DNA of 64,000 nucleotides, from assembly GCA_016791115.1 (NCBI GenBank), contig JAEUNL010000043.1, positions 1-64,000 of the forward strand. Direction: 5' to 3'. The notes below the pieces were generated by a model. That model was given only the letters and a program-made list of their open reading frames with translations, ran no database searches and had not been told where the DNA came from. Origin of the DNA: Rhodocyclaceae bacterium. Lineage in GTDB: Bacteria > Pseudomonadota > Gammaproteobacteria > Burkholderiales > Rhodocyclaceae. Both the position numbers and the translations under genes were made by a program. Shown here piece after piece: positions 1 to 64,000 of the stretch (positions are counted from its first letter, which is position 1; each line of letters starts with the position of its first letter).

Positions 1-950
1 TGGAAGAACTCGATGGCGCCTTCGGGCGCGGCGGCGAGCACGGCGTCATGCACCGCGCGGCGCACGGCGACCGCGCCCATCGGCACGGTGGCGTTGTTGA
101 CGGCCTTGGCCAGCGTCATGATGTCGGGCGCCACACCGAACTTCTGTGCCGAGAACGCAGTGCCGAGGCGGCCGAAGCCGCAGATCACCTCGTCGAAGAT
201 CAGCAGCAGGCCGTGCTTGTCGCAGAGGGCGCGCAGGCGTTCGAGGTAGCCCTTGGGCGGGATCAGCACGCCGGTGGAGCCGGCCATCGGCTCGACGATG
301 ACGGCGGCAATGGTCGACGCGTCGTGCAGCGTGACCAGGCGCTCGAGCTCGTCGGCGAGGTGCGCGCCCCACCCCGGCTGGCCGCGCGTGAAGGCGTTGT
401 GGGCGAGGTCGTGCGTGTGCGGCAGGTGGTCCACCGCCGGCAGCAGCGCGCCGCTGAAGGCCTTGCGGTTGCCCGGAATGCCGCCGACCGAGATGCCGCC
501 GAATCCCACGCCGTGGTAGCCGCGCTCGCGGCCGATGAAGCGCGTGCGCTGCCCTTCTCCGCGCGCGCGGTGGTAAGCCAGTGCGATCTTCAGCGCGGTG
601 TCGACCGATTCCGATCCCGAGTTGGTGAAGAAGATGCGGTCGAGCCCGGCCGGCGTGATCTGCGCGAGTTTGGCCGCGGCCTCGAAGGCGAGCGGATGGC
701 CCATCTGGAAGGTCGGCGCGAAGTCGAGCGTGGCGGCGGCCTGCTGGATGGCGGCAACGATTTCGTCGCGGCAGTGGCCGGCGTTGGAGCACCAGAGGCC
801 GCTGGTGCCGTCGAGGATCTGGCGGCCGTCGTGGCTGGTGTAGTACATGCCCTTGGCCGAGACCAGCAGGCGCGGCGCCGCCTTGTACTGGCGGTTGGCG
901 GTGAAGGGCATCCAGAACGGGTCGAGGTCGAGGTGGGTGGAAGTGGTCAT
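1..950 (-). CDS. Omega-amino acid (beta-alanine)-pyruvate aminotransferase, 3' part beyond window
   Basis: Class-III PLP aminotransferase, open to the left edge, so the C-terminus is missing (about 316 residues seen). The N-terminus (MTTSTHLDLDPFWMPFTANR) and the DGTSGLWCSNAGH block are typical of beta-alanine/omega-amino acid-pyruvate transaminases. The PLP motif FDEVICGFGRLG and the lysine in IMTLAKAVNNATVPMG are both visible. Expected reaction: beta-alanine + pyruvate to malonate semialdehyde + alanine; such enzymes also accept other omega-amines. It is the last visible gene of the minus-strand polyamine block, 71 bp after the GlnT-like gene. Beta-alanine arises from the aminopropyl part of spermidine, so the placement is sensible. 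The family is clear; the exact substrate is inferred. Confidence 0.88.
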   Translation of the reverse strand, partial: MTTSTHLDLDPFWMPFTANRQYKAAPRLLVSAKGMYYTSHDGRQILDGTSGLWCSNAGHCRDEIVAAIQQAAATLDFAPTFQMGHPLAFEAAAKLAQITPAGLDRIFFTNSGSESVDTALKIALAYHRARGEGQRTRFIGRERGYHGVGFGGISVGGIPGNRKAFSGALLPAVDHLPHTHDLAHNAFTRGQPGWGAHLADELERLVTLHDASTIAAVIVEPMAGSTGVLIPPKGYLERLRALCDKHGLLLIFDEVICGFGRLGTAFSAQKFGVAPDIMTLAKAVNNATVPMGAVAVRRAVHDAVLAAAPEGAIEFF

Positions 951-1021
951 GGCTGAAGTGTCGGTGGTCGGTTCAATGTCGGCGGCGGGTGCGGCGCGAT
1001 TCGGCTACACAAGGCGCCCGC

Positions 1022-2371
1022 TCAGAAGAAATCGGCGTAGCGGTCGGTCTCCCACGCGTGCACGGCGCGCGAGAATTCGATCCACTCGTTGCGCTTGAGG
1101 CGCAGGAATTCGGCGACGAACTCGGCGCCCAATGCGTCGCCGAGCAAGTTGTCGGTGCCCAGCGCGGCGACCGCCTCGCCGAGGTTCTGCGGCAGCAGCG
1201 TGGCGCCGCGGCGCGTGAGTTCGTCGGGCGGCAGTTCGTAGAGATCGTCGTCGATCGGCGGCGGCGGTTCGAGTTGGCGGTCGATGCCGTCGAGCCCGGC
1301 GGCGATCACCGCGGCGAGCGCAACATAGGGATTCGCCGAGCTGTCGGGCAGGCGCCATTCCATGCGCCCCGCCACCGCGCGCACCAGCGTGGTCCGGTTG
1401 TTGTCGCCCCAGCTCACGTGCGCCGGCGCCCAGGTGGTGCCGGAGCGCGATTCGCCGACCACCAGCCGCTTGTAGGAATTCACCGTCGGCGCGCACAGCG
1501 CACACAGCGCCGGCGCGTGCTGCAGCAGCCCGGCGAGGAAGGCGCGGCCGGTGGCCGAAAGCCCGTGCGACTGCCCGGCGTCGGCGAACAGGTTGCGCCC
1601 GTCGGCATCGGCCAGCGAAATGTGGAAGTGCAGGCCGCTGCCCGGCATGTCGGCAAAGGGCTTGGGCATCATGCTGAACACGTAGCCGAGCGATTCGGCG
1701 ATCGAGTGCGCCGCCATCTTGAACAGCATGTGGCGGTCGGCCGCGGTCAGCGCATCGGCATAGTGGTAGTTGAGCTCGTACTGGCCGGCGGCATCTTCGT
1801 GGTCGATCTGGAACACGTCGAAGCCGCATGCCTTGAGGCTGTCGGAGAGTTCGACGACGAAGGCCTGCTGGCGCGTCAGCGACTTGTAGTCGTAGGAGGG
1901 CTTGTCGAGGCGGTCGCCGGCGTCGGCCGGATGCAGGCGGCCGACGCTATCGCGCTTGAGCAGGAAGAATTCCGGCTCCAGCCCGGCGTTGAGCACGAGG
2001 CCACGCTCGGCAAGCCGGCGCACCTGGGCGCGCAGCAACTGGCGCGGACAAAGCGGAAACGGCTGGCCGTCGACGAACCCGTCGAGCACGATGCGCGCAT
2101 GGCCGGGCAGCCAGGGCAGCGGCAGCGCGGTGGCGGCGTCGCCGCGGCCGTAATACTCGGAGCGCGCGCCGTGGCGCGGCAGCGCCGTGCCCCAGATCGA
2201 CGGCCCGGCGAAACCGGCGCCGGCCGCGAACAGGTCGCCCAGGTGGTCGAGCGGGATCGTCTTGCCCTTGGCCGCGCCGTGGATGTCGGTGAACTGCGCG
2301 AACAGGTAGCGCACGCCCTGCTCCGCCAGGCGGGCGCGCAGGGCATCGACGACGGCGTGTTCGCGCTGCAT
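1022..2371 (-). CDS. glnT: Type III glutamate-ammonia ligase / glutamine synthetase-like (GlnT-like)
   Basis: 449-residue glutamine synthetase-fold ligase. The N-terminal beta-grasp shows YLFAQFTDIHGAAKGKTIPL, followed by a catalytic domain with GLEPEFFLLKRD, GSGLHFHISL and a C-terminal GRMEWRLPDSSANPY block. It resembles GlnT and gamma-glutamylamide synthetases more than housekeeping GlnA: there is no adenylylation-loop tyrosine context, and the second residue block reads FAGPSIWG. It starts 14 bp after gabT stops. It may gamma-glutamylate an amine or assimilate ammonia released by the pathway. A second, clearly PuuA-like ligase lies at 14.2-15.6 kb, so this paralogue probably has another amine substrate. 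The start MQREHAV is preferred because it follows the gabT stop closely; the frame is open further upstream but only antiparallel to gabT coding. Confidence 0.8.
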   Translation of the reverse strand: MQREHAVVDALRARLAEQGVRYLFAQFTDIHGAAKGKTIPLDHLGDLFAAGAGFAGPSIWGTALPRHGARSEYYGRGDAATALPLPWLPGHARIVLDGFVDGQPFPLCPRQLLRAQVRRLAERGLVLNAGLEPEFFLLKRDSVGRLHPADAGDRLDKPSYDYKSLTRQQAFVVELSDSLKACGFDVFQIDHEDAAGQYELNYHYADALTAADRHMLFKMAAHSIAESLGYVFSMMPKPFADMPGSGLHFHISLADADGRNLFADAGQSHGLSATGRAFLAGLLQHAPALCALCAPTVNSYKRLVVGESRSGTTWAPAHVSWGDNNRTTLVRAVAGRMEWRLPDSSANPYVALAAVIAAGLDGIDRQLEPPPPIDDDLYELPPDELTRRGATLLPQNLGEAVAALGTDNLLGDALGAEFVAEFLRLKRNEWIEFSRAVHAWETDRYADFF

Positions 2372-2385
2372 GGCGGACTGCGGCC

Positions 2386-3672
2386 TCAGGATGCGTCGCG
2401 CGAGGCGATGCGCATCGATTCCTCGATGATGCCGAGCGCCTCGTCGAAGATGGCGTCGGGCGTGGTCAGCGGGTAGAGGAAGCGCACCACGTTGGAATAC
2501 ACCCCGCAGGTCAGCAGGATCAGGCCACGCTCCAGCGCGAGCGTCTGCACGCGCTTGGTGAAATCCGGGTCCGGCTTGCGCGTTCCGGCGTGGTTGAACT
2601 CGACCGCAACCATCGAGCCCAGGCCGCGCACGTCGGCGATCTGCGGCACCTCGGCGGCGAGTTTGTCGAGGCGGCGGCCGAGCTTCGAGCCGAGCACGTG
2701 CGAACGTTCGAGCAGGCCCTCTTCCTCGATCACCTCGATCACCGCATGGGCCGCGGCGACCGCCAGCGGATTGCCGGCGTAGGTGCCGCCGAGGCCGCCG
2801 GGCGCGGGGGCGTCCATGATCTCGGCACGGCCGCAGACGGCCGACAGCGTGGTGCCGCCGGCGAGGCTCTTGGCCATCCAGGTGATGTCGGGCAGCACGT
2901 CGTGGTGTTCCATGGCGAACCACTTGCCGGTGCGGCCGAAGCCGGTCTGCACCTCGTCGACACAGAGCAGGATGCCGTGCTCGTCGCAGATCGCGCGCAG
3001 GCCGCGCATCAGGTCGGGCGGCGCGACGTAGAAGCCGCCCTCGCCCTGCACCGGTTCGAGCATGATGGCGGCGACGCGCGCCGGTTCGATGTCGGACTTG
3101 AACAGGTGCTGGATGTAGTCGAGCGAGTCCTGCACCGTCACGCCGTGGATCGCGATCGGGAACGGCGCATGGTAGATCTCGCCGGGAAACGGGCCGAAGC
3201 CGAGCTTGTACGGATTGGTCTTGCCGGTGAGCGCGGCAGCCATCATCGAACGGCCGTGGAAGGCACCGGAGAAGGCGATCACCGCCGAGCGCCTGGTGGC
3301 GGCGCGCGCGATCTTGACCACGTTCTCGGTCGCCTCGGCGCCGGTGGAGAACAGCGCGGTCTTCTTGGCGTAGCTGCCGACGGTGAGCGCGTTGATCTTC
3401 TCGGCGAGGGTGACGTAACCCTCGTAGGGCACGACCTGGTAGCAGGAATGCGTGAAGCGTTCGAGCTGGTCGCGGATCGCCGCCATCACCTTGGGATGGC
3501 GGTGGCCGGTGTTGAGTACCGCGATGCCGCCGGCGAAGTCGATGTAGCGACGGCCTTCGACGTCCCACATTTCGGCGTTTTCGGCGCGGTCGATGAAGAA
3601 GTTGCCCATCACGGAAATGCCGCGCGGGGTGGCGGCGAGGCGCCGCTGGTGGAGATCCTGATTGCTTGCCAT
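2386..3672 (-). CDS. gabT: 4-aminobutyrate aminotransferase
   Basis: 428-residue class-III PLP transaminase: GABA + 2-oxoglutarate to succinate semialdehyde + glutamate. Key blocks are FAGGIAVLNTGHRHPKV, THSCYQVVPYEGYV, ALFSTGAEATENVVKIAR, VDEVQTGFGRTGKWFAMEH and the PLP lysine in ITWMAKSLAGG. Two in-frame starts exist. ATG at 3681 has GGA directly abutting it, whereas ATG at 3672 (MASNQDL) has GGA nine bases upstream, so the shorter form is chosen. It follows puuC by 144 bp and precedes the GlnT-like gene by 14 bp. Together with GabD it turns GABA into succinate. Confidence 0.93.
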   Translation of the reverse strand: MASNQDLHQRRLAATPRGISVMGNFFIDRAENAEMWDVEGRRYIDFAGGIAVLNTGHRHPKVMAAIRDQLERFTHSCYQVVPYEGYVTLAEKINALTVGSYAKKTALFSTGAEATENVVKIARAATRRSAVIAFSGAFHGRSMMAAALTGKTNPYKLGFGPFPGEIYHAPFPIAIHGVTVQDSLDYIQHLFKSDIEPARVAAIMLEPVQGEGGFYVAPPDLMRGLRAICDEHGILLCVDEVQTGFGRTGKWFAMEHHDVLPDITWMAKSLAGGTTLSAVCGRAEIMDAPAPGGLGGTYAGNPLAVAAAHAVIEVIEEEGLLERSHVLGSKLGRRLDKLAAEVPQIADVRGLGSMVAVEFNHAGTRKPDPDFTKRVQTLALERGLILLTCGVYSNVVRFLYPLTTPDAIFDEALGIIEESMRIASRDAS

Positions 3673-3737
3673 GTTCGTCATTCCAAAAAATTGGAAACCA
3701 CCGGAAAACCGTCGCGAGCGGCCCGAGCCCGGTTCGA

Positions 3738-3774
3738 GAAGCGCAGTCGTACCGTCGGGTACGTCGTGCTTCGC
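3738..3774 (-). other. Imperfect hairpin between puuC and gabT
   Basis: An outer GAAGC/GCTTC pair and an inner CGTACC/GGTACG pair surround a short GTCG loop. The 144-bp gap in an otherwise tight operon and the lack of a T-run suggest an mRNA processing or stabilising hairpin rather than a terminator. This is inference from the sequence only. Confidence 0.3.
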
Positions 3775-3816
3775 AGGGCCGGGATCGGGCCGCGCAGCAG
3801 GGTCAGCGGCGATTTC

Positions 3817-5310
3817 TCACTCGAGTCTGATCCAGGTCGTCTTGAGTTCGGTGTACTTGTCGAGCGCATGCAGCGATTTGTCGCGGCCGTTGCCCGATTG
3901 CTTGTAGCCGCCGAAGGGCACGGTGATGTCGTCCTCGTCGTACTGGTTGACGTGCACCGTGCCGGCGCGCAGCGCACGTGCCACCTTGTGCGCCTTGTTG
4001 ATGTCGCGCGTCCACACCGAGGCCTGCAGCCCGTAGCTGGTGGCGTTGGCCATGCGCACCGCCTCGGCCACGTCGTCGAAGGCGAGCACCGAGAGCACCG
4101 GGCCGAAGATTTCTTCGCGCGCGATCGTCATGTCGTTGCGCACGTTGTCGAAGATGGTCGGCAGCACGTAGAAGCCGCCGCTGTCGACGCGCGCACGCTC
4201 GCCGCCGGCGAGCAGCTTCGCGCCTTCGGAGACGCCGGCATCGATGTAGCGCAACACGGTCTGCAACTGCGTGTCGTCGACGAGTGCGCCCATCGCCGTC
4301 TGCGGATCGAGCGGATCGCCCGGCGCATGCTCCGGCACCTTGGCCAGCGCACGCTTGAGGAATTCGTTCTTGATCGAGCTTTCCACGAACAGGCGCGACG
4401 GTGCGTTGCAGCTCTCGCCCTGGTTGTAGAAGATCGAGCCGATCGCGGCATCGACCGCGCGGTCGAGGTTGGCCACGTCGGCGCACACGATCAGCGGCGA
4501 TTTGCCGCCGAGTTCGGTCCACGCGCGCTTGAGGTTCGATTGCCCGGCGAACTGCATGATCTGCTTGCCAACGCGCGTCGAGCCGGTGAAGGCGATGCAG
4601 TCGACGTCCATGTGCAGGGCCAGCGCCTGCCCGGCCTCGTGGCCGTAGCCGGGCACGACGTTGAGCACGCCTTCCGGCAGGCCGGCTTCGAGCGCCAGTT
4701 CGCCGAGCCGCAGTGCCGTCAGCGGCGACTTCTCGGACGGCTTCAACACCACGCTGTTGCCGGTGGCGAGCGCCGGGGCGATCTTCCACGATGCCATGAG
4801 CATCGGGTAGTTCCACGGCACGATAGCCCCGACCACGCCGACCGGTTCGCGCGTGATCAGCGCGAGCGAGGTATCGGCCGTCGGCGCAATCTCGTCATAG
4901 ACCTTGTCGATCGCCTCGCCGTACCAGCGCAGCGTGTTGGCCGCGGCATTGACGTCGGTCGCGCGCGACGCGGCGATCGGCTTGCCCATGTCGAGCGTCT
5001 CGGTCAGCGCGAGTTCGTCGCGGTGTTCGAGCAGCAGTTCGGCAAAGCGGATCAGCACGCGCTTGCGCCGGGCGGGCGCCATGCCGGCCCAGCGGCGGTC
5101 CTCGAAGGCGGCGCGTGCCGCCGCCACCGCGGCAACGATGTCCTTGTCGTTGCCGCGCGCCACGTCGGCAAGCCGGCGCCCGTCCACCGGCGAGATGCAG
5201 GCGAAGGTGGCGCCGTCGATCGCATCGACGCGCTTGCCGCCGATCAGCGCGCGCCCGTCGAAGGTGAGCTCCGCAGCCTTGCGGTGCCACGGCGTGGTCT
5301 GGTCATTCAT
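3817..5310 (-). CDS. puuC: Gamma-glutamyl-gamma-aminobutyraldehyde dehydrogenase
   Basis: 497-residue NAD(P)-dependent aldehyde dehydrogenase that aligns with E. coli PuuC over its whole length. Shared blocks are [76 protein letters not shown] and the family-typical tail VPFGGYKQSGNGRDKSLHAL. The catalytic cysteine lies in YNQGESCNAPSRLF. It oxidises gamma-glutamyl-gamma-aminobutyraldehyde, or free 4-aminobutyraldehyde from the SpuC route, to the acid. The start at 5310 is set by AAAGGAG about eight bases upstream; the frame runs further up but into an intergenic repeat. The oxidase PuuB that would feed it lies 33 kb away at 38.1 kb. Confidence 0.93.
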   Translation of the reverse strand: MNDQTTPWHRKAAELTFDGRALIGGKRVDAIDGATFACISPVDGRRLADVARGNDKDIVAAVAAARAAFEDRRWAGMAPARRKRVLIRFAELLLEHRDELALTETLDMGKPIAASRATDVNAAANTLRWYGEAIDKVYDEIAPTADTSLALITREPVGVVGAIVPWNYPMLMASWKIAPALATGNSVVLKPSEKSPLTALRLGELALEAGLPEGVLNVVPGYGHEAGQALALHMDVDCIAFTGSTRVGKQIMQFAGQSNLKRAWTELGGKSPLIVCADVANLDRAVDAAIGSIFYNQGESCNAPSRLFVESSIKNEFLKRALAKVPEHAPGDPLDPQTAMGALVDDTQLQTVLRYIDAGVSEGAKLLAGGERARVDSGGFYVLPTIFDNVRNDMTIAREEIFGPVLSVLAFDDVAEAVRMANATSYGLQASVWTRDINKAHKVARALRAGTVHVNQYDEDDITVPFGGYKQSGNGRDKSLHALDKYTELKTTWIRLE

Positions 5311-5338
5311 TCCGTTCTCCTTTGCGCATCCGGACTGC

Positions 5339-5455
5339 CGGCCCGGAAGCCGCATGGATGGTGGCGCTCGGGGCATGCCGCCCTGAACGGTCCATCCCGC
5401 CTGCCTTTCCGGCATGGGTGGCCAGCGAACGCCATCCCGTGCGGGTTGCAGGCCG
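5339..5455. repeat. Dispersed intergenic repeat, copy A
   Basis: It contains CCGCATGGAT (5350-5359), GGCATGCCGCCCTGAA (5372-5387), a CCATCCCGCCTGCCTTTCC block (5392-5410) and GCGGGTTGCAGGCC (5441-5454). The same blocks, in various orders and strands, recur in intergenic gaps near 24.3, 27.3, 30.4, 37.3 and 62.5 kb. It fills most of the 155-bp gap between gabD and puuC. Confidence 0.6.
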
Positions 5456-5465
5456 ATGCATTGCG

Positions 5466-6923
5466 CTACTTGTCGATGTCTCCGAGGCAGAGATATTTCA
5501 TCTCGAGATACTCCTCGATGCCGTGGTGCGAGCCTTCGCGTCCGAGGCCGGACTGCTTGACGCCGCCAAACGGCGCGACCTCGGTCGAGATCAGGCCGGT
5601 GTTGATGCCGACCATGCCGTATTCGAGCGCCTCGGCCACGCGCCAGACGCGGCCGATGTCGCGACTGTAGAAATAGGACGCGAGGCCGAACTCGGTGCGG
5701 TTGGCGAGTTCGATCACCTCGGCTTCGTCCTTGAACGGGATCAACGGCGCGACCGGGCCGAAGGTCTCTTCGCGGAACACCTTCATCTCGGGCGTGACGC
5801 CGGTGAGCACCGTCGGCTCGTAGAAGGTGCCGCCGAGCGCGTGGCGCCTGCCGCCGGCGACGACACTGCCGCCGCCGGCGAGCACGTCGCCGACATGCTC
5901 TTCCACCTTGGCCAGCGCCTCTTCGGTGATCAGCGGACCCTGCTGCACGCCCGGCTCGACGCCGGCACCGACCTTGAGCTGCCTGACGCGCGCGCCGAGC
6001 TTCTCGGCGAAGGCGTCATACACGCCGGCCTGCACGAACAGCCGGTTGGCGCAGACGCAGGTTTGCCCGGTGTTGCGGAACTTGGAGATCATTGCGCCCT
6101 CGACCGCCGAGTCGAGATCCGCGTCGTCGAACACGATGAAGGGCGCGTTGCCGCCGAGCTCGAGCGAGAGTTTTTTGATGGTGTCCGAGCACTGGCGCAT
6201 CAACAGGCGGCCGACCTCGGTCGAGCCGGTGAACGAGAGTTTGGCAACGACCGGGTTGCTCGTCAGCTCGCCGCCGATTGCCGCAGCCTTGCCCGTGAGC
6301 ACCGAAAACAGCCCCTTCGGCAGGCCGGCCTCCTCGGCCAGCACGGCAAGCGCGAGCGCCGAATATGGCGTTTCGAGGGCCGGCTTGAGGATCATCGCGC
6401 AGCCGGCGGCGAGCGCCGGACCGGCCTTGCGCGTGATCATCGCGTTGGGGAAATTCCACGGCGTGATCGCCGCCGTCACGCCGATCGGCTGCTTGATGAC
6501 GACGATGCGCTTGTCGCTGGCGTGCTGCGGAATCGTCTCGCCGTAGACGCGCTTGGCCTCTTCGGCGAACCACTCGACGAACGAGGCGCCATAGCCGACT
6601 TCGCCGCGCGCTTCGGCCAGCGGCTTGCCCTGCTCGGCGGTAAGTATCTGCGCCAGGTCTTCCTGATGCGCCATCATCAGCTCGTACCAGCGACGCAGGA
6701 CAACGCTGCGTTCCTTGGCGGTTTTCGCCGCCCAGCTTTTCTGTGCGACGCGCGCCGCCTCGATGGCGCGGCGCGTTTCGGCAGCGCCCATCATCGGCAC
6801 GGTGCCAAGCGTTTCGCGCGTTGCCGGATTGGTGACGGGTGCGGTCTCGCCGCTGTCGGCGCCGCACCATGCGCCGTCGAGATAAGCCTGGGTGCGAAGA
6901 AGGTCGGGTCTTGAGAGTTGCAT
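5466..6923 (-). CDS. gabD: Succinate-semialdehyde dehydrogenase
   Basis: 485-residue aldehyde dehydrogenase matching GabD in length and motifs: [52 protein letters not shown] and catalytic cysteine in [11 protein letters not shown]. The tail reads [19 protein letters not shown]. It converts succinate semialdehyde to succinate, the exit to the TCA cycle. The start is supported by GGAGG about eight bases upstream. It lies 65 bp downstream of the porin gene and before puuC. Confidence 0.94.
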
Positions 6924-6988
6924 GGTGAGTCCTCCACGGTTCCGTGTTGCCGCGCGCCGGCCGGAGGCAGCCGGCGCGCGGGTTTCGA

Positions 6989-8413
6989 TCAGAAGCTGAC
7001 CACCGTCTGTACGCCGAAGGTCAGGTTGTGCTTCTTGTAGTTGTCGTCATGCCAGTAGTAGAAGGAATTCAGATCCGAACGGTCATAGCGAAGTTCCGTC
7101 TTGAGCAGCCCGTTGGTGTGGTACTGCCAGTTGAGCCCGAGCGTGAGCGCACTGCGCTTGGCACCGCGGTTCGGATTGCCCAGCGTCCAGATGCCGGCGC
7201 TGTGATCGAAAACCGCACCCGGGCCGAAGCCGTTGCGGTAGTCGCCGCACGCCTCGAACGGCGTCGCGCCCGTCGGATCGGTGCCGAGGTCGGGCTGGCA
7301 TACGGAGCCGAAGGTGACGGCCGGCGTGCCGCCGCCATTCTTGTGGTTGTCCATGTAATCCGCACGAATGATGCCCTCGACCGTCGGAATGAACTTGTAG
7401 GCGCCGAGCACCGAAACGCCCCAGTGCTGCGAATCGTCGCCGTTGAAGGCGCTGTTGCGCGCGCGTCCGACTTCCACCTGACCCATCATGGTCACGTCGC
7501 CGCGAACGAAGTAGGCGTCGGCCTCGAGGTAGTTGAAGCGCTGGTTGAACAGCTTGCCGTGCATGCCCGACGCGCCCCAGCCGAGGAACTCGCCCTTTGC
7601 GTAGTCGAGCCGCCAGTGGGCACCCTGGTTGCGGCCGCCCTGCTTGTCGTGCGTGACGTTGAGATTGCCGGCCATCGCCCGCGCCCACCACTTGCCTTGC
7701 AGGTACTCGACTCCCGCACCGGTGACGAAACCCGGGCCGGCAAAGTCGAGCAGCAAATTCGACGTGATGTTCTTCTTGAGATTCGACTGCACGTACTCGT
7801 AGCCGTTCCAGCTCACTACCTGCCCGGCGATCGCGCGCCACGCGAGGCCGTTGAACGGCACGGTAACCAGCGCCTCCTCGATGATGTTGCCGAAGTCGTA
7901 GGTGTTCGACACCGTACGGCGCGGCCGCAGGGTCACCATCGCCTTGACGCCGCCCTCGAATTCCTTCTCGATCTTCAGCGTCACGCCGCCGAAGTAGCTG
8001 TTGTCGTAGCCGAAGGTGTCCTGGGTGAAGTCGTTGACCGCCCCCGCCGGATCGGAAGAATAGTTGTTGTGCAGGAAAGCCACGCTGCCCTTGCCGACCG
8101 CACGGTTGTAGATGTAGGTCGGGTCGATGAAGCCGGAAACCTTGAGCCCCTTGAATCCGGAGGACTCCTGCAGATCCTCCATCGATTCCACCTTGACGCG
8201 GATACGGTTGAACTCCGCCGGATCCACCGCATCGGCAGCCGGCGCCGGTGCGGCCGCCGCAGCGGCAGACTGCTTCTCGATCAGCCTCTCGAGCTGCTGC
8301 AGCTTGGCCTTGAGTGCGTCGATCTCGCTTTTCAACTCCTGCGTGCTTTGCGCCATCGCTGCCACCGGAAATGCAAGGATGACGGCTGCAACTGTTTTCT
8401 TCAGGATAGGCAT
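6989..8413 (-). CDS. DUF3138-type outer-membrane porin in the polyamine operon
   Basis: 474 residues. There is a signal peptide ([22 protein letters not shown]), a short coiled coil (residues about 23-50, [19 protein letters not shown]), an Ala/Pro linker, then a beta-rich domain of alternating aromatic and polar strands ending in Phe (GVQTVVSF), as expected for an outer-membrane barrel. It resembles the DUF3138 family of betaproteobacterial porin-like proteins. It sits 45 bp after potI and before gabD on the same strand. A role as the outer-membrane entry for polyamines is inference from context; no substrate motif is known to me. Confidence 0.78.
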
Positions 8414-8458
8414 GGCGGGTTCCTCTTGGTTGGATCTTGATTGGCCGGGTTCAACTCA

Positions 8459-9310
8459 TCAGCTTGCTGCTTCCGCACTGAAGGCGGCGGAGATCTCCTT
8501 CTGGCGCCGTCGCTCGCTGCGCGCGAGATACAGGCTCGACGCGATCACGGCGATGGTCACGACGACGATGGTGATCGTCGCGACGGCATTCACGCGCGGG
8601 TCGAGCCCGAGCCGCGCGCGCGAGAAAATCACGATCGGCATGGTGCTCGAGCCCGGACCGGACAGCAGTTGCGAGATCACCACATCGTCGAGAGAAATCG
8701 TGAAGGTCAGCAGAAAGGCCGACATCAGCGCCTGCGTGATGTTTGGCAGCGTGACGAGGAAGAAGACCTGCCCCGGTCGGCAGCCGAGGTCCATCGCCGC
8801 CTCCTCGATCGAGCGATCCATCTCCTGCAGACGCGACTGCACCACCACCGTGGCATAGGCCATGCCCAGCAGCGCGTGGCCGATCAGTATGGTGAACATG
8901 CCGCGATTGAGCCACGAGAACGCGGCCGTGTTCTGCAACGACACCAGCAACAGGAGCAGCGACAGTCCGACGATCACCTCGGGCATCACCAGCGGCGCAT
9001 TGACCATACCGGAGAATGCGGTACGGCCGAGAAAGCGCTTGTAGCGCACCAGCACGAAGGCGGCGAAGGTGCCGAGGATGACCGACAGGATGCCGGTGAG
9101 GAAGGCGATCTTGAGCGAGAGGATGGCGCCCTCGATGATCTCCTTGTCGTCGATCAGCGCACGATACCAGTTCAGCGTGAAGCCGCGCCAGACCACATCC
9201 TGCCGCGACTCGTTGAACGAGAACACGATCAGCAGCACGATCGGGATGTAGAGGAAAAAATAGCCCGCTGCGAGCCACCCGCGACCGAACCAGTTGGGTC
9301 TCGTGCTCAT
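8459..9310 (-). CDS. potI: Putrescine/spermidine ABC transporter permease PotI
   Basis: 283-residue inner-membrane permease. Six hydrophobic segments begin with LAAGYFFLYIPIVLLIVFSF, and the EAA loop IEEAAMDLGCRPGQVFFLVTLP contacts the ATPase. FTISLDDVVISQLLSGPGSSTMP matches the PotI/PotC C-terminal region. Its ATG overlaps the potH stop by four bases, so the two permeases are translationally coupled. Part of PotFGHI. Confidence 0.93.
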   Translation of the reverse strand: MSTRPNWFGRGWLAAGYFFLYIPIVLLIVFSFNESRQDVVWRGFTLNWYRALIDDKEIIEGAILSLKIAFLTGILSVILGTFAAFVLVRYKRFLGRTAFSGMVNAPLVMPEVIVGLSLLLLLVSLQNTAAFSWLNRGMFTILIGHALLGMAYATVVVQSRLQEMDRSIEEAAMDLGCRPGQVFFLVTLPNITQALMSAFLLTFTISLDDVVISQLLSGPGSSTMPIVIFSRARLGLDPRVNAVATITIVVVTIAVIASSLYLARSERRRQKEISAAFSAEAAS

Positions 9311-10227
9311 GTGCGCTCACCCTGCGATTCCGCCTGGTACTTGTTGAAGATCGCCAGCGGCACGATGATCAGCAGGATGGTGACGACGGCGACGGCAGCG
9401 GCGCGCGGCCAGTCGTTGTTGCTGAACAGTTCGTCCCACAGCACGCGGCCGATCATCAGCGTCTCGGGGCCGCCCAGCAGTTCCGGGATCACGAACTCGC
9501 CGACGCAGGGAATGAACACCAGCATCGAGCCGGCGATGATGCCCGACTTCGACAGCGGCACCGTGACCAGCCAGAAGCGTTGCCAGGGTGTGGCGCCGAG
9601 GTCGGCCGCCGCTTCGAGCAGGCGACCGTCGAGCTTCACCAGGTTCGCGTAGAGGGGCAGGATCATGAACGGCAGGTAGACGTACACCATGCCGATCATC
9701 AGCGAGAATGGCGTGTGCAGCATGTGCAAGGGCTCGCCGATGATGCCGAGCCCGATCAGGATCTGGTTGAACACACCGTTGGTGGTGAGGATCGCCTTCC
9801 ATGCATAGACGCGCAGCAGGAATGACGTCCAGAACGGCATCATCACCAGCATCAGCAGCGCGGGGCGGATCGTCGGCCTGGCGCGCGCCATGAAATAGGC
9901 GAACGGAAAGCCGATGACGAGGCAGAAGATCGTGGTCCAGGCGGCGTATTTCAGCGACGACAGGTAGGTGCGCGCATAGAGGTCGTCGTTGGCAACATCG
10001 AACAGCGAGATGAAGTTGCCGAGATAGACGCGGATGTTGAGGAAGTTGTCCACCATCTCCGTCAGCGGCTTGAACGGTGGTTGCCCGACGTTCATCTCGG
10101 ACACGCTGATCTTCAGCACGATCAGGAACGGCAGCAGGAAAAACAGGACCAGCCACAGGTACGGTACGCCGATGACGACGGCGCGCCCCGGATTGTTCGG
10201 CATCAGCCTGGCGAGCAGCTTGTTCAT
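9307..10227 (-). CDS. potH: Putrescine/spermidine ABC transporter permease PotH
   Basis: 306-residue permease with six membrane segments. It contains LWLVLFFLLPFLIVLKISVS near the N-terminus, MMPFWTSFLLRVYAWKAIL, the EAA loop LLEAAADLGATPWQRFWLVT, and FIPCVGEFVIPELLGGPETL, a hallmark of PotH/PotB. The start MNKLLARLMPNN lies eight bases after the potG stop. Confidence 0.93.
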   Translation of the reverse strand: MNKLLARLMPNNPGRAVVIGVPYLWLVLFFLLPFLIVLKISVSEMNVGQPPFKPLTEMVDNFLNIRVYLGNFISLFDVANDDLYARTYLSSLKYAAWTTIFCLVIGFPFAYFMARARPTIRPALLMLVMMPFWTSFLLRVYAWKAILTTNGVFNQILIGLGIIGEPLHMLHTPFSLMIGMVYVYLPFMILPLYANLVKLDGRLLEAAADLGATPWQRFWLVTVPLSKSGIIAGSMLVFIPCVGEFVIPELLGGPETLMIGRVLWDELFSNNDWPRAAAVAVVTILLIIVPLAIFNKYQAESQGERT

Positions 10228-10235
10228 GCCTGCGC

Positions 10236-11399
10236 CTACTGGGTCAGCACGACCATGGCATACTCGTCCCAGCTGGCGAACACCTTGTCGCCCCAGGTCG
10301 GCTGCCAGTCCGGCAGGCGCTCGACGCTGGCGATGCTGGCCTTGACCAGCAGCCCGGTCGCGAGCTTCAGGTGATAGATGGTGTAGCTGCCGAGATAGGC
10401 GAGATCGGCCACCTCGGCCTCGACGCAGTTGAAGCCGTCGTGCGCGCCGCCCGGGCGTTCGCGCGTGATGCGGATCTTCTCCGGCCGGATCGCGACGCTG
10501 ACCTCCATGCCTTCGGTGCCGGTGATGCCGTGGCCGACGTAGTGGCGGCATTCCGGCGTATCGACGATCACGTGGTCGGCCGCATCCTCGACCACCTTGC
10601 CCTTGAACAGATTGACGTTGCCGATGAAGTCGGCGACGAAACGGCAATTGGGCGTCTCGTAGATCTCGGCCGGTGCGCCGATCTGCAGGATGCGCCCCTC
10701 GCTCATGATCGCGATGCGCGAGGCCATGGTCATCGCCTCTTCCTGGTCATGCGTCACCATCACGCAGGTCACGCCGACGGATTCGATGATGCCGACCAGT
10801 TCGAGCTGGGTGCGCTCGCGCAGCTTCTTGTCCAGCGCCCCGAGCGGCTCGTCGAGCAGCAGAAGCTGCGGACGCTTTGCCAGGCTGCGCGCCAGAGCGA
10901 CGCGCTGCTGCTGGCCGCCCGAGAGTTGATGCGGCTTGCGCTTGGCGAACTGCTTGAGCTGCACCAGCCCGAGCATCTTTTCCACCTGATCGGCAACCTG
11001 GTCCTTCGGCAGACCGGCACGGCGCAGGCCGAACGCCACGTTATCCCACACGGAAAGATGCGGGAACAGCGCGTAGGACTGGAACATCATGTTGATCGGC
11101 CGCTCGTAGGGCGGAATCTGTGCGATGTCCCTGCCATCGAGCAGAATGCGGCCCGAAGTCGGCGTCTCGAAACCCGCGAGCATGCGCAGCAGCGTCGACT
11201 TGCCGCAGCCCGACGACCCGAGCAGCGCGAAGATCTCGCCCTTGCGAATGTCGATCGACACCTTGTCGACCGCCACCACGCTGTCGAACTCCTTGACCAG
11301 GTTCTCGATGCGCAGGAAGCGCGCATCCGCCGCCGTCTTGTTCGCGCCGCCCGCCGCTGCCGGGGCGGACGCTGCCGTGCCGGAACTGGATTCGCTCAT
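10236..11399 (-). CDS. potG: Polyamine ABC transporter ATP-binding protein PotG
   Basis: 387 residues. The ATPase domain (about 28-260) has Walker A GSSGCGKST, Q-loop MMFQSYALFPHL, signature LSGGQQQR, Walker B LLLLDEPLGALD and switch VMVTHDQEEA. A C-terminal TOBE domain follows (about 300-380). A polar Ser/Ala-rich N-terminal stretch precedes the NBD. It couples ATP hydrolysis to uptake through PotH/PotI. Confidence 0.93.
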   Translation of the reverse strand: MSESSSGTAASAPAAAGGANKTAADARFLRIENLVKEFDSVVAVDKVSIDIRKGEIFALLGSSGCGKSTLLRMLAGFETPTSGRILLDGRDIAQIPPYERPINMMFQSYALFPHLSVWDNVAFGLRRAGLPKDQVADQVEKMLGLVQLKQFAKRKPHQLSGGQQQRVALARSLAKRPQLLLLDEPLGALDKKLRERTQLELVGIIESVGVTCVMVTHDQEEAMTMASRIAIMSEGRILQIGAPAEIYETPNCRFVADFIGNVNLFKGKVVEDAADHVIVDTPECRHYVGHGITGTEGMEVSVAIRPEKIRITRERPGGAHDGFNCVEAEVADLAYLGSYTIYHLKLATGLLVKASIASVERLPDWQPTWGDKVFASWDEYAMVVLTQ

Positions 11400-11506
11400 G
11401 CCGGGTCGAGCCCTCTGTTTTCGTTGTCAGCACCGCGCGACGAAAGCCGCCGCGCACCCCCTGTCCGAAGCGACGGGCGGAACGCCGGGGCGCCCCGCCC
11501 GCACGA

Positions 11507-12625
11507 TCACAGACCCGTCTTGAACTGCGTGTACAGGCGCGTCGAGAGCCGGCGAATGTCGTTGTTCACCGCGTCCGGCGCGATCATCTTTTTCTTGTTC
11601 TCTGCCGACAGGAACACGGTCGGGTTTTCGGCGACCTCCTTCTTGACGAACTTCGTGCTCTGCGCATTCGGGTTGGCGTAGAACACCTTGTTCGTCAGGC
11701 TGGCATGCACTTCCGGCTTGAGGATGTAGTTGATGAAGGCATGCGCGTTCTTCGGATGCGGCGCATCGACCGGTATCGCCATGGTGTCGAAGAACAGGAT
11801 GCCGCCGGTCTTGGGGATCAGCACCTCGATCTTGTTGCCGGTCTTGCCGTCGATGGCGCGCTGGCGCGCGATGCTGATGTCGCCGGACCAGCCGAGCGCC
11901 AGGCAGATCGAACCGTTGGCCATGTCGTTGATGTAGCCCGAGGAGCTGAACAACGTCACGTAGGGGCGGATGGCCTGCAGCATGCGCGAGGCTTCCTGGT
12001 AGTCCGAAGTCTGCTTGCTGAATGCCGGCTTGCCGAGGTAATGCAGGGCCGCCGGGAAGATTTCAGACGGCGAATCGAGGAAAGAAACGCCGCAGCTCTT
12101 CATCTTCGAGATGTACTCGGGCTTGAAGACGAGATCCCACGCATTGTCCGGCATCGGCATGCTGCCGAGCGCCGCCTTGACCTTGTCCACATTGATGCCG
12201 ACCGTCGTGTAACCCCACAGCCAGACCACGAGGTGCTGGTTGCCCGGGTCGAGCTTGGCGATCTGCCCCGCGGTTTCGGCGTCGACGTTGGCAAGGTTGG
12301 GTATCAGCGCCTTGTCGAGCTTGGCGAGCAGGCCGCCGTCGATCTGGATCTTGGCCCAGTTCGACGAGGGCACCACGATGTCGTAACCGGTCTTGCCGGC
12401 GACCAGCTTGGCGTGAAGGATCTCGTTGCTGTCGAAATTGTCGTAGCGGACCTTGATCCCGGTCTCCTTCTCGAAATTCTTCAGCGTGTCTTCGGCGATG
12501 TAGTCGGACCAGTTGTAGACGTTGAGTACCTTGGGTTCCTCCTGCGCCAGCGCGATGCCGCAACTTGCTGCGAGCGCCACACCCCACGCAACATCGGCAA
12601 GGGCCCGGAAAGAGAACAGTTTCAT
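11507..12625 (-). CDS. potF: Periplasmic putrescine-binding protein PotF
   Basis: 372 residues with a Sec signal peptide (MKLFSFRALADVAWGVALAA, cleavage near ALAQ-EE). The mature start KVLNVYNWSDYIAEDTLKNF is diagnostic of PotF/PotD/SpuD. DIVVPSSNWAKIQIDGG and LGWSGDISIARQRA belong to the ligand cleft. The start at 12625 is chosen over an upstream ATG because TTTGGAGG stands about eight bases before it and the signal peptide then begins properly. Substrate within the polyamines (putrescine, spermidine or both) cannot be settled by eye. Confidence 0.93.
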   Translation of the reverse strand: MKLFSFRALADVAWGVALAASCGIALAQEEPKVLNVYNWSDYIAEDTLKNFEKETGIKVRYDNFDSNEILHAKLVAGKTGYDIVVPSSNWAKIQIDGGLLAKLDKALIPNLANVDAETAGQIAKLDPGNQHLVVWLWGYTTVGINVDKVKAALGSMPMPDNAWDLVFKPEYISKMKSCGVSFLDSPSEIFPAALHYLGKPAFSKQTSDYQEASRMLQAIRPYVTLFSSSGYINDMANGSICLALGWSGDISIARQRAIDGKTGNKIEVLIPKTGGILFFDTMAIPVDAPHPKNAHAFINYILKPEVHASLTNKVFYANPNAQSTKFVKKEVAENPTVFLSAENKKKMIAPDAVNNDIRRLSTRLYTQFKTGL

Positions 12626-12764
12626 GAACGACCTCCAAAGTAGGGGAAGAGAAACGAACCGCACACGCAATAACGTTCGAAAGCTGTTTTTGATGTCTGT
12701 CATCTCGCGCGGTGCGGTTGCTCCCGCTACCCGGCCTGGCGTCCTCCGTCCGGCGTTGCCGGCG

Positions 12765-14198
12765 TCAAATCAGGTTGCGCTGCTTCAAGTCCTCGTAAGT
12801 CGCGTCGAGGCAGCGCCTTATCAGCGCAATCATCTCATCGATCTGCGCACGCGTAATCACCAGCGGCGGCGCGATGATCATGCGATCGCCCACCGCGCGC
12901 ATGATCATGCCGTTGCCGAACATGTGCGCGCGGCAGATCATGCCGACTGCCACTTCTGGCGCAAAGCACGCCAGCGTCGCCTTGTCCTTCACCAGCACCA
13001 GACCGGCAACCAGGCCGCAGGTCTCGGCCATGCCGACCAGCGGATGATCTGCCAACGCCTCGAATTTCTGCTTCAGGTAAGGTCCGGTATCCTCGCGCAC
13101 AGTCTCGACCAGCTTCTCGCGCCGGACGATCTCGATGTTTTCCAGCGCCAGCGCACACGCCACCGGATGCCCCGAGTAGGTGTAACCGTGCTCGAACTCG
13201 CCCCCCTTCTCGATCAGCACCTCCGCGACGCGGTCGCCGACCATCACGCCCCCGAGCGGAATATAGCCCGATGTCACGCCCTTTGCGAAGGTCATCAGGT
13301 CGGGCCGGAAACCCATCTTCTCGCAACCGAACCACTCGCCCAGGCGGCCGAAACCGCAGATCACCTCGTCCGATACCAGCAGGATGCCGTACTTGTCGCA
13401 GATGCGCTGGATCTCCGGCCAATAGGTGTCGGGCGGAATGATCACGCCCCCGGCGCCCTGCACCGGTTCGCCGATGAAAGCCGCAACCTTGTCCGCACCG
13501 ACTTCGAGGATCTTCTGCTCGAGCCAGCCCGCGGCCACGATGCCGAACTCGTCCTTCGACATGCCGCGGCCATGCTCGAACCAGTACGGCTGCTGGATAT
13601 GCGTGATGCCCGGAATCGGCAGGTCGCCCTGGGCGTGCATGTAGCTCATGCCGCCGAGCGAGGCGCCCGCCATGGTGCTGCCGTGGTAGGCGTTGTGCCG
13701 GCTGATGATCACCTTGCGCTGGGGCTGCTCGAGCAGATCCCAGTAGCGGCGCACCATGCGCACCACCGTGTCGTTGCCTTCCGAGCCGGAGTTGGCGAAA
13801 AACACGCGCTTGAACTGCGGCGGCGTCACCTCGGCCAGCAGCGCAGCGAGCTTCACTGCCGGTACGTTGGTGGTGTTGAAGAAGCTGTTGTAGTACGGCA
13901 TCTGCATCATCTGCCGGTAGGCGACATCGGCCAGTTCCTTGCGCCCGTAGCCGACGTTCACGCACCACAGCCCGGACATGCCGTCAATGATGCGCTTGCC
14001 TTCCGAATCCCAGATGTAGATGCCCTCGCCCTTGACCATCACGCGCGCGCCCTTCTCGGCAAGCAGCTTGTGGTCGGTGAACGGGTGCAGGTAGTGCGCC
14101 GAATCAAGCGCCTGGATGGCGCGCGTATCGACCTCGGTCACGCCGCGCACGATCGCCGGCGGCACGCCGGAGGCACGGATGTCGAACGGTGTGCTCAT
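12765..14198 (-). CDS. spuC: Putrescine/polyamine-pyruvate aminotransferase
   Basis: 477-residue class-III PLP transaminase close to Pseudomonas SpuC. It shows LHPFTDHKLLAEKGARVMV, IDGMSGLWCVNVGYGRKELA, FFANSGSEGNDTVVRMVRRY, SDEVICGFGRLGEWFGCE and the PLP lysine in LMTFAKGVTSGYIPLGG. It transfers an amino group from putrescine (and perhaps diaminopropane or cadaverine) to pyruvate, giving 4-aminobutyraldehyde and alanine. It starts 37 bp after puuA. The alanine made can be recycled by the Ald encoded two genes upstream. Confidence 0.92.
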   Translation of the reverse strand: MSTPFDIRASGVPPAIVRGVTEVDTRAIQALDSAHYLHPFTDHKLLAEKGARVMVKGEGIYIWDSEGKRIIDGMSGLWCVNVGYGRKELADVAYRQMMQMPYYNSFFNTTNVPAVKLAALLAEVTPPQFKRVFFANSGSEGNDTVVRMVRRYWDLLEQPQRKVIISRHNAYHGSTMAGASLGGMSYMHAQGDLPIPGITHIQQPYWFEHGRGMSKDEFGIVAAGWLEQKILEVGADKVAAFIGEPVQGAGGVIIPPDTYWPEIQRICDKYGILLVSDEVICGFGRLGEWFGCEKMGFRPDLMTFAKGVTSGYIPLGGVMVGDRVAEVLIEKGGEFEHGYTYSGHPVACALALENIEIVRREKLVETVREDTGPYLKQKFEALADHPLVGMAETCGLVAGLVLVKDKATLACFAPEVAVGMICRAHMFGNGMIMRAVGDRMIIAPPLVITRAQIDEMIALIRRCLDATYEDLKQRNLI

Positions 14199-14235
14199 GG
14201 TGCGGAATCCTCGAAATGTTCTGTTCGTCGCGGCC

Positions 14236-15606
14236 TCAGACGTGCAGCAGCAGGTGTTCGCGCTCCCACGGACTGATCACCTTCATGAACTCTGAGTACT
14301 CGAGTTCCTTGACCGACGAGTAAACCTTGATGAAGCGCTCGCCCAGCACGCCATGCAGCGCCGGCGTCTCGCGCAGCCACGAGAGGGCCTCGGACAGGCT
14401 GCGCGGCAGCTCGTAGTCGCGGTCGTAGGCGCTGTCGGTGATTTCCGGCCGCGGCTCGATCTGTTCCTGGATGCCGAGATAGCCGCAGGCAAGGGTCGCG
14501 GCAAAGGCCAGGTAAGGGTTTGCGTCCGCACCCACCACGCGGTTCTCGACGCGGCGGTTGTTGCCGTCCGAATGCGGGATGCGGAAGCCTACCGTGCGGT
14601 TGTCCTTGCCCCACTGGATGTTGATCGGCGCTGCAGTGTGGCGCACGATGCGCCGGTACGAATTGACGTAGGGCGCAACCAGCGCCATCGCCGCCGGCAT
14701 GTATTTCTGCAGGCCGCCGATGTAGTAGTGGAAATTCTTCGACGCGCTGCCGTCCGGATTGCTGAAAATGTTCTGGCCGGTTTTGGTGTCGACCACGCTC
14801 TGGTGGATGTGCATCGCCGAACCGGGTTCGCCGGCCATCGGCTTGGCCATGAAGGTGGCGTACATATCGTGGCGTAGCGCCGTTTCGCGCAGCGTGCGCT
14901 TGAAAAAGAAACACTTGTCCGCCAGGCCGAGCGGCTCGCCGTGCACGAAGTTGATCTCCATCTGGCCGGCGCCCATTTCGTGGATCAGCGTATCGAGGTC
15001 GAGCTCCTGCGCCGCGCAGTAGTCGTAGATCTGCTCGAACAGCGGATCGAATTCGTTCACCGCGTCGATGCTGTAGGCCTGGCGGCTGGTTTCGGCGCGG
15101 CCGCTGCGGCCCTTGGGCGGACGCAGCGGCTGGTCCGGGTCCGTGTTCTTGGCGATCAGGTAGAACTCGAGTTCCGGCGCCACCACCGGCTTCCAGCCCT
15201 TCTGCTTGTAGAGATCGAGCACATGGCGCAGCACCGAGCGAGGCGCGAAATCGACCAGATGGCCGTTCGAGAAGTAGCAGTCATGGATCACCTGCGCGGT
15301 GGGATCCACCGCCCAAGGCACCAGCCGCACCGTGCCGGGGTCGGGCAGCAGCAGCATGTCGCGGTCGTTGACCGAGATCACGCTGTCGTAATCCTCGCTG
15401 TCGTCGGGGCAGTCGCCGGTCACCGTCATCCCGACCACGGCCTCCGGCAGTCGCATGCCACGGTCTTCGGTGAATTTCTCGCGCGGCAGGATCTTGCCGC
15501 GCGGTACGCCGGTGAGATCAGGCACCAGGCACTCGATTTCGGTCACGCGGTGCTCGTCGAGCCACCGCTCCATATCGTTGTGAGAAAAATTTTCACGCAA
15601 TGACAT
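14236..15606 (-). CDS. puuA: Gamma-glutamylputrescine synthetase (glutamine synthetase family)
   Basis: 456 residues. It has the GS beta-grasp (EIECLVPDLTGVPRGKILPR) and catalytic domain (APELEFYLIAK, HEMGAGQMEINFVHG, GSAMHIHQSV, NRRVENRVVGADANPY). PuuA/SpuI proteins share the PRGKILP and HEMGAGQ blocks. It ligates glutamate to putrescine or other polyamines with ATP. Start choice is uncertain: AAGGA lies only two bases before the annotated ATG but eight bases before an in-frame TTG two codons later. It is followed by spuC (37 bp) and preceded by puuD. Confidence 0.9.
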   Translation of the reverse strand: MSLRENFSHNDMERWLDEHRVTEIECLVPDLTGVPRGKILPREKFTEDRGMRLPEAVVGMTVTGDCPDDSEDYDSVISVNDRDMLLLPDPGTVRLVPWAVDPTAQVIHDCYFSNGHLVDFAPRSVLRHVLDLYKQKGWKPVVAPELEFYLIAKNTDPDQPLRPPKGRSGRAETSRQAYSIDAVNEFDPLFEQIYDYCAAQELDLDTLIHEMGAGQMEINFVHGEPLGLADKCFFFKRTLRETALRHDMYATFMAKPMAGEPGSAMHIHQSVVDTKTGQNIFSNPDGSASKNFHYYIGGLQKYMPAAMALVAPYVNSYRRIVRHTAAPINIQWGKDNRTVGFRIPHSDGNNRRVENRVVGADANPYLAFAATLACGYLGIQEQIEPRPEITDSAYDRDYELPRSLSEALSWLRETPALHGVLGERFIKVYSSVKELEYSEFMKVISPWEREHLLLHV

Positions 15607-15731
15607 CTTCCTTCTCTCGTCTTGTCAGGCCTCCTTGCGGAACGCCGCGGCTTCATGCCGTGCGTGGCGCACTGGGCGCCGGCTGTTGCCCCGGTCGCTG
15701 CCGGGAGATCGTCGTGTCGGCCGGTGTGGCG

Positions 15732-16505
15732 CTACGTCACAGGCTCGCGAGCGCGCCGTCCGATCCGCGCCCGTGAGCGACAGGCATCGCCGAACGCCTC
15801 GAAAATTTTCATCGATACCGGGTTGTCGAGCACCTTCCACTCCGGATGCCATTGGACGCCAAGCGCAAACGCCTGCGCGCCGGCGACGCTGAATGCCTCG
15901 ACCAGGCCGTCCTCGGCTGTCGCCTCGACGACGAGCCCCGGCGCAAGGCGATCGACGCCCTGACCGTGCAGCGAGTTCACCGCAATCGGGCCGGCAGCGC
16001 CGAGCGCGCGCGCGAGCACGCCGCCCGCCACCACCTGCACGTGGTGCGCGCAACCGTATTGCACGTCGACTGCAGCGGATTTGTCCTCGCGATGATCGCG
16101 CTTGCCTGACACGGCATGCACCGCCTGGTGCAGGCTGCCGCCGAGCGCGACGTTCATTTCCTGGAAGCCGCGGCAGATGGCGAACAGTGGCACGCCCAGC
16201 GCCAGGGCACGGCGCAGCAGCGGCAGCGTGGTCGCGTCGCGCGCCGGATCGAGCGGCAGGGACGGATCGGCCACCGGCTGGTCGAAATGGCCGGGATGCA
16301 CGTTCGATTGGGAGCCGGTCAGCATGATGCCGTCCGCGAGCCCGAGCAGCGCGTCGATCTCGATCGCATCGCCCAATGGCGGCACCAGCAAGGGCGTGCA
16401 GCCCGCCGCCTTTGCCACGGCATCGACATACTTCCTGCCGACCACGTGGAAGGGGTGGTGTCCGATATCCTTGCTGCATGCCGGGATCAGGACGACGGGC
16501 TTCAT
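15732..16505 (-). CDS. puuD: Gamma-glutamyl-GABA hydrolase
   Basis: 257-residue class-I glutamine amidotransferase-like hydrolase. The nucleophile cysteine is in FAICRGFQEMNVALGG; the His/Glu pair is in GVQWHPEWK. The motif PLLVPPLGD near the N-terminus is typical of PuuD. It hydrolyses gamma-glutamyl-GABA to glutamate and GABA. No Shine-Dalgarno is visible; TATAGT lies seven bases before the ATG, so an internal promoter with a leaderless transcript is possible (inference). Confidence 0.92.
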   Translation of the reverse strand: MKPVVLIPACSKDIGHHPFHVVGRKYVDAVAKAAGCTPLLVPPLGDAIEIDALLGLADGIMLTGSQSNVHPGHFDQPVADPSLPLDPARDATTLPLLRRALALGVPLFAICRGFQEMNVALGGSLHQAVHAVSGKRDHREDKSAAVDVQYGCAHHVQVVAGGVLARALGAAGPIAVNSLHGQGVDRLAPGLVVEATAEDGLVEAFSVAGAQAFALGVQWHPEWKVLDNPVSMKIFEAFGDACRSRARIGRRAREPVT

Positions 16506-16532
16506 GGCGGAACTATAGAGGGAATTCCAGTT

Positions 16533-17639
16533 TCATGCCGCAAGCGGCTCATAACGATAGCCGAGGTCGCGCGCAACTGCCGCGTGCGTCACCTTGCCAC
16601 GATGGATGTTGAGGCCGTCGCGCAGGTGCGACGACTGGCCGAGCGCATCGCGATAGCCCTTGTCGGCCAGCTGGACGACAAACGGCAGCGTCGCGTTGGT
16701 CAATGCCAGTGTCGAAGTGCGCGCCACCCCGCCCGGCATGTTCGCGACGCAGTAGTGCACCACGCCTTCGACGACGTAGGTCGGATCCTGGTGCGTCGTC
16801 GGGTGGCTGGTTTCGACGCAGCCGCCCTGGTCAATCGCCACGTCGACGATCACCGAGCCGGGCTTCATCGTCTTCAGCAGTTCCCGGCTTACCAGCTTCG
16901 GCGCCGCGGCACCGGGAATCAGCACAGCGCCGATGACCAGATCCGCGGTGGCCACCGCTTCGCGCAGGTTCTCGCGCGAAGAATAGAGTGTTGTCAGGCG
17001 CGGTCCGTAGAGCGCGTCGATCTCTCGCAGGCGCGGCAGCGAGATGTCGAGCAGGCAGACCTGCGCACCCAGGCCCATTGCCATGCGCGCGGCATTGATG
17101 CCGACCACGCCGCCGCCGAGCACGACCACTTTCGCCGGTGCCACGCCCGGCACGCCGGGCAGCAGCACACCTGCACCACCCTGGGCCTTTTCCAGCGCGT
17201 GCGCACCAGCCTGGATCGACATGCGGCCGGCCACTTCGCTCATCGGCGCCAGCAGCGGCAGCCCCCCCTTGTCGTCGGTCACGGTTTCGTATGCGATTGC
17301 CACACAGTCCGACTCCAGCAAGAGCCGCGCCTGCTGTGGATCGGGCGCAAGATGCAGATACGTGAACAACACCTGGCCGGGTCGCAGGCGCGCGCATTCC
17401 TGGGCCTGCGGCTCCTTGACCTTGACGATCATCTCCGCTTCGGCGAAAACGCTTTCTGCATCGGCGGCGATGCGGGCGCCTGCCGCCACGTAGTCGATAT
17501 CGGCGAACCCGACGCCGGTGCCGGCCCCACTCTGCACCACCACGCCATGGCCGCGACGGACCAGTTCGGCGGCACCGTGCGGCGTCAGGCCGACACGGTA
17601 CTCGTGATTCTTGATCTCCGTCGGGACGCCCACCAGCAT
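16533..17639 (-). CDS. ald: Alanine dehydrogenase
   Basis: 368 residues, the usual Ald length. Substrate residues lie in IVKVKEPQ and FTYLHLAPD; the NAD-binding Rossmann motif is VVVLGGGVVGINAARMAMGLG. GAAAPKLVSRELLKTMKPGS and AIDQGGCVETSHPTTH are family blocks. It interconverts alanine and pyruvate + ammonia with NAD+. The start MLVGVPTEIKNH is fixed by AAGGAG about eight bases upstream. As the first gene of the polyamine block it can regenerate pyruvate used by SpuC and the beta-alanine transaminase. It is divergent from a MocR-type regulator. Confidence 0.94.
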   Translation of the reverse strand: MLVGVPTEIKNHEYRVGLTPHGAAELVRRGHGVVVQSGAGTGVGFADIDYVAAGARIAADAESVFAEAEMIVKVKEPQAQECARLRPGQVLFTYLHLAPDPQQARLLLESDCVAIAYETVTDDKGGLPLLAPMSEVAGRMSIQAGAHALEKAQGGAGVLLPGVPGVAPAKVVVLGGGVVGINAARMAMGLGAQVCLLDISLPRLREIDALYGPRLTTLYSSRENLREAVATADLVIGAVLIPGAAAPKLVSRELLKTMKPGSVIVDVAIDQGGCVETSHPTTHQDPTYVVEGVVHYCVANMPGGVARTSTLALTNATLPFVVQLADKGYRDALGQSSHLRDGLNIHRGKVTHAAVARDLGYRYEPLAA

Positions 17640-17720
17640 GGGACCGCTCCTTGTTCGTTTTTCGCCGCCGGATCGTGCCGCGGCTTTGTCGCACGACCGC
17701 ACCTTTGGTGCCGCCGACCG

Positions 17721-17769
17721 ACCAATTGGTCCCAGACTCTAGCCGATATTGGTATGATTGAAAGTACCA
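17721..17769. promoter_or_regulatory. Putative MocR/PdxR operator in the ald-regulator divergent region
   Basis: The 155-bp gap holds a palindrome ACCAATTGGT (17721-17730) and an inverted repeat TGGTA-N10-TACCA (17750-17754 and 17765-17769), with a further TGGTGCCACCA just before the regulator ATG. TATGAT at 17753-17758 could be a -10 element for the regulator. MocR-type proteins bind short repeats of this kind beside their own gene; the binding itself is inferred. Confidence 0.4.
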
Positions 17770-17794
17770 CTTTGGACGCCCTGATGGTGCCACC

Positions 17795-19342
17795 ATGAAC
17801 CAGCTGCCGCTTGCCGAACTCGTCCTGTCGGACCTGGCCCAGCACGATCGCGGCAGCCAGATGCCGCGCCATCGCCGCCTCTACGAATCGATCCGCGGAT
17901 CGATCCTCAGCCATCGCCTACCGGTCGGCGCCAAACTGCCCTCTACGCGCGACCTGGCGCGCGACCTCGGCCTGTCGCGCAACACGGTCCTGACCGCCTT
18001 CGAGCAACTGATCGCCGAGGGCTACGTCAAGGCGCAGACCGGCAGCGGCACCTTCGTCGCCGACACCCTGCCCGAGGCCGAATCGGCGGTCCCCGTCCCT
18101 GGCGCGAAGCGCGCGTCGAGTGGACCCATCGCCGCGCCGCAAGCGTCGGCGTTCGCCGCCGCGGCCCACACCGCGCCTCCTCTCCAGGCCCGGCTCTCGG
18201 TCCGCGGCGAGAAGCTCGCGCGCATCGCTGCAGGCGAACGCTATGAGATCCAGCCCTTCGCGCCTGGCGACCCGGACTTTTCGATCTTCCCCTTCAAGCT
18301 CTGGCAACGCCTGCAGAACAAGTATTGGCGCGACGCACGCCCCGAGTTGCTCGACTACGGCTCGGCCGGCGGATATCTGCCGCTGCGCCGGGCAATCGCC
18401 GATTACCTGCGCGTCTCGCGCGCGGTGCGCGTCACCACCGACCAGGTGCTGATCACCGCCGGCACGCAGCAGTCGCTCTCGCTCTCCGCGCAGTTGCTCG
18501 CGGATGCCGGCGATCTGGCCTGGGTCGAGGACCCCTGCTACTGGGGCGCGCGCCGCGTGTTCGAGGCGCACGATCTCGCACTGCGCGCCATCCCGGTCGA
18601 CGCCGAAGGCATGAATCCGCAGGCCGACGACTGGGCCACCGACCCGCGCCTGATCTACCTCACGCCCTCGCACCAGTACCCGAAAAGCGTGGTGATGAGC
18701 CTGTCGCGCCGCCGCCTGCTGCTCGACCTCGCCGCCCGCAAGCAGGCCTGGATTCTCGAGGACGATTACGACAGCGAGTTCCGCTACACCGGCCGGCCGC
18801 TCTCCTCGCTGCAGGGCCTCGACGCGCACGATCGCGTGGTCTACCTCGGCACTTTCTCCAAGGTGCTCTACCCCGGCATCAAGATCGGTTACATGGTGGT
18901 GCCACCCGCGCTGGTCAGCGCGTTCAAGAGTGCGCTCTACGACCTGCAGCGGCCGGGCCAGATGATGCTTCAGGCCGCGCTCGCCGACTTCATCGAGCAG
19001 GGCTACTTCGCCACCCACATCCGCAAGATGCGCCTGCTCTACGGCGAGCGGCGCGAGCTGCTGCGCAAGACGCTCAAGCCCATCCTCGGCGATGTGGCGA
19101 TGATATCCAGCGAGGAATCCGGCCTGCACCTCGCCATCCTGCTGCCGCCCGATTGCGATGACGAGGAACTCGCGCGCCGCGCCGCCGACGAGGGGCTCTC
19201 GGTGCGCGCGCTATCCACCTACTACCTCGGCGCACAGAAGGAGCGCGGCCTGGTGGTGGGCTACGCGTACGTGCCGCCGGACAAGATTGCCTATTACGGC
19301 CGCATCCTCGGCAACGTGATCAAGGCGGGGCTGCGCCGTTGA
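17795..19342 (+). CDS. MocR/PdxR-type transcriptional regulator (GntR HTH + aminotransferase domain)
   Basis: 515 residues. An N-terminal GntR winged helix (about 20-90; LPSTRDLARDLGLSRNTVLTA, EGYVKAQTGSGTFVA) is joined by a 60-residue Ala/Pro linker to a fold-type-I aminotransferase domain. The PLP lysine is about K356 in YLGTFSKVLYPG, and LEDDYDSEFRY and YLTPSHQYPKS are conserved. These proteins sense PLP or PLP-amine adducts. Its divergence from ald makes it a likely regulator of the polyamine/alanine block (compare GabR-like control of GABA genes). The target is inferred from position. Confidence 0.87.
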   Translation: MNQLPLAELVLSDLAQHDRGSQMPRHRRLYESIRGSILSHRLPVGAKLPSTRDLARDLGLSRNTVLTAFEQLIAEGYVKAQTGSGTFVADTLPEAESAVPVPGAKRASSGPIAAPQASAFAAAAHTAPPLQARLSVRGEKLARIAAGERYEIQPFAPGDPDFSIFPFKLWQRLQNKYWRDARPELLDYGSAGGYLPLRRAIADYLRVSRAVRVTTDQVLITAGTQQSLSLSAQLLADAGDLAWVEDPCYWGARRVFEAHDLALRAIPVDAEGMNPQADDWATDPRLIYLTPSHQYPKSVVMSLSRRRLLLDLAARKQAWILEDDYDSEFRYTGRPLSSLQGLDAHDRVVYLGTFSKVLYPGIKIGYMVVPPALVSAFKSALYDLQRPGQMMLQAALADFIEQGYFATHIRKMRLLYGERRELLRKTLKPILGDVAMISSEESGLHLAILLPPDCDDEELARRAADEGLSVRALSTYYLGAQKERGLVVGYAYVPPDKIAYYGRILGNVIKAGLRR

Positions 19343-20505
19343 GCGATCACGCCAAGATGCCATGGCGCGATTACGGCGCGCTGGTCGCCGCGATCGCCGT
19401 CGCCGGCCTCGGGCTCGGCACGGCGCTGCCCCTGTCGGCGCTCACGCTCGACCGCTGGGGCTTCGGCAACCACGTGGTCGGCGCGCTCGCCGCGCTGACC
19501 TCGGCCGGCATCCTGCTCGTCGCACCCTTTGTCGCCCGCTGGACACGCCGTTGCGGCGCGCGCCGCCTGCTGCTCGGCGCCGTCGTGGTCAGCGTGGCCA
19601 GCATCGCGGTACTCGATGCCAGCCGCGACCTCGTCGTCTGGAGCATCGCGCGCCTGGTGTTCGGCGCCGCGATGGGCGTGCTGTTCACCATCGGCGAGGC
19701 GTGGATCAACCGCGTGCTGCCGGCCGCGCAGCGCGGCCGCTGGCTCGGCGTCTATGCCAGCATCTTCACCCTGTGCCAGCTCGCCGGCCCGCTGCTGGTG
19801 AAGGCGATCGACGGCGCGGCATTGCCCTTCGTCGTCACCGGCCTGCTGTTCCTGCCCGCACTGCCGATCATCGCACTGCTGCGCGAGGCCGCGCGCGACG
19901 ACGGCCTGAGCGCCACCGCGCCGCCGCGCATGCGCAGCGTGCTGCCGCAGATGCAGGTCATCGTCGCCGGCACGGCGTTCTTCGCACTGTTCGACACCGT
20001 CGCGCTGTCACTGCTGCCGCTGTTCGGCCTGCGCCACGGGCTCGGCGAATCGGTGGCGCTCTACGCCACCAGTGCCGTGATCGCCGGCGACACCGTCCTG
20101 CAGCCGATCATCGGCTGGCTGTCGGATCGTTACGGCCGCGCACGCATGCATGCCGCGTGCGGCGCCGCGCAGATCGCCGCCGCGCTCGCCCTGCCCTTCG
20201 CGGTGCATGCCGGGTGGCTGCTCTGGCCGCTGTTGCTGCTGCTCGGCGCCAGCGCCGGCGGCATCTACGTACTCTCGCTCGTCGCCACCGGCGAGCGCTT
20301 CGGCGGCGAGCGGCTGATCGCCGCCAGCGCCGTAATCAACGTCTCGTGGGGCATCGCCGGCATCGTCGGCCCGCTGCTCACCGGCGCCGCGATGGAAGCC
20401 TTCGGCCCCGATGCGCTGCCCGTCGCACTCGCCGTCTGTGCGCTCCTGTTCCTGCTTGTTCAGCGGCTCGAACGGACGCGAACCGTTGCGGAGTTGCCAA
20501 CCTGA
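19339..20505 (+). CDS. MFS transporter
   Basis: 388 residues, about 12 hydrophobic segments, with the MFS loop signature region RWTRRCGARRLLLGAV after TM2. Its TTG start overlaps the stop of the regulator gene (TTGA), implying translational coupling; an ATG at 19357 is an alternative. It resembles YcaD/UMF-type drug or metabolite exporters (FTIGEAWINRVLP). Substrate unknown; coupling to the MocR regulator suggests a related amine or amino acid. Confidence 0.8.
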   Translation: MSDHAKMPWRDYGALVAAIAVAGLGLGTALPLSALTLDRWGFGNHVVGALAALTSAGILLVAPFVARWTRRCGARRLLLGAVVVSVASIAVLDASRDLVVWSIARLVFGAAMGVLFTIGEAWINRVLPAAQRGRWLGVYASIFTLCQLAGPLLVKAIDGAALPFVVTGLLFLPALPIIALLREAARDDGLSATAPPRMRSVLPQMQVIVAGTAFFALFDTVALSLLPLFGLRHGLGESVALYATSAVIAGDTVLQPIIGWLSDRYGRARMHAACGAAQIAAALALPFAVHAGWLLWPLLLLLGASAGGIYVLSLVATGERFGGERLIAASAVINVSWGIAGIVGPLLTGAAMEAFGPDALPVALAVCALLFLLVQRLERTRTVAELPT

Positions 20506-20758
20506 CTGGCCTGGAACCGGCTTGGAATCCCGCGCTTCAGGCAATGCCTGCCGTAAGCCACACGGAACATGAATCCCAGACAGGCCAATCTCGAGAATAA
20601 GCAGCCATCTGCGTCGCAGGCCGGGTACTCCGGCGCAACGCGGCGCGAAGTGGGCGCGCCGGCGCATCCACGCTCGCCGTCCGGACCCCGTGCAGGCCTG
20701 CGGGCCAGGTGTATGCTTCGCGGCGACGTCATCCGCCGATTTCGCTTCCGCCTCCCGC
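20506..20758. other. Intergenic gap with a small dyad
   Basis: No gene is convincing here. There is a perfect dyad CAGGCA-A-TGCCTG (20538-20550), followed by sequence faintly similar to the dispersed repeat. The modE start at 20759 has no strong Shine-Dalgarno. Confidence 0.3.
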
Positions 20759-21577
20759 ATGAGATCCGCCCGAACCCACCGCATCCAGACCGATCTTGCA
20801 TTCCGCACCGACGACGGCGGCTCCCTCAACGACATCCGCATCCGACTGCTCGAAGCAATCGAGCAGCACGGCTCGCTGACGCGCGGCGCCAAGGCCGTGC
20901 CGATGGCCTACCGCACGGCCTGGATCGCGGTTGACGACATGAATCGACTCGCCGATCGACCGCTGGTCGAATTGTCGACCGGCGGACAGGGCGGCGGTGG
21001 CGCGCGCCTGACGCCTTACGGCAAACGCATCGTCGCGTTCTATCGCGCGCTGGAGATCGAACAGCAGGAAGCCATCGATCGCGTGCTGCAGCGCGTGGAT
21101 AACTCGGAGGCCGCCGACGTGCGCCACTTCCAGTCCCTGCTGCGCCGCCTGTCGTTCAAGACAAGCGCACGCAATCACCTCATCGGCACGGTCACGGGCA
21201 TGCAACGCCGCGACATCGTGTGCATCATCACGATGGACCTGGGCGGTGGCATCGAACTGGCCGTGAATGTGACGCAGGAGGCCATCGAGGATCTGCGCCT
21301 CACGCTGGGAAGCGAGGCGCATGCGCTGTTCAAGGCGCATTCGGTCAGGGTCTTCCCCGACGGGACCGCCGTGGGGGGTCCCAACACTTTTCGCGGAACG
21401 GTCACGCGCATCGCCGAAGGTTCATCTCGAACCGAAGTCCGTCTCCGCATCGCAGAAGGGTGGGATCTGGTCGCCCTGCCCCCGCGCTCCGCCGAACAAC
21501 CGCTGGCGCTGGAAGCAGGCGATACCGCCGTCGCCCGCGTCGATCCGGACAACGTGGTTCTTACGGTGTTCGCCTGA
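20759..21577 (+). CDS. modE: Molybdate-responsive regulator ModE
   Basis: 272 residues. The N-terminal LysR/ModE winged helix reads DIRIRLLEAIEQHGSLTRGA, MAYRTAWIAVDDMN, and GGARLTPYGKRIVAFYRALE. A C-terminal pair of Mop/TOBE domains (about 130-200 and 205-272) follows; their blocks SARNHLIGTVTGMQR and GPNTFRGTVTRIAEGSSR bind molybdate or tungstate. The start at MRSARTH gives the usual ModE length; the open frame extends further upstream. It lies on the same strand as modBAC, 379 bp upstream. Confidence 0.9.
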   Translation: MRSARTHRIQTDLAFRTDDGGSLNDIRIRLLEAIEQHGSLTRGAKAVPMAYRTAWIAVDDMNRLADRPLVELSTGGQGGGGARLTPYGKRIVAFYRALEIEQQEAIDRVLQRVDNSEAADVRHFQSLLRRLSFKTSARNHLIGTVTGMQRRDIVCIITMDLGGGIELAVNVTQEAIEDLRLTLGSEAHALFKAHSVRVFPDGTAVGGPNTFRGTVTRIAEGSSRTEVRLRIAEGWDLVALPPRSAEQPLALEAGDTAVARVDPDNVVLTVFA

Positions 21578-21857
21578 CACGCCTGTCGATTCAAGCTACC
21601 GCGTCACTTCTTCCTGTTGACCGCCAGGGGCGCATCCCGGGGCTTAGCTGTCCTTGACAGTGTCGCTTGTCGGCTTTGCGACTGCCGCACGTCGCGACTG
21701 CCCCAGGCCCTTCAAAGATAAGGCTCGCCCCGCACCGTTCCCGCCCAACCGTCACCCGCTATGACTTCTCGCGCATAACGCGCATCCTGCGCCAAGCCCC
21801 GGATTTCACGGCTTTTCCTGATCCATTCTAGGATTTCATCGCTGACATCGCTTCTCG

Positions 21858-21872
21858 TGGCACGCGAGTTGC
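21858..21872 (+). promoter_or_regulatory. Consensus sigma-54 (RpoN) promoter for modBAC
   Basis: TGGCAC-GCGAG-TTGC matches the -24/-12 consensus TGGCAC-N5-TTGC at every position, with exact GG/GC spacing. It is correctly oriented, 85 bases before the modB ATG. Expected transcription start is near 21884. Confidence 0.7.
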
Positions 21873-21878
21873 GAATTT

Positions 21879-21902
21879 CGTCGTATCGTGAGGTATATTA
21901 CG
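21879..21902. promoter_or_regulatory. Possible ModE operator
   Basis: The imperfect dyad CGTCGTAT and ATATTACG flanks a short spacer. It resembles the right half of the E. coli ModE site (TATATAACG) and overlaps the predicted sigma-54 transcription start, where a repressor would act. Confidence 0.4.
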
Positions 21903-21956
21903 CACCGGATCCACGCTTTCCGAACCCGACAGGACTTCACAGTTTCTCGCCGCAAC

Positions 21957-22625
21957 ATGCCCGCCGTCGCCTGGACCCCGCTGCTGCTCACGCTCAAGGT
22001 GGCATCGCTCGCCACCCTGGCGGCGTTCGTTACCGGCGTGGCGGCCGCATTCTTCGTCGCACGGCGCCCGATCTGGGGCAAGGAATGGATCGACGCCATC
22101 CTCACCCTGCCGATGGTGCTGCCGCCCACCGTGCTCGGCTACTACCTGATCCTGCTCATCGGCCGCAACGGCGCAATCGGCAAGTGGCTCGACGCGCATT
22201 TCGATTTCTCGCTGATGTTCACCTGGCAGGGTGCCGTGATCGCTGCAGCGGTGGTGAGCTTTCCGCTGATCTTCAAGTCGGCCCGCGCCGCCTACGAGGG
22301 TGTGGATACCAATCTCGAAGATGCGGCACGCACACTTGGACTGACCGAGTTGGCGATCTTCTTTCGCATCACTTTTCCGCTGGCTTGGCGCGGCATCCTG
22401 GCCGGCACGCTGCTCGGCTTCGCGCGCGCCATGGGCGAGTTCGGCGCGACGCTGATGGTGGCGGGCAACCTGCCGGGCAAGACGCAGACCCTCGCGCTCG
22501 CCATTTACGACGCGGTGCAGGCCGGCGAAGACGATCTGGCCAACGCGCTGGTGGTGATCACCTCGGCCGCCTGCATCGTGATCCTCGTCGTGTCCTCGCG
22601 CATGCTGCGCGTCCGCCATGCGTGA
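21957..22625 (+). CDS. modB: Molybdate ABC transporter permease ModB
   Basis: 222 residues with five to six membrane segments. WTPLLLTLKVASLATLAAFV at the N-terminus, LPPTVLGYYLILLIGRNG, and the EAA-type loop EDAARTLGLTELAIFFRITFP followed by GFARAMGEFGATLMVAGN are diagnostic of ModB/TupB-type permeases. The ATG at 21957 gives the usual length; an upstream in-frame GTG (21888) would lie inside the predicted operator. Shine-Dalgarno is poor. Confidence 0.9.
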   Translation: MPAVAWTPLLLTLKVASLATLAAFVTGVAAAFFVARRPIWGKEWIDAILTLPMVLPPTVLGYYLILLIGRNGAIGKWLDAHFDFSLMFTWQGAVIAAAVVSFPLIFKSARAAYEGVDTNLEDAARTLGLTELAIFFRITFPLAWRGILAGTLLGFARAMGEFGATLMVAGNLPGKTQTLALAIYDAVQAGEDDLANALVVITSAACIVILVVSSRMLRVRHA

Positions 22626-22664
22626 CCAACCGACTCCGCCCTTGTCCGACTGGAGAGCCTTGCG

Positions 22665-23417
22665 ATGACCTTTTTACGCGCCCTTGCCGCCCTCGTACTG
22701 ATTTCCCTGCTGCTCACCCTGCCGGCGCACGCCGAGGATCTGATTGTTTCCGCGGCAGCGAGCCTCACCAATGCCTTCAAGGAAATCGGCGCCGAGTTCG
22801 AGAAGGCGCAACCGGGCAGCAAGGTCGTGTTCAACTTCGCCGCCTCCGGGCCGCTGCTGCAACAGATCGAGAACGGTGCGCCGGCCGACGTGTTTGCCAG
22901 TGCGGATCAGGAAACGCTCGACAAGGCCGCCGGCAAGAAACTGGTCGATAGCGCGACCCGGCGCAACTTCGCCTCCAACCGGCTGGTGCTGGTGCAGCCG
23001 AAGTCGGGCACGCCGGTCAGGGGCATCGCCGACCTCAAGGGAGACACCGTCAAGCGCATCGGCATCGGCAACCCGGCATCGGTGCCGGTGGGACGCTACA
23101 CACGCGACGTGCTGCAGGCCGAAAACCTGTGGGGGACGCTGGAGCCGAAGTTCATCAATGCCGACAGCGTGCGCCAGGTGCTCGACTACGTCTCGCGCGG
23201 CGAGGTGGATGCCGGATTCGTCTACTCGACCGACGCGGCAATCGCCAGGGACAAGGTGAACGTCGTGACCACGGTCGCCACGCAACGGCCGGTGCTCTAC
23301 CCGATCGCCGTCGTCACCGGCAGCAAGCAGGCCGGACTCGCCGACGCCTTCGTCGGCTTCGTCGCCGGAACGACCGGCCAGGCGATCCTGGAAAAGTACG
23401 GGTTCGGCAAGCCATGA
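22665..23417 (+). CDS. modA: Periplasmic molybdate-binding protein ModA
   Basis: 250 residues with a signal peptide (MTFLRALAALVLISLLLTLP, cleavage at AHA-ED). ModA blocks: LIVSAAASLTNAFKEIGAEF, NFAASGPLLQQIENGAPADV, IGNPASVPVGRYTRDVLQ and YVSRGEVDAGFVYSTDA. GGAGAG precedes the ATG. The gene order B-A-C differs from the common A-B-C. Confidence 0.93.
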   Translation: MTFLRALAALVLISLLLTLPAHAEDLIVSAAASLTNAFKEIGAEFEKAQPGSKVVFNFAASGPLLQQIENGAPADVFASADQETLDKAAGKKLVDSATRRNFASNRLVLVQPKSGTPVRGIADLKGDTVKRIGIGNPASVPVGRYTRDVLQAENLWGTLEPKFINADSVRQVLDYVSRGEVDAGFVYSTDAAIARDKVNVVTTVATQRPVLYPIAVVTGSKQAGLADAFVGFVAGTTGQAILEKYGFGKP

Positions 23418-24184
23418 ACGACATCGCCGTCGACATCCGCAAAACGCTGCGCGACGGACGGCGCAGCTTCACGCTGAGTGCGCGATTCGAAAGCCGCGAC
23501 GACTTCGTCGTGCTGTTCGGTCCGTCGGGATCAGGCAAGAGCCTCACGCTGCAGGCCATCGCCGGACTCGTCACGCCCGACGCAGGCACCATCCGCGTCG
23601 GCGGCCGCAACCTGTACGACACCGCAAGCCGGACGAATTGCCCGATCCGCGAACGCGGCGTCGGCTATGTGTTTCAGGACTATGCGCTGTTCCCGCATCT
23701 CACCGTTGCGCAGAACGTCGGCCTGGCACTTTCCCCCTGGGGGCAGGCCAGCCTGACGCCACAGCAGCGCCTGCAGGTCGACGAAACGCTGGAAGTGTTC
23801 GAACTCTCGCGGCAGTCGCACGCCCTGCCTCGCGACCTGTCCGGCGGGCAGCGCCAGCGCAGCGCCCTCGCGCGCGCCCTCGTGCGCAAGCCCGACCTGC
23901 TGCTGCTCGACGAACCCTTCGCCGCGCTCAATCCGCTGCTGCGCGCACGCATGCGCAGCGAGCTGCTGCGCATCCAGGCCCATTTCCAGGTGCCGGTGCT
24001 GCTCATCACGCACGACCAGGACGACGTCGAAATGTTCGGCGACACACTGGTGATGTACGACCACGGCGAAGTGCGGCGCATCTTTCCCTTCAAGCAATAC
24101 GCCCGCGAGAAGCCCGGCCGTGTTGCGGTCGAGAATCTGCTCGGCGAACTCGATGCCAGTAGCGCGCTGGCCGATGCGACCTGA
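23414..24184 (+). CDS. modC: Molybdate ABC transporter ATP-binding protein ModC (short form)
   Basis: 256 residues: Walker [13 protein letters not shown]-loop YVFQDYALFPHL, signature LSGGQRQR, Walker B LLLLDEPFAALNP, switch LLITHDQDD. The ATG overlaps the modA stop (ATGA). It ends soon after the NBD with no room for the C-terminal Mop domain of E. coli ModC (about 350 residues), so molybdate-dependent inhibition through that domain is absent. Confidence 0.9.
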   Translation: MNDIAVDIRKTLRDGRRSFTLSARFESRDDFVVLFGPSGSGKSLTLQAIAGLVTPDAGTIRVGGRNLYDTASRTNCPIRERGVGYVFQDYALFPHLTVAQNVGLALSPWGQASLTPQQRLQVDETLEVFELSRQSHALPRDLSGGQRQRSALARALVRKPDLLLLDEPFAALNPLLRARMRSELLRIQAHFQVPVLLITHDQDDVEMFGDTLVMYDHGEVRRIFPFKQYAREKPGRVAVENLLGELDASSALADAT

Positions 24185-24309
24185 GCCTCACCCGTGCCGC
24201 CAACACCCGCCGGTCTGCCATCGAGAAGCCGAGGCCGTGCCGGCCTTGCAATGACGGGTCCTCAAAGAATCGACGCATGAAGGCGTGAAGCCCGGAACGC
24301 GCATTTACA

Positions 24310-24415
24310 GGCGTTTTCCAGGCAGGCATGCCAGGAACCCGCACGGGATGGCCCCCCCACGCCATACCGGCCTGCGCGCGAGCATCCATGCGGCTTTCCG
24401 GCCTGCTGCCAGCAG
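24310..24415. repeat. Dispersed intergenic repeat, copy B
   Basis: GGCAGGCATGCCAGGAACCC (24321-24340) followed by GCACGGGATGGC, then ATCCATGCGGCTTTCCGGCC (24384-24403). These match blocks of copy A on the opposite strand. It lies in the 257-bp gap between modC and the persulfide dioxygenase. Confidence 0.6.
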
Positions 24416-24441
24416 CGTGCCGCCGCGCGCCGAACCGGCCT

Positions 24442-25479
24442 TCAGCGCTCGACCGCCCGCGCCTCGTCGTTCCAGGCGAGCATGCCGCCCTTGAGGTTGA
24501 AGACGTGTTCGAAACCCAGGCTGGTGAGGATGGCGGCGGCGGTCGTGCTGCGCACGCCGGCGCGGCAGACAACCACGAGCGGACGTTGTTTCCAGGCATC
24601 GAATTCCGCCGCGCGCGCGGCCAGCGTGCGCAACGGCACCGACCGGCTGCCGGCGAGGTGGCCGAGCGGGCCGCTGTATTCGTCCGGCTCGCGCACGTCG
24701 AGCAGCAGTGGCGCATCGGCCGCCTGCAGCAGCGCGGCGACGGCGCCGCAATCGAGCTGGCGCACGCGGTTGAGCGCGGCGTAGTTCGGGTAGGCGATGG
24801 CGTCGTCGTCGAGCGCGGTCTGGTTGGGCTGCAGCACTTCCTGGATCTTGTCCGGCAGCGGCAGGCCGAGCTTGCCCATCAGCTCCACGTACTGCGCGCG
24901 GTCCTTGCCAGCCACGCGCGGGTTGAGGCGCCTCTCCTCGCCGATGGTGGATTGCGTGTTGCCGCGGTAGTCGTGCGCCGGCAGCACCACCGTCTCGTCG
25001 GGCAGCGCGAAGAGCTTGCGCGTGATGCTGTCGAACTGGGCGCCGGCATCGCCGCCGTCGAAGTCGGCACGGCCGGTGCCACGTATCAGCAGCGTGTCGC
25101 CGGTGAACACCGTGCCCCCGCAACGGATGCAGATGCCGTCCGGCGTATGGCCCGGCGTGGCGAGGATGTCGAGTTGCAAGCGCCCCAGCGGCAGCGCCTG
25201 GCCGTCCTCGACGTGGAGATCGACGAAGGGCGCCGGCGCGGCGCGATGCATCACGCTCTTCAGCCCGAGCAGGTCGCGCAGCTCGAAGATCGCGCTGCGA
25301 TGGTCGGCATGGGTGTGGGTGTCGATCGCGTAGACCAGTTCGAGCTTCAGGTAGGCGGCGAGCGCGAGATAGCGTTCGATGCGTTCGCGCAGCGGATCGA
25401 TCAGCGCCGCCTGCCCGGTTTCTTCACAGGCGACGAGGTAGGTCTTGCACTTGCCCCGGTTGAGTTCGCGAACGAGCAT
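24442..25479 (-). CDS. Persulfide dioxygenase-rhodanese fusion (MBL fold)
   Basis: 345 residues. The N-terminal metallo-beta-lactamase domain (1-235) has the ETHE1-type iron motif THTHADH (54-60), H111 in ATPGHTPDG, D128 in FTGDTLL, the GTGRADF block and H169 in LPAHDY. The C-terminal rhodanese domain (about 240-345) has DVREPDEYSG and active-site Cys305 in VVCRAGVRST. ETHE1-like enzymes oxidise glutathione persulfide to sulfite; the rhodanese can transfer the sulfane sulfur. The start at 25479 is supported by GGGAGG upstream. The next gene upstream on the same strand (GNAT-carbonic anhydrase) ends 40 bp away. Confidence 0.88.
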   Translation of the reverse strand: MLVRELNRGKCKTYLVACEETGQAALIDPLRERIERYLALAAYLKLELVYAIDTHTHADHRSAIFELRDLLGLKSVMHRAAPAPFVDLHVEDGQALPLGRLQLDILATPGHTPDGICIRCGGTVFTGDTLLIRGTGRADFDGGDAGAQFDSITRKLFALPDETVVLPAHDYRGNTQSTIGEERRLNPRVAGKDRAQYVELMGKLGLPLPDKIQEVLQPNQTALDDDAIAYPNYAALNRVRQLDCGAVAALLQAADAPLLLDVREPDEYSGPLGHLAGSRSVPLRTLAARAAEFDAWKQRPLVVVCRAGVRSTTAAAILTSLGFEHVFNLKGGMLAWNDEARAVER

Positions 25480-25519
25480 GGCCGATTCCTCCCTTCGCAG
25501 CGACGGCCGCACGGCGCGT

Positions 25520-26671
25520 TCAGGCGCCGGGTGCCGTCAGGTTTTCGAGCGCCGCCGCATAACGCGGCATCAGGTCGTCGGCGCGGCGCACGTTGAGGCC
25601 GAGGTCGCGCATCAGGCCGTCCTTCAGGCCGTAGACCCAGCCGTGCACCGTGAGCGGCTGCCCGCGGCGCCAGGCATCCTGCACGACCACCGTCTGGCAC
25701 AGGTTGGCGACCTGTTCGATGACGTTGAGTTCGCACAGGCGGTCGTGCGCTGCATCGGCTTCGAGCGCGTCGACGATCTCGCGATGCTTCACATGCACAT
25801 CCTGCACGTGGCGCAGCCAGAGGTCGACAAGGCCGACCCGCTCGCGCAGCAGTGCGGCGCGCACGCCGCCGCAGCCATAATGCCCGACCACCATGATGTG
25901 GCGCACCTTCAGCACGTCCACCGCGAACTGCACCACCGAAAGGCAGTTGAGGTCGGTGTGCACCACGACATTGGCGACGTTGCGATGCACGAATACCTCG
26001 CCCGGCAGCAGGCCGATGATCTGGTTGGCCGGCACGCGCGAATCGCTGCAGCCGATCCAGAGATACTGCGGCGCCTGCAGCTTCGAGAGCTTCTCGAAAA
26101 AACCGGGATCGACCTGGCGCATCTGTTGTGCCCAGGCGCGGTTGAAGTCGAACAGGTGGAACAGGTTCTCGCTGGCGACCTCTTCTTCCGACCAGTTCTC
26201 GAGATCGAGCGAAAGGAAGATGCTGCCTTCGATCGGCGTCGGGTAATAGGCCGGCGTTTCGGTGAAACCGAGCTCGCGGTAGAGCTTGACCGCCATGCGC
26301 ATCGCCGGCAGCGTGTCGAGGGTGATCCGGCGGTAGCCGAGTTCCTTTGCGGCACGGATGGCGGCGAGCACCAGCATGCGCCCGACGCCGAGGCCGCGCC
26401 GCGCCGGATCGACGTAGAGCCGCTTCATTTCGCAGATGCCTTCCGAGAAGCGACGCAGCCCGACGCAGCCCGCGGGCGCGCCATCCACCGTAGCGAAGTA
26501 CAGGCGCCCCTCCGGCGCGGCGTAGGCGCCGGGCAGCGAGGCCATCTCGTCGCCGAAGCCCTGGAAGCCGAGATCCACGCCGAGCCAGGCGGCGTAGTTG
26601 CGGAAGAACTGGCGCACATGGTCGAGTTCGACCGTGTCGCCGGAAGTCAGTACGCGAAGCTGTGTCGTCAT
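25520..26671 (-). CDS. GNAT acetyltransferase-beta carbonic anhydrase fusion
   Basis: 383 residues in one unbroken frame. Residues about 3-158 are a GNAT domain: CEMKRLYVDPARRGLGVGRM is the acetyl-CoA loop, and LDTLPAMRMAVKLYRELGF is the C-terminal GNAT helix. Residues about 165-360 are a complete beta-carbonic anhydrase: ENLFHLFDFNRAWAQQM, zinc ligands Cys208, His264 and Cys267 with the Asp210-Arg212 dyad in GCSDSRVPANQI and VGHYGCGGVRAA. All catalytic residues of the anhydrase are intact. The start MTTQLRVL fits a GNAT N-terminus. The link between acetylation and CO2 hydration is unknown. Confidence 0.87.
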   Translation of the reverse strand: MTTQLRVLTSGDTVELDHVRQFFRNYAAWLGVDLGFQGFGDEMASLPGAYAAPEGRLYFATVDGAPAGCVGLRRFSEGICEMKRLYVDPARRGLGVGRMLVLAAIRAAKELGYRRITLDTLPAMRMAVKLYRELGFTETPAYYPTPIEGSIFLSLDLENWSEEEVASENLFHLFDFNRAWAQQMRQVDPGFFEKLSKLQAPQYLWIGCSDSRVPANQIIGLLPGEVFVHRNVANVVVHTDLNCLSVVQFAVDVLKVRHIMVVGHYGCGGVRAALLRERVGLVDLWLRHVQDVHVKHREIVDALEADAAHDRLCELNVIEQVANLCQTVVVQDAWRRGQPLTVHGWVYGLKDGLMRDLGLNVRRADDLMPRYAAALENLTAPGA

Positions 26672-26742
26672 GCGCCGTCCGTGCCGTTTGCGATCCGGAC
26701 ATTTTGCCCGAACTCGCGCCCGATGCCGGACGCGGCGCAAAG

Positions 26743-27072
26743 TCAGCCGAAGACGCGCGCCTTGATGCGGTCGAGCAGGCTCAGGCCGGCCCACCAGCGC
26801 AGGCCGCAATCGAGGAACTGTTTGCCGACCGCCGTGAGCGCGAGGATGCGCGCACCGAACTCCGTCGTGCCGGATTCGGCGATGAAGCCGGCACGCATCA
26901 GGTAGCTGGCGATTGCCGGCTGCACCTGCTGGCCCAGGATCACCCAGCGCGTGCCGTAGCCGTCGTCGTCCCCGGCAAGCATGAGCATCGGATGGAGGTT
27001 GCCCATCAGCCGCAGCACCTGGAGCGTTTCCGCCCGGTGCGGGATCAGGATGTCCGCAGTTGCAGTCGTCAT
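26743..27072 (-). CDS. Hypothetical protein, 109 residues
   Basis: Not recognised. Soluble, no signal peptide or membrane segment. It reads as a small winged-helix-like fold (LQVLRLMGNLHPMLML, ASYLMRAGFIAESG, LALTAVGKQFLDCG), the last part resembling a wing followed by a recognition-type helix. GAGGTG about 11 bases upstream supports the start. It is 71 bp upstream of the GNAT-anhydrase gene, on the same strand. A DNA-binding role is only a guess. Confidence 0.6.
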   Translation of the reverse strand: MTTATADILIPHRAETLQVLRLMGNLHPMLMLAGDDDGYGTRWVILGQQVQPAIASYLMRAGFIAESGTTEFGARILALTAVGKQFLDCGLRWWAGLSLLDRIKARVFG

Positions 27073-27439
27073 GATGTCATTCGCACCTCGTGGCCGGTTG
27101 TCCGGATGGGCTTGCGTGATCGCCGCGGCGGTGTCCGCCCTTGTCCGACGCCACCGGCCGGCGCAGGTTCCGCCGGACCGCAAGATCTCACCCTTCAAGT
27201 ACCCTATCGGCTGCACTGCGACGCGCTTGAGCCCGCCCTGGACGACGGCCGACGCGCGGCCGCCCAGCCCGCCATATTCTGCGCAGTGCGACAATGGAGC
27301 ACGCCAGAACCGTCATGGATAAAGGCGTTCCAGCCAACATGCCGGGAACGCCTTTATCCATGCGCCCTCCAGGCCCATGCCCTTTCCGGGAACCTGCCGA
27401 CGCCGATTGCGGAGCGCCGCCAGGCGGTATCCTTGGCCC
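27073..27439. other. 367-bp divergent intergenic region
   Basis: No gene is supported. The middle carries a perfect 18-bp inverted repeat (next entry) and the right part resembles the dispersed repeat (ATCCATGCG and a CCCATGCCCTTTCCGGG block). It separates the small hypothetical gene (minus) from the thioredoxin-like gene (plus). Confidence 0.4.
27314..27362. repeat. Perfect 18-bp inverted repeat, 13-nt loop
   Basis: Arm CATGGATAAAGGCGTTCC (27314-27331) is exactly complementary to 27345-27362. The ends CATGGAT/ATCCATG match the core of the dispersed repeat family. There is no T-run, so a simple terminator is unlikely; a REP-like or transposable palindrome fits better. Confidence 0.65.
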
Positions 27440-27997
27440 ATGGCAGATCAGTCCTCGTCGACCGAACCCGCGGCACGCCGCGCCCGGCGCCCGCGCTGGC
27501 AGCGTTACGCGCTCGAGGCCGGGCTGTTCCTGCTGGTCTTCGGCGCCGTGCAGGCGTGGCATGCGCGCGACGTGCCGCGCGGCCCGGCGCCTGCATTCGC
27601 CGCGACGCTGGCCGGGGGCGGCCAGACCAGCCTGGCAGACTGGCGCGCCGCACATCCCGGCCGCGCGGTGGCGGTGTACTTCTGGGCGGACTGGTGCCCG
27701 ATCTGTCGCGCGCAGCAGGGCAGCATCGACGACCTGGGCCGCGACTGGCCGGTGCTGACAGTCGCGATGCAATCGGGCGACGGCGCGGCGGTGAGCCGCG
27801 TGCTGCGCGAGCGCGGGCTGAACTGGGCCGCGGCGGTGGACGCGGATGGCCGCATCGCGGCGCAATACGGCCTGCATGGCGTGCCGGCGCTGGCGATCAT
27901 CGACGCCCGCGGCGCGCTGCGCTCGATGGCGGTCGGCTACACCACCGAAGCCGGCATGCGGGCGCGGCTGTGGTGGGCGCAGCACGGCGGCGACTGA
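27440..27997 (+). CDS. Membrane-anchored thioredoxin-like disulfide oxidoreductase (TlpA/ScsD-like)
   Basis: 185 residues. A basic N-terminus (residues 1-25) and one membrane segment (YALEAGLFLLVFGAVQAW) anchor it; the thioredoxin domain follows in the periplasm. The redox motif is WCPIC in VYFWADWCPICRAQQG; the cis-Pro is in LHGVPALAIID. The WCPIC motif and short length resemble ScsD/TlpA proteins. Role: thiol-disulfide exchange on unknown periplasmic clients. The next gene starts 13 bp later. Confidence 0.85.
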   Translation: MADQSSSTEPAARRARRPRWQRYALEAGLFLLVFGAVQAWHARDVPRGPAPAFAATLAGGGQTSLADWRAAHPGRAVAVYFWADWCPICRAQQGSIDDLGRDWPVLTVAMQSGDGAAVSRVLRERGLNWAAAVDADGRIAAQYGLHGVPALAIIDARGALRSMAVGYTTEAGMRARLWWAQHGGD

Positions 27998-28010
27998 GGC
28001 CGGCAGCGCA

Positions 28011-28946
28011 ATGCAGACGATCAGCCTGATCGGTGGCGCACTTGGCATGCTGCTCGCCGCGGCGGCGCTGCGCGCCCTGCTGCATGGGGCAATTCGCGCC
28101 GGCCTCGCGGCGCCGCGCGTGGCGCACGATCGCACCCCGGCGGACATGGGCCTCGGCGCGACGCCTGTGCGCATCCCGACCGCAAACGGCCTGCTGTTGC
28201 ACGGCTGGCTGATCGACGTCTCCGACGACGGAGTCAATGCGTCGAAGGCCGGGCCGGATCCGGCGTCCGATGGCCTGGCGCGACGCCCCGCCGTCATCGT
28301 GCTGCATGGCTGGGGCGGCAATGCGGCGATGATGCTGCCGCTGGCGCCGGCGCTGCACGCGGCCGGTTACGCCGTGCTGCTGATCGACGCGCGCTGCCAC
28401 GGCGCGAGTGACGCCGACGATTTCGCCTCGCTGCCGCGCTTCGCCGAGGATGCCGAACACGCCTTCGACTGGCTCGCCCGGTTGCCGGGCATCGACGCGC
28501 GCCGCATCGCGCTGCTCGGCCATTCGGTCGGCGCCGGCGCGGTGCTGCTGGCGGCGTCACGCAAGCCCGGCGTCGGCGCGGTGGTCAGCGTCGCCGCGTT
28601 CTCGCACCCGGCAACGATGATGCGCCGCTGGCTTGCCGCGAAGCACATTCCGCTGCGTCCGCTCGGCAACTACATCCTGCGCTACGTGGAACGCACGATC
28701 GGCCACCGCTTCGACGACATCGCCCCGGAACATGCGATCGCGCGCGTGCGCTGCCCGGTGCTGCTGGTGCATGGCGCGGACGACGAGACCGTGCCGCTTT
28801 CCGAGGCGCACCGCATCCATGCCGCGCGCGGCCACGATGGCGTCGATCTGCGGGTGCTGCCGGGCGATCACGAGCGCTTCGCCGAGCCTGCGCGGCACCT
28901 CGCCGAGCTGGTCGACTTCCTGGATCGGGCGCTGGCGCGCCGCTGA
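28011..28946 (+). CDS. Alpha/beta hydrolase
   Basis: 311 residues. An N-terminal hydrophobic helix (about 4-30) may anchor it. The hydrolase fold shows the oxyanion region VIVLHGWGGNAAM, nucleophile Ser in LLGHSVGAGAV, acid in VHGADDETVP and catalytic His in LPGDHERF. It belongs to the BAAT/YqkD-like esterase-peptidase group. Substrate unknown. Follows the thioredoxin-like gene by 13 bp. Confidence 0.8.
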   Translation: MQTISLIGGALGMLLAAAALRALLHGAIRAGLAAPRVAHDRTPADMGLGATPVRIPTANGLLLHGWLIDVSDDGVNASKAGPDPASDGLARRPAVIVLHGWGGNAAMMLPLAPALHAAGYAVLLIDARCHGASDADDFASLPRFAEDAEHAFDWLARLPGIDARRIALLGHSVGAGAVLLAASRKPGVGAVVSVAAFSHPATMMRRWLAAKHIPLRPLGNYILRYVERTIGHRFDDIAPEHAIARVRCPVLLVHGADDETVPLSEAHRIHAARGHDGVDLRVLPGDHERFAEPARHLAELVDFLDRALARR

Positions 28947-28949
28947 GCG

Positions 28950-29795
28950 TCAGTGCGAAGCCGGCGCCGATCGGGCCGCTCGTACCGCCTCGAGCACACC
29001 GTCGGCGATTTTCGCGGCGCGCACTGCGATGCCGAAGCACGTCGCGCGTTCGCCTGCGGGATCGACCTCGACCACCTTCTTGCCGGCGAAAACCTCGGCG
29101 CCATCCGCAGCCAGCCCGCGCAGCACGCCGTCGAGCGGCGCCGCGCAAGCCACGCCGTCGAGTGTGCCGACGACCTCGCCGGCAACGACGCGCTGGCCGA
29201 TCGCGGCCGCGGTACGGAACACGCCGCCCTGCGCGGCATAGAGGTAACGATCGCGCCCGTGCCCCGCGATCTCGCGCGGCTTGCCGTCGTATTCGGTCGC
29301 CGTGCCGTCGAAGCGCACGCTGCCGAGCGCCGCGCCCCAGGCAGTTTCGATCACCGCATCGACATGTTCGTTGGCGACGAACCCCGGCCCGGCGCCGATG
29401 GTGAGCGGCGCCAAGCCACGCAACCGCGGCGCCGGCCCGCGTTTGCGCATGCGCGCGTCGACCAGCACAGCCGCGCGGGTGCGACGCAGGAGACCCTCGC
29501 CATCGAGTCCTGTCGCCACGATGCCGTCGCCATGGACGTGTCCGGCAGCATCGAGGCGCTCCGGCACGACGAAGCACGCCGTCACGCCGTCGAGCGTCGC
29601 GCTGCCGTCAAACCATGCGTCGGTAAAAGCCATGCCGCGCCGGATGTGCGCCGGGCGCGCACGGTCGGCCAGCACGGTCGCGAAACCGGCACGCCACAGC
29701 ACCAGCGCGATCGCCGAGCCGACATCGCCGCAGCCGAGTACCAGCGCGGTTCGCCCGCCCATCGGCGCGCGCGGCAGCGGTATTCCGCGATTCAA
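28950..29795 (-). CDS. yqeB: YqeB-type molybdenum-hydroxylase accessory protein (EF2563 family)
   Basis: 281 residues. It has an N-terminal Rossmann-type motif (ALVLGCGDVGSAIALVLWRAG), FTDAWFDGSATLDGV, VDARMRKRG, and a biotinyl/lipoyl-like segment (AAIGQRVVAGEVVGTLDGV, FAGKKVVEVDP). These are features of the EF2563/YqeB family linked to selenium-dependent molybdenum hydroxylases. No such hydroxylase is in the window; modBAC is 5 kb away. An internal ATG at residue 12 (MGGRTALV) is a possible start. Confidence 0.75.
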   Translation of the reverse strand: MNRGIPLPRAPMGGRTALVLGCGDVGSAIALVLWRAGFATVLADRARPAHIRRGMAFTDAWFDGSATLDGVTACFVVPERLDAAGHVHGDGIVATGLDGEGLLRRTRAAVLVDARMRKRGPAPRLRGLAPLTIGAGPGFVANEHVDAVIETAWGAALGSVRFDGTATEYDGKPREIAGHGRDRYLYAAQGGVFRTAAAIGQRVVAGEVVGTLDGVACAAPLDGVLRGLAADGAEVFAGKKVVEVDPAGERATCFGIAVRAAKIADGVLEAVRAARSAPASH

Positions 29796-29828
29796 CCCGT
29801 GACCCGGCCGATGGGCTGGAAGACGGCA

Positions 29829-30263
29829 TCAGGGCTGAGCGCCAGAGCCCGGCCCCATGCCCGGTCCTGGTCCCATGCCGCGGCGCATTCCCGGTCCCAT
29901 TCCCGGTCCCATTCCCGGTCCCATTCCCGGTCCCGGCCCCGGCCCCATGCCGCGCTGTCCGCGCATCATGTGGCGCCCGCCTGCAGGCGGTGCTTCCGGC
30001 AGCGTGATGCCGCGTTCCTTGGCGCGCGCCTGCATGGCCTGATGATGTTCGAGCCGCAACGCCTGCCGCTCTTCGGCAGTCTTCAGGCTGCGCATCTTGT
30101 TGCGGTATTCGAGCCGCTCTTCCTGCGTCATCAACTGGCTGCCGTAGATCGGCGCCGTTGCAGACTGCGGCTTCGCGGGCGTGGCGTCGGCCGCCGGCAG
30201 GTTCGCCGCCAGGGTTGCAAGCCAGACGCCGGCGAGCATCGGAACGATCTTTCGCATCGACAT
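29829..30263 (-). CDS. Secreted small protein with MGPG repeat tail
   Basis: 144 residues with a signal peptide (MSMRKIVPMLAGVWLATLAA) and a helical, charged middle (MTQEERLEYRNKMRSLKTAE followed by ERQALRLEHHQAMQARAKER). The tail is built of M-G-P-G repeats. AAAGGAC about eight bases upstream sets the start. The helical part resembles short periplasmic proteins common in Rhodocyclales, distantly like Spy/CpxP (metal- or stress-linked). The tail is encoded by a 12-bp tandem repeat, so length variation is likely. Confidence 0.7.
   Translation of the reverse strand: MSMRKIVPMLAGVWLATLAANLPAADATPAKPQSATAPIYGSQLMTQEERLEYRNKMRSLKTAEERQALRLEHHQAMQARAKERGITLPEAPPAGGRHMMRGQRGMGPGPGPGMGPGMGPGMGPGMRRGMGPGPGMGPGSGAQP
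29886..29940. repeat. 12-bp tandem repeat within the MGPG tail
   Basis: The unit ATTCCCGGTCCC is repeated about four times in a row, flanked by degenerate CCATGCCCGGTCC units. It encodes the GMGP tail on the minus strand. Confidence 0.75.
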
Positions 30264-30386
30264 GATCTTGTCCTTTCGCTTCGGGAAAGCGCGGCCCGAA
30301 TCCGCATCGTCAGTACGACCCTCCCCGCTATGGCGGGGCCGCACCGATTGTTCACGCCACCATTGTTGCCCGTTCGCGCCCGATTG

Positions 30387-30404
30387 GCTTGACGGGCGTC
30401 AAGC
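30387..30404. promoter_or_regulatory. Perfect CRP/FNR-geometry dyad upstream of the MGPG protein
   Basis: GCTTGAC-GGGC-GTCAAGC. The TTGAC-N4-GTCAA core has the geometry of FNR-family sites (TTGAT-N4-ATCAA). On the minus strand an AACAAT -10-like box follows about 22 bases after the core, the class-II spacing. It could instead be a hairpin ending the SHOCT gene, but there is no T-run. Confidence 0.4.
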
Positions 30405-30444
30405 AGCGGACGGCAGATCCGGAAAGGCGGCAAACCCGCCGGCC

Positions 30445-30545
30445 GCCGGCCTGCAACCCGCATCGGCAGGCGCTCGCAAAGCAGGCCGCCCCGCAAGGCG
30501 CATCTGCGGGACACTGCAGGCCGCCATGCCCTGGAACGACCGCCC
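30445..30545. repeat. Dispersed intergenic repeat, copy E (degenerate)
   Basis: GCCTGCAACCCGCATCGGCA (30449-30468) and a CTGCAGGCCGCCATGCCCTG block (30514-30533) match copies A and C. Confidence 0.5.
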
Positions 30546-30560
30546 GGCGCGCCCTGCAGG

Positions 30561-31196
30561 CTATCGTGCCTGAACGCGCGGTGTGCACATCCGGTTGATG
30601 TTGCGCGATTGGGCGCCCAAGGCCGGCCCGGCCATCGGAATCCACGTCGCGTTGCGGATGAAGAATTCGACCGCTTCCGGGTCGCAGCGGTTGGCGGCAA
30701 CCACATATTGCCCGGCGCCGCCGCCGCCGAGCGCGTAGCGCCCCACCGCACCGCCGCCGACGGCGACATTGCCGATCGCTGCGCCACCGAATGCGACAGC
30801 GCCGATCGCACCGCCGCCCGCTGCGAGCGCAAGACCGATCGCGAGGCCGCCGGCCGACACCACGCCCAACGCCACGCCGCCGAGGGCAACGATGCCGCGC
30901 GCAATGCCGCCGATCGCCAGCACCCCGGTGGCGACGTCGCCGACGGCGATCACAGCGCGCGCGTGGCCGCGCTGCTCACCGCGCTCGCGGTCCGGCCCGG
31001 TGGCGATGGCCCACAGCGGCAGGCCGGCGATGCGCGTGACGGATTGCCGGCGCACGCCGCTGCCGCGTCCCCATGCCTGCAACCCCGGCGCCGGTCCGGC
31101 GAGCAGCTTGCGCTTGGCCTGCTCGAACTCGTCCGGCGTCAGCGTGCCGCGGCGGCGCAGATCGGCAAGTTTCTGAAGTTCGTCGGCGAGGGACAT
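30561..31196 (-). CDS. SHOCT-domain protein with glycine/alanine repeat region
   Basis: 211 residues. It begins with a SHOCT motif (LADELQKLADLRRRGTLTPD followed by EFEQAKRKLL), then a basic linker, then about 85 residues of G-x-x-A/V-x-G hydrophobic repeats (GVLAIGGIARGIVALGGVAL and onward), ending in a Cys-containing tail. SHOCT segments usually mark oligomerisation or binding; the regular repeat suggests a solenoid or membrane-associated sheet. Function unknown. It starts eight bases after the Mut7-C gene stops, so the two form an operon. Confidence 0.7.
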   Translation of the reverse strand: MSLADELQKLADLRRRGTLTPDEFEQAKRKLLAGPAPGLQAWGRGSGVRRQSVTRIAGLPLWAIATGPDRERGEQRGHARAVIAVGDVATGVLAIGGIARGIVALGGVALGVVSAGGLAIGLALAAGGGAIGAVAFGGAAIGNVAVGGGAVGRYALGGGGAGQYVVAANRCDPEAVEFFIRNATWIPMAGPALGAQSRNINRMCTPRVQAR

Positions 31197-31204
31197 GCGC
31201 GGCA

Positions 31205-31951
31205 TTATGCGCCGCGACGAAGCAACGCATCGATCAACCCGCGCATCCGCTGCCAGTGCGAGCCCGGCCAATACACGCGGTCGCAGCGGCGGCAGAAAGT
31301 GAAGTGCTGGTGCCGCTCCCGCACCTTCGGCGGCAGGCGATCGAGCACGGCGGGTTTGTCCACCGCCTCCAGCGCGGCGTTGCATTCCATGCACAGGCTG
31401 AACGGGCTGGCGTGGCGCGCAAGGCCGAGCCGGTCGAACACCTCCTGCAACTGGCCGACGCTGTCGCGCGCGCGCAGGTAGCAGCCGCGGACGATGCCGC
31501 GGCGCTTGAGCAGCTCGCGGTCGCGCGTCAGCACGATGCGACCGCCGCGCGCGGCGAGCGCCTCGATTTCAGCGTCGCGGAAACAGTTGTCGTACAGCGT
31601 GTCGAAGCCGGCCATGCGCAGCAGGCGCGCAAGGCCGCCGAAATGCGCATCGGCGACAAAGCGCGGCGGACCTGGCACCGGTTCGCGCAAGCGCGCCAGC
31701 TCGCCGACGTCGAGGGATTCGAACCCGGGATAGACGGCGACGCGCTCGCCGTCGCGCAGCAGGTGCGCAAACCCGGCCGGTTGGCCGTCGACCAGCAGCA
31801 GTTCGATCTCGGTGTGCGGCACGCCGAGCGCCTCGACCATGTGCTTGACTGTTGCGTCGGGGGCGCACGTGGCATCGAACGTGCGCCCGCGCCGCGCCGG
31901 CGGCAGGAAGTCGTTCAGCGGCCCGTAGAACCGGAAGGCCGCCCGGGCCAT
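31205..31951 (-). CDS. Mut7-C RNase-domain protein with ubiquitin-like N-terminus
   Basis: 248 residues. Residues about 1-85 read as a ThiS/MoaD-like beta-grasp (AFRFYGPLNDFLPPARRGRT, ELLLVDGQPAGFAHLLRDGE). Residues about 90-245 are the Mut7-C domain (PIN-like), with RFVADAHFGGLARLLRMAGF, RDAEIEALAARGGRIVLTRD, and a zinc ribbon (CMEC ... CRRC). Family members are predicted RNases. It sits between the Hsp20 cluster and the SHOCT gene on the same strand. Confidence 0.82.
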   Translation of the reverse strand: MARAAFRFYGPLNDFLPPARRGRTFDATCAPDATVKHMVEALGVPHTEIELLLVDGQPAGFAHLLRDGERVAVYPGFESLDVGELARLREPVPGPPRFVADAHFGGLARLLRMAGFDTLYDNCFRDAEIEALAARGGRIVLTRDRELLKRRGIVRGCYLRARDSVGQLQEVFDRLGLARHASPFSLCMECNAALEAVDKPAVLDRLPPKVRERHQHFTFCRRCDRVYWPGSHWQRMRGLIDALLRRGA

Positions 31952-31974
31952 GTGTTGCGCGCCGCTCCGGAACG

Positions 31975-32481
31975 TCAGTCGACGCGGATGCTCACACCCC
32001 GCGGCTTCCCGCGGGCCGATTTCGGCATCTCGACGCGCAGCACCCCGTTGCGATAGGTGGCGCGCGCCTCTTCTGCCTGGATCGCCACCGGCAGCGGCAC
32101 CGTCCGGCGGAAACTGCCGTAAGCGCATTGCATGACGCGCCAGCGGCCCTCGGAGCTCTCGCGCTCGAAGCGCTTCTCGCCGCTGATCACCAGGGCGTCT
32201 TCGCGCACTTCGATGTCGATATCTTCCTTCGCCATGCCGGGCACTTCGAGGCGCACCACGACGCGCGTCTCGTCTTCGAACACGTCGCCGCCGAGCATTC
32301 CCCAGCCGCGGCCCGGCAACCGCGCACCCGCATCGATTTCGGCCTCGCCCGGCAGGTTGGTCTGCTCGCCGGGTTTGAAGCTCGTCAATGCACTGGCAGC
32401 GGAATCGCGCAGGTGGCGCCAGCCTTCGGCAAGGTTGTCCCACCAGGCGCCGACGTTCTCCTTCAGGTTCTCGAGTTTCAC
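31975..32481 (-). CDS. Hsp20 small heat-shock protein (third of three)
   Basis: 168 residues. The alpha-crystallin domain spans about residues 60-165 (RVVVRLEVPGMAKEDIDIEV, ALVISGEKRFERE, GSFRRTVPLP, YRNGVLRVEMPK). A helical, Trp-rich N-terminal arm (ENVGAWWDNLAEGWRHLRDS) differs from its two neighbours. AAGGAGG lies about seven bases before a GTG at 32481, which is taken as the start. An ATP-independent holdase that keeps unfolded proteins soluble. Confidence 0.87.
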   Translation of the reverse strand: MKLENLKENVGAWWDNLAEGWRHLRDSAASALTSFKPGEQTNLPGEAEIDAGARLPGRGWGMLGGDVFEDETRVVVRLEVPGMAKEDIDIEVREDALVISGEKRFERESSEGRWRVMQCAYGSFRRTVPLPVAIQAEEARATYRNGVLRVEMPKSARGKPRGVSIRVD

Positions 32482-32514
32482 CGTATCCTCCTTCACGGCG
32501 GCACGGCCGCCCGC

Positions 32515-32895
32515 TCACATCACCTTGATTTCGACCTTGCGCGGCTGGGCATGTTCCGCCTTGGGAATGCGCAGCTTGAGCACCCCATGCGCGAACTCGG
32601 CGTTGACCCGGTTCGGATCGAGCTCCTTCGACAAGGTGAAGACGCGGCGATAGCGCGGCAGGCCGACTTCGACGTGGCTCGCTTCCATGCCCTCGGGTAT
32701 GTCGAGCACGACCTCGCCCGCGATGGTCAGTGTGTCGGATTCGATCTGGATGTCGAGCCGCTCCCTGGGCACGCCAGGCAGGTCGGCATAGAGCGTGATG
32801 CCCGCGCTGTCCTCGATCACGTCGACCGGGGGCAGGATGGCGCCTTCGCCGGCTGCGCCGGCCGTCTGCTTGTTAACCGTGGTGGTCTCGTTCAT
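32515..32895 (-). CDS. Hsp20 small heat-shock protein (second of three)
   Basis: 126 residues, mostly alpha-crystallin domain: GITLYADLPGVPRERLDIQI, LTIAGEVVLDIPEG, YRRVFTLSKELDP and AHGVLKLRIPKAEHAQPR. Very short N-terminal arm. GGAGA precedes the ATG. It lies ten bases after the first Hsp20 gene, so the three form one transcript. Confidence 0.9.
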   Translation of the reverse strand: MNETTTVNKQTAGAAGEGAILPPVDVIEDSAGITLYADLPGVPRERLDIQIESDTLTIAGEVVLDIPEGMEASHVEVGLPRYRRVFTLSKELDPNRVNAEFAHGVLKLRIPKAEHAQPRKVEIKVM

Positions 32896-32905
32896 GGCCG
32901 TCTCC

Positions 32906-33340
32906 TCACTGGATTTCGATGCGCCGCGGCTGCGCGGCCTGCCTGCGCGCGATGCTGATGTGCAGCACGCCGTCGCGGTAGCGCGCCTGCACGTTGCCCG
33001 CGTCTGCGTCGTCGGGCAGCGTCACGACGCGGCGGAAGCGGCCCGCGAAACGTTCGTCGATGTGCGCGGTGGCCTTCTCCGGCGGCGGTTCGAGGCGCCG
33101 CTCGCCGGCAACGGTGAGCACGCCCTTCTCGATCTGCACGTCGAGCGTCGCCGGGTCGACACCCGGCGCGAAGGCGTAGATCTCCACCGACTTCGGCGTG
33201 CCGCCGACGTTCATTGCCGGATAGCCGCCGCGCGCAACGCCGCGGATGCTGGGAGAAAGGTCGAAGGCCTGCTGCATCTCGCGCTGCAGGCGGTCGAGTT
33301 CCGCGAACATGTCGCGCGGAAACAATGTGCGATAAACCAT
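32906..33340 (-). CDS. Hsp20 small heat-shock protein (first of three)
   Basis: 144 residues. N-terminal arm RTLFPRDMFAELDRLQREMQ is class-A-like; the alpha-crystallin domain follows (EIYAFAPGVDPATLDVQIEK, LTVAGERRLEPP, GRFRRVVTLPDDAD, YRDGVLHISIAR). Of two close ATGs, the one at 33340 is favoured because GGAGG is about eight bases upstream; it abuts the other ATG. A sigma-32 promoter precedes it. Confidence 0.9.
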   Translation of the reverse strand: MVYRTLFPRDMFAELDRLQREMQQAFDLSPSIRGVARGGYPAMNVGGTPKSVEIYAFAPGVDPATLDVQIEKGVLTVAGERRLEPPPEKATAHIDERFAGRFRRVVTLPDDADAGNVQARYRDGVLHISIARRQAAQPRRIEIQ

Positions 33341-33405
33341 GTTCATCCTCCTCGGACGGGTAACGGGATCGATGCGACGCGCGGTGGCGGCGCATCCGAC
33401 TCGCA

Positions 33406-33433
33406 AGATAGGGTTGAAGCACGCGACTTCAAG
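33406..33433 (-). promoter_or_regulatory. Sigma-32 (RpoH) heat-shock promoter of the hsp20 operon
   Basis: On the minus strand, -35 CTTGAAG (33433-33427), a 13-base spacer and -10 CCCTATCT (33413-33406). The consensus is CTTGAAA-N11..16-CCCCATNT, so only one base in each box differs. The -35 region is also a TTGAAG-N7-CTTCAA dyad. Expected start near 33399, about 60 bases before the first Hsp20 ATG. Confidence 0.75.
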
Positions 33434-33464
33434 AGGCCTGCGCCGGGCGTGCTGCGGGTCGGTG

Positions 33465-33485
33465 GGGCCGGCCTCGAGCCGGCCC
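33465..33485. other. GC hairpin near the end of the hybrid kinase gene
   Basis: GGGCCGGC-CTCGA-GCCGGCCC, an 8-bp perfect stem about 57 bases past the kinase stop. There is no T-run on the minus strand, so intrinsic termination is doubtful. Confidence 0.35.
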
Positions 33486-33541
33486 GTTTGGCACCGCTTC
33501 CGGCAACCGGCAGGGGAATCGTGGCGGGCCGGCGGTACCGG

Positions 33542-36007
33542 CTAGGCGGACGACGCCTCGGCCTCGCGCGTGGCGTCGGCTTGCCGCGCAGGGGCCCCTG
33601 ACGTGGCCGCGCTGTCCAGCCACTTGAGCACCTTGTCGAACAGCACGTCAGGGAACACGGGCTTGCCCAGAAAGTCGTTCATGCCGGCTTCCAGGCAGGC
33701 CCTGCGGTCGTCCTCGAAGGCGTTGGCCGTCATCGCCAGGACGGGTACGTCGCGCATGCCCGGCATGCCGCGCAGCCTGCGTGTCGCGTCGAGGCCGTTG
33801 AGGCGCGGCATCTGCATGTCCATCAGCACGAGGTCGTAGCGCCCGCCCGGGAGCATCGCGAGGGCTTGCTCCCCGTCTTCGGCCAGGTCGACCGCCAGTC
33901 CCGCCTCCTGCAGCAGTTCGCGCGCCACCTCGCGGTTGAACAACTCGTCCTCGACCACCAGGATGCGCGCGCCCGCATGTCGCTTGCGCAGCGCGATCTC
34001 CGGATCGGCGGTGTCGACGGCAGCGGGTTCGATCCATGCCGGCACCGATCGCACGAGGCGCACCGAGAACCAGAAGGTGCTGCCGAGTCCGACTTCACTA
34101 TTCACGCCGATGGTTCCGCCCATCAGTTCGACCAGCCGCCTGCAGATCGACAGCCCGAGTCCGGTGCCGCCATACTTGCGCGTCATCGAGCTGTCCGCCT
34201 GCTCGAACGCGTCGAACAGCCGCGCGCGATCGGCCTCGGCAATGCCGATGCCGGTGTCGACGACGTCGAAATGCAGCGTCACATCGCGCTGCGTTTCCTC
34301 GACCGGCCGCACCGCGACCTTGACCGAGCCCGCCGTGGTGAACTTGATCGCATTGCCGGCGAGGTTGAGAATCACCTGCGAAAGGCGCATCGGGTCGCCC
34401 AGCAGCGGCAGACGCGCCAGTTCGGGCGGAAGGTCGAAGACCAGCGCGAGGCGCCTGTCGGCCGCCGGCTTGCCGAGCATGCGGCCGATACCCTCGAACA
34501 CGCTGTCGAGACGGAACTCGATCTGTTCCAGATTCAGGCGCTCCGCCTCGATTCGCGTCACGTCGAGGATGTCGCTGATCAGCGAGAGCAGGTGGCGCGA
34601 GGCTTCCGTCACCTTGCCGAGCTGGGCAACCTGCTGCGGGTCGGTCGCGCGGCGCAGCGCGAGGTCCGTCATGCCGACTATCGCGTTGAGCGGCGTGCGC
34701 AATTCGTGGCTCATGTTCGCCAGGAAGGCCGATTTGGCGCGGTTGGCCGATTCGGCCGACTCCTTGGCGATGGAAAGCGCGAGCGTGCGGTCACGCACCA
34801 GTTGTTCGAGGTGGTCGCTGTAGCGCGCAAGTTCGCATTCGGCCTGCTTCTTCTCGGTGATGTCGTGGCCGACGCCCAGCACGCCGATCGGCCGCCCGTC
34901 CGCATCGCGCACCACCTGGTTCGACCAGCGCACGACCACCGTGCGGCCGTCGCGCGTGATGTTCTCGTTCTCGTTTTCCGCGTAGTGCCCGGGTTCCGCG
35001 AGGATTGCGGCAATCATCTCGCGCATGTCACGCCCCGAGGAGGACTCCGTTTCGGCGACGATGGTGCCGATCACGCTGCGGCCGAGGATCTCGGCGCTCG
35101 CGTAGCCGAAGAAGCGCTCGGCATACTCGTTGAAGTAGACGACGCGCCCTTCCAGATCCATGCGCATGATGATGGCGTTGGCGTTGATCACCAGCTCGCG
35201 GTACTTGGCCTCACTGTCGTGCAGCGCTGCATAGGCCTTTTCCAGGCTCGATTTCGAGACGGTCGTGTCCTGCAGCCCCTGCAGCAGACGATTGAAGGCG
35301 CGCGCCAGGGTGCCGACCTCGTCATCGGACGGCACCTTGACGCGCGCGCCGAGGTCGGACGTGTCGCCGCCCATGCGGTCGATCGAGTCGATCACCTCCT
35401 GCAAAGGAAGCGTGACGAAGCGCGATATCGCCACCACCAGCACCACCGAGCCGGCCAGCAGGAACACCAGGCCCAGGCCGACGATGTAGAACACCATGCG
35501 GCGCAGGCTCGCGTCGATCGCGCCGGCCGAAAGGCCGACCACCACCGAGCCGAGATGGGCGCCGTCCGGCGCGATGATCGGCTCGCTGGCCGCGTAGCCG
35601 CTGCTGCCATCGAGGTCGAAGCCGAGAATCCCCGCCTTGCTGCTGCGCGCCGCCGCCAGCAGCCCCGGCGTGGCGAGCAGGTCGCCGCCGCTGCGTGCTT
35701 CGTCGCTGTGGAACAGGATCCTGCCATCCGGGTCGGCGACCAGCGCAAACGCAATGCCGTCGTAGGTCGCGACCACGTCCTGGCACTGCTTCTCGAATCC
35801 GACCAGGTTGTCGAGCCGGATGCCGAGTTGCAGGATGCGGTCGATCTGGATCTTCAGCCCTTGCGCGACGGCAAGCGAGCGCGACTGCAGCGACGCGACG
35901 TAAGCGCCGGAGAACAGGTAGGTCGTGGCAGTCAGCACCACGCCCATGCCGAGCAGCGTGACGCTGGCGGCGATGATCAGGATCTTGAGCCGCAGCCCGA
36001 ACCTCAT
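33542..36007 (-). CDS. Hybrid sensor histidine kinase (periplasmic sensor, HAMP, PAS, HK, receiver)
   Basis: 821 residues. TM1 is about 8-30, an extracytoplasmic Cache-like domain 35-168, TM2 171-195, HAMP 196-250, and PAS 265-390 (ending GVGHDITEKKQ). HisKA carries His434 in NMSHELRTPLN. The HATPase domain (540-655) has NAIKF, DTGIGIA and KYGGTGLGLS. A C-terminal receiver (about 680-800) has Asp730 in LVLMDMQMPRLNG. There is no DNA-binding output, so a separate phosphotransfer partner is needed; none is in the window. The upstream gene, 24 bp away, encodes a periplasmic binding protein, a likely ligand-presenting partner. Confidence 0.9.
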   Translation of the reverse strand: MRFGLRLKILIIAASVTLLGMGVVLTATTYLFSGAYVASLQSRSLAVAQGLKIQIDRILQLGIRLDNLVGFEKQCQDVVATYDGIAFALVADPDGRILFHSDEARSGGDLLATPGLLAAARSSKAGILGFDLDGSSGYAASEPIIAPDGAHLGSVVVGLSAGAIDASLRRMVFYIVGLGLVFLLAGSVVLVVAISRFVTLPLQEVIDSIDRMGGDTSDLGARVKVPSDDEVGTLARAFNRLLQGLQDTTVSKSSLEKAYAALHDSEAKYRELVINANAIIMRMDLEGRVVYFNEYAERFFGYASAEILGRSVIGTIVAETESSSGRDMREMIAAILAEPGHYAENENENITRDGRTVVVRWSNQVVRDADGRPIGVLGVGHDITEKKQAECELARYSDHLEQLVRDRTLALSIAKESAESANRAKSAFLANMSHELRTPLNAIVGMTDLALRRATDPQQVAQLGKVTEASRHLLSLISDILDVTRIEAERLNLEQIEFRLDSVFEGIGRMLGKPAADRRLALVFDLPPELARLPLLGDPMRLSQVILNLAGNAIKFTTAGSVKVAVRPVEETQRDVTLHFDVVDTGIGIAEADRARLFDAFEQADSSMTRKYGGTGLGLSICRRLVELMGGTIGVNSEVGLGSTFWFSVRLVRSVPAWIEPAAVDTADPEIALRKRHAGARILVVEDELFNREVARELLQEAGLAVDLAEDGEQALAMLPGGRYDLVLMDMQMPRLNGLDATRRLRGMPGMRDVPVLAMTANAFEDDRRACLEAGMNDFLGKPVFPDVLFDKVLKWLDSAATSGAPARQADATREAEASSA

Positions 36008-36031
36008 CGCTCAGCCCTCATCGCCCGTCCT

Positions 36032-37156
36032 TCACTGCTGCGCCCACTCGTAGCCCTGAATCACCTCGGCGGAAAGCAGCAGCGCGGCATCGACCTTCAG
36101 CCCGAGCTTGCGCGCACGAGCGAGGTTGATGACCGGCAGTCCCTTGACCGTCGGCGCCATCGCGAAGCTCGCCGGACTGCGCCCTTCGGCCAGGATGGCA
36201 CGCGCCATGCGCCCCGCAGCGCGACCTTGTTCGCGTTCCGAGACCGTTGCCGCACACAGCGTGCCGTAGTGCACGCGATCGACCCAGAAGGCGAAATCGG
36301 GCAGCGCACTGTTCTCGACCGTCCATTGCTGCACGGTCTGGTAAGGCACGTTCCTGCCGTTCGCGTCCTTCAGATTGAAGATGCCGATGGTGCCGACCAC
36401 GTCCGCATCGCGCTGGTACGCCGTGATCCTGCGCTGGTACTCGGCAAAAGTCGTCACGACGTCGTTGGCGACGATCTGCATGTCGGGCAACTGGGACATC
36501 GCCTGCACGATGCGTGCGCGCACCGGATCCCACATCTTCGCGTCGTCGAACAGCAGCGCGATGCGCCTTGCATTCGGTGCCATGCGGCGCACCAGCCGGA
36601 CCGATTCGACAAAGTGCTCCTGCTCGAGCACACCGGTGACGTTGGTGCTGCCGACAAAGCCGTAGTTCGCCGGATCGGCATTGACGCCGCTGAACACGAA
36701 CGGCAGCGGCCGATTGACGAACCGCCGCACGAAGTATTCCTGCGCATCGTCGTCACTGGTGTAGACGAGATCGGGCTTCCAGTCCTCCACCAGCGCACGC
36801 GCTTCGGCCGCCTTGCGTTCCTTCTCCTCCTTCGAGCTGTTGCGCTTGGTGTCCATCTGGAACACCTGGTAGGTCACGTCGAGCCCCTTGAGCGCTTCCT
36901 GGAAACCCTCGAACTGCCGGTCGGTCCAGCGCCACGGCGAGTGATAGCTCATCACGTGGAGCACGCGATAGTTCTTCTTGTCCGCCGCAGGCGTTCCCGC
37001 TGCGGCTGCAGGCTGGGCCGTCAGGGCGAGCAGGGCGACGCCGAGCAGCGCCAAGCTGGCGAACCACGCGGCGGGACGCCAATGCCGTTGTCCATGGAGC
37101 GCGCCCGCCGTGCCACCGGCCGCCGGATCCACGCCTGCCACGAAACTGCGGTTCAT
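36032..37156 (-). CDS. Orphan ABC-type periplasmic substrate-binding protein
   Basis: 374 residues. An N-terminal hydrophobic segment (WFASLALLGVALLALTAQPA) acts as signal or anchor after a 30-residue polar leader. The mature part, KKNYRVLHVMSYHSPWRWTD, LVYTSDDDAQEYFVRRF, PFVFSGVNADPANYGF, resembles the PF04392-type ABC substrate-binding family. No permease or ATPase accompanies it; it is followed at 24 bp by a hybrid sensor kinase. A sensory rather than transport role is inferred. Confidence 0.8.
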   Translation of the reverse strand: MNRSFVAGVDPAAGGTAGALHGQRHWRPAAWFASLALLGVALLALTAQPAAAAGTPAADKKNYRVLHVMSYHSPWRWTDRQFEGFQEALKGLDVTYQVFQMDTKRNSSKEEKERKAAEARALVEDWKPDLVYTSDDDAQEYFVRRFVNRPLPFVFSGVNADPANYGFVGSTNVTGVLEQEHFVESVRLVRRMAPNARRIALLFDDAKMWDPVRARIVQAMSQLPDMQIVANDVVTTFAEYQRRITAYQRDADVVGTIGIFNLKDANGRNVPYQTVQQWTVENSALPDFAFWVDRVHYGTLCAATVSEREQGRAAGRMARAILAEGRSPASFAMAPTVKGLPVINLARARKLGLKVDAALLLSAEVIQGYEWAQQ

Positions 37157-37238
37157 CTGACCTCCCCTGCGCAGAGTCTATCGCGATCGATGCATAACGG
37201 CTGTTCCAGCTTGCGACTGAAGGCTCGGACGGCCGCAT

Positions 37239-37350
37239 GCCGGCATGGGATGCGGTTGACTCTGCGAGCCGCCGCCCTGCAACCCGCATGGATAGACGAT
37301 CCCGGGGCAGGCGTGCCGGAAAGCCAGGCGGGATGGGCCTCCCAGGCCAC
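37239..37350. repeat. Dispersed intergenic repeat, copy C
   Basis: CCCTGCAACCCGCATGGAT ends at 37293; a GGCAGGCGTGCCGGAAAGCC block (37306-37325) is followed by AGGCGGGATGG. These match copies A, B and D. It lies in the 202-bp gap between the GFA gene and the binding-protein gene. Confidence 0.6.
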
Positions 37351-37358
37351 TCCCCGGC

Positions 37359-37748
37359 TCAGCGTTCGTCCACGTGCTGCGGCAGGTCGCCCATCGGCAG
37401 CCAGGGCATGCGGGTAGCGGACCAGATGTGCCGCGTTGGCGGATGGCTTTCGGGGTGTTCGAGGGTGGCGGTCGTGACGTCGATGGTGCCCGGCCAGTCG
37501 GCATGCTCGAAGGCAAGCTGGGCACCACAGCCAGGGCAGAAGAAGCGCAGCGCCGGCGGCGAAGAGCGGTAGCGCGTCGGGGTGCCGGCCGTCCAGCGGA
37601 ATCGCGCATGCGGCACGGTCGCCCAGGTCACCAGCGGCGCGCCGCTGGTACGGCGGCAGATCGTGCAATGGCAGTTTGCGACGTCGTCCAGCGTATCGAC
37701 GTCGATCTCGTAGCGGCAGGCGCCGCAATGGCAGGCGCCGCGGATCAT
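37359..37748 (-). CDS. GFA-family (DUF636) zinc protein
   Basis: 129 residues. The zinc cysteines GACHCGACRYEI and CHCTICRRTSGAP, and FFCPGCGAQL, define the glutathione-dependent formaldehyde-activating (Gfa/CENP-V) fold. Members rarely prove to be true Gfa; function is unassigned. Its ATG overlaps the cupin stop (four bases), so it is part of the cupin-puuB-speB minus-strand unit. Confidence 0.85.
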   Translation of the reverse strand: MIRGACHCGACRYEIDVDTLDDVANCHCTICRRTSGAPLVTWATVPHARFRWTAGTPTRYRSSPPALRFFCPGCGAQLAFEHADWPGTIDVTTATLEHPESHPPTRHIWSATRMPWLPMGDLPQHVDER

Positions 37749-38128
37749 TGCGCCGCCGGCGCGATGCGGCAGATCACGTAATGCTTGCGGCAGGACGCGA
37801 GGGTTTCCCAGATACCGCGAAACCCCGCAGGGATCACGAAGGAATCGCCGACACGGAACTCGCGGCTGCGGCCGGCCTCGTCGCTGAGCCGCACGCGGCC
37901 TTCGAGCAGGTGGCAGAACTCGTACTCGTCGTCATCGTAGGCGACACGCCAGGCGCCCGGCTCGCAGCACCACTCGCCGACGTTGAGCCGGCCGCCTGCG
38001 CCGCCGTAGTCGTTGCGCGCCGATTGCTCGGGCCGGCCGTGGAGTACCCTGGCCGGCTCGGGGGCAAAGCGTTCGATCTCGACAGGCGTTTCGCCGAGCA
38101 GCACGAGGTCGTCGATGCACACTGTCAT
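37745..38128 (-). CDS. Cupin-domain protein
   Basis: 127 residues. A single cupin barrel: EYEFCHLLEGRVRLSDEAGR and FRVGDSFVIPAGFRGIWETL. Proteins of this cupin_3 type are common beside gamma-glutamylputrescine oxidase genes, but their role is unknown. It lies ten bases downstream of puuB. Confidence 0.82.
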   Translation of the reverse strand: MTVCIDDLVLLGETPVEIERFAPEPARVLHGRPEQSARNDYGGAGGRLNVGEWCCEPGAWRVAYDDDEYEFCHLLEGRVRLSDEAGRSREFRVGDSFVIPAGFRGIWETLASCRKHYVICRIAPAAQ

Positions 38129-38137
38129 GAAGTCCTT

Positions 38138-39427
38138 CTACAGCAGGTCGCGCAGGCGATAGTAGAGCATGCCCAACACCAGCGCTGGCGTGCGCAGCAA
38201 CCGCCCGCCGGGGAACGGGTGATGCGAAAGCCGCGCATAGAGATCGAAGCGCGATGCCTGCCCGGCGATGGCATCGGCCACCAGCTTGCCGGCCATGCCG
38301 GCGAGCACCACACCGTGGCCCGAGAATCCCTGCAGGTAATAGATGTTCGGCTCGACGCGACCGAAGTCCGGCGCGCGATTCATCGTGATGTCGACGAAAC
38401 CGCCCCACTGGTATTCGATCGCGATGTCCGGGTCGATCTGGGGGAACACGCGGCGCATGCGCGCCTTCATGCTTTGCGCGAGATTGGGTGGCGTCACCGT
38501 GCTGTAGCTGACGCGCCCGCCATACAGCATGCGGTTGTCGCGGCTCAGGCGGAAATAGTCGAGCACGAAGTTGGTGTCGCAAACCGCCGCGCGGTCGCGG
38601 ATCAGCGACGCCGCCTGCGCCTCGGGCAGTGGCGCGGTGCCGACGATGTAGGTGCCGACCGGCATGATGCGCGACTCGAGCTTCGGCACGAGGTCGCCCA
38701 AATAGACATTGCCGGCCAGCAGCACGAAATCGCATCGCACCTCGCCGGCAACCGTTTTCACACGCGCTGCCGCGCCGCGCTCGATCGCGGTTACCCGGCT
38801 GTGTTCGAAGATCCGCACGCCGCATGCGCGCGCCGCCTGAGCGAGGCCGAGGCAGTACTTGAGCGGATGCAGGTGGCCCGAGTGGCTGTCGTGCAGGCCG
38901 GCGTGGAAGCGCGAACTGGCGATCCAGTTGCCCACATCGGCGTGATCGATCCAGCGCCAGTGCGGATAGGCGTAATCCCGCTGCGCAGTCTCGAACCACT
39001 GGCGCAATGCGCGCGCCTTGCGTTCACCGACCGCGAGCGAGAGATAGCCGGGCACGAAATCGCAGTCGATGCCGAACTCGGCAATGCGCGCGCGGATCAG
39101 GTCGAGGCCTTCGACGGTCACATTCCAGGCGCGCTTTGCGTCTGCCGCCCCGAGCTGCTGCTCGATTGCATCGTCGCTTGCATGCCCGACCAGGGCCTGG
39201 CCACCGTTGCGTCCCGACGCACCCCAGCCGACGCGCTCGCCTTCGAGCACGATCACGGAATGGCCGCGCCGCGCCAGTTCGATTGCCGCAGACAGCCCCG
39301 CGTATCCGCCGCCGACGACGCACACGTCGGCCCGCTCGGCACCCGCCAGCGACGGCGCCGCGGGCGGACGCCGCACGCTGGCCGCGTAGTACGACTGACT
39401 GGTCAGCGCTTCCTCGCTGGCAAGCAT
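38138..39427 (-). CDS. puuB: Gamma-glutamylputrescine oxidase-type FAD oxidoreductase
   Basis: 429-residue DAO-family flavoprotein. The start MLASEEALTSQSYYAASVRR and the FAD motif VCVVGGGYAGLSAAIELARRG are near-identical in style to PuuB; GERVGWGASGRNGGQ is the family flavin block, and YLQGFSGHGVVLAGMAGKL is the C-terminal FAD contact. It oxidises gamma-glutamylputrescine to the aldehyde, NH3 and H2O2, feeding PuuC. GGAGAAG upstream supports the start. It follows the agmatinase gene by 13 bp. Confidence 0.88.
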   Translation of the reverse strand: MLASEEALTSQSYYAASVRRPPAAPSLAGAERADVCVVGGGYAGLSAAIELARRGHSVIVLEGERVGWGASGRNGGQALVGHASDDAIEQQLGAADAKRAWNVTVEGLDLIRARIAEFGIDCDFVPGYLSLAVGERKARALRQWFETAQRDYAYPHWRWIDHADVGNWIASSRFHAGLHDSHSGHLHPLKYCLGLAQAARACGVRIFEHSRVTAIERGAAARVKTVAGEVRCDFVLLAGNVYLGDLVPKLESRIMPVGTYIVGTAPLPEAQAASLIRDRAAVCDTNFVLDYFRLSRDNRMLYGGRVSYSTVTPPNLAQSMKARMRRVFPQIDPDIAIEYQWGGFVDITMNRAPDFGRVEPNIYYLQGFSGHGVVLAGMAGKLVADAIAGQASRFDLYARLSHHPFPGGRLLRTPALVLGMLYYRLRDLL

Positions 39428-39440
39428 GTCGCTTCTCCGG

Positions 39441-40376
39441 TTAACGGGCCGCGCGCGCGATGCGCCCGGCGAGATAGGTCCACACGAACGTCGAGGCCGC
39501 ATTCACCGTGAGTTCGGACACATCGTACGGCGGCGAAACCTCGACGCAATCCATGCCGACGAAATCGAGATCGGCCAGCTCCTCGAGCAGCGTCAGCACC
39601 TGGGCCGTGGTCAGGCCGCCCGGTTCGGGCGTGCCGGTGCCGGGCGCGAACGCGGGGTCGAGGCAATCGATGTCGATCGTCAGATACACGGGCGCGGCCG
39701 CCGCGCGCATGCGCCGCCGAATCTCGTCGATGACGAAGGCAAGCTGCGCCGGGTTCTCGGCACCGCGCAGTTCGCGCGCGGTGAACACGCGGCCGCCGAT
39801 GCGGTTCACATACTCCCGCGCTTCCTTCTGGCCCGAAGAGCGGATGCCAACCTGCACCGTCGCCGCCGGAATCACCAGGCCTTCCTGGATCGCCTCCCAG
39901 GTCCAGGTTCCGTGGCCCGACGGTTCTCCGAAATGGTCCTTCCAGGTGTCGCAGTGCGCATCGAAATGGAGCAGCGCCAGCGGGCGGCCGATCACCTTGC
40001 GATAGGCGCGCAGCAGCGGCAGCGTGATCGAGTGGTCGCCGCCGAGCCAGGCCATGTGGTGTGCAGCGAGTAGCTCCTCCGCCAGCGGCGCAAGCGCGGC
40101 ACGCATCGCCTCCAGCGAGGTGTTGGGCAGCGCCAGATCGCCCGCGTCGCACAGATGGCCGACCGGCGAAACGTCGAAGTGCGGATGTTCGCCATCGCAC
40201 AGCATCTGGCTGGCGCGCCGGACCGCGGCCGGGCCGAATCGCGCGCCGGGCCGGTTGGTGACCGAGCCGTCCCAGGCAATGCCGGCCACGCAATAGCGGC
40301 GCTGCGCCGCCTGGGCGCGCGGCGGTTCGAGCAGGAAGCCGCCCGAGGACAAATAGGGAAAGGCGTGATCGCTCAT
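39441..40376 (-). CDS. speB: Agmatinase-family ureohydrolase
   Basis: 311 residues. Binuclear manganese ligands: His in LGGDHSITLP, HFDAHCDTW, and DIDCLDPAFAPGTGTPEPGG. These are agmatinase/ureohydrolase signatures. Likely reaction: agmatine to putrescine + urea; a guanidino-acid hydrolase (guanidinobutyrase) cannot be excluded by sequence alone. AGGAG stands before the ATG. It would connect arginine-derived agmatine to the putrescine pathway. It is divergent from the aminotransferase gene. Confidence 0.85.
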   Translation of the reverse strand: MSDHAFPYLSSGGFLLEPPRAQAAQRRYCVAGIAWDGSVTNRPGARFGPAAVRRASQMLCDGEHPHFDVSPVGHLCDAGDLALPNTSLEAMRAALAPLAEELLAAHHMAWLGGDHSITLPLLRAYRKVIGRPLALLHFDAHCDTWKDHFGEPSGHGTWTWEAIQEGLVIPAATVQVGIRSSGQKEAREYVNRIGGRVFTARELRGAENPAQLAFVIDEIRRRMRAAAAPVYLTIDIDCLDPAFAPGTGTPEPGGLTTAQVLTLLEELADLDFVGMDCVEVSPPYDVSELTVNAASTFVWTYLAGRIARAAR

Positions 40377-40524
40377 CGGTCGGTCTCCTGATACGGCGGG
40401 CGCGCGGCGCCCCGCTCGCCGTTCGGCGCGCCAAAATGGCGCTATCGTTATTAACAATTGTCCAAGCCGATGGTACCATTCGTTTCCCGTCGCTGCCATA
40501 CTCGGCAAGCCCGCCCGAACCGCC
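40377..40524. promoter_or_regulatory. Divergent promoter region of the second polyamine locus
   Basis: This AT-richer gap contains the palindrome ATGGTACCAT (40470-40479) and GTTA-T-TAAC (40447-40455). The TGGTA/TACCA half-sites also occur spaced by 10 bases in the ald-regulator region at 17750-17769, so one regulator may serve both loci (inference). Confidence 0.45.
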
Positions 40525-41877
40525 ATGACACGCATCGCCCGCAACCGCATCGCAGCCCTGCGCGCCGAAGAAGCGCAACGCTTCGTCGCGCTGCATCCGC
40601 GCAGCGTCGCGCTGGCCGAACCGACGGCGCGGCATTTCCTGTTCGGCGTGCCGATGCACTGGATGAACGACTGGTCGCCGCCGACGCCGCTGTTTGCCGC
40701 CTGCGCGCAGGGTGCGCGCTTCACCTGCGCCGACGGCATCGAGCACGCCGACTTCTGTCTCGGCGACACCGGCGCGATGTTCGGCCACAGTCCGCCGCCG
40801 GTGGCCGCCGCCCTCGCCCGGCAGGCTGCGCGCGGCTATACGACGATGCTCCCGTCCGAAGACGCGGCCGCCGTCGGCGAGCTGCTGACCGAGCGCTTCG
40901 GCCTGCCGTTCTGGCAACTTGCACTGACAGCGACCGACGCCAACCGCTTCGTGCTGCGCTGGGCGCGCGCAGTCACCGGCCGCAAGCAGATCGTGGTGTT
41001 CAACGGCTGCTATCACGGCACGGTCGATGACGTGTTCGTCGATCTGGTCGATGGCAAGCCGGCACAGCGCGACAGCCTGCTTGGCCAGGCCCACGACTTG
41101 CGCCAGTTCACCCGCGTGGTCGAGTTCAACGACATCGCCGCGCTCGAAGCCGCGCTGGCCGACGGTCAGGTCGCCTGCGTGATTACCGAACCGGCGCTCA
41201 CCAACATCGGCATGGTGCTGCCCGCCCCAGGATTCCTCGATGCCGTTCGCGAACTCACGCAGCGCCACGGCAGCCTGCTGGTTTTCGACGAGACGCACAC
41301 CATCAGCACCGGCCTCGGCGGCTGGACGCGAACGTACGGCCCGACGCCCGACATGCTGGTGCTAGGCAAACCGGTCGCCGGCGGACTGCCGTGCGCGGTG
41401 TATGGCTTCAATGCCGATCTCGCCGAACGCATGCGCCGCGCCAAGGCCGAGGCTCCGCCGGGCCACTCCGGCATCGGCACCACGCTGTCCGGCAACATGC
41501 TCGGCATCGCGGCGCTGCGCGCCAACCTGGCCGAGGTGATGACCGGCGACGCCTATGCCACGATGCTGCCGCTTGCCGAGCGGCTTGCTACCGGCCTGCG
41601 CGAAATCATCGCGCGCCACAGGTTGCCCTGGTGCGTGACACGCGTCGGGGCACGCTGCGAATTCCAGTTCTGCAGCACGGCGCCGCGCAACGGCAGCGAA
41701 GCCGGCGCTGCCGACGATCACGAACTGTCGCAGGCGATGCACCTCGCACTGCTCAACCGCGGCGCGATGATCACGCCCTTCCACAACATGATGCTGGTCT
41801 GCCCCGCCACCACCGGCGCAGACATCGATCACCTGCTCGCGGCTTTCGACGCAGTGCTCGACCGCCTGACCGCATGA
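40525..41877 (+). CDS. Class-III aminotransferase (glutamate-1-semialdehyde mutase-like group)
   Basis: 450 residues. PLP blocks: FCLGDTGAMFGHSPPPVAAA, VVFNGCYHGTVDDVFVDL, LLVFDETHTISTGLGGWTR and the lysine in MLVLGKPVAGGLPCAVYG. It resembles the HemL-like side of the class more than GabT or SpuC. In this locus an omega-amine or beta-amino acid substrate is likely, but not proven. The following glutamine amidotransferase overlaps its stop (ATGA). Confidence 0.83.
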   Translation: MTRIARNRIAALRAEEAQRFVALHPRSVALAEPTARHFLFGVPMHWMNDWSPPTPLFAACAQGARFTCADGIEHADFCLGDTGAMFGHSPPPVAAALARQAARGYTTMLPSEDAAAVGELLTERFGLPFWQLALTATDANRFVLRWARAVTGRKQIVVFNGCYHGTVDDVFVDLVDGKPAQRDSLLGQAHDLRQFTRVVEFNDIAALEAALADGQVACVITEPALTNIGMVLPAPGFLDAVRELTQRHGSLLVFDETHTISTGLGGWTRTYGPTPDMLVLGKPVAGGLPCAVYGFNADLAERMRRAKAEAPPGHSGIGTTLSGNMLGIAALRANLAEVMTGDAYATMLPLAERLATGLREIIARHRLPWCVTRVGARCEFQFCSTAPRNGSEAGAADDHELSQAMHLALLNRGAMITPFHNMMLVCPATTGADIDHLLAAFDAVLDRLTA

Positions 41878-42584
41878 AGCCGGTCGCCGTCATCCAGAAC
41901 GCCGACAACGACGGCCCGGGCCATTTCGGCGATTTCATGGCGATACGCGGCGTGCCGATGCAGGTATTCCACGCCTGGGCCGGCGACGCCCTGCCAGCCT
42001 CCCCCGATGCGTTCAGCGGCCTTTGCGTGCTCGGCGGGCCGATGAGCGTGAATGACGCGCTGCCCAGCCTGCGGCGCACCGAGGCGCTGATCCGCGCCGC
42101 CATCGCGGACGACGTACCGGTACTGGGCCACTGTCTCGGCGGACAGTTGATGGCCACCGCCCTCGGCGCACGCGTCTTGCCCGCTGCGCAGCGCGAGATC
42201 GGCTGGATCGAAATCGCCGGCCGCGCCGGAACCGCGGCAGGCGAGTGGTTCGGCAGCGATGCGTTCAGCATTTTCCACTGGCACGGCGACACGTTCTCGG
42301 TGCCGGCCGGCGCCGAGCACCTGGCGACCAGCGTGTTCTGCCGCAACCAGGCTTTCGCCTGCGGCCGCCTGCATCTGGCGATGCAATTCCACTGCGAGAT
42401 CACGAACGACAAGATCGAGAACTGGATCACCAGCGACGCCGGCCGCAGCGAAATCGCCGCACATCCCGCCGCCAGCGTGCAGTCTCCCGATCACATCAGC
42501 GGCCTGACGCCTAAGCACATCGCCGCCAGCATGGCGGTCGCCGATCACATCTACACGCGCTGGATGCGCAACCTGCGCGCCTGA
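41874..42584 (+). CDS. Class-I glutamine amidotransferase-like protein
   Basis: 236 residues. Nucleophile cysteine in [16 protein letters not shown]; the His-Glu pair is in [21 protein letters not shown] is a GATase block of the GuaA-like YfeJ/GAT1 group. Translationally coupled to the aminotransferase. It may hydrolyse a gamma-glutamyl intermediate, as PuuD does, but the substrate is unknown. Confidence 0.85.
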
Positions 42585-42606
42585 TATCCCGAAGAAGGAG
42601 ACACCG

Positions 42607-44091
42607 ATGAACATCAATCACTGGATCGAGGGCGCAATCGTTGATCAGCCCGATGCGCCGCGTGCGCCGGTGTTCAACCCGGCCACAGGCCAGGCCACGG
42701 GCCAGGTGGCGCTCGCCACGAATGATGTCGTCGCCCATGCGGTCGCCGCGGCGAAGCAGGCTTTCCCCGACTGGGCGGCAACGAGTCCGCTGCGCCGGGC
42801 ACGGGTGATGTTCCGCTTCAAACAGTTGATCGAGGAGAACCACGACCGCCTCGCCGAATGCATCACGCGCGAGCACGGCAAGGTATTCGGCGACGCGAAG
42901 GGTGAAGTCGTCCGCGGACTCGAGGTGGTCGAGTACGCCTGCGGCATTCCCGAGGTTCTCAAGGGCGAGTTCACCGAGCAGATCGCGGGCGGCATCGATG
43001 CCTGGACCACACGCCAGCCGCTCGGCGTCTGCGCAGGCATCACGCCGTTCAATTTCCCGGCGATGGTGCCGATGTGGATGTTCCCGATGGCAATCGCCTG
43101 CGGCAACACGTTCGTCCTCAAGCCATCCGAGCGCGATCCGTCGACCAGCCTGCTGCTCGCCGAGCTGCTCAGGCAGGCCGGCCTGCCCGACGGCGTGTTC
43201 AACGTGGTCCACGGCGACAAGGTCGCGGTGGACGCCCTGCTCCATCATGCCGACGTCAAGGCGGTCAGCTTTGTCGGATCGACACCGATCGCGCGCTACA
43301 TCTACGGCACCGGCTGCGCCAACGGCAAGCGCGTCCAGGCGCTCGGCGGTGCGAAGAACCACATGGTGGTGATGCCCGATGCGCCCCTGAATGCCACGGT
43401 GGACGCGCTGATGGGCGCTGCCTATGGCTCGGCCGGCGAGCGCTGCATGGCGATCTCGGTGGCGGTCGCCGTCGGCGACATCGCCGACGCGCTGGTGGAG
43501 CGCCTGGCGGCCCGTGTGCGCACGCTGCGCATCGACCACGGCATGAATCCCGACGCCGAGATGGGGCCCGTGGTCACCGCCGCGCATCGCGACAGGATCG
43601 TCGGCTACATCGACGACGGCATGCGCGAAGGGGCAACGCTCGTGGTGGATGGCCGCAGGCTGGCGGTGCCGGGCCACGAGCACGGTTTCTTCCTCGGCGG
43701 CACACTGTTCGACCACGTGACGCCGGCGATGAAGATCTATCGCGAAGAGATCTTCGGCCCGGTGTTATGCGTGGTGCGCGTGCCCGATTTCGATGCTGCC
43801 CTGTCGCTGGTCAACGAGCACGAGTTCGGCAACGGCACTGCAATCTTCACTGCCGACGGACTGGCCGCGCGCGAGTTCGCGCACCGGGTCGAGGTCGGCA
43901 TGGTCGGGGTCAATGTGCCGATTCCGGTGCCGATGGCCTTTCACAGCTTCGGCGGATGGAAATCGAGCCTGTTCGGCGACCACCATGCGCACGGCCCGGA
44001 AGCCGTACGCTTCTACACGCGACAGAAGGCCGTGACGCAACGCTGGCTGATGCACGAGGGCGCGCAGTTCACGATGCCGACGCACGGCTGA
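42607..44091 (+). CDS. mmsA: CoA-acylating methylmalonate/malonate-semialdehyde dehydrogenase
   Basis: 494 residues of the MmsA/IolA type: [53 protein letters not shown] and the catalytic cysteine in [11 protein letters not shown]. The tail [20 protein letters not shown] is family-specific. It converts malonate semialdehyde to acetyl-CoA (or methylmalonate semialdehyde to propionyl-CoA). AAGGAG precedes the ATG. With the beta-alanine transaminase at the left edge it can complete beta-alanine catabolism. Confidence 0.94.
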
Positions 44092-44106
44092 GCGCAGATT
44101 CCACGC

Positions 44107-45468
44107 TCAAGCCGCGGGCATGCTTGCGGCGCCCGGCCTGGCAAGCGGCAGGCTGATCGCGACCGTCAGGCCAGGCTCGGGGCGGTTGCGGGCCACGATG
44201 GCACCGCCGTGCGCCTCGACCGCACGGCGCGCAATCGCCAGGCCAAGCCCGAAACCGCCCGACGCGTTCGCGTTGGCGCCGCGGTAGAACGGCTCGAAGA
44301 CCGAGCCGAGATCCTGCTCGGCAATGCCCGGACCACGATCCGACACCTCGATGCGGACAGACTGGCCTTGCGCTTCGGATTGAATCGACACGTCGACGCT
44401 AGAACCCTCCGCCGAGTACTTGACCGCGTTGCGGATGACATTCTCGAGGGCACGATGCAGCAACTCGACGCTGCCGTCGATGATGATTTCGTCGCCGGCA
44501 GCGAACGTAATGTCCCGACCCTTCGCCTGGGCTTCGAATCGCGCGTCGTCCACCACCGATGCCACCAGTTCGACCAGGTCGAAGTGCTCGCGTCGCAGCG
44601 TACCGGTGCCCGCCTCCAGTCGCGACAGGGTAAGGAGTTCGCCGACCAGTTCGTCGAGCCGCTGCGACTCGCGTTCGATGCGATCGAGCGAAGCTTCGAT
44701 CTTCTGCGGGTTCTGGCGCGCCAGCCCGACCGCCGCCTGCAGGCGCGCTAGGGGCGAACGCAGTTCGTGCGACACGTCGTGCAACAACCGGCGCTGCGAT
44801 CCGACCAGCCCCTGCAATCGCTGCGCCATGCGATCGAAATCCCGCCCCAGATCCGCCATCTCGTCGCGGCGCGAACCCATGCGCGGCGCAACGCGCGTGT
44901 CCAGCCGTCCCGCAGCGACGCCCTCGAACGCCCAGCGCAGGTTGCGAATCGGCTTGGCGAGATACCAGGCGCCGAGCGCGCTGAAAGCGAGCCCCGCCAG
45001 CAGCACGGCGGCCAGTGGTGGCCAGGGTGGCGGGGGCCGGTGAAAGTGCGGACGCGGCGGGAGCAATTCCGGTGGCAGGAACACGAGATAGCGCCTGCCA
45101 TCCGGCGCCACCACCCGGCGCACGAGTTGGCCGGGCAACGCGGCCGATTCGTCCGCACGCGCACGTTCGATCTGTCCTGCGCTGACATGCCGGCCGAGCA
45201 GTTCGCGACCCTCTTCGTCGACAATGCGCAGCGCCTGCGTGCGGCCATCGACCAGCTCGGCCGCCCAGGTGCCGACGGCAGCGCTTCCGCCACTCGCCAG
45301 CAACGCGGCGGCGGAGCGGATCAGCGTGTCGCCGCCCGGACCGCCCGGCGGTGGCGTACGCTCCTGTTCGCCACTGTTGTGCAGCCAGACGACTGTTCCG
45401 ACACCGGCCCCGGCGATCAGCAGTGAGACGAGGAATGCAAGCAGGAACTTCCAGAACAGGCGCCCCAT
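44107..45468 (-). CDS. cpxA: CpxA-like sensor histidine kinase
   Basis: 453 residues. TM1 is MGRLFWKFLLAFLVSLLIAG; a periplasmic domain of about 120 residues follows; TM2 is WPPLAAVLLAGLAFSALGAW. HAMP (LAKPIRNLRWAFEGVAAGRL) precedes the phospho-His in LLHDVSHELRSPLARLQ. HATPase motifs: VIRNAVKYS, DRGPGIA, GGFGLGLAIARRA. The start MGRLFWKF is chosen so that TM1 begins the protein. It lies 77 bp after cpxR. It is convergent with mmsA. Confidence 0.87.
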   Translation of the reverse strand: MGRLFWKFLLAFLVSLLIAGAGVGTVVWLHNSGEQERTPPPGGPGGDTLIRSAAALLASGGSAAVGTWAAELVDGRTQALRIVDEEGRELLGRHVSAGQIERARADESAALPGQLVRRVVAPDGRRYLVFLPPELLPPRPHFHRPPPPWPPLAAVLLAGLAFSALGAWYLAKPIRNLRWAFEGVAAGRLDTRVAPRMGSRRDEMADLGRDFDRMAQRLQGLVGSQRRLLHDVSHELRSPLARLQAAVGLARQNPQKIEASLDRIERESQRLDELVGELLTLSRLEAGTGTLRREHFDLVELVASVVDDARFEAQAKGRDITFAAGDEIIIDGSVELLHRALENVIRNAVKYSAEGSSVDVSIQSEAQGQSVRIEVSDRGPGIAEQDLGSVFEPFYRGANANASGGFGLGLAIARRAVEAHGGAIVARNRPEPGLTVAISLPLARPGAASMPAA

Positions 45469-45545
45469 GTCACGCCGCTCCCTGCCGCACGACGCACCAA
45501 CCGCAACCGACGAATGCGGCCTGCAACGATGCAAGCGGGCTCATG

Positions 45546-46235
45546 TCACTCCCGCACCAGTTGATAGCCGACGCCGCGCACGGTGCGGATCCAGGACTGG
45601 CCATCCTCGCGCGCCGGGAGCTTCTGGCGGATGCTGCTGACATGGACATCGATGCTCCGGTCGAAGCGGGCGAGCGGCCGCCCGAGGCCGCTTTCCGAGA
45701 GGGCGGATTTGCTGACCACGCGCCCGGCGTTGCGTGCAAGCACTTCGAGCAGGTTGAACTCGGTACTGGTGAGATCCAGCGGCATCCCGGCCCACTCCGC
45801 GCTGCGCCGCTCGGGCCACATCGACAATGGGCCGGCCAGCACGGGCCCGCTCGCGGCTTCTGCGCTGTCAGCAGATCGTGTCCTGCGCAGGATGGCCCTG
45901 AGACGCGCCACCAGTTCGCGCGGCGTGCAAGGCTTGGGCACGTAGTCGTCGGCCCCCAGCTCCAGCCCGACAACACGATCCACGTCGTCGCCCTTGGCGG
46001 TCAGCATCAGCACCGGCACGCGGCTCTGCGCGCGGATCCGGCGCAATGCCTCGATGCCGTTGAGCCGTGGCATCATCACGTCGAGCACGACGATGTCCTG
46101 CTCGCCATCCAGCGCGGCGTGAACGCCCGCCTCGCCGTCATGCGCCGTGGCGACGTCGAAGCCCTCCTGCTCGAGGTATTCACGCAACATCGAAACGAGC
46201 TCGACGTCGTCATCGACCAGAAGTACCGTAGCCAT
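45546..46235 (-). CDS. cpxR: CpxR-like OmpR-family response regulator
   Basis: 229 residues. The receiver has acidic pocket LLVDDDVELV and phospho-Asp in IVVLDVMMPRLNG, then LTAKGDDVDRVVGLELGADD and YVPKP. The winged helix has LTSTEFNLLEVLARNAGRVV, FDRSIDVHVSSIRQKL and IRTVRGVGYQLV. The specificity wing resembles CpxR, and CpxR boxes lie directly upstream. Divergent from the BepA-like protease. Confidence 0.9.
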   Translation of the reverse strand: MATVLLVDDDVELVSMLREYLEQEGFDVATAHDGEAGVHAALDGEQDIVVLDVMMPRLNGIEALRRIRAQSRVPVLMLTAKGDDVDRVVGLELGADDYVPKPCTPRELVARLRAILRRTRSADSAEAASGPVLAGPLSMWPERRSAEWAGMPLDLTSTEFNLLEVLARNAGRVVSKSALSESGLGRPLARFDRSIDVHVSSIRQKLPAREDGQSWIRTVRGVGYQLVRE

Positions 46236-46304
46236 CTTTCCCTTCCGCGGCCTGCACCTGAAACGCCTCGCATCATAAGCGCGCGATCGGGCCGGTAATG
46301 GGAA

Positions 46305-46329
46305 TTTACTGCTCTTTACCCAGCTTTAC
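46305..46329. promoter_or_regulatory. Triple CpxR box between cpxR and the protease gene
   Basis: TTTAC occurs at 46305, 46315 and 46325, exactly ten bases apart, giving two overlapping copies of the CpxR consensus GTAAA-N5-GTAAA on the minus strand. It lies about 70 bases from each divergent start (46235 and 46401). Confidence 0.75.
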
Positions 46330-46400
46330 AGTGAGGAAACCCGGTTTTAACAGGTGCCGGGAGACAATGCCTCATCGACGCCCCTGGCGAAAGGATTTGC

Positions 46401-47936
46401 ATGTTCGCGCAATCGCATGCCACCACTGTGCAGCGCAGGGCCATCGCCTTCGCGCTCTGCCTGTGCATGGCCGCACCTGCCCTGCCCCAGAATGCGCCGC
46501 TGCCGGCGCCGTTGCCGGACTTGGGCGACGCCTCGGAATCCACGCTGTCGCGCGCTGCCGAGCGTGCGCTGGGGCGCGAAACGATGCGCAGCGCCCGGGC
46601 CCAGGGCGCGGTGCTCGACGACCCGGAAGTCAACGACTACCTGCAGACGCTGGGGCAGCGGCTGGTGGCGGCCGATCCGACGATCAACGAGAAGTTCGAG
46701 TTCTTCGCTGTCGGGGCGTCCGAGATCAATGCGTTCGCCCTCCCCGGCGGACATGTCGGCGTGAACACCGGGCTGATACTCGCGGCACAGAGCGAATCCG
46801 AACTGGCTTCCGTCCTGGCGCATGAAATCTCCCACGTCTCTCAGCACCACATCGCCCGGCAGTATGCGGCGCAGACGCGCGCCGGCTACGCCTCGCTCGC
46901 TGCCATGCTGCTCGCGATCATCGCCGGCGGCCGGGGAGACGTCGCGATTGCCGCGATCACCGGTGCCAACGCAGCCCAGGCGCAGGCCGCCATCAACTAC
47001 ACGCGGGAGCATGAACACGAGGCCGACCGCGTCGGATTCACGCTGCTGGAACGCGCCGGCTTCGACCCGCGCGCAATGGCAAGCTTCTTCGAGCGTCTGC
47101 AGCAGCAAACGCGCGTCCTCGACGGCAACGCACCGGTCTGGCTGCGAACCCACCCCCTGACGCAAACGCGCATCGCCGAAGCGCAGGACCGCGCATTCGA
47201 CAAGACCTACCGCCAGGTTCCGGACAGCCAGGAATTCCAGATGGTGCGTGCGCTGCTTCGCAGTTATGAAGGCGACGCAGCGCAGGCCGTGGCACGGCTC
47301 GCAGCCGAACTCAAGGAGGGTCGCTACCGGGACCGCACCGCCGCGCGATACGGCCATGCCGCCGCGCTGTTGCGCGCCAAGGATCTCGTCCGCGCGAAAA
47401 CCGAAGTCGATACACTCGAACGCGACGGCATGCGTCATCCGATGATAGAAGCACTTGCGGGACTGATCCTGCAGCAATCCCGCGACTATGCAGGCGCAAT
47501 CGCACGCTACGAGGCAGCGCTCAAGCGCTACCCCGACCATCTGCAACTGGTCTACGACTATCCGCGGACCCTTCTGCTGGCCGGAGACCCCGCCCGCGCA
47601 GTCAGGTTTGCGGAGGACCGGCTACTGCGCCGCACAGACGACGGCGACCTGCACCAGATGGCGGCCGAAGGCTACGCAGCACTGGGCCAGCCGATGCAAT
47701 CGCACTACCACCAGGGCGAGTATTACGCGGCACAAGGCAACACCAAGGGCGCGATCGAGCAACTCGAACTTGCCACGCGCATGCGCGGCGGCGATTACCG
47801 CGTCATGCTGATCGCCGAATCGCGCCTGCGCGAATTGCGCGAACAGCAGCGCGAGATCCTCAAGACCGGGCGCGCGTCGGCCTCGGCCGCGATATCGGCG
47901 CGTTCACCTTCCTTACGCGCATTTACACGGGACTGA
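46401..47936 (+). CDS. bepA: BepA/YfgC-like M48 metalloprotease with TPR domain
   Basis: 511 residues with a signal peptide (residues about 10-29, AIAFALCLCMAAPALPQ). The M48 zinc site is VLAHEISHVSQHH with the third ligand in EHEADRVGF; the His-plug region RTHPLTQTRI follows. A C-terminal TPR region (about 290-490) recognises clients. BepA is a periplasmic chaperone-protease for outer-membrane proteins such as LptD. GAAAGGA precedes the ATG. CpxR boxes upstream imply envelope-stress control. Confidence 0.88.
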   Translation: MFAQSHATTVQRRAIAFALCLCMAAPALPQNAPLPAPLPDLGDASESTLSRAAERALGRETMRSARAQGAVLDDPEVNDYLQTLGQRLVAADPTINEKFEFFAVGASEINAFALPGGHVGVNTGLILAAQSESELASVLAHEISHVSQHHIARQYAAQTRAGYASLAAMLLAIIAGGRGDVAIAAITGANAAQAQAAINYTREHEHEADRVGFTLLERAGFDPRAMASFFERLQQQTRVLDGNAPVWLRTHPLTQTRIAEAQDRAFDKTYRQVPDSQEFQMVRALLRSYEGDAAQAVARLAAELKEGRYRDRTAARYGHAAALLRAKDLVRAKTEVDTLERDGMRHPMIEALAGLILQQSRDYAGAIARYEAALKRYPDHLQLVYDYPRTLLLAGDPARAVRFAEDRLLRRTDDGDLHQMAAEGYAALGQPMQSHYHQGEYYAAQGNTKGAIEQLELATRMRGGDYRVMLIAESRLRELREQQREILKTGRASASAAISARSPSLRAFTRD

Positions 47937-47946
47937 CGCCGTTTAA
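47912..47946. promoter_or_regulatory. CpxR box upstream of the Spy-like gene
   Basis: CTTAC (47912) and TTTAC (47922) are spaced ten bases apart, matching GTAAA-N5-GTAAA with one mismatch on the minus strand; a phased TTTAA follows at 47942. The site overlaps the end of the protease gene, 75-110 bases before the Spy-like ATG. Confidence 0.55.
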
Positions 47947-48020
47947 CCGGCATTCGCCGCAACATGGCAACGCAGCGAGACAGCGCATTTGCATCCAGGA
48001 AAATCCGACCGGAGCCGACA

Positions 48021-48617
48021 ATGAACCAGCACAAATCAATCGTCAAACACTTCCTCGCCGCCAGTGCGCTCGCGTTCGCCCTGCCGATGACGGCCTTCGC
48101 CGACCCCGGCTTCGACGGCGGAACGGGAATGGGTCAGGGTCCGGGCGGCGGCATGATGCATGGCGGCCATCAGGCCCGCCACGGTGCCGGCATGATGCCG
48201 CTGCTGCATCAGCTCGACCTGAGCGAAGCGCAGCAGGACAAGGTGTTCGCCATCATGCACGCACAGGCGCCGCTGATGCGCGAACAGGCCAAGATCGCCC
48301 ACAAGGCACACAAGGAACTGCGCGAACTCGCCTTCGCGGAAAAACTCGACGATGCGAAAGCGCGTTCGCTGGCACACACGGAAGGGCGTGCCCATGCCGA
48401 AATGGCCCTGCTTCGCACCAGGACGGCGCAACAGATCTTCGCCCTGCTGACACCCGAGCAGCGCAAGCAGGCGCTGGATCTCAAGGCGCGACATGCCGAC
48501 ATGCCCCGCGGCATGGGTCCGGGCGCCAACCGCCACATGGGCATGGGCCGCGGCCCCGGCAGGCAAGGCGGCCCCGGGGATCGCTGGACCCCGCCGGGCC
48601 CGCGCGGCGACCTGTAA
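48021..48617 (+). CDS. Spy/CpxP-family periplasmic chaperone
   Basis: 198 residues. The signal peptide is KHFLAASALAFALPMTAFA; a Met/Gly/His-rich segment (GTGMGQGPGGGMMHGGHQAR) precedes the helical Spy domain (LLHQLDLSEAQQDKVFAIMH, with the LTxxQ motif in LTPEQRKQALDLKAR). A Met/Gly/Pro-rich tail follows. Spy/CpxP proteins bind unfolded periplasmic proteins and are classic Cpx targets, consistent with the upstream box. The Met/His-rich ends suggest copper or other metal binding (inference). Confidence 0.85.
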   Translation: MNQHKSIVKHFLAASALAFALPMTAFADPGFDGGTGMGQGPGGGMMHGGHQARHGAGMMPLLHQLDLSEAQQDKVFAIMHAQAPLMREQAKIAHKAHKELRELAFAEKLDDAKARSLAHTEGRAHAEMALLRTRTAQQIFALLTPEQRKQALDLKARHADMPRGMGPGANRHMGMGRGPGRQGGPGDRWTPPGPRGDL

Positions 48618-48629
48618 GGCCGCCCAGGC

Positions 48630-49862
48630 ATGAAGCGCGCAGTTCGACGCACCGCGGGTGCGAGGACGGCATGCGTCGGCGTGATCGGGCTTGCGCTCCT
48701 GCTGGGGGGCTGCAGCGGCCCTGCGCCACGCGACCGCGCCCGCGCGCATCCAGCACACGAGCAGCAGATGCGCCAGTTCGCGCAGCGCGGTTACCCTGCA
48801 CAAGCGCGTCACGCCTTCGATACGGCGACGGACCGATGGTCGGTCGATGGAGGCGAGATCGATATCGTGCTGCTGGTACCGACACCTCACGAAAAGGGCG
48901 CCGACGGCCCCTTTCCGCTGGTGCTGTACCTGCCCGGACTCGGCGAATCCGCTGCCGCGGGCTCGTTCTGGCGGGAGGCATGGGCGTCGGCCGGTTATGC
49001 AGTGGCGAGCGTACAACCTGCTGCGAACGGCCCGGCCTTCCGCAACTTGCCGGATGCCCGAAATGGCGATATGACGCGCATTGCACGCAAACAGTTCGGC
49101 AGCGAATCGCTGAACGTGCGAGTGGCCGCCGTCCGGTTCGTCCATCGCGAACTGACGCGGCGGGCATCGCAGGGAAACCCGCCCTATGCACGCATCGCAC
49201 CGTCGCGCTTCGTCGTTACCGGCTATGACCTCGGCGCGCAGACCGCCTATGCGCTCGCCGGCGAGCAATCGCCACAGCGCACTGCCTCGCCGGCCCTGCC
49301 CGGCATCCAGGGCGCAGTCGCGCTGAGTCCCTACGTGGTCGCGGCCGCAGGCGGATTCGAGCAGCGATATGCCGCCATCCGCGCGCCAACGCTCTCGGTG
49401 ACCGGTGCGGAGGATCGGGACAGCCACGGCATCGGCACCTCGCCGTCGGCTCGCCAGGCGCCGTTCCGGTTCGGCACCGGCCCGGCCCATCTGCTGACCC
49501 TCGATGGCATCAGCCACCGCACGCTGGCAGGCAATCCCGATGACCCGGCGAACGACTCCGGCGATCGCAAAGAGTCAGCGCCAAGGGCCTCGCAACGCGA
49601 AGCGCCGGGGCCGTCGCGCGGCGAGGGCGGCCGCCGCGGGCAGGCAGGCGGGCCGCAAGGCGACGGACCGAGCGGCGGAAACGGGATGTCGCAGATCCCC
49701 CATGCGCTGGCCGACGTCGCGCGGCAGCGCATCGCCGTCCAGCAGGTCACGCTGGCATTTCTCGACGCCACCCTGCGCGACGATGCGATTGCGCGCGAAT
49801 GGCTGGAGCGGAATGCACCGGCCTGGCTCGATCCGATTGCAGGACTCCAGACACGAAAATGA
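48630..49862 (+). CDS. Lipoprotein alpha/beta hydrolase with atypical Asp nucleophile
   Basis: 410 residues. Lipobox LALLLGGCSG makes it a lipoprotein. The hydrolase fold shows FPLVLYLPGLGESAAAGSFW (oxyanion region), RFVVTGYDLGAQTAYALAGE at the nucleophile elbow, and a histidine in TLDGISHRTLAG. The elbow reads G-Y-D-L-G, with Asp where esterases have Ser and dienelactone hydrolases have Cys. A 65-residue Gly/Arg/Pro-rich low-complexity insert (about 307-350) is unusual. It lies 12 bp after the Spy gene and overlaps the start of the next gene by four bases. Function unknown. Confidence 0.7.
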   Translation: MKRAVRRTAGARTACVGVIGLALLLGGCSGPAPRDRARAHPAHEQQMRQFAQRGYPAQARHAFDTATDRWSVDGGEIDIVLLVPTPHEKGADGPFPLVLYLPGLGESAAAGSFWREAWASAGYAVASVQPAANGPAFRNLPDARNGDMTRIARKQFGSESLNVRVAAVRFVHRELTRRASQGNPPYARIAPSRFVVTGYDLGAQTAYALAGEQSPQRTASPALPGIQGAVALSPYVVAAAGGFEQRYAAIRAPTLSVTGAEDRDSHGIGTSPSARQAPFRFGTGPAHLLTLDGISHRTLAGNPDDPANDSGDRKESAPRASQREAPGPSRGEGGRRGQAGGPQGDGPSGGNGMSQIPHALADVARQRIAVQQVTLAFLDATLRDDAIAREWLERNAPAWLDPIAGLQTRK

Positions 49863-51343
49863 ACAAACTTATGCCAACCAGGAAAACATGGCCGGTAGCC
49901 TTGGCCGCCGCCTTGCTGATCGGTGGCTGCGCGGCTGTCGGACCGGACTATCGCGCACCGGCGGTGCAGACGCCTGCCGCCTGGTCTCGCCAGCCTGGCG
50001 CAGGCGCAGCCATCGGCACAATCGATGCAGCGAATCTCGCGCAATGGTGGCAGCAGCTCGACGACCCGCTGCTGACCGGGTTGATCGAAGAAGCGCTCGC
50101 GAGCAGCCCCGATGTACGCAGTGCCCGCGCGAAGCTGCGCGAAGCAAGGGCGCGGCGCGATCTCGCCTCGGCCGATCGCCTGCCCGCAGTCGGCGCGTCC
50201 GCCAACGCATCGCGCGCGAAAAGCAGTGCGCAGGCAGGCAGCGGGACCACGAGTTCGCACTACGACGCCGGCTTCGACGCCTCGTGGGAGATCGACTTGT
50301 TCGGCGGACAGCGCCGCGCTGTCGAAGCTGCGCAGGCCGATCTCGATGCCGGCGCTGCAGATCTCGATGCCGCACGGGTCACGCTGGCGGCCGAAGTGGC
50401 ACGAAACTACGTCGAGTTGCGCAGCGCGCAGCAGCGGCTCGCGATTGCACGCGACAACCTCGCGTCGCAGGGCGACACACTGCAGATCACCGACTGGCGC
50501 AACCAGGCAGGCCTCGCCAGCACACTCGATGTCGAGCAGGCCCGCACGACGCGCGAGCAGACGCGTGCGCAGATTCCGGTGCTGGAAACCACGCTCGCAC
50601 AAAGCGCAAACCGCCTCGCGATACTGCTCGGCAAGACGCCCGGAAGCCTGGACGATCGGCTGGATGCGCCTGCCGCCATCCCGGCGCCTTCGAAGGGCCT
50701 GGCGATCGGCATCCCTGCCGACACGCTGCGCCAGCGTCCCGACGTGCTGGCGGCGGAACGCCGCCTCGCGGCCCAGACCGCGCGAATCGGCGTCGCGGAG
50801 GCAGCACGCTGGCCGAGCCTGAGCCTCTCCGGGTCGATCGGCCTCGAAGCCCTGACCACCGGCGGCCTGACGGCCGCAGGCGCCGTGGCGCGATCGGTTG
50901 CGGCTTCGATTGCCGGCACGCTGTTCGACGGCGGACGTCTCAGGCAACAGGTCGAGATCCAGGATGCGCTGCGCGAACAGACGGCAGTCGCCTACGAGCA
51001 GGCCGTCCTCGCCGCGCTCGAAGATGTCGAGAACGCCTTGGTATCACTCGGCAATGCCCAACGACGCCGGGACGCGCTCGAGGCAGCGTCGGAGTCGGCG
51101 CACAACGCCGCGCTGCTTGCGCAGCACCGCTACGCTGCCGGGCTGACCGATTTCCAGTCGGTACTCGACACCTCGCGCACGGTGCTCAATGTGGAGGATA
51201 GTCGCGCCAGCGCACAGGCGGAACAGGCAACGGCCCTGATCCAGCTCTACAAGGCACTGGGCGGCGGATGGCACGCGGCTGCAGCGACGCCATACAGCCC
51301 CGGAACTACCGGCCGCAACGGATCCGACAACGGACAATCATGA
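49859..51343 (+). CDS. NodT-family outer-membrane efflux lipoprotein
   Basis: 494 residues. The lipobox LAAALLIGGCAAVGPDYRAP is the standard NodT/OprM N-terminus. Two OEP repeats follow, each with DLFGGQRRAVEAAQADLDA-type and FDGGRLRQQVEIQDALREQ-type helices. It forms a trimeric TolC-like outer-membrane duct. Its ATG overlaps the previous stop and its end overlaps macA, giving a tightly coupled exporter operon. Confidence 0.92.
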   Translation: MNKLMPTRKTWPVALAAALLIGGCAAVGPDYRAPAVQTPAAWSRQPGAGAAIGTIDAANLAQWWQQLDDPLLTGLIEEALASSPDVRSARAKLREARARRDLASADRLPAVGASANASRAKSSAQAGSGTTSSHYDAGFDASWEIDLFGGQRRAVEAAQADLDAGAADLDAARVTLAAEVARNYVELRSAQQRLAIARDNLASQGDTLQITDWRNQAGLASTLDVEQARTTREQTRAQIPVLETTLAQSANRLAILLGKTPGSLDDRLDAPAAIPAPSKGLAIGIPADTLRQRPDVLAAERRLAAQTARIGVAEAARWPSLSLSGSIGLEALTTGGLTAAGAVARSVAASIAGTLFDGGRLRQQVEIQDALREQTAVAYEQAVLAALEDVENALVSLGNAQRRRDALEAASESAHNAALLAQHRYAAGLTDFQSVLDTSRTVLNVEDSRASAQAEQATALIQLYKALGGGWHAAAATPYSPGTTGRNGSDNGQS

Positions 51344-52664
51344 ATACCGCCACAGAAACCGGCGCAACCCGCGCAATCGAAACTGCCGTTCTTGGCACGT
51401 CGAACAACGGCCTCGGGTGGCAACGCAACGTGAAGCGCATCGCCGTACTCGCACTGGCCGTCGGCATTGCGGCCGGAATCGGCGTCTGGCTGATGCGCGG
51501 CAAGGCCGCGGTTCAGCCGAGCTACATCACCGAGCCCGTGACCCGTGGCAAGCTCAGCGTGACCGTAACGGCGAACGGCACCCTGGCACCGACGCGAACC
51601 GTGAACATCGGCAGCGAACTCTCCGGCACCGTGTCGCGCGTGCTGGTCGACATCAACGACGTGGTGAAAAAGGGCCAATTGCTGCTCGAGCTCGACACCA
51701 CCAAGTTGCGCGACCAGATCCGGCGATCCCGCGCGTCGCTCGCACAGGCGGAGGCCAAGGTAGCGCAATCGCAGGCGACGGTTCGCGAGGCGCAGGCAGG
51801 CCTTGCGCGCCTGGAAGAAGTGGCGCGGCTGTCCGGCGGCAAGGTGCCCTCGAAGGCCGAACTCGACGGCAGCCGCGCGACCCTCGACCGTGCACAAGCC
51901 GACGAGGCCGCGGCGAGGGCCGCGGTCGCGGACGCTCGTGCCGCCTTGTCCACCGACGAAACCAACCTCGCCAAGGCGTCGATCCGCTCGCCGATAGACG
52001 GCACGGTGCTGACGCGAGCGGTAGAACCGGGCAACGCAGTGGCCGCCTCGCTCCAGGCTGTCACGCTGCTGACGATTGCGGAAGATCTGTCGAAGCTCAA
52101 GTTGCAGGTCAACGTGGACGAAGCCGACGTCGGCATGGTGAAACCGGGCCTGCGGGCAGATTTCACCGTAAGCGCCTGGCCCCGTCGCAAGTTTCCGGCC
52201 AGCATCACGCGCGTCGCCTACGGCTCGACGACGACCGACAACGTGGTCACCTACATTACCTACCTCGACGTGGACAACCCGGACCTGAGCCTGCGCCCGG
52301 GCATGACGGCGACTGCCACACTGGTCGCCGCGGAGCGGCAGGATGCGATGCTGGTGCCGAACACCGCACTGCGCTTCTCGCCGACGCAAAGCCCCACGGG
52401 AAAAACTGGCGCCTCGGGCAGCAAGCCAGGAACCGGCATCGTCGCCAGCCTCGTGCCGCGCCCGCCAAGCGGCAACGCATCGCGCCGCGCCGCCAATTCG
52501 ACCAACACCGGCAGCGCGCGCCAGGTGTGGGTGCTGCGCGAGGGCCAGCCCGTGCCGATTCCGATCGCGCCAGGCGTAAGCGACGGGCGCATGACTGAAG
52601 TCAACGCGCCGGAACTCCAGCCCGGCATGGAGGTGATCACCGACCAACGCGCCGGAGCACCGCA

Positions 52665-52668
<4 letters not shown>
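51340..52668 (+). CDS. macA: MacA-like periplasmic adaptor (membrane fusion protein)
   Basis: 442 residues. N-terminal TM (RIAVLALAVGIAAGIGVWLM), lipoyl halves around a helical hairpin (VSRVLVDINDVVKKGQLLLE; ASIRSPIDGTVLTRAVEPGN), beta-barrel and membrane-proximal domains. A Ser/Gly/Asn-rich insert of about 50 residues near residue 350 is uncommon for MacA. It links MacB to the NodT duct. ATG overlaps the previous stop; its TGA overlaps the GTG of the ATPase gene. Confidence 0.9.
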
Positions 52669-53479
<811 letters not shown>

Positions 53480-53480
<1 letters not shown>

Positions 53481-54688
53481 TGTTGCTCAACACCCTGCTC
53501 CTGGCGCTGCGCGAGATTCGTCGCAACCTCATGCGCTCCTTTCTCACGATCCTCGGCATCGTCATCGGCGTCGCCGCGGTGATCACCATGGTCACGCTCG
53601 GCAATGGCGCAACGCGCGCGGTGCAGGACCAGATATCCAGCCTCGGCAGCAACCTGCTGATGGTGCTGCCCGGCCAGCGGCTCGGGCCGGGCATGCCGAC
53701 GGCAGGCGCCCCGCTGTTCAAGGAGGCCGACGTCGAGGCGATCGCCAGCCAGATCGGCGGCATCAATGCGGTAGCGCCCGAGGTACGCGCGGCGGTCACC
53801 GTGGTTGCCAACGGGCGCAACTGGTCGACCAGCGTGACCGGAACATCGAATGCCTACTTCGAGACGAACAACTGGCGTATCGCCGGCGGCCGCAAATTCG
53901 AGGACAACGAAGAACGCGCGGGTGCTGCGGTTTGTGTGATCGGTGAAACCGTACGGCGCGAACTGTTCGGCACCGGCTCGCCGCTCGGCGAGCACGTGCG
54001 CGTCAAGCAATTCTCCTGCGAGGTGATCGGACTGCTGGCGTCGAAAGGCCAGTCGGCCATGGGGCGCGACCAGGACGATGTCGTCGTGATGCCGCTGCAC
54101 ACCGTGCAGCGGCGTGTCACCGGCAACCAGCGCGTCAACACGCTGCTGGTGTCGTTGCTCGATGGCAGCGATACCGAGCGGGTCAAGGCGAGCCTCACGG
54201 ACCTGATGCGCGAGCGGCGCAAGCTCGCCGACAACGAGGACGACAACTTCAACGTGCTCGACACCAAGCAGCTCGCCGAGACTCTGTCGGGTACCACCAA
54301 GGTGATGACCATGCTGCTCGGTGCTGTCGCGGCCGTCAGCCTGCTGGTCGGCGGCATCGGCATCATGAACATCATGCTGGTCAGTGTCACCGAGCGGACA
54401 CGCGAGATCGGCGTGCGGCTGGCGATTGGCGCGCTGGAGCGCGAGGTGTTGCTGCAGTTTCTCATCGAAGCCGTGGTGCTTGCGGCGCTGGGCGGGCTCG
54501 TCGGCGTGGCGCTGGCGACGATCGCCTCGATCGTGCTGGCGGATGTCATGCAGATTCCCTACCTGTTCAACCCGACGATCAATCTGGTTTCGTTCCTGTT
54601 CTCGGCCGGCATCGGTGTCGTGTTCGGATACTTCCCGGCACGCCGTGCGGCACAGCTCGACCCGATCGAGGCACTGCGGCACGAATAG
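53480..54688 (+). CDS. MacB-type ABC exporter permease
   Basis: 402 residues. Four membrane segments: TM1 near 20-45 (FLTILGIVIGVAAVITMVTL), a periplasmic domain of about 220 residues (MacB_PCD), then TM2-4 (LLGAVAAVSLLVGGIGIMNI, EAVVLAALGGLVGVALATIA, FSAGIGVVFGYFPARRAAQL). The end DPIEALRHE is typical. It drives mechanotransmission export of a peptide, lipid or drug; substrate unknown. Confidence 0.92.
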
Positions 54689-54754
54689 GACTGGATCGAC
54701 CTTGCCGCTTCGGCCCGCGCGGCAGGCAGACACGGGCAGCCGGTCTGGCCGCGC

Positions 54755-54768
54755 CTGATCCAACTCAA
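54755..54768 (+). promoter_or_regulatory. FNR/DNR-like box upstream of nnrS
   Basis: CTGAT-CCAA-CTCAA, two mismatches from TTGAT-N4-ATCAA, centred 42 bases before the nnrS ATG. GATCAT at 54792-54797 sits at the class-II -10 spacing, which would put transcription start at or next to the ATG. Confidence 0.5.
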
Positions 54769-54803
54769 GGCCGTCATGCCTCCCGATCGGCGATCATCGC
54801 GCG

Positions 54804-55988
54804 ATGCGGGCCCCCAGACAGGAAACGACCGAACGCCGCTTGCCCTATCTGGCGCAGGTTCCCTTTCGCACATTTTTTCTGATCGGCGTACTGCAACTCC
54901 TCAACGTCGTGGCGCTCTGGCTGACGGAACTCGGCACGCGCGCCGGGTTCTGGCATGCGCCTGCGCCACCCTGGCCGCCCGGCGCGCTGCATGCTGCTTC
55001 GCTGCTCTACGGCGTATTCCCGTTCTTCGTCTTTGGCTTTACCTTCAATGCGTTTCCGAAATGGCATGGGCGCAATCCTGTGGCGCCGGGCCTGTTTCTC
55101 GCGGTCGCACTGCTGCTCGGCACCGGCTGGCTGCTCTTCTACGCGACGATGCTGTTTGGCGCGCCGCTGGAAGCCGCCTTCGCGCTGATGCTTGGCGGCT
55201 GGCTCCTTGGCTGCCTGACGCTGATCGAAATCGTTCGCCGTCCGGGCATCACACCGTGGCACACCCGCGGCGTCATGGCGGTCGTCGCGATGGGCGGTGT
55301 CGGCTTTGCGATGTTCGGCCATGCCCTGGCAGGCGGCGATGGCGCCCTGATGCAGGCATCGATCGGCATTGGTGTCTGGTGCTATGCGGCGCCCCTGTTC
55401 TTCATCGCAGCGCAGCGCGTGATCCCGATGTTCGACGGCTTCGTGGTGCCACGTCTCGAACCCTACCAGCCGGTGTCGGGATTGCTGCTGGCGTGTGCGT
55501 CGCTCGTCACGCACGGCATCCTGCAGATCGGCGGACTGATGCAGTGGCGCGCCGCGCCGGATGCAGTGGCCGCGCTGGTTCTCTGGTTGCATGTTGCGCG
55601 CTGGCCACTGCGTGCAATCTGGTCACAAAGGGTGCTTGCGATGCTGCACAGCGGCTTCATCTGGTTTGCCATCTCGTTGACGCTGTCTGCCCTGGCCGGA
55701 TTCACGGGCCTGGCACTTGGCGGCCACGCGCTGTATCTCGGCGCTTTCGGCAGCCTGTTGTTCGCGATGGCAACGCGCGTCACGCAGGGTCGCGTCGAGA
55801 ACAAGGAACGCATCGAGGCGCACGCCTGGCGCCTGTTCCTGGTGCTGCAGAGCGCTGTGATCCTGCGCCTCGCGGCAGATCTGCTCACCGTCGAAGCAGC
55901 CACCCTGAGCCACCTCGCGGCCGCCGGATTGTTCCTGATCGCGTTCGGTGCCTGGGCCGCCCTCAACCTGCACCGCTACCTGCGTTGA
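54804..55988 (+). CDS. nnrS: NnrS family haem/copper membrane protein
   Basis: 394 residues, about 12 membrane segments. NnrS blocks: PFRTFFLIGVLQLLNVVALW, GVFPFFVFGFTFNAFPKWHG, RRPGITPWHTRGVMAVVAMG, CYAAPLFFIAAQRVIPMFDG and MATRVTQGR. NnrS proteins protect against nitric-oxide stress and are usually controlled by NO- or oxygen-responsive FNR-family regulators. No denitrification gene is in the window. Confidence 0.92.
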   Translation: MRAPRQETTERRLPYLAQVPFRTFFLIGVLQLLNVVALWLTELGTRAGFWHAPAPPWPPGALHAASLLYGVFPFFVFGFTFNAFPKWHGRNPVAPGLFLAVALLLGTGWLLFYATMLFGAPLEAAFALMLGGWLLGCLTLIEIVRRPGITPWHTRGVMAVVAMGGVGFAMFGHALAGGDGALMQASIGIGVWCYAAPLFFIAAQRVIPMFDGFVVPRLEPYQPVSGLLLACASLVTHGILQIGGLMQWRAAPDAVAALVLWLHVARWPLRAIWSQRVLAMLHSGFIWFAISLTLSALAGFTGLALGGHALYLGAFGSLLFAMATRVTQGRVENKERIEAHAWRLFLVLQSAVILRLAADLLTVEAATLSHLAAAGLFLIAFGAWAALNLHRYLR

Positions 55989-56206
55989 TCGCGTCGACAG
56001 GGTTTTGCGGTCTGGTCTGATCCAGCTCAACCCTCCCGTAACGACCGTGCTGCGCGCAGTCGATAATATTGCACCGCAGCATCATTACCGCTAATATGAA
56101 CAGCGGGAAAAACAAATCCCCACTTATATTTCAGGGCTGCTCGCAGCGCCAGAAGCGTTCGGGTGGCGAACCGGTCGGATCCGGCCGAAGTTTATGGAGA
56201 ATCCAC
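55989..56206 (+). promoter_or_regulatory. Leader region of the 57-residue gene with FNR/DNR-like box
   Basis: CTGAT-CCAG-CTCAA (56017-56030) differs from the box upstream of nnrS by one base. A GATAAT (56062-56067) could be a -10 element, somewhat far for class II. The rest of this 218-bp gap is AT-richer than the neighbours and holds no gene. Confidence 0.45.
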
Positions 56207-56380
56207 ATGTTGCGGAAACTTGCCTTTTTGATGGTCGCAGTCCTCGTGGTGTTCACCGCATTCGCAATAGGAATGCAGAACCTCTTCGGCACGACCGGCC
56301 TGATCGTCGCTGCCGTGCTGGAACTCGGCGCCTCCCTGATGATCGGGGATCGTCTGTTCGGCCAGAAGCGACCGTCCTGA
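56207..56380 (+). CDS. Small membrane protein, 57 residues
   Basis: Two hydrophobic segments, LRKLAFLMVAVLVVFTAFAI and TTGLIVAAVLELGASLMIG, end in a basic tail (DRLFGQKRPS). TGGAGA lies about eight bases before the ATG. Not recognised. A strong leader, its own terminator and an FNR-like box suggest an independently regulated membrane microprotein. Confidence 0.65.
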   Translation: MLRKLAFLMVAVLVVFTAFAIGMQNLFGTTGLIVAAVLELGASLMIGDRLFGQKRPS

Positions 56381-56439
56381 CAGCCTGCGAGTCCAGCCGG
56401 TAATTCACCGCGCTCTGGCGTACGGAGTCCGGAAAAAGA

Positions 56440-56465
56440 AACGGCACGGTCGAAACCGTGCCGTT
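56440..56465. terminator. Bidirectional intrinsic terminator
   Basis: AACGGCACGGT-CGAA-ACCGTGCCGTT, an 11-bp perfect stem with tetraloop. On the minus strand it is followed by TTCTTTTTCC, on the plus strand by TTCGCTTT. It ends dctM (stop at 56488) and the small membrane gene (stop at 56380). Confidence 0.88.
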
Positions 56466-56487
56466 TTCGCTTTCCGATGCGAACCGC

Positions 56488-57771
56488 CTACATGACGCCC
56501 AGCGCCTTCGGCAAAGCGAGGGACAGGGTCGGCCAGTAGGTCACCAACATGAGGAAGGCCAGCATGCTGAGCAGCCACGGCCAAACTGCAACCGTCAACT
56601 CGGTGATGCCCATCTTGGTGATACCCGAGGCAACGTAAAGGTTCAAGCCGACCGGCGGATGACACATGCCGACTTCCATGTTCACCACCATCATGATGCC
56701 GAAATGCACCGGGTCGATGCCCAGCTTGACCGCAACCGGGAACAGGATGGGCGCAAAGATCAGGACGATCGACGAGGGTTCCATGAAGTTGCCAGCCATC
56801 AGCAGCAGGATGTTCACCGCCAGCAGGAAAGCAATCGGACCGAGACCCTGCGTCAGCATCCAGTCGGCCAGCGCCTGCGGGATGTTCTCGTTGGTCATGA
56901 TGAACGAGAAAAGCACCGCGTTGGTGATGATGTAGAGCAGCATCGCGCTCATGTTGGCCGAGTTCAGTAACACCTTGGGCACATCCTTGAGGCCCATGTC
57001 CTTGTAGATGAACACGGCAACGATGAATGCATAGACCGCACTCATCGCCGCCGCCTCGGTCGGCGTGAAGATGCCGGTATAGATGCCGCCCATCACTACC
57101 ACGATCAGCAGCAACCCCCACATCGACGCGCGGAAGGTCTTCCAGCGCTCGCCCCAGCTCGACTTCGGCTGGCGCGGATAGTCGAACTTGCGCGCGCGGT
57201 ACCAGGTGACGCCACCTAGCACGCACGCCAGCACGATGCCGGGAACGACGCCCGCCATGAACAGGGCGCCGACCGATGTGTTGGTCGCCACCGAGTACAT
57301 CACCATCACGATCGACGGCGGTATCAGGATGCCGAGTGCGCCGGACGTCGAGATGACGCCGGCGCCGAATCGGTTCGGAAAACCCGCGCGCACCATCGCC
57401 GGCAGCAGGATCGAACCGATCGCGACCACCGTCGCCGGACTGGAACCGGACACCGCCGCGAACAGCGCACAGGCAACCACGCCCGCCAGGCCGAGGCCGC
57501 CGTACCAGTGGCCGACCATCGACGTCGCGAAATTGATCATTCGACGCGCCACACCGCCGTGCGTGAGGAAGTTGCCCGCGAGGATGAAGAACGGGATCGC
57601 CATGATCTCGAATTTCTCGATGCCGGTGAACAACTTCAGCGCCACCGATTCGAGCGGCACCTGCGTCATCGTGAACAGGAAGGTCAGGACGGTCAGGCCG
57701 AGCGAGATCGAGATCGGCATGCCAGTGAGCATGAGGGCAAGCAACAGCCCGAAGATGATCGCAGCGTTCAT
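56488..57771 (-). CDS. dctM: TRAP transporter large permease DctM
   Basis: 427 residues, 12 predicted membrane segments. Family blocks: MTQVPLESVALKLFTGIEKF, AIPFFILAGNFLTHGGVARR, AAVSGSSPATVVAIGSILLP, STSGALGILIPPSIVMVMYS and GMCHPPVGLNLYVASGI. A sodium-coupled uptake permease for organic acids. ATG overlaps the dctQ stop by four bases. Confidence 0.95.
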   Translation of the reverse strand: MNAAIIFGLLLALMLTGMPISISLGLTVLTFLFTMTQVPLESVALKLFTGIEKFEIMAIPFFILAGNFLTHGGVARRMINFATSMVGHWYGGLGLAGVVACALFAAVSGSSPATVVAIGSILLPAMVRAGFPNRFGAGVISTSGALGILIPPSIVMVMYSVATNTSVGALFMAGVVPGIVLACVLGGVTWYRARKFDYPRQPKSSWGERWKTFRASMWGLLLIVVVMGGIYTGIFTPTEAAAMSAVYAFIVAVFIYKDMGLKDVPKVLLNSANMSAMLLYIITNAVLFSFIMTNENIPQALADWMLTQGLGPIAFLLAVNILLLMAGNFMEPSSIVLIFAPILFPVAVKLGIDPVHFGIMMVVNMEVGMCHPPVGLNLYVASGITKMGITELTVAVWPWLLSMLAFLMLVTYWPTLSLALPKALGVM

Positions 57772-58559
57772 TGCGCGCCCTCCTGGTCGGACTCGGGTTG
57801 CCGGCGTTCTGCGCCGGAGCGCCGGTCGGGATCATCGCGCTTGTCCTTGCGCCGCTCGGCAGACGCACGGCGCTCGGCGCCGCTGCGGCGCTCCCCGATC
57901 AGATCGTGCTTCATGTCCTTGGGATGGAGATTGTCGCCCATGCCGTAAGGATCGACGTCGACCGGCACCTTGTCCTCCTCGATGCCTTCTACGTGGCCGT
58001 GATCATGATGCGGCAGTTCGCCGGTACGCACGAACGAGAACGTCACCTGCAGGAAGCGGAAGCACATCAGGAACGAGCCGAACGGAATGGCGCAATAGAC
58101 GATCCAGGTCGGCCACTCGAGGTCGGGCGTCGTCGGCCCTTCGGGAATGTCGCCGACATCCTTGCCGAGCCACGACCACACCGCATGGTGCGCGCCGTTC
58201 TCCCAGACGAAGTTCGCGCCGAGCGTGCCGACGACACCGGTGAACAGCGCACCGGCGAGCAGACCGAAGATGACGAATTTGGCACGCGTGCGGTCGGACA
58301 GGCGATTGATCAACACGTCGACGCCGACGTGGATGCCGGTGCGCACGCCGTAGGCAGCGCCGAACTTGGCCATCCAGACGAACATGATGATGCACAGTTC
58401 CTGCGCCCAACCGAAATTGAGCGACAGCAGCCAGTCCTGCAGGCCGGGTATCGACAGCCCCGCCGCGTAGCGGTGCACGACGGCAACGAAGATGATCAGC
58501 GTAGCTGCACCGATGAGGAATGTGATCAGCCATTCCTCGAGGTGATCGAGTATTTTCAT
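57768..58559 (-). CDS. dctQ: TRAP transporter small permease DctQ with charged C-terminal extension
   Basis: 263 residues; DctQ proteins are usually near 160-220. Four membrane segments (WLITFLIGAATLIIFVAVVH; LCIIMFVWMAKFGAAYGVRT; FVIFGLLAGALFTGVVGTLG; WIVYCAIPFGSFLMCFRFLQ) are followed by about 80 cytoplasmic residues. The extension has a His-rich start (LPHHDHGHVEG) and three R-R-x-x-A-E-R-R repeats (RRSGAERR twice, RRASAERR once). Role of the extension unknown. Confidence 0.9.
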   Translation of the reverse strand: MKILDHLEEWLITFLIGAATLIIFVAVVHRYAAGLSIPGLQDWLLSLNFGWAQELCIIMFVWMAKFGAAYGVRTGIHVGVDVLINRLSDRTRAKFVIFGLLAGALFTGVVGTLGANFVWENGAHHAVWSWLGKDVGDIPEGPTTPDLEWPTWIVYCAIPFGSFLMCFRFLQVTFSFVRTGELPHHDHGHVEGIEEDKVPVDVDPYGMGDNLHPKDMKHDLIGERRSGAERRASAERRKDKRDDPDRRSGAERRQPESDQEGAQ

Positions 58560-58646
58560 TGTTCCCCTCCTCCCGAATCCCGCCGGACCGTTCGCCCGGC
58601 ACTCGCGCTCACGCCGGCACGGCGGCCGGCGCGAGCTCCCGGCCGA

Positions 58647-59660
58647 TTACAGCTTGGACGGATCGAACTCCGTCTCTTTGTAGATTTCCTGAATGGTTTC
58701 CTTGCCGATGCGGCTTTCCATTTTCTGATGCACCGGCACCATCGCACGCTTGAACGCGAGGCGCTCTTCCTTGGTCGGCACGTAGACCGTGGTCTTGCCT
58801 GCCTTCTTGACGCCTTCGAGCGATGCGTCGTTCTCTTCCTTCGCGATCTTGTTGGCGTAGGCAGTCGCCTCCTTCATCGCCGTATCGAGCGGACCTTTCA
58901 CGTCGGCCGGCAGACCGTCCCAGAACTTCTTGTTCACGATCACTGCGTAGCCAAGATAGCCGTGATTGGTCAGCGAGAGATATTTCTGCACTTCGTGCAT
59001 CTTTTGCGTGTAGAGGTTCGAGATCGGGTTCTCGGTGCCGTCGACCACGCCGGTCTGCAGCGCCTGATAAACCTCGGAGAACGCCATCACCTGCGGGATC
59101 GAGCCGACCGAACGCATCTGCTCCTCGAGTACCTTGGACGACTGGATGCGCATCTTCTTGCCCTTGAGATCCTCGGGCTTGTGGATCGGCGTATTGGCCG
59201 AGAAGGACTTGAAGCCGTTGTCCCAGTAGGCCAGGCCAGTGATGCCCTTGGGCTCGAGTTTCTTGAGCAGGCCCTGGCCCACGGGACCCTGAGTGACCTT
59301 GTGCAGATCGTTATAGTCGTCGAAGATGAAAGGCAGGTCGAAGACTTCGAACTCCTTGACCCCCAGCGGGCCGAATTTGGCGAGCGAAGGCGCAAGCATC
59401 TGGACGGCGCCCAACTGCAACGCTTCCATTTCTTCCTTGTCCTTGTAAAGCTGGCTATTCGGGTACACCTCGACCTTAACCTTGCCCTTGGTCAACTCGT
59501 CGACGCGCTTCTTGAAGAATTCTGCGGCCTTGCCTTTGGGCGTATCGACCGCCACGACATGGCTGAATTTGATCACGATCGGATCGGCGAGCGCAGGCAG
59601 GCTCGCCATCGCCAGGCCAGCCGCGGCAAACGCGCCGACAAGCACAGACTTCAGTTTCAT
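58647..59660 (-). CDS. dctP: TRAP transporter solute-binding protein DctP
   Basis: 337 residues. Signal peptide MKLKSVLVGAFAAAGLAMAS, cleaved at ALA-DP. DctP blocks: IKFSHVVAVDTPKGKAAEFF, VEVYPNSQLYKDKEEMEALQ, QSSKVLEEQMRSVGSIPQVM and VVDGTENPISNLYTQKMHEV. The conserved ligand arginine is in KMRIQSSKV. Close to C4-dicarboxylate (malate, succinate, fumarate) binders. GGAGGAA before the ATG sets the start. Confidence 0.93.
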   Translation of the reverse strand: MKLKSVLVGAFAAAGLAMASLPALADPIVIKFSHVVAVDTPKGKAAEFFKKRVDELTKGKVKVEVYPNSQLYKDKEEMEALQLGAVQMLAPSLAKFGPLGVKEFEVFDLPFIFDDYNDLHKVTQGPVGQGLLKKLEPKGITGLAYWDNGFKSFSANTPIHKPEDLKGKKMRIQSSKVLEEQMRSVGSIPQVMAFSEVYQALQTGVVDGTENPISNLYTQKMHEVQKYLSLTNHGYLGYAVIVNKKFWDGLPADVKGPLDTAMKEATAYANKIAKEENDASLEGVKKAGKTTVYVPTKEERLAFKRAMVPVHQKMESRIGKETIQEIYKETEFDPSKL

Positions 59661-59890
59661 TGATGTTCCTCCTCTGGTTGCCAAACTCGGTAAACCCGGT
59701 GTGGCGAACGAGCCTGTGGCGACCCATTCGCAGCGCCGCCATTCTCGGCATCGGGCGCCGCCGCTGAAATTGTGGAAATCCGCAACCTCCGCCCCATTTC
59801 GCCCCGGGTAGTGCGGGGTTAGCATACGCGCATTCGCGACAGCCTGGCGACGCCCGACCGCCCGCAGGCGATGCGCCCCAAACGACCAGA
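59661..59890. promoter_or_regulatory. dctP-dctS divergent region
   Basis: 230 bp without a gene. No consensus -24/-12 or CRP site is visible, in keeping with a LuxR-type (not NtrC-type) partner regulator. A weak hairpin GCCCCG/CGGGGT lies near 59800-59818. Confidence 0.4.
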
Positions 59891-61873
59891 ATGACGCCAC
59901 TCGCCCCAGCCACCATTCCCGCCGCAGCCGCGCAGCCGCGCTGGCTTTGGCACCTGCCGCGCATCGCACCGGTGCTGGCGCTGGTCGCGACGGCCATCCT
60001 GCTCTGGTATTTGCATCGCAACGAAATCGAGGAGCAGCGCGCCACGCTGATCAGCGACGTGCTGTGGGTCGAACAGAACATCCGCTTCCAGATGGAGCGC
60101 AACGTCGAACAACTCGGGCAGCTCGGCCAGGATGCCATCGGCGGCACGCTCGATGCCACCACCCACGAAGCCCGAACCGCTGCACTGATGCGAAACAGCC
60201 AGGGCATCCAGCGCGTGATGCTGATCGACGCCACCGGCCGCCCAATTCGCACCTCCCCTCCGCTACCTGAGGCCGCCACGCGCGTCGCCGGTCTGGCCGA
60301 CGCCATCGCCATCGCGACCCGGCTTGCCCGCCCCACCTATGGTCCGGTGCGGGGCGGCGGCAACGACGCGGAATTCGCGGTCGTCGTGCCCCTGTTCTCG
60401 CGGCAGAACTACGCCGGCACAATGGTCGGCGTCTATTCTTTGCGCACCCTGCTGGCCGAAACCGTGCCCTGGTGGTTTGCGCAGAAGTACCGCCTCAACG
60501 TGACCGACACCAACGGCAGCATACTGGGCTCGCGCTCCAGCGTCGGTGCGGTCAGCACCACGCTGTCCTACCAGATTCCGTTCGACCCGCCGGGCAACGG
60601 GCTCACCATCGAAGTCACCTCGCACCGGCTGGAGACGCGCATCCTGCCGACCCTCCTGGTCGTCACCATCGTCGCGCTGCTCATCGCCGTGGTGTTCAGC
60701 CTGTCCAGCCTGCGCCGCCATGTCCAGGGACGCTACGCGGCCGAAGCCGCGCTGCGCGAGGAGCATGCCTTTCGCAAGGCAATGGAAGACTCGCTTCTCA
60801 CCGGCCTGCGCGCACGCGACCTCGATGGCCGGATCATTTACGTGAACCCGGCGTTCTGCCGCATGGTCGGATGGACCGCGCAGGAACTCACCGGCCTGAT
60901 GCCGCCGATGCCTTACTGGATTCCGGAGCAGTATGAGCAGACGCGGGCCGTTCACGACCTGGTGCTCGCCGGACGCGCACCACCGGAAGGCGTCGAGGTC
61001 CGGCTGCAGCGCCGCAACGGCGAGCGCTTCGACGCCCTGATTTTCGAAGCCCCGCTGATCGACGCGCAGGGCAAACAGCGCGGCTGGATGGGTTCGGTGC
61101 TCGACATCACCGAGCGCAAGCGCGCACAGGATTTCGAACGCCAGCAGCACGAGAAGCTGCAGGCTACCGCGCGCCTGGTCACCATGGGCGAGCTCGCCTC
61201 GACACTCGCCCACGAACTGAACCAGCCGCTGTCGGCGATTGCCAGTTACAACACCGGCTGCATCAACAAGCTCGAATCGGGCGCGTTCACCCGCGAACAG
61301 TTGTTGCCGATCCTGCGCAAGATGGGCCAGCAGGCGCAGCGCGCCGGGCAGATCATCCGCCGCGTGCATGAATTCGTCCGCCGCAGCGAACCGAACCGCG
61401 TGCCGTCGGCGATCAACGCCATCCTCGACGACTCGGTGGCCCTGCTGGAGGCGACCGCGATGAAACGCCGTGCGCGCCTGGACGTCACATGCGCAGCAGA
61501 CCTGCCCGACGTGCTGGCAGACCGCGTGATGATCGAGCAGGTGGTGCTCAACCTGGCGCGCAACGGGCTGGACGCAATGACCGACACGCCGTCCGACCAG
61601 CGCCGCCTCGCGATCGCGACCCGACTGCACGACGAGGGCATGATCTGCGTATCGATCGCCGACCGCGGTTGCGGCATCGCGAAGGACACCGAAGAGAAAC
61701 TGTTCTCGCCTTTCTTCACCACCAAGGCCGAAGGCATGGGCATGGGCTTGAACATCTGCCGCTCGATCATCGAACTGCACGGCGGCCGCTTGTGGTTCGA
61801 AGCGAATCCGGGCGGCGGCACGATTTTCAGCTTCACCCTGCCACCCGCGAGCGCCGAACAGGAAACCGCATGA
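59891..61873 (+). CDS. dctS: DctS-type sensor histidine kinase
   Basis: 660 residues. TM1 is IAPVLALVATAILLWYL, then a large periplasmic sensor (about 45-250), TM2 LLVVTIVALLIAVVFSLSS, and a PAS domain (about 300-415, GRIIYVNPAFCRMVGWTAQE to GSVLDITERKRAQ). The phospho-His is in LASTLAHELNQPLSAIASYN; ATPase motifs include LARNGLDAM, DRGCGIAKD and GMGMGLNICRSI. This DctS layout senses C4-dicarboxylates. Followed by dctR after 22 bp. Confidence 0.9.
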   Translation: MTPLAPATIPAAAAQPRWLWHLPRIAPVLALVATAILLWYLHRNEIEEQRATLISDVLWVEQNIRFQMERNVEQLGQLGQDAIGGTLDATTHEARTAALMRNSQGIQRVMLIDATGRPIRTSPPLPEAATRVAGLADAIAIATRLARPTYGPVRGGGNDAEFAVVVPLFSRQNYAGTMVGVYSLRTLLAETVPWWFAQKYRLNVTDTNGSILGSRSSVGAVSTTLSYQIPFDPPGNGLTIEVTSHRLETRILPTLLVVTIVALLIAVVFSLSSLRRHVQGRYAAEAALREEHAFRKAMEDSLLTGLRARDLDGRIIYVNPAFCRMVGWTAQELTGLMPPMPYWIPEQYEQTRAVHDLVLAGRAPPEGVEVRLQRRNGERFDALIFEAPLIDAQGKQRGWMGSVLDITERKRAQDFERQQHEKLQATARLVTMGELASTLAHELNQPLSAIASYNTGCINKLESGAFTREQLLPILRKMGQQAQRAGQIIRRVHEFVRRSEPNRVPSAINAILDDSVALLEATAMKRRARLDVTCAADLPDVLADRVMIEQVVLNLARNGLDAMTDTPSDQRRLAIATRLHDEGMICVSIADRGCGIAKDTEEKLFSPFFTTKAEGMGMGLNICRSIIELHGGRLWFEANPGGGTIFSFTLPPASAEQETA

Positions 61874-61895
61874 ACCCGACCTCGGAGGGCACCGG

Positions 61896-62501
61896 ATGAC
61901 ACAGGTCGCGCTCGCCCACATCGTCGACGACGACGAGGCCATCCGCGACGCGCTCGCCTGGCAGTTCGAGACACGCGGCGTCGCCTCGCGCAGCTGGCCG
62001 TCGGCAGAGGCGTTCCTTGCCGACTACAGTGATGCCTTGCAGGGCTGCATCGTGCTGGACATCCGCATGGAAGGCATGAGCGGCCTCGAATGCTTCGATC
62101 GCCTGCTCGACCTTCGATGCCGCATGCCGGTGATTTTCCTCACCGGCCATGGCGACGTGCCGCTGGCCGTGGCCACCCTGCGAAAGGGCGCCTACCACTT
62201 CATCGAGAAACCCTTCAACGACAACGAACTGGTCAACATCGTCATCGAAGCGCTGCGCCACGACGCCACAGCACGCGAACTCGAAGCCGGGCAAGCCAGC
62301 GTCGCCAGCCGCCTCGCCAGCCTGACCACGCGCGAACGCGAAGTCATGGAACTCATTCTCGCCGGCAAATTCAACAAGGTCATCGCCGACGACTTGGACA
62401 TCGCCATGCGCACCGTCGAAGTCCATCGTTCACGCATCTTCGAAAAGATGGGCGTGCGGTCGGCAGTGGAGTTATCGCAGTTGCTTGCAAGGAAGACCTG
62501 A
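61896..62501 (+). CDS. dctR: DctR-type response regulator (receiver + LuxR HTH)
   Basis: 201 residues. Receiver: HIVDDDEAIRDALAWQFETR, phospho-Asp in CIVLDIRMEGMSGLE, FLTGHGDVPLAV and the lysine in FIEKPF. LuxR/FixJ HTH: LTTREREVMELILAGKFNKV followed by IAMRTVEVHRSRIFEKM. Rhodobacter DctR has the same form and switches on dctPQM. GGAGGG precedes the ATG. Confidence 0.92.
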   Translation: MTQVALAHIVDDDEAIRDALAWQFETRGVASRSWPSAEAFLADYSDALQGCIVLDIRMEGMSGLECFDRLLDLRCRMPVIFLTGHGDVPLAVATLRKGAYHFIEKPFNDNELVNIVIEALRHDATARELEAGQASVASRLASLTTREREVMELILAGKFNKVIADDLDIAMRTVEVHRSRIFEKMGVRSAVELSQLLARKT

Positions 62502-62519
62502 CATCGCGGGGTACCGCTC

Positions 62520-62605
62520 CGCCAACCCGCATGGATCGGCTCGCTACAGGCATGCTGCCCTGAAAACCGCATGGATCGGGGCTCTGCAGCGAGGCGCCGC
62601 CAGGA
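62520..62605. repeat. Dispersed intergenic repeat, copy D
   Basis: CCAACCCGCATGGATCGG (62522-62539), then GGCATGCTGCCCTGAAAACC (62549-62568) and CGCATGGATCGG directly after. Two CCGCATGGATCGG cores are 40 bases apart. It lies in the 211-bp gap between convergent dctR and the sigma-54 activator. Confidence 0.6.
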
Positions 62606-62712
62606 TGCCCCATGCATGCGCCCCCTGGCGTTGACAACCTTGGCGTGCCACGGTGTCCCGGAATGCTCTCCGGACCAGGCCGCCGCGAGGTCGACGGGAG
62701 GCGAAGCCCGCG

Positions 62713-64000
62713 CTAGTCGCCGGCGTTCTCGCCGATCTTCCGCAAGCGATAGGCCAGTTTCGGGCGCGTGATGCCGAGCTCCCGCGCCGCTTTGGAAAGG
62801 TTTCCGCGCGCCCTCGCCACCGCGGTACGGATCAGGATCGCCTCCGCGTCGGCCAGCGTGGGCAAGTGCTCGCCAGGCGCGGCCTGGGCATCCACGACAC
62901 GCTGCACATCCTCCAGAGCCGTTTGACCGGTACGGCTGGCGGCCGGCGAGACGCCGCCGCTCGCGTTCAATGCAAATGCGTCCGTCTGCACGTCCTCACC
63001 GGACGTGAACAAGTGGCAGTAATCGAGCGCCCCACCGTCTTCAGCAAGGATCACGGCGCGCTCGATGATGTTCTCCAGTTCCCGCACGTTGCCCGGCCAA
63101 TCGTAGGCAAGCAGCGCATCCACCGCGCGTTCGCGAAAGCCGGTGATGCGCTTCTTGTAGCTTGAACTTAAGCGTCGCAGGAACCATTCCATCAGCAGCG
63201 GGATGTCGTCGCGCCGATCGCGCAGCGGCGGCACGCTGATCGGAAACACGTTGAGACGGAAGAACAGGTCTTCGCGGAAGTGGCCGGCTTTCACCGCTTC
63301 ACGAAGATCCACGTTGGTCGCAGCGACCAACCTGACGTCCACCTTGCGCACCCTGGTATCGCCAACGCGCTCGATCTCGCTCTGCTGCAGGGCGCGCAGC
63401 AGCTTTCCCTGGGCGGTCAACGACAGCGTGCCGATCTCGTCGAGGAACAGCGTTCCGTGGTTCGCCCGTTCGAATCGCCCCGGCCGCGAGTTGGTGGCAC
63501 CGGTAAATCCGCCCTTCTCGACGCCGAACAGCTCCGACTCCATCAGGTGCTCGGGAATCGCGGCACAGTTCACCGCAACGAAAGGCGCATGCGCACGCAT
63601 GCTCTGCGCATGAAGGTTCTGCGCAAAGATCTCCTTTCCAACACCGCTCTCGCCGAGGAACAGCACGGTCGCTTCGGTCGGTGCGACCTTCTTGACCATG
63701 TGACAGACGGTGTTGAATCCGGCCGAGATGCCGATGATGCCCGCATTGTTGGGCAGTATCTCGGCCTCGCCCAGCCCATGGGGAATGCCCGAAATGCGCT
63801 CGACCGGGGATTTCGGCGTCCACGTCACGAACTCGCCAACCTGCAGGAAGCGCACGTCATCCTCCGGCGAGTCCCACTCGTCGATCGGCTTGCCGATCAG
63901 GTGGCAGTACTCGTGCCCCATGCCACGGCACTCGAGTTCGCGATACAGGATCGGCTTTCCCATGAACGTGCTGGTGAATCCGCAGGCGTAGCCGATCTGC
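62713..64000 (-). CDS. V4R-domain sigma-54 activator (XylR/DmpR-like), 5' part beyond window
   Basis: About 429 residues are visible, open to the right edge. The first part is the end of a V4R sensor domain ([28 protein letters not shown]), as in XylR/DmpR aromatic-responsive activators. The AAA+ domain has Walker A GESGVGKE, and GGFTGA in place of the usual GAFTGA loop, followed by [35 protein letters not shown] precedes a Fis-type HTH ([20 protein letters not shown]). Expected to activate a sigma-54 promoter in response to an aromatic compound. Target genes are outside the window. Confidence 0.9.

Follow-up and report, generated by a model that had tools for sequence, protein, structure and literature searches.

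A conserved array of CpxR-type half-sites between cpxR and a BepA paralogue in a Rhodocyclaceae bacterium as a probable shared activation site of two divergent promoters

Introduction

In a Rhodocyclaceae bacterium, a cpxR-like gene and a divergently transcribed gene for a BepA-like protease are separated by an intergenic region carrying three evenly phased TTTAC pentamers. The locus lies in a stretch of 64,000 nucleotides (contig JAEUNL010000043.1, positions 1 to 64,000; hereafter the window) and raises the question of whether these pentamers form a CpxR site, which of the two genes such a site would serve, and what the third pentamer contributes. It is highly probable, in our assessment of the sequence comparisons below, that both divergent promoters are activated by CpxR from this one element.

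Results and Discussion

The array and the Cpx-type system beside it

The pentamers occupy 46305-46309, 46315-46319 and 46325-46329 of the + strand, exactly 10 bases apart, and the - strand of 46305-46329, which reads GTAAAGCTGGGTAAAGAGCAGTAAA, holds two overlapping GTAAA-N5-GTAAA boxes. Both this arrangement and the placement between cpxR and a BepA-like protease gene, as given in the initial annotation, are borne out by the coordinates and the flanking genes (Table 1). The array matches the CpxR-box consensus, a GTAAA-N5-GTAAA direct repeat for which spacings of N4-8 are also allowed in the literature (PMC12802237, PMC5063474, both available in part). The pair was seen in none of 100 dinucleotide shuffles of the window, and the triple, with up to two mismatches allowed, occurs once in the window and in 0 of the 100 shuffles. 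A fourth exact in-phase pentamer is absent beside the array, and a degenerate box is found instead on the bepA side. Elsewhere in the genome (3.97 Mb in 73 contigs, 92% complete) the exact pair occurs in one place only, on contig C22, as does the triple; this copy was rejected as a Cpx site, since it belongs to a tandem of CCGCGGTAAA within an Rhs-like frame and is taken as unrelated. Tandem GTAAACCGCG/GTAAACCGG repeats in an Rhs-like frame give a perfect CpxR triple by accident at L001 (1481-1546). Pairs with one mismatch show no genome-wide enrichment (25 matches versus 40 for the reversed control pattern), and because they are rarer than the reversed controls, a genome-wide regulon built from relaxed pairs was dropped.

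The regulator finds its best NCBIfam family in CpxR, at 261.2 bits against a cut-off of 341, and the next family, CreB, scores 195.1 (66 bits lower). The kinase lies below both NCBIfam CpxA cut-offs (281.7 bits for a cut-off of 800 and 243.1 bits for a cut-off of 486) and matches CpxA only from about residue 154, in the cytoplasmic part, its sensor part being unlike CpxA. The Spy/CpxP-like protein carries the PF07813 LTXXQ domain (33.1 bits, cut-off 24.3) and scores 57.7 bits with the NCBIfam Spy profile, under its cut-off of 174. The gene order comprises a cpxR-cpxA pair, a divergent LTXXQ gene and a CpxR box between them, with bepA interposed before the LTXXQ gene. Among the matches listed, the closest named relatives of the regulator are from a Rhodocyclales bacterium (78%) and Zoogloea (77%), and the CpxR of one MAG labelled Proteobacteria has 80% identity. 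Because the NCBIfam cut-offs for CpxR and CpxA are not reached, the initial claim of a true Cpx system in a betaproteobacterium draws on the best family match, the gene order and the sites, which favour a Cpx-type system there.

Table 1. Features of the cpxR-bepA-spy region, in window coordinates.
Feature	Position	Strand	Basis or remark
cpxA-like sensor kinase gene	44107..45468	-	start picked by eye; 44107-45474 used for search
cpxR-like OmpR/PhoB-family response regulator gene, 229 aa	45546..46235	-	profile match; alignment to E. coli CpxR
Predicted cpxR -10 element TATGAT	46272..46277	-	27 bp after array
Triple CpxR half-site array, GTAAA x3 at 10-bp spacing	46305..46329	-	sequence; kept at cpxR loci
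Degenerate (weak) second box, two mismatches to GTWAANCNCGGT	46339..46350	-	bepA side of array
Predicted bepA -10 element GACAAT	46363..46368	+	12 bp after weak box
Cpx-linked BepA paralogue, M48 protease with HEISH motif and TPRs, 511 aa	46401..47936	+	profiles, tree, structures
Second CpxR box GTAAATGCGCGTAAG, one mismatch	47912..47926	-	before spy-like gene, overlaps bepA 3' end
Weak box of spy promoter	47936..47947	-	extended-pattern match
Predicted spy -10 element CAACAT	47960..47965	+	conserved distance
Spy/CpxP-like LTXXQ periplasmic protein gene	48021..48617	+	profile match
Predicted lipoprotein gene, no Pfam match, probably in same transcript	48630..49862	+	
NodT-type outer-membrane factor, MacA-like adaptor, ABC ATPase and MacB-type permease genes	49799..54688	+	

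Conservation of the array at cpxR loci

The comparative set was composed of the best 80 named of at least 566 confirmed relatives and of 84 matches listed in the organism's own family, in which 249 genomes were surveyed and from 77 of which the 84 listed matches come. Of the 164 loci fetched, 12 were copies and were removed, leaving 152 distinct cpxR loci that are related to each other and were thinned by identity only. Comparison of these loci finds array position and orientation kept at 125 of the 152, each with a phased GTAAA-N5-GTAAA within 350 bp upstream of cpxR and every array in the orientation of cpxR. A triple is present at 23 loci, a pair at 102 and no exact array at 27, two of which (L154, L189) have a truncated or mis-started cpxR; the triple of L210, 299 bp from cpxR, is not a proximal array. 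Within 200 bp of cpxR, 167 N5 pairs lie on the strand in cpxR orientation and 0 on the other strand, with 0 for two control patterns, and all other spacings together account for 14 pairs, leaving aside 29 at N15, a spacing to which triples contribute as well. The exact triple occurs in 24 of the 249 family genomes, at 30 places with overlaps counted versus 3 for the reversed pattern. Of 28 such loci compared from genomes other than the organism's own, 17 have it near cpxR, including L127 with a distance of about 300 bp, and one more has it at a spy-like gene. Judged by this conservation, the array beside cpxR is not a product of chance.

At the 11 loci with a divergent bepA, the array is a triple in 8, a pair in 2 and degenerate in 1, namely L012, the nearest bepA-type relative, which has degenerate half-sites only. 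The triple was rejected as a bepA-specific feature on the ground that 13 of the 23 triples face spy without any bepA, the sister CpxR loci L016 (with bepA) and L149 (with spy), both of which carry a triple, being a further counter-case.

Phasing of the array to the two promoters

On the cpxR side, a TATNAT -10 element follows the array at 91 of the 125 loci, against 2.2% of shuffled tails, and is missing at 34. The distance between the two is 27-30 bp at 45 loci, 35 bp at 1, 37-40 bp at 32, 47-50 bp at 11, and 110 and 171 bp at 1 each. These values repeat with a period of 10.5-10.6 bp (R 0.84 for 90 spacings), a regularity that 0 of 2000 uniform draws attained and that persists in the 49 loci left by thinning at 80% identity. 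Autoregulation of cpxR through the array, as the initial annotation had suggested, is favoured by this phasing to the cpxR -10 element.

On the bepA/spy side, between -45 and -5 from the first half-site, GTAAA-like pentamers exceed 8% at two offsets only, -21 (56 of 125 loci) and -11 (22 of 125), the mean being 2.8%. From these peaks we built the extended pattern GTWAANCNCGGT-N9-GTAAA-N5-GTAAA, a 36-bp module, which with up to three mismatches has two matches only in the organism's own genome, at the bepA and spy promoters (control 0). With up to two mismatches it is found in 41 of the 249 family genomes, with 69 matches among those listed (controls 4), two of them shifted registers of neighbours (G219, G237). 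Box pattern alone found 125 distinct sites in the compared loci, a sample that is not random because those loci are mostly cpxR neighbourhoods, and thinning left 94. A -10-like element lies 12 bp downstream of the box; its second base is A in 84 of the 94 sites, and its sixth base is T in 85. Over the 94 thinned sites the spacing from weak box to -10 is rigid. A -10 bearing both marks (A2, T6) is present at 44 of 48 loci with a weak box versus 16 of 77 without, the two marks alone being loose (10 of the 16 such -10 calls without a weak box). A by-eye assignment of TTTACA within the array as the bepA -35 and of TTTAAC as its -10 was rejected for its 15-bp spacing and in view of the conserved -10 at 46363-46368. 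The suggestion that the BepA-like gene is under control of the array is likewise favoured, as the array is phased, via the weak box, to the bepA/spy -10. Of six relatives that share this gene order, five have an exact pair as the box before spy, and the sixth, L012, has a degenerate version only.

The two geometries suggest that one shared site drives cpxR and bepA at fixed distances from each promoter. From the features observed directly, namely sequence, conservation, spacing rules and paralogy, we infer the following on CpxR binding and phosphorylation, on activation and on what each half-site does. The 10-bp-phased direct repeats would be bound by phosphorylated CpxR, which would activate both divergent promoters. 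Towards bepA, in the orientation with the T-rich strand forward, the half-sites at 46315-46329 would act with the weak box at 46339-46350, which, 12 bp from the -10 GACAAT, would stand in for a -35 element. In the opposite orientation the array would act towards cpxR, at 27 bp from the -10 TATGAT, and so give autoregulation. The copy of the module before spy would make bepA and spy each Cpx-responsive, so that a BepA-type protease/chaperone and a Spy-type chaperone would both increase under stress. Counting against this shared-site model, besides the loci without an exact array or a TATNAT element, the loose two-base mark, the degenerate half-sites of L012 and the unenriched relaxed matches, are a report, available in part, according to which the orientation of its site does not matter to CpxR action (PMC5063474), and the poor quality of the E. 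coli -10 candidates at the model distances.

The third half-site

A weak box was scored as having at least 8 of the 10 fixed bases. In the 34 weak-box loci where the cpxR -10 is at least 37 bp from the bepA/spy-side pair, the third half-site is exact in 18, matches at 4 of 5 bases in 9 and is lacking in 7, while none of the 8 weak-box loci with a cpxR -10 at 27-30 bp has one. For pair loci considered separately, a 4-of-5 third half-site is kept in 9 of 16 with a weak box and a -10 at 37 bp or more, in 0 of 8 with a weak box and a -10 at 27-30 bp and in 3 of 43 without a weak box; the nine cases fall in about three lineages, a relatedness that weakens the comparison. This distribution favours a third half-site that would lengthen the site by one turn towards cpxR. 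It might instead be functionally redundant, an ordinary two-half-site box driving both genes and the extra pentamer being neutral or slightly helpful. Pairs suffice at 102 of the 152 loci, and because 8 pair-only loci combine a weak box with a cpxR -10 at 27-30 bp, one pair can serve both promoters; the retention of a near-match in 9 of the 16 weak-box pair loci with a distant cpxR -10 speaks against redundancy, which we hold to be possible and on the doubtful side. A lengthened site could also be read as two overlapping CpxR registers with a common middle half-site, 46315-46329 being fixed by the weak box for bepA and 46305-46319, 27 bp from the cpxR -10, serving autoregulation. Such registers would not be fillable by one dimer, so the array would balance output (the BepA paralogue) against feedback, in a lineage that has dedicated a duplicated BepA to Cpx control; to this reading we give a tentative credence a little short of even.

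The protease is a Cpx-linked BepA paralogue

The window BepA has an M48 peptidase domain with HExxH followed by TPRs, and it matches the BepA structures 6sar and 6ait with E values of 2.2e-58 and 1.1e-52; as an orthologue it scores below the NCBIfam BepA cut-off (346.1 bits versus 570). The genome encodes a second, ordinary BepA (G000:C2:6025-7488, L255) with 43% identity to the window copy, and in 7 kb around it the exact CpxR pair is absent. Matches to the window BepA occur in 240 of the 249 family genomes (E values of 1e-40 or lower, with six candidates per genome scored), and copies of more than 50% identity in 9, the next best having 47%. All nine of these copies adjoin cpxR by coordinates, and 8 of the 9 genomes hold a second BepA, the exception being G029 (92% complete). 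In a tree of 35 proteins the Cpx-linked BepA sequences (11 rows) form one clade with support of 98/99, and HExxH is kept in all. By identity, phylogeny and adjacency, the window BepA is a Cpx-linked paralogue. Two of the Cpx-linked proteins (L023, L230) have HETAH, not HEISH, as the HExxH motif. On a quick CpxR tree of 65 loci the linkage of bepA needs 8 changes, which indicates repeated loss or gain; the idea that bepA was inserted once beside cpxR and has stayed unchanged since is thus unsupported, though the BepA proteins are one clade.

How far the shared-site model holds for bepA depends on whether the protease could be a bystander, the array serving cpxR autoregulation only and bepA having its own unrelated promoter and standing there by chance. 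The 13 spy-facing triples without bepA agree with that, as does the assignment of E. coli bepA to the sigma-E regulon (PMC2731931, PMC4072712, both available in part), but the weak box and -10 at a conserved distance on the bepA side, together with the adjacency of the paralogue to cpxR in 9 of 9 family genomes having it, make a bystander improbable. That a different OmpR/PhoB-family regulator occupies the array is more improbable still: direct-repeat sites are common to these regulators and the CpxR-like protein falls under the NCBIfam CpxR cut-off, but CpxR leads the NCBIfam families by 66 bits and the array tracks cpxR orthologues, fits the consensus for CpxR and always points the same way relative to cpxR. 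With a shared activation site preferred, a BepA duplicate under Cpx, set against E. coli BepA under sigma-E, would mean that each stress response owns a protease copy. A link between CpxR and BepA was not found in the open-licence literature on both, as available in part, nor was a Cpx-linked BepA paralogue in the open-licence literature, subscription papers being outside the scope.

Comparison with known systems

The papers compared here were available in part, and the likenesses drawn are limited to those parts. At the cpxP-cpxRA locus of E. coli MG1655, as in the window, cpxR and a divergent LTXXQ-family gene flank a CpxR box, and its orientation is the same; the box is a pair facing cpxP there and a triple facing bepA-spy in the window. 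E. coli MG1655 has its bepA at a separate genomic site, and the gene is counted in the sigma-E regulon (PMC2731931), whereas the window bepA is beside cpxR. In Salmonella, PhoP boxes in the direct orientation are functional 12 or 23 nt away from the -10, and those in the reverse orientation at 27, 37 or 48 nt but with low expression at 28-32 (PMC3335776). The Cpx distances, 12 on the bepA side and 27/38/48 reversed on the cpxR side, agree with these within 1-2 bp, and the agreement is good to 1-2 bp only, as PhoP is a different regulator and the box ends are defined differently. ArcA sites include three consecutive direct repeats, some with a distal repeat two turns (22 bp) away (PMC3798270); unlike the window array, they have 11-bp spacing and a different regulator that mainly represses carbon oxidation (PMC3798270). 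In Pseudomonas aeruginosa, muxA, yceJ and PA3965 each have two CpxR boxes 11 bp apart (PMC12802237 Table 1), which by arithmetic from that table share the middle half-site and make a triple; these sites have N6 spacing, in contrast to N5 in the window, and involve no BepA in the part of PMC12802237 at hand. Since ArcA triples are known and CpxR triples are implied in Pseudomonas, the triple is no new kind of site.

The comparison yields a testable promoter rule for where, and in which orientation, CpxR sites must sit to activate two divergent promoters, and the rule holds across beta- and gammaproteobacterial loci; given its likeness to the rule measured for PhoP, it may extend to OmpR/PhoB-family regulators in general. 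Neither such a spacing rule for CpxR (subscription papers being outside the scope) nor CpxR GTAAA sites in betaproteobacteria were found in the open-licence literature.

Further Cpx modules

The 36-bp module may be usable to predict Cpx targets in Rhodocyclaceae. Eleven further module sites were chosen from the family matches: 8 lie before a NodT-type gene followed by a MacA-like gene, 1 before a spy-like gene and 2 before other genes. In other family genomes, modules (L301, L293) precede the genes for a small predicted lipoprotein and for a long, reductase-like membrane protein. Efflux genes homologous to the 49799-54688 set adjoin cpxR in several gammaproteobacterial MAGs. In genome G048, where spy is about 8 kb off, cpxR-bepA and spy each have a triple and a further module follows spy, which puts three Cpx modules within 9 kb (L257, G048:C22:399500-412500).
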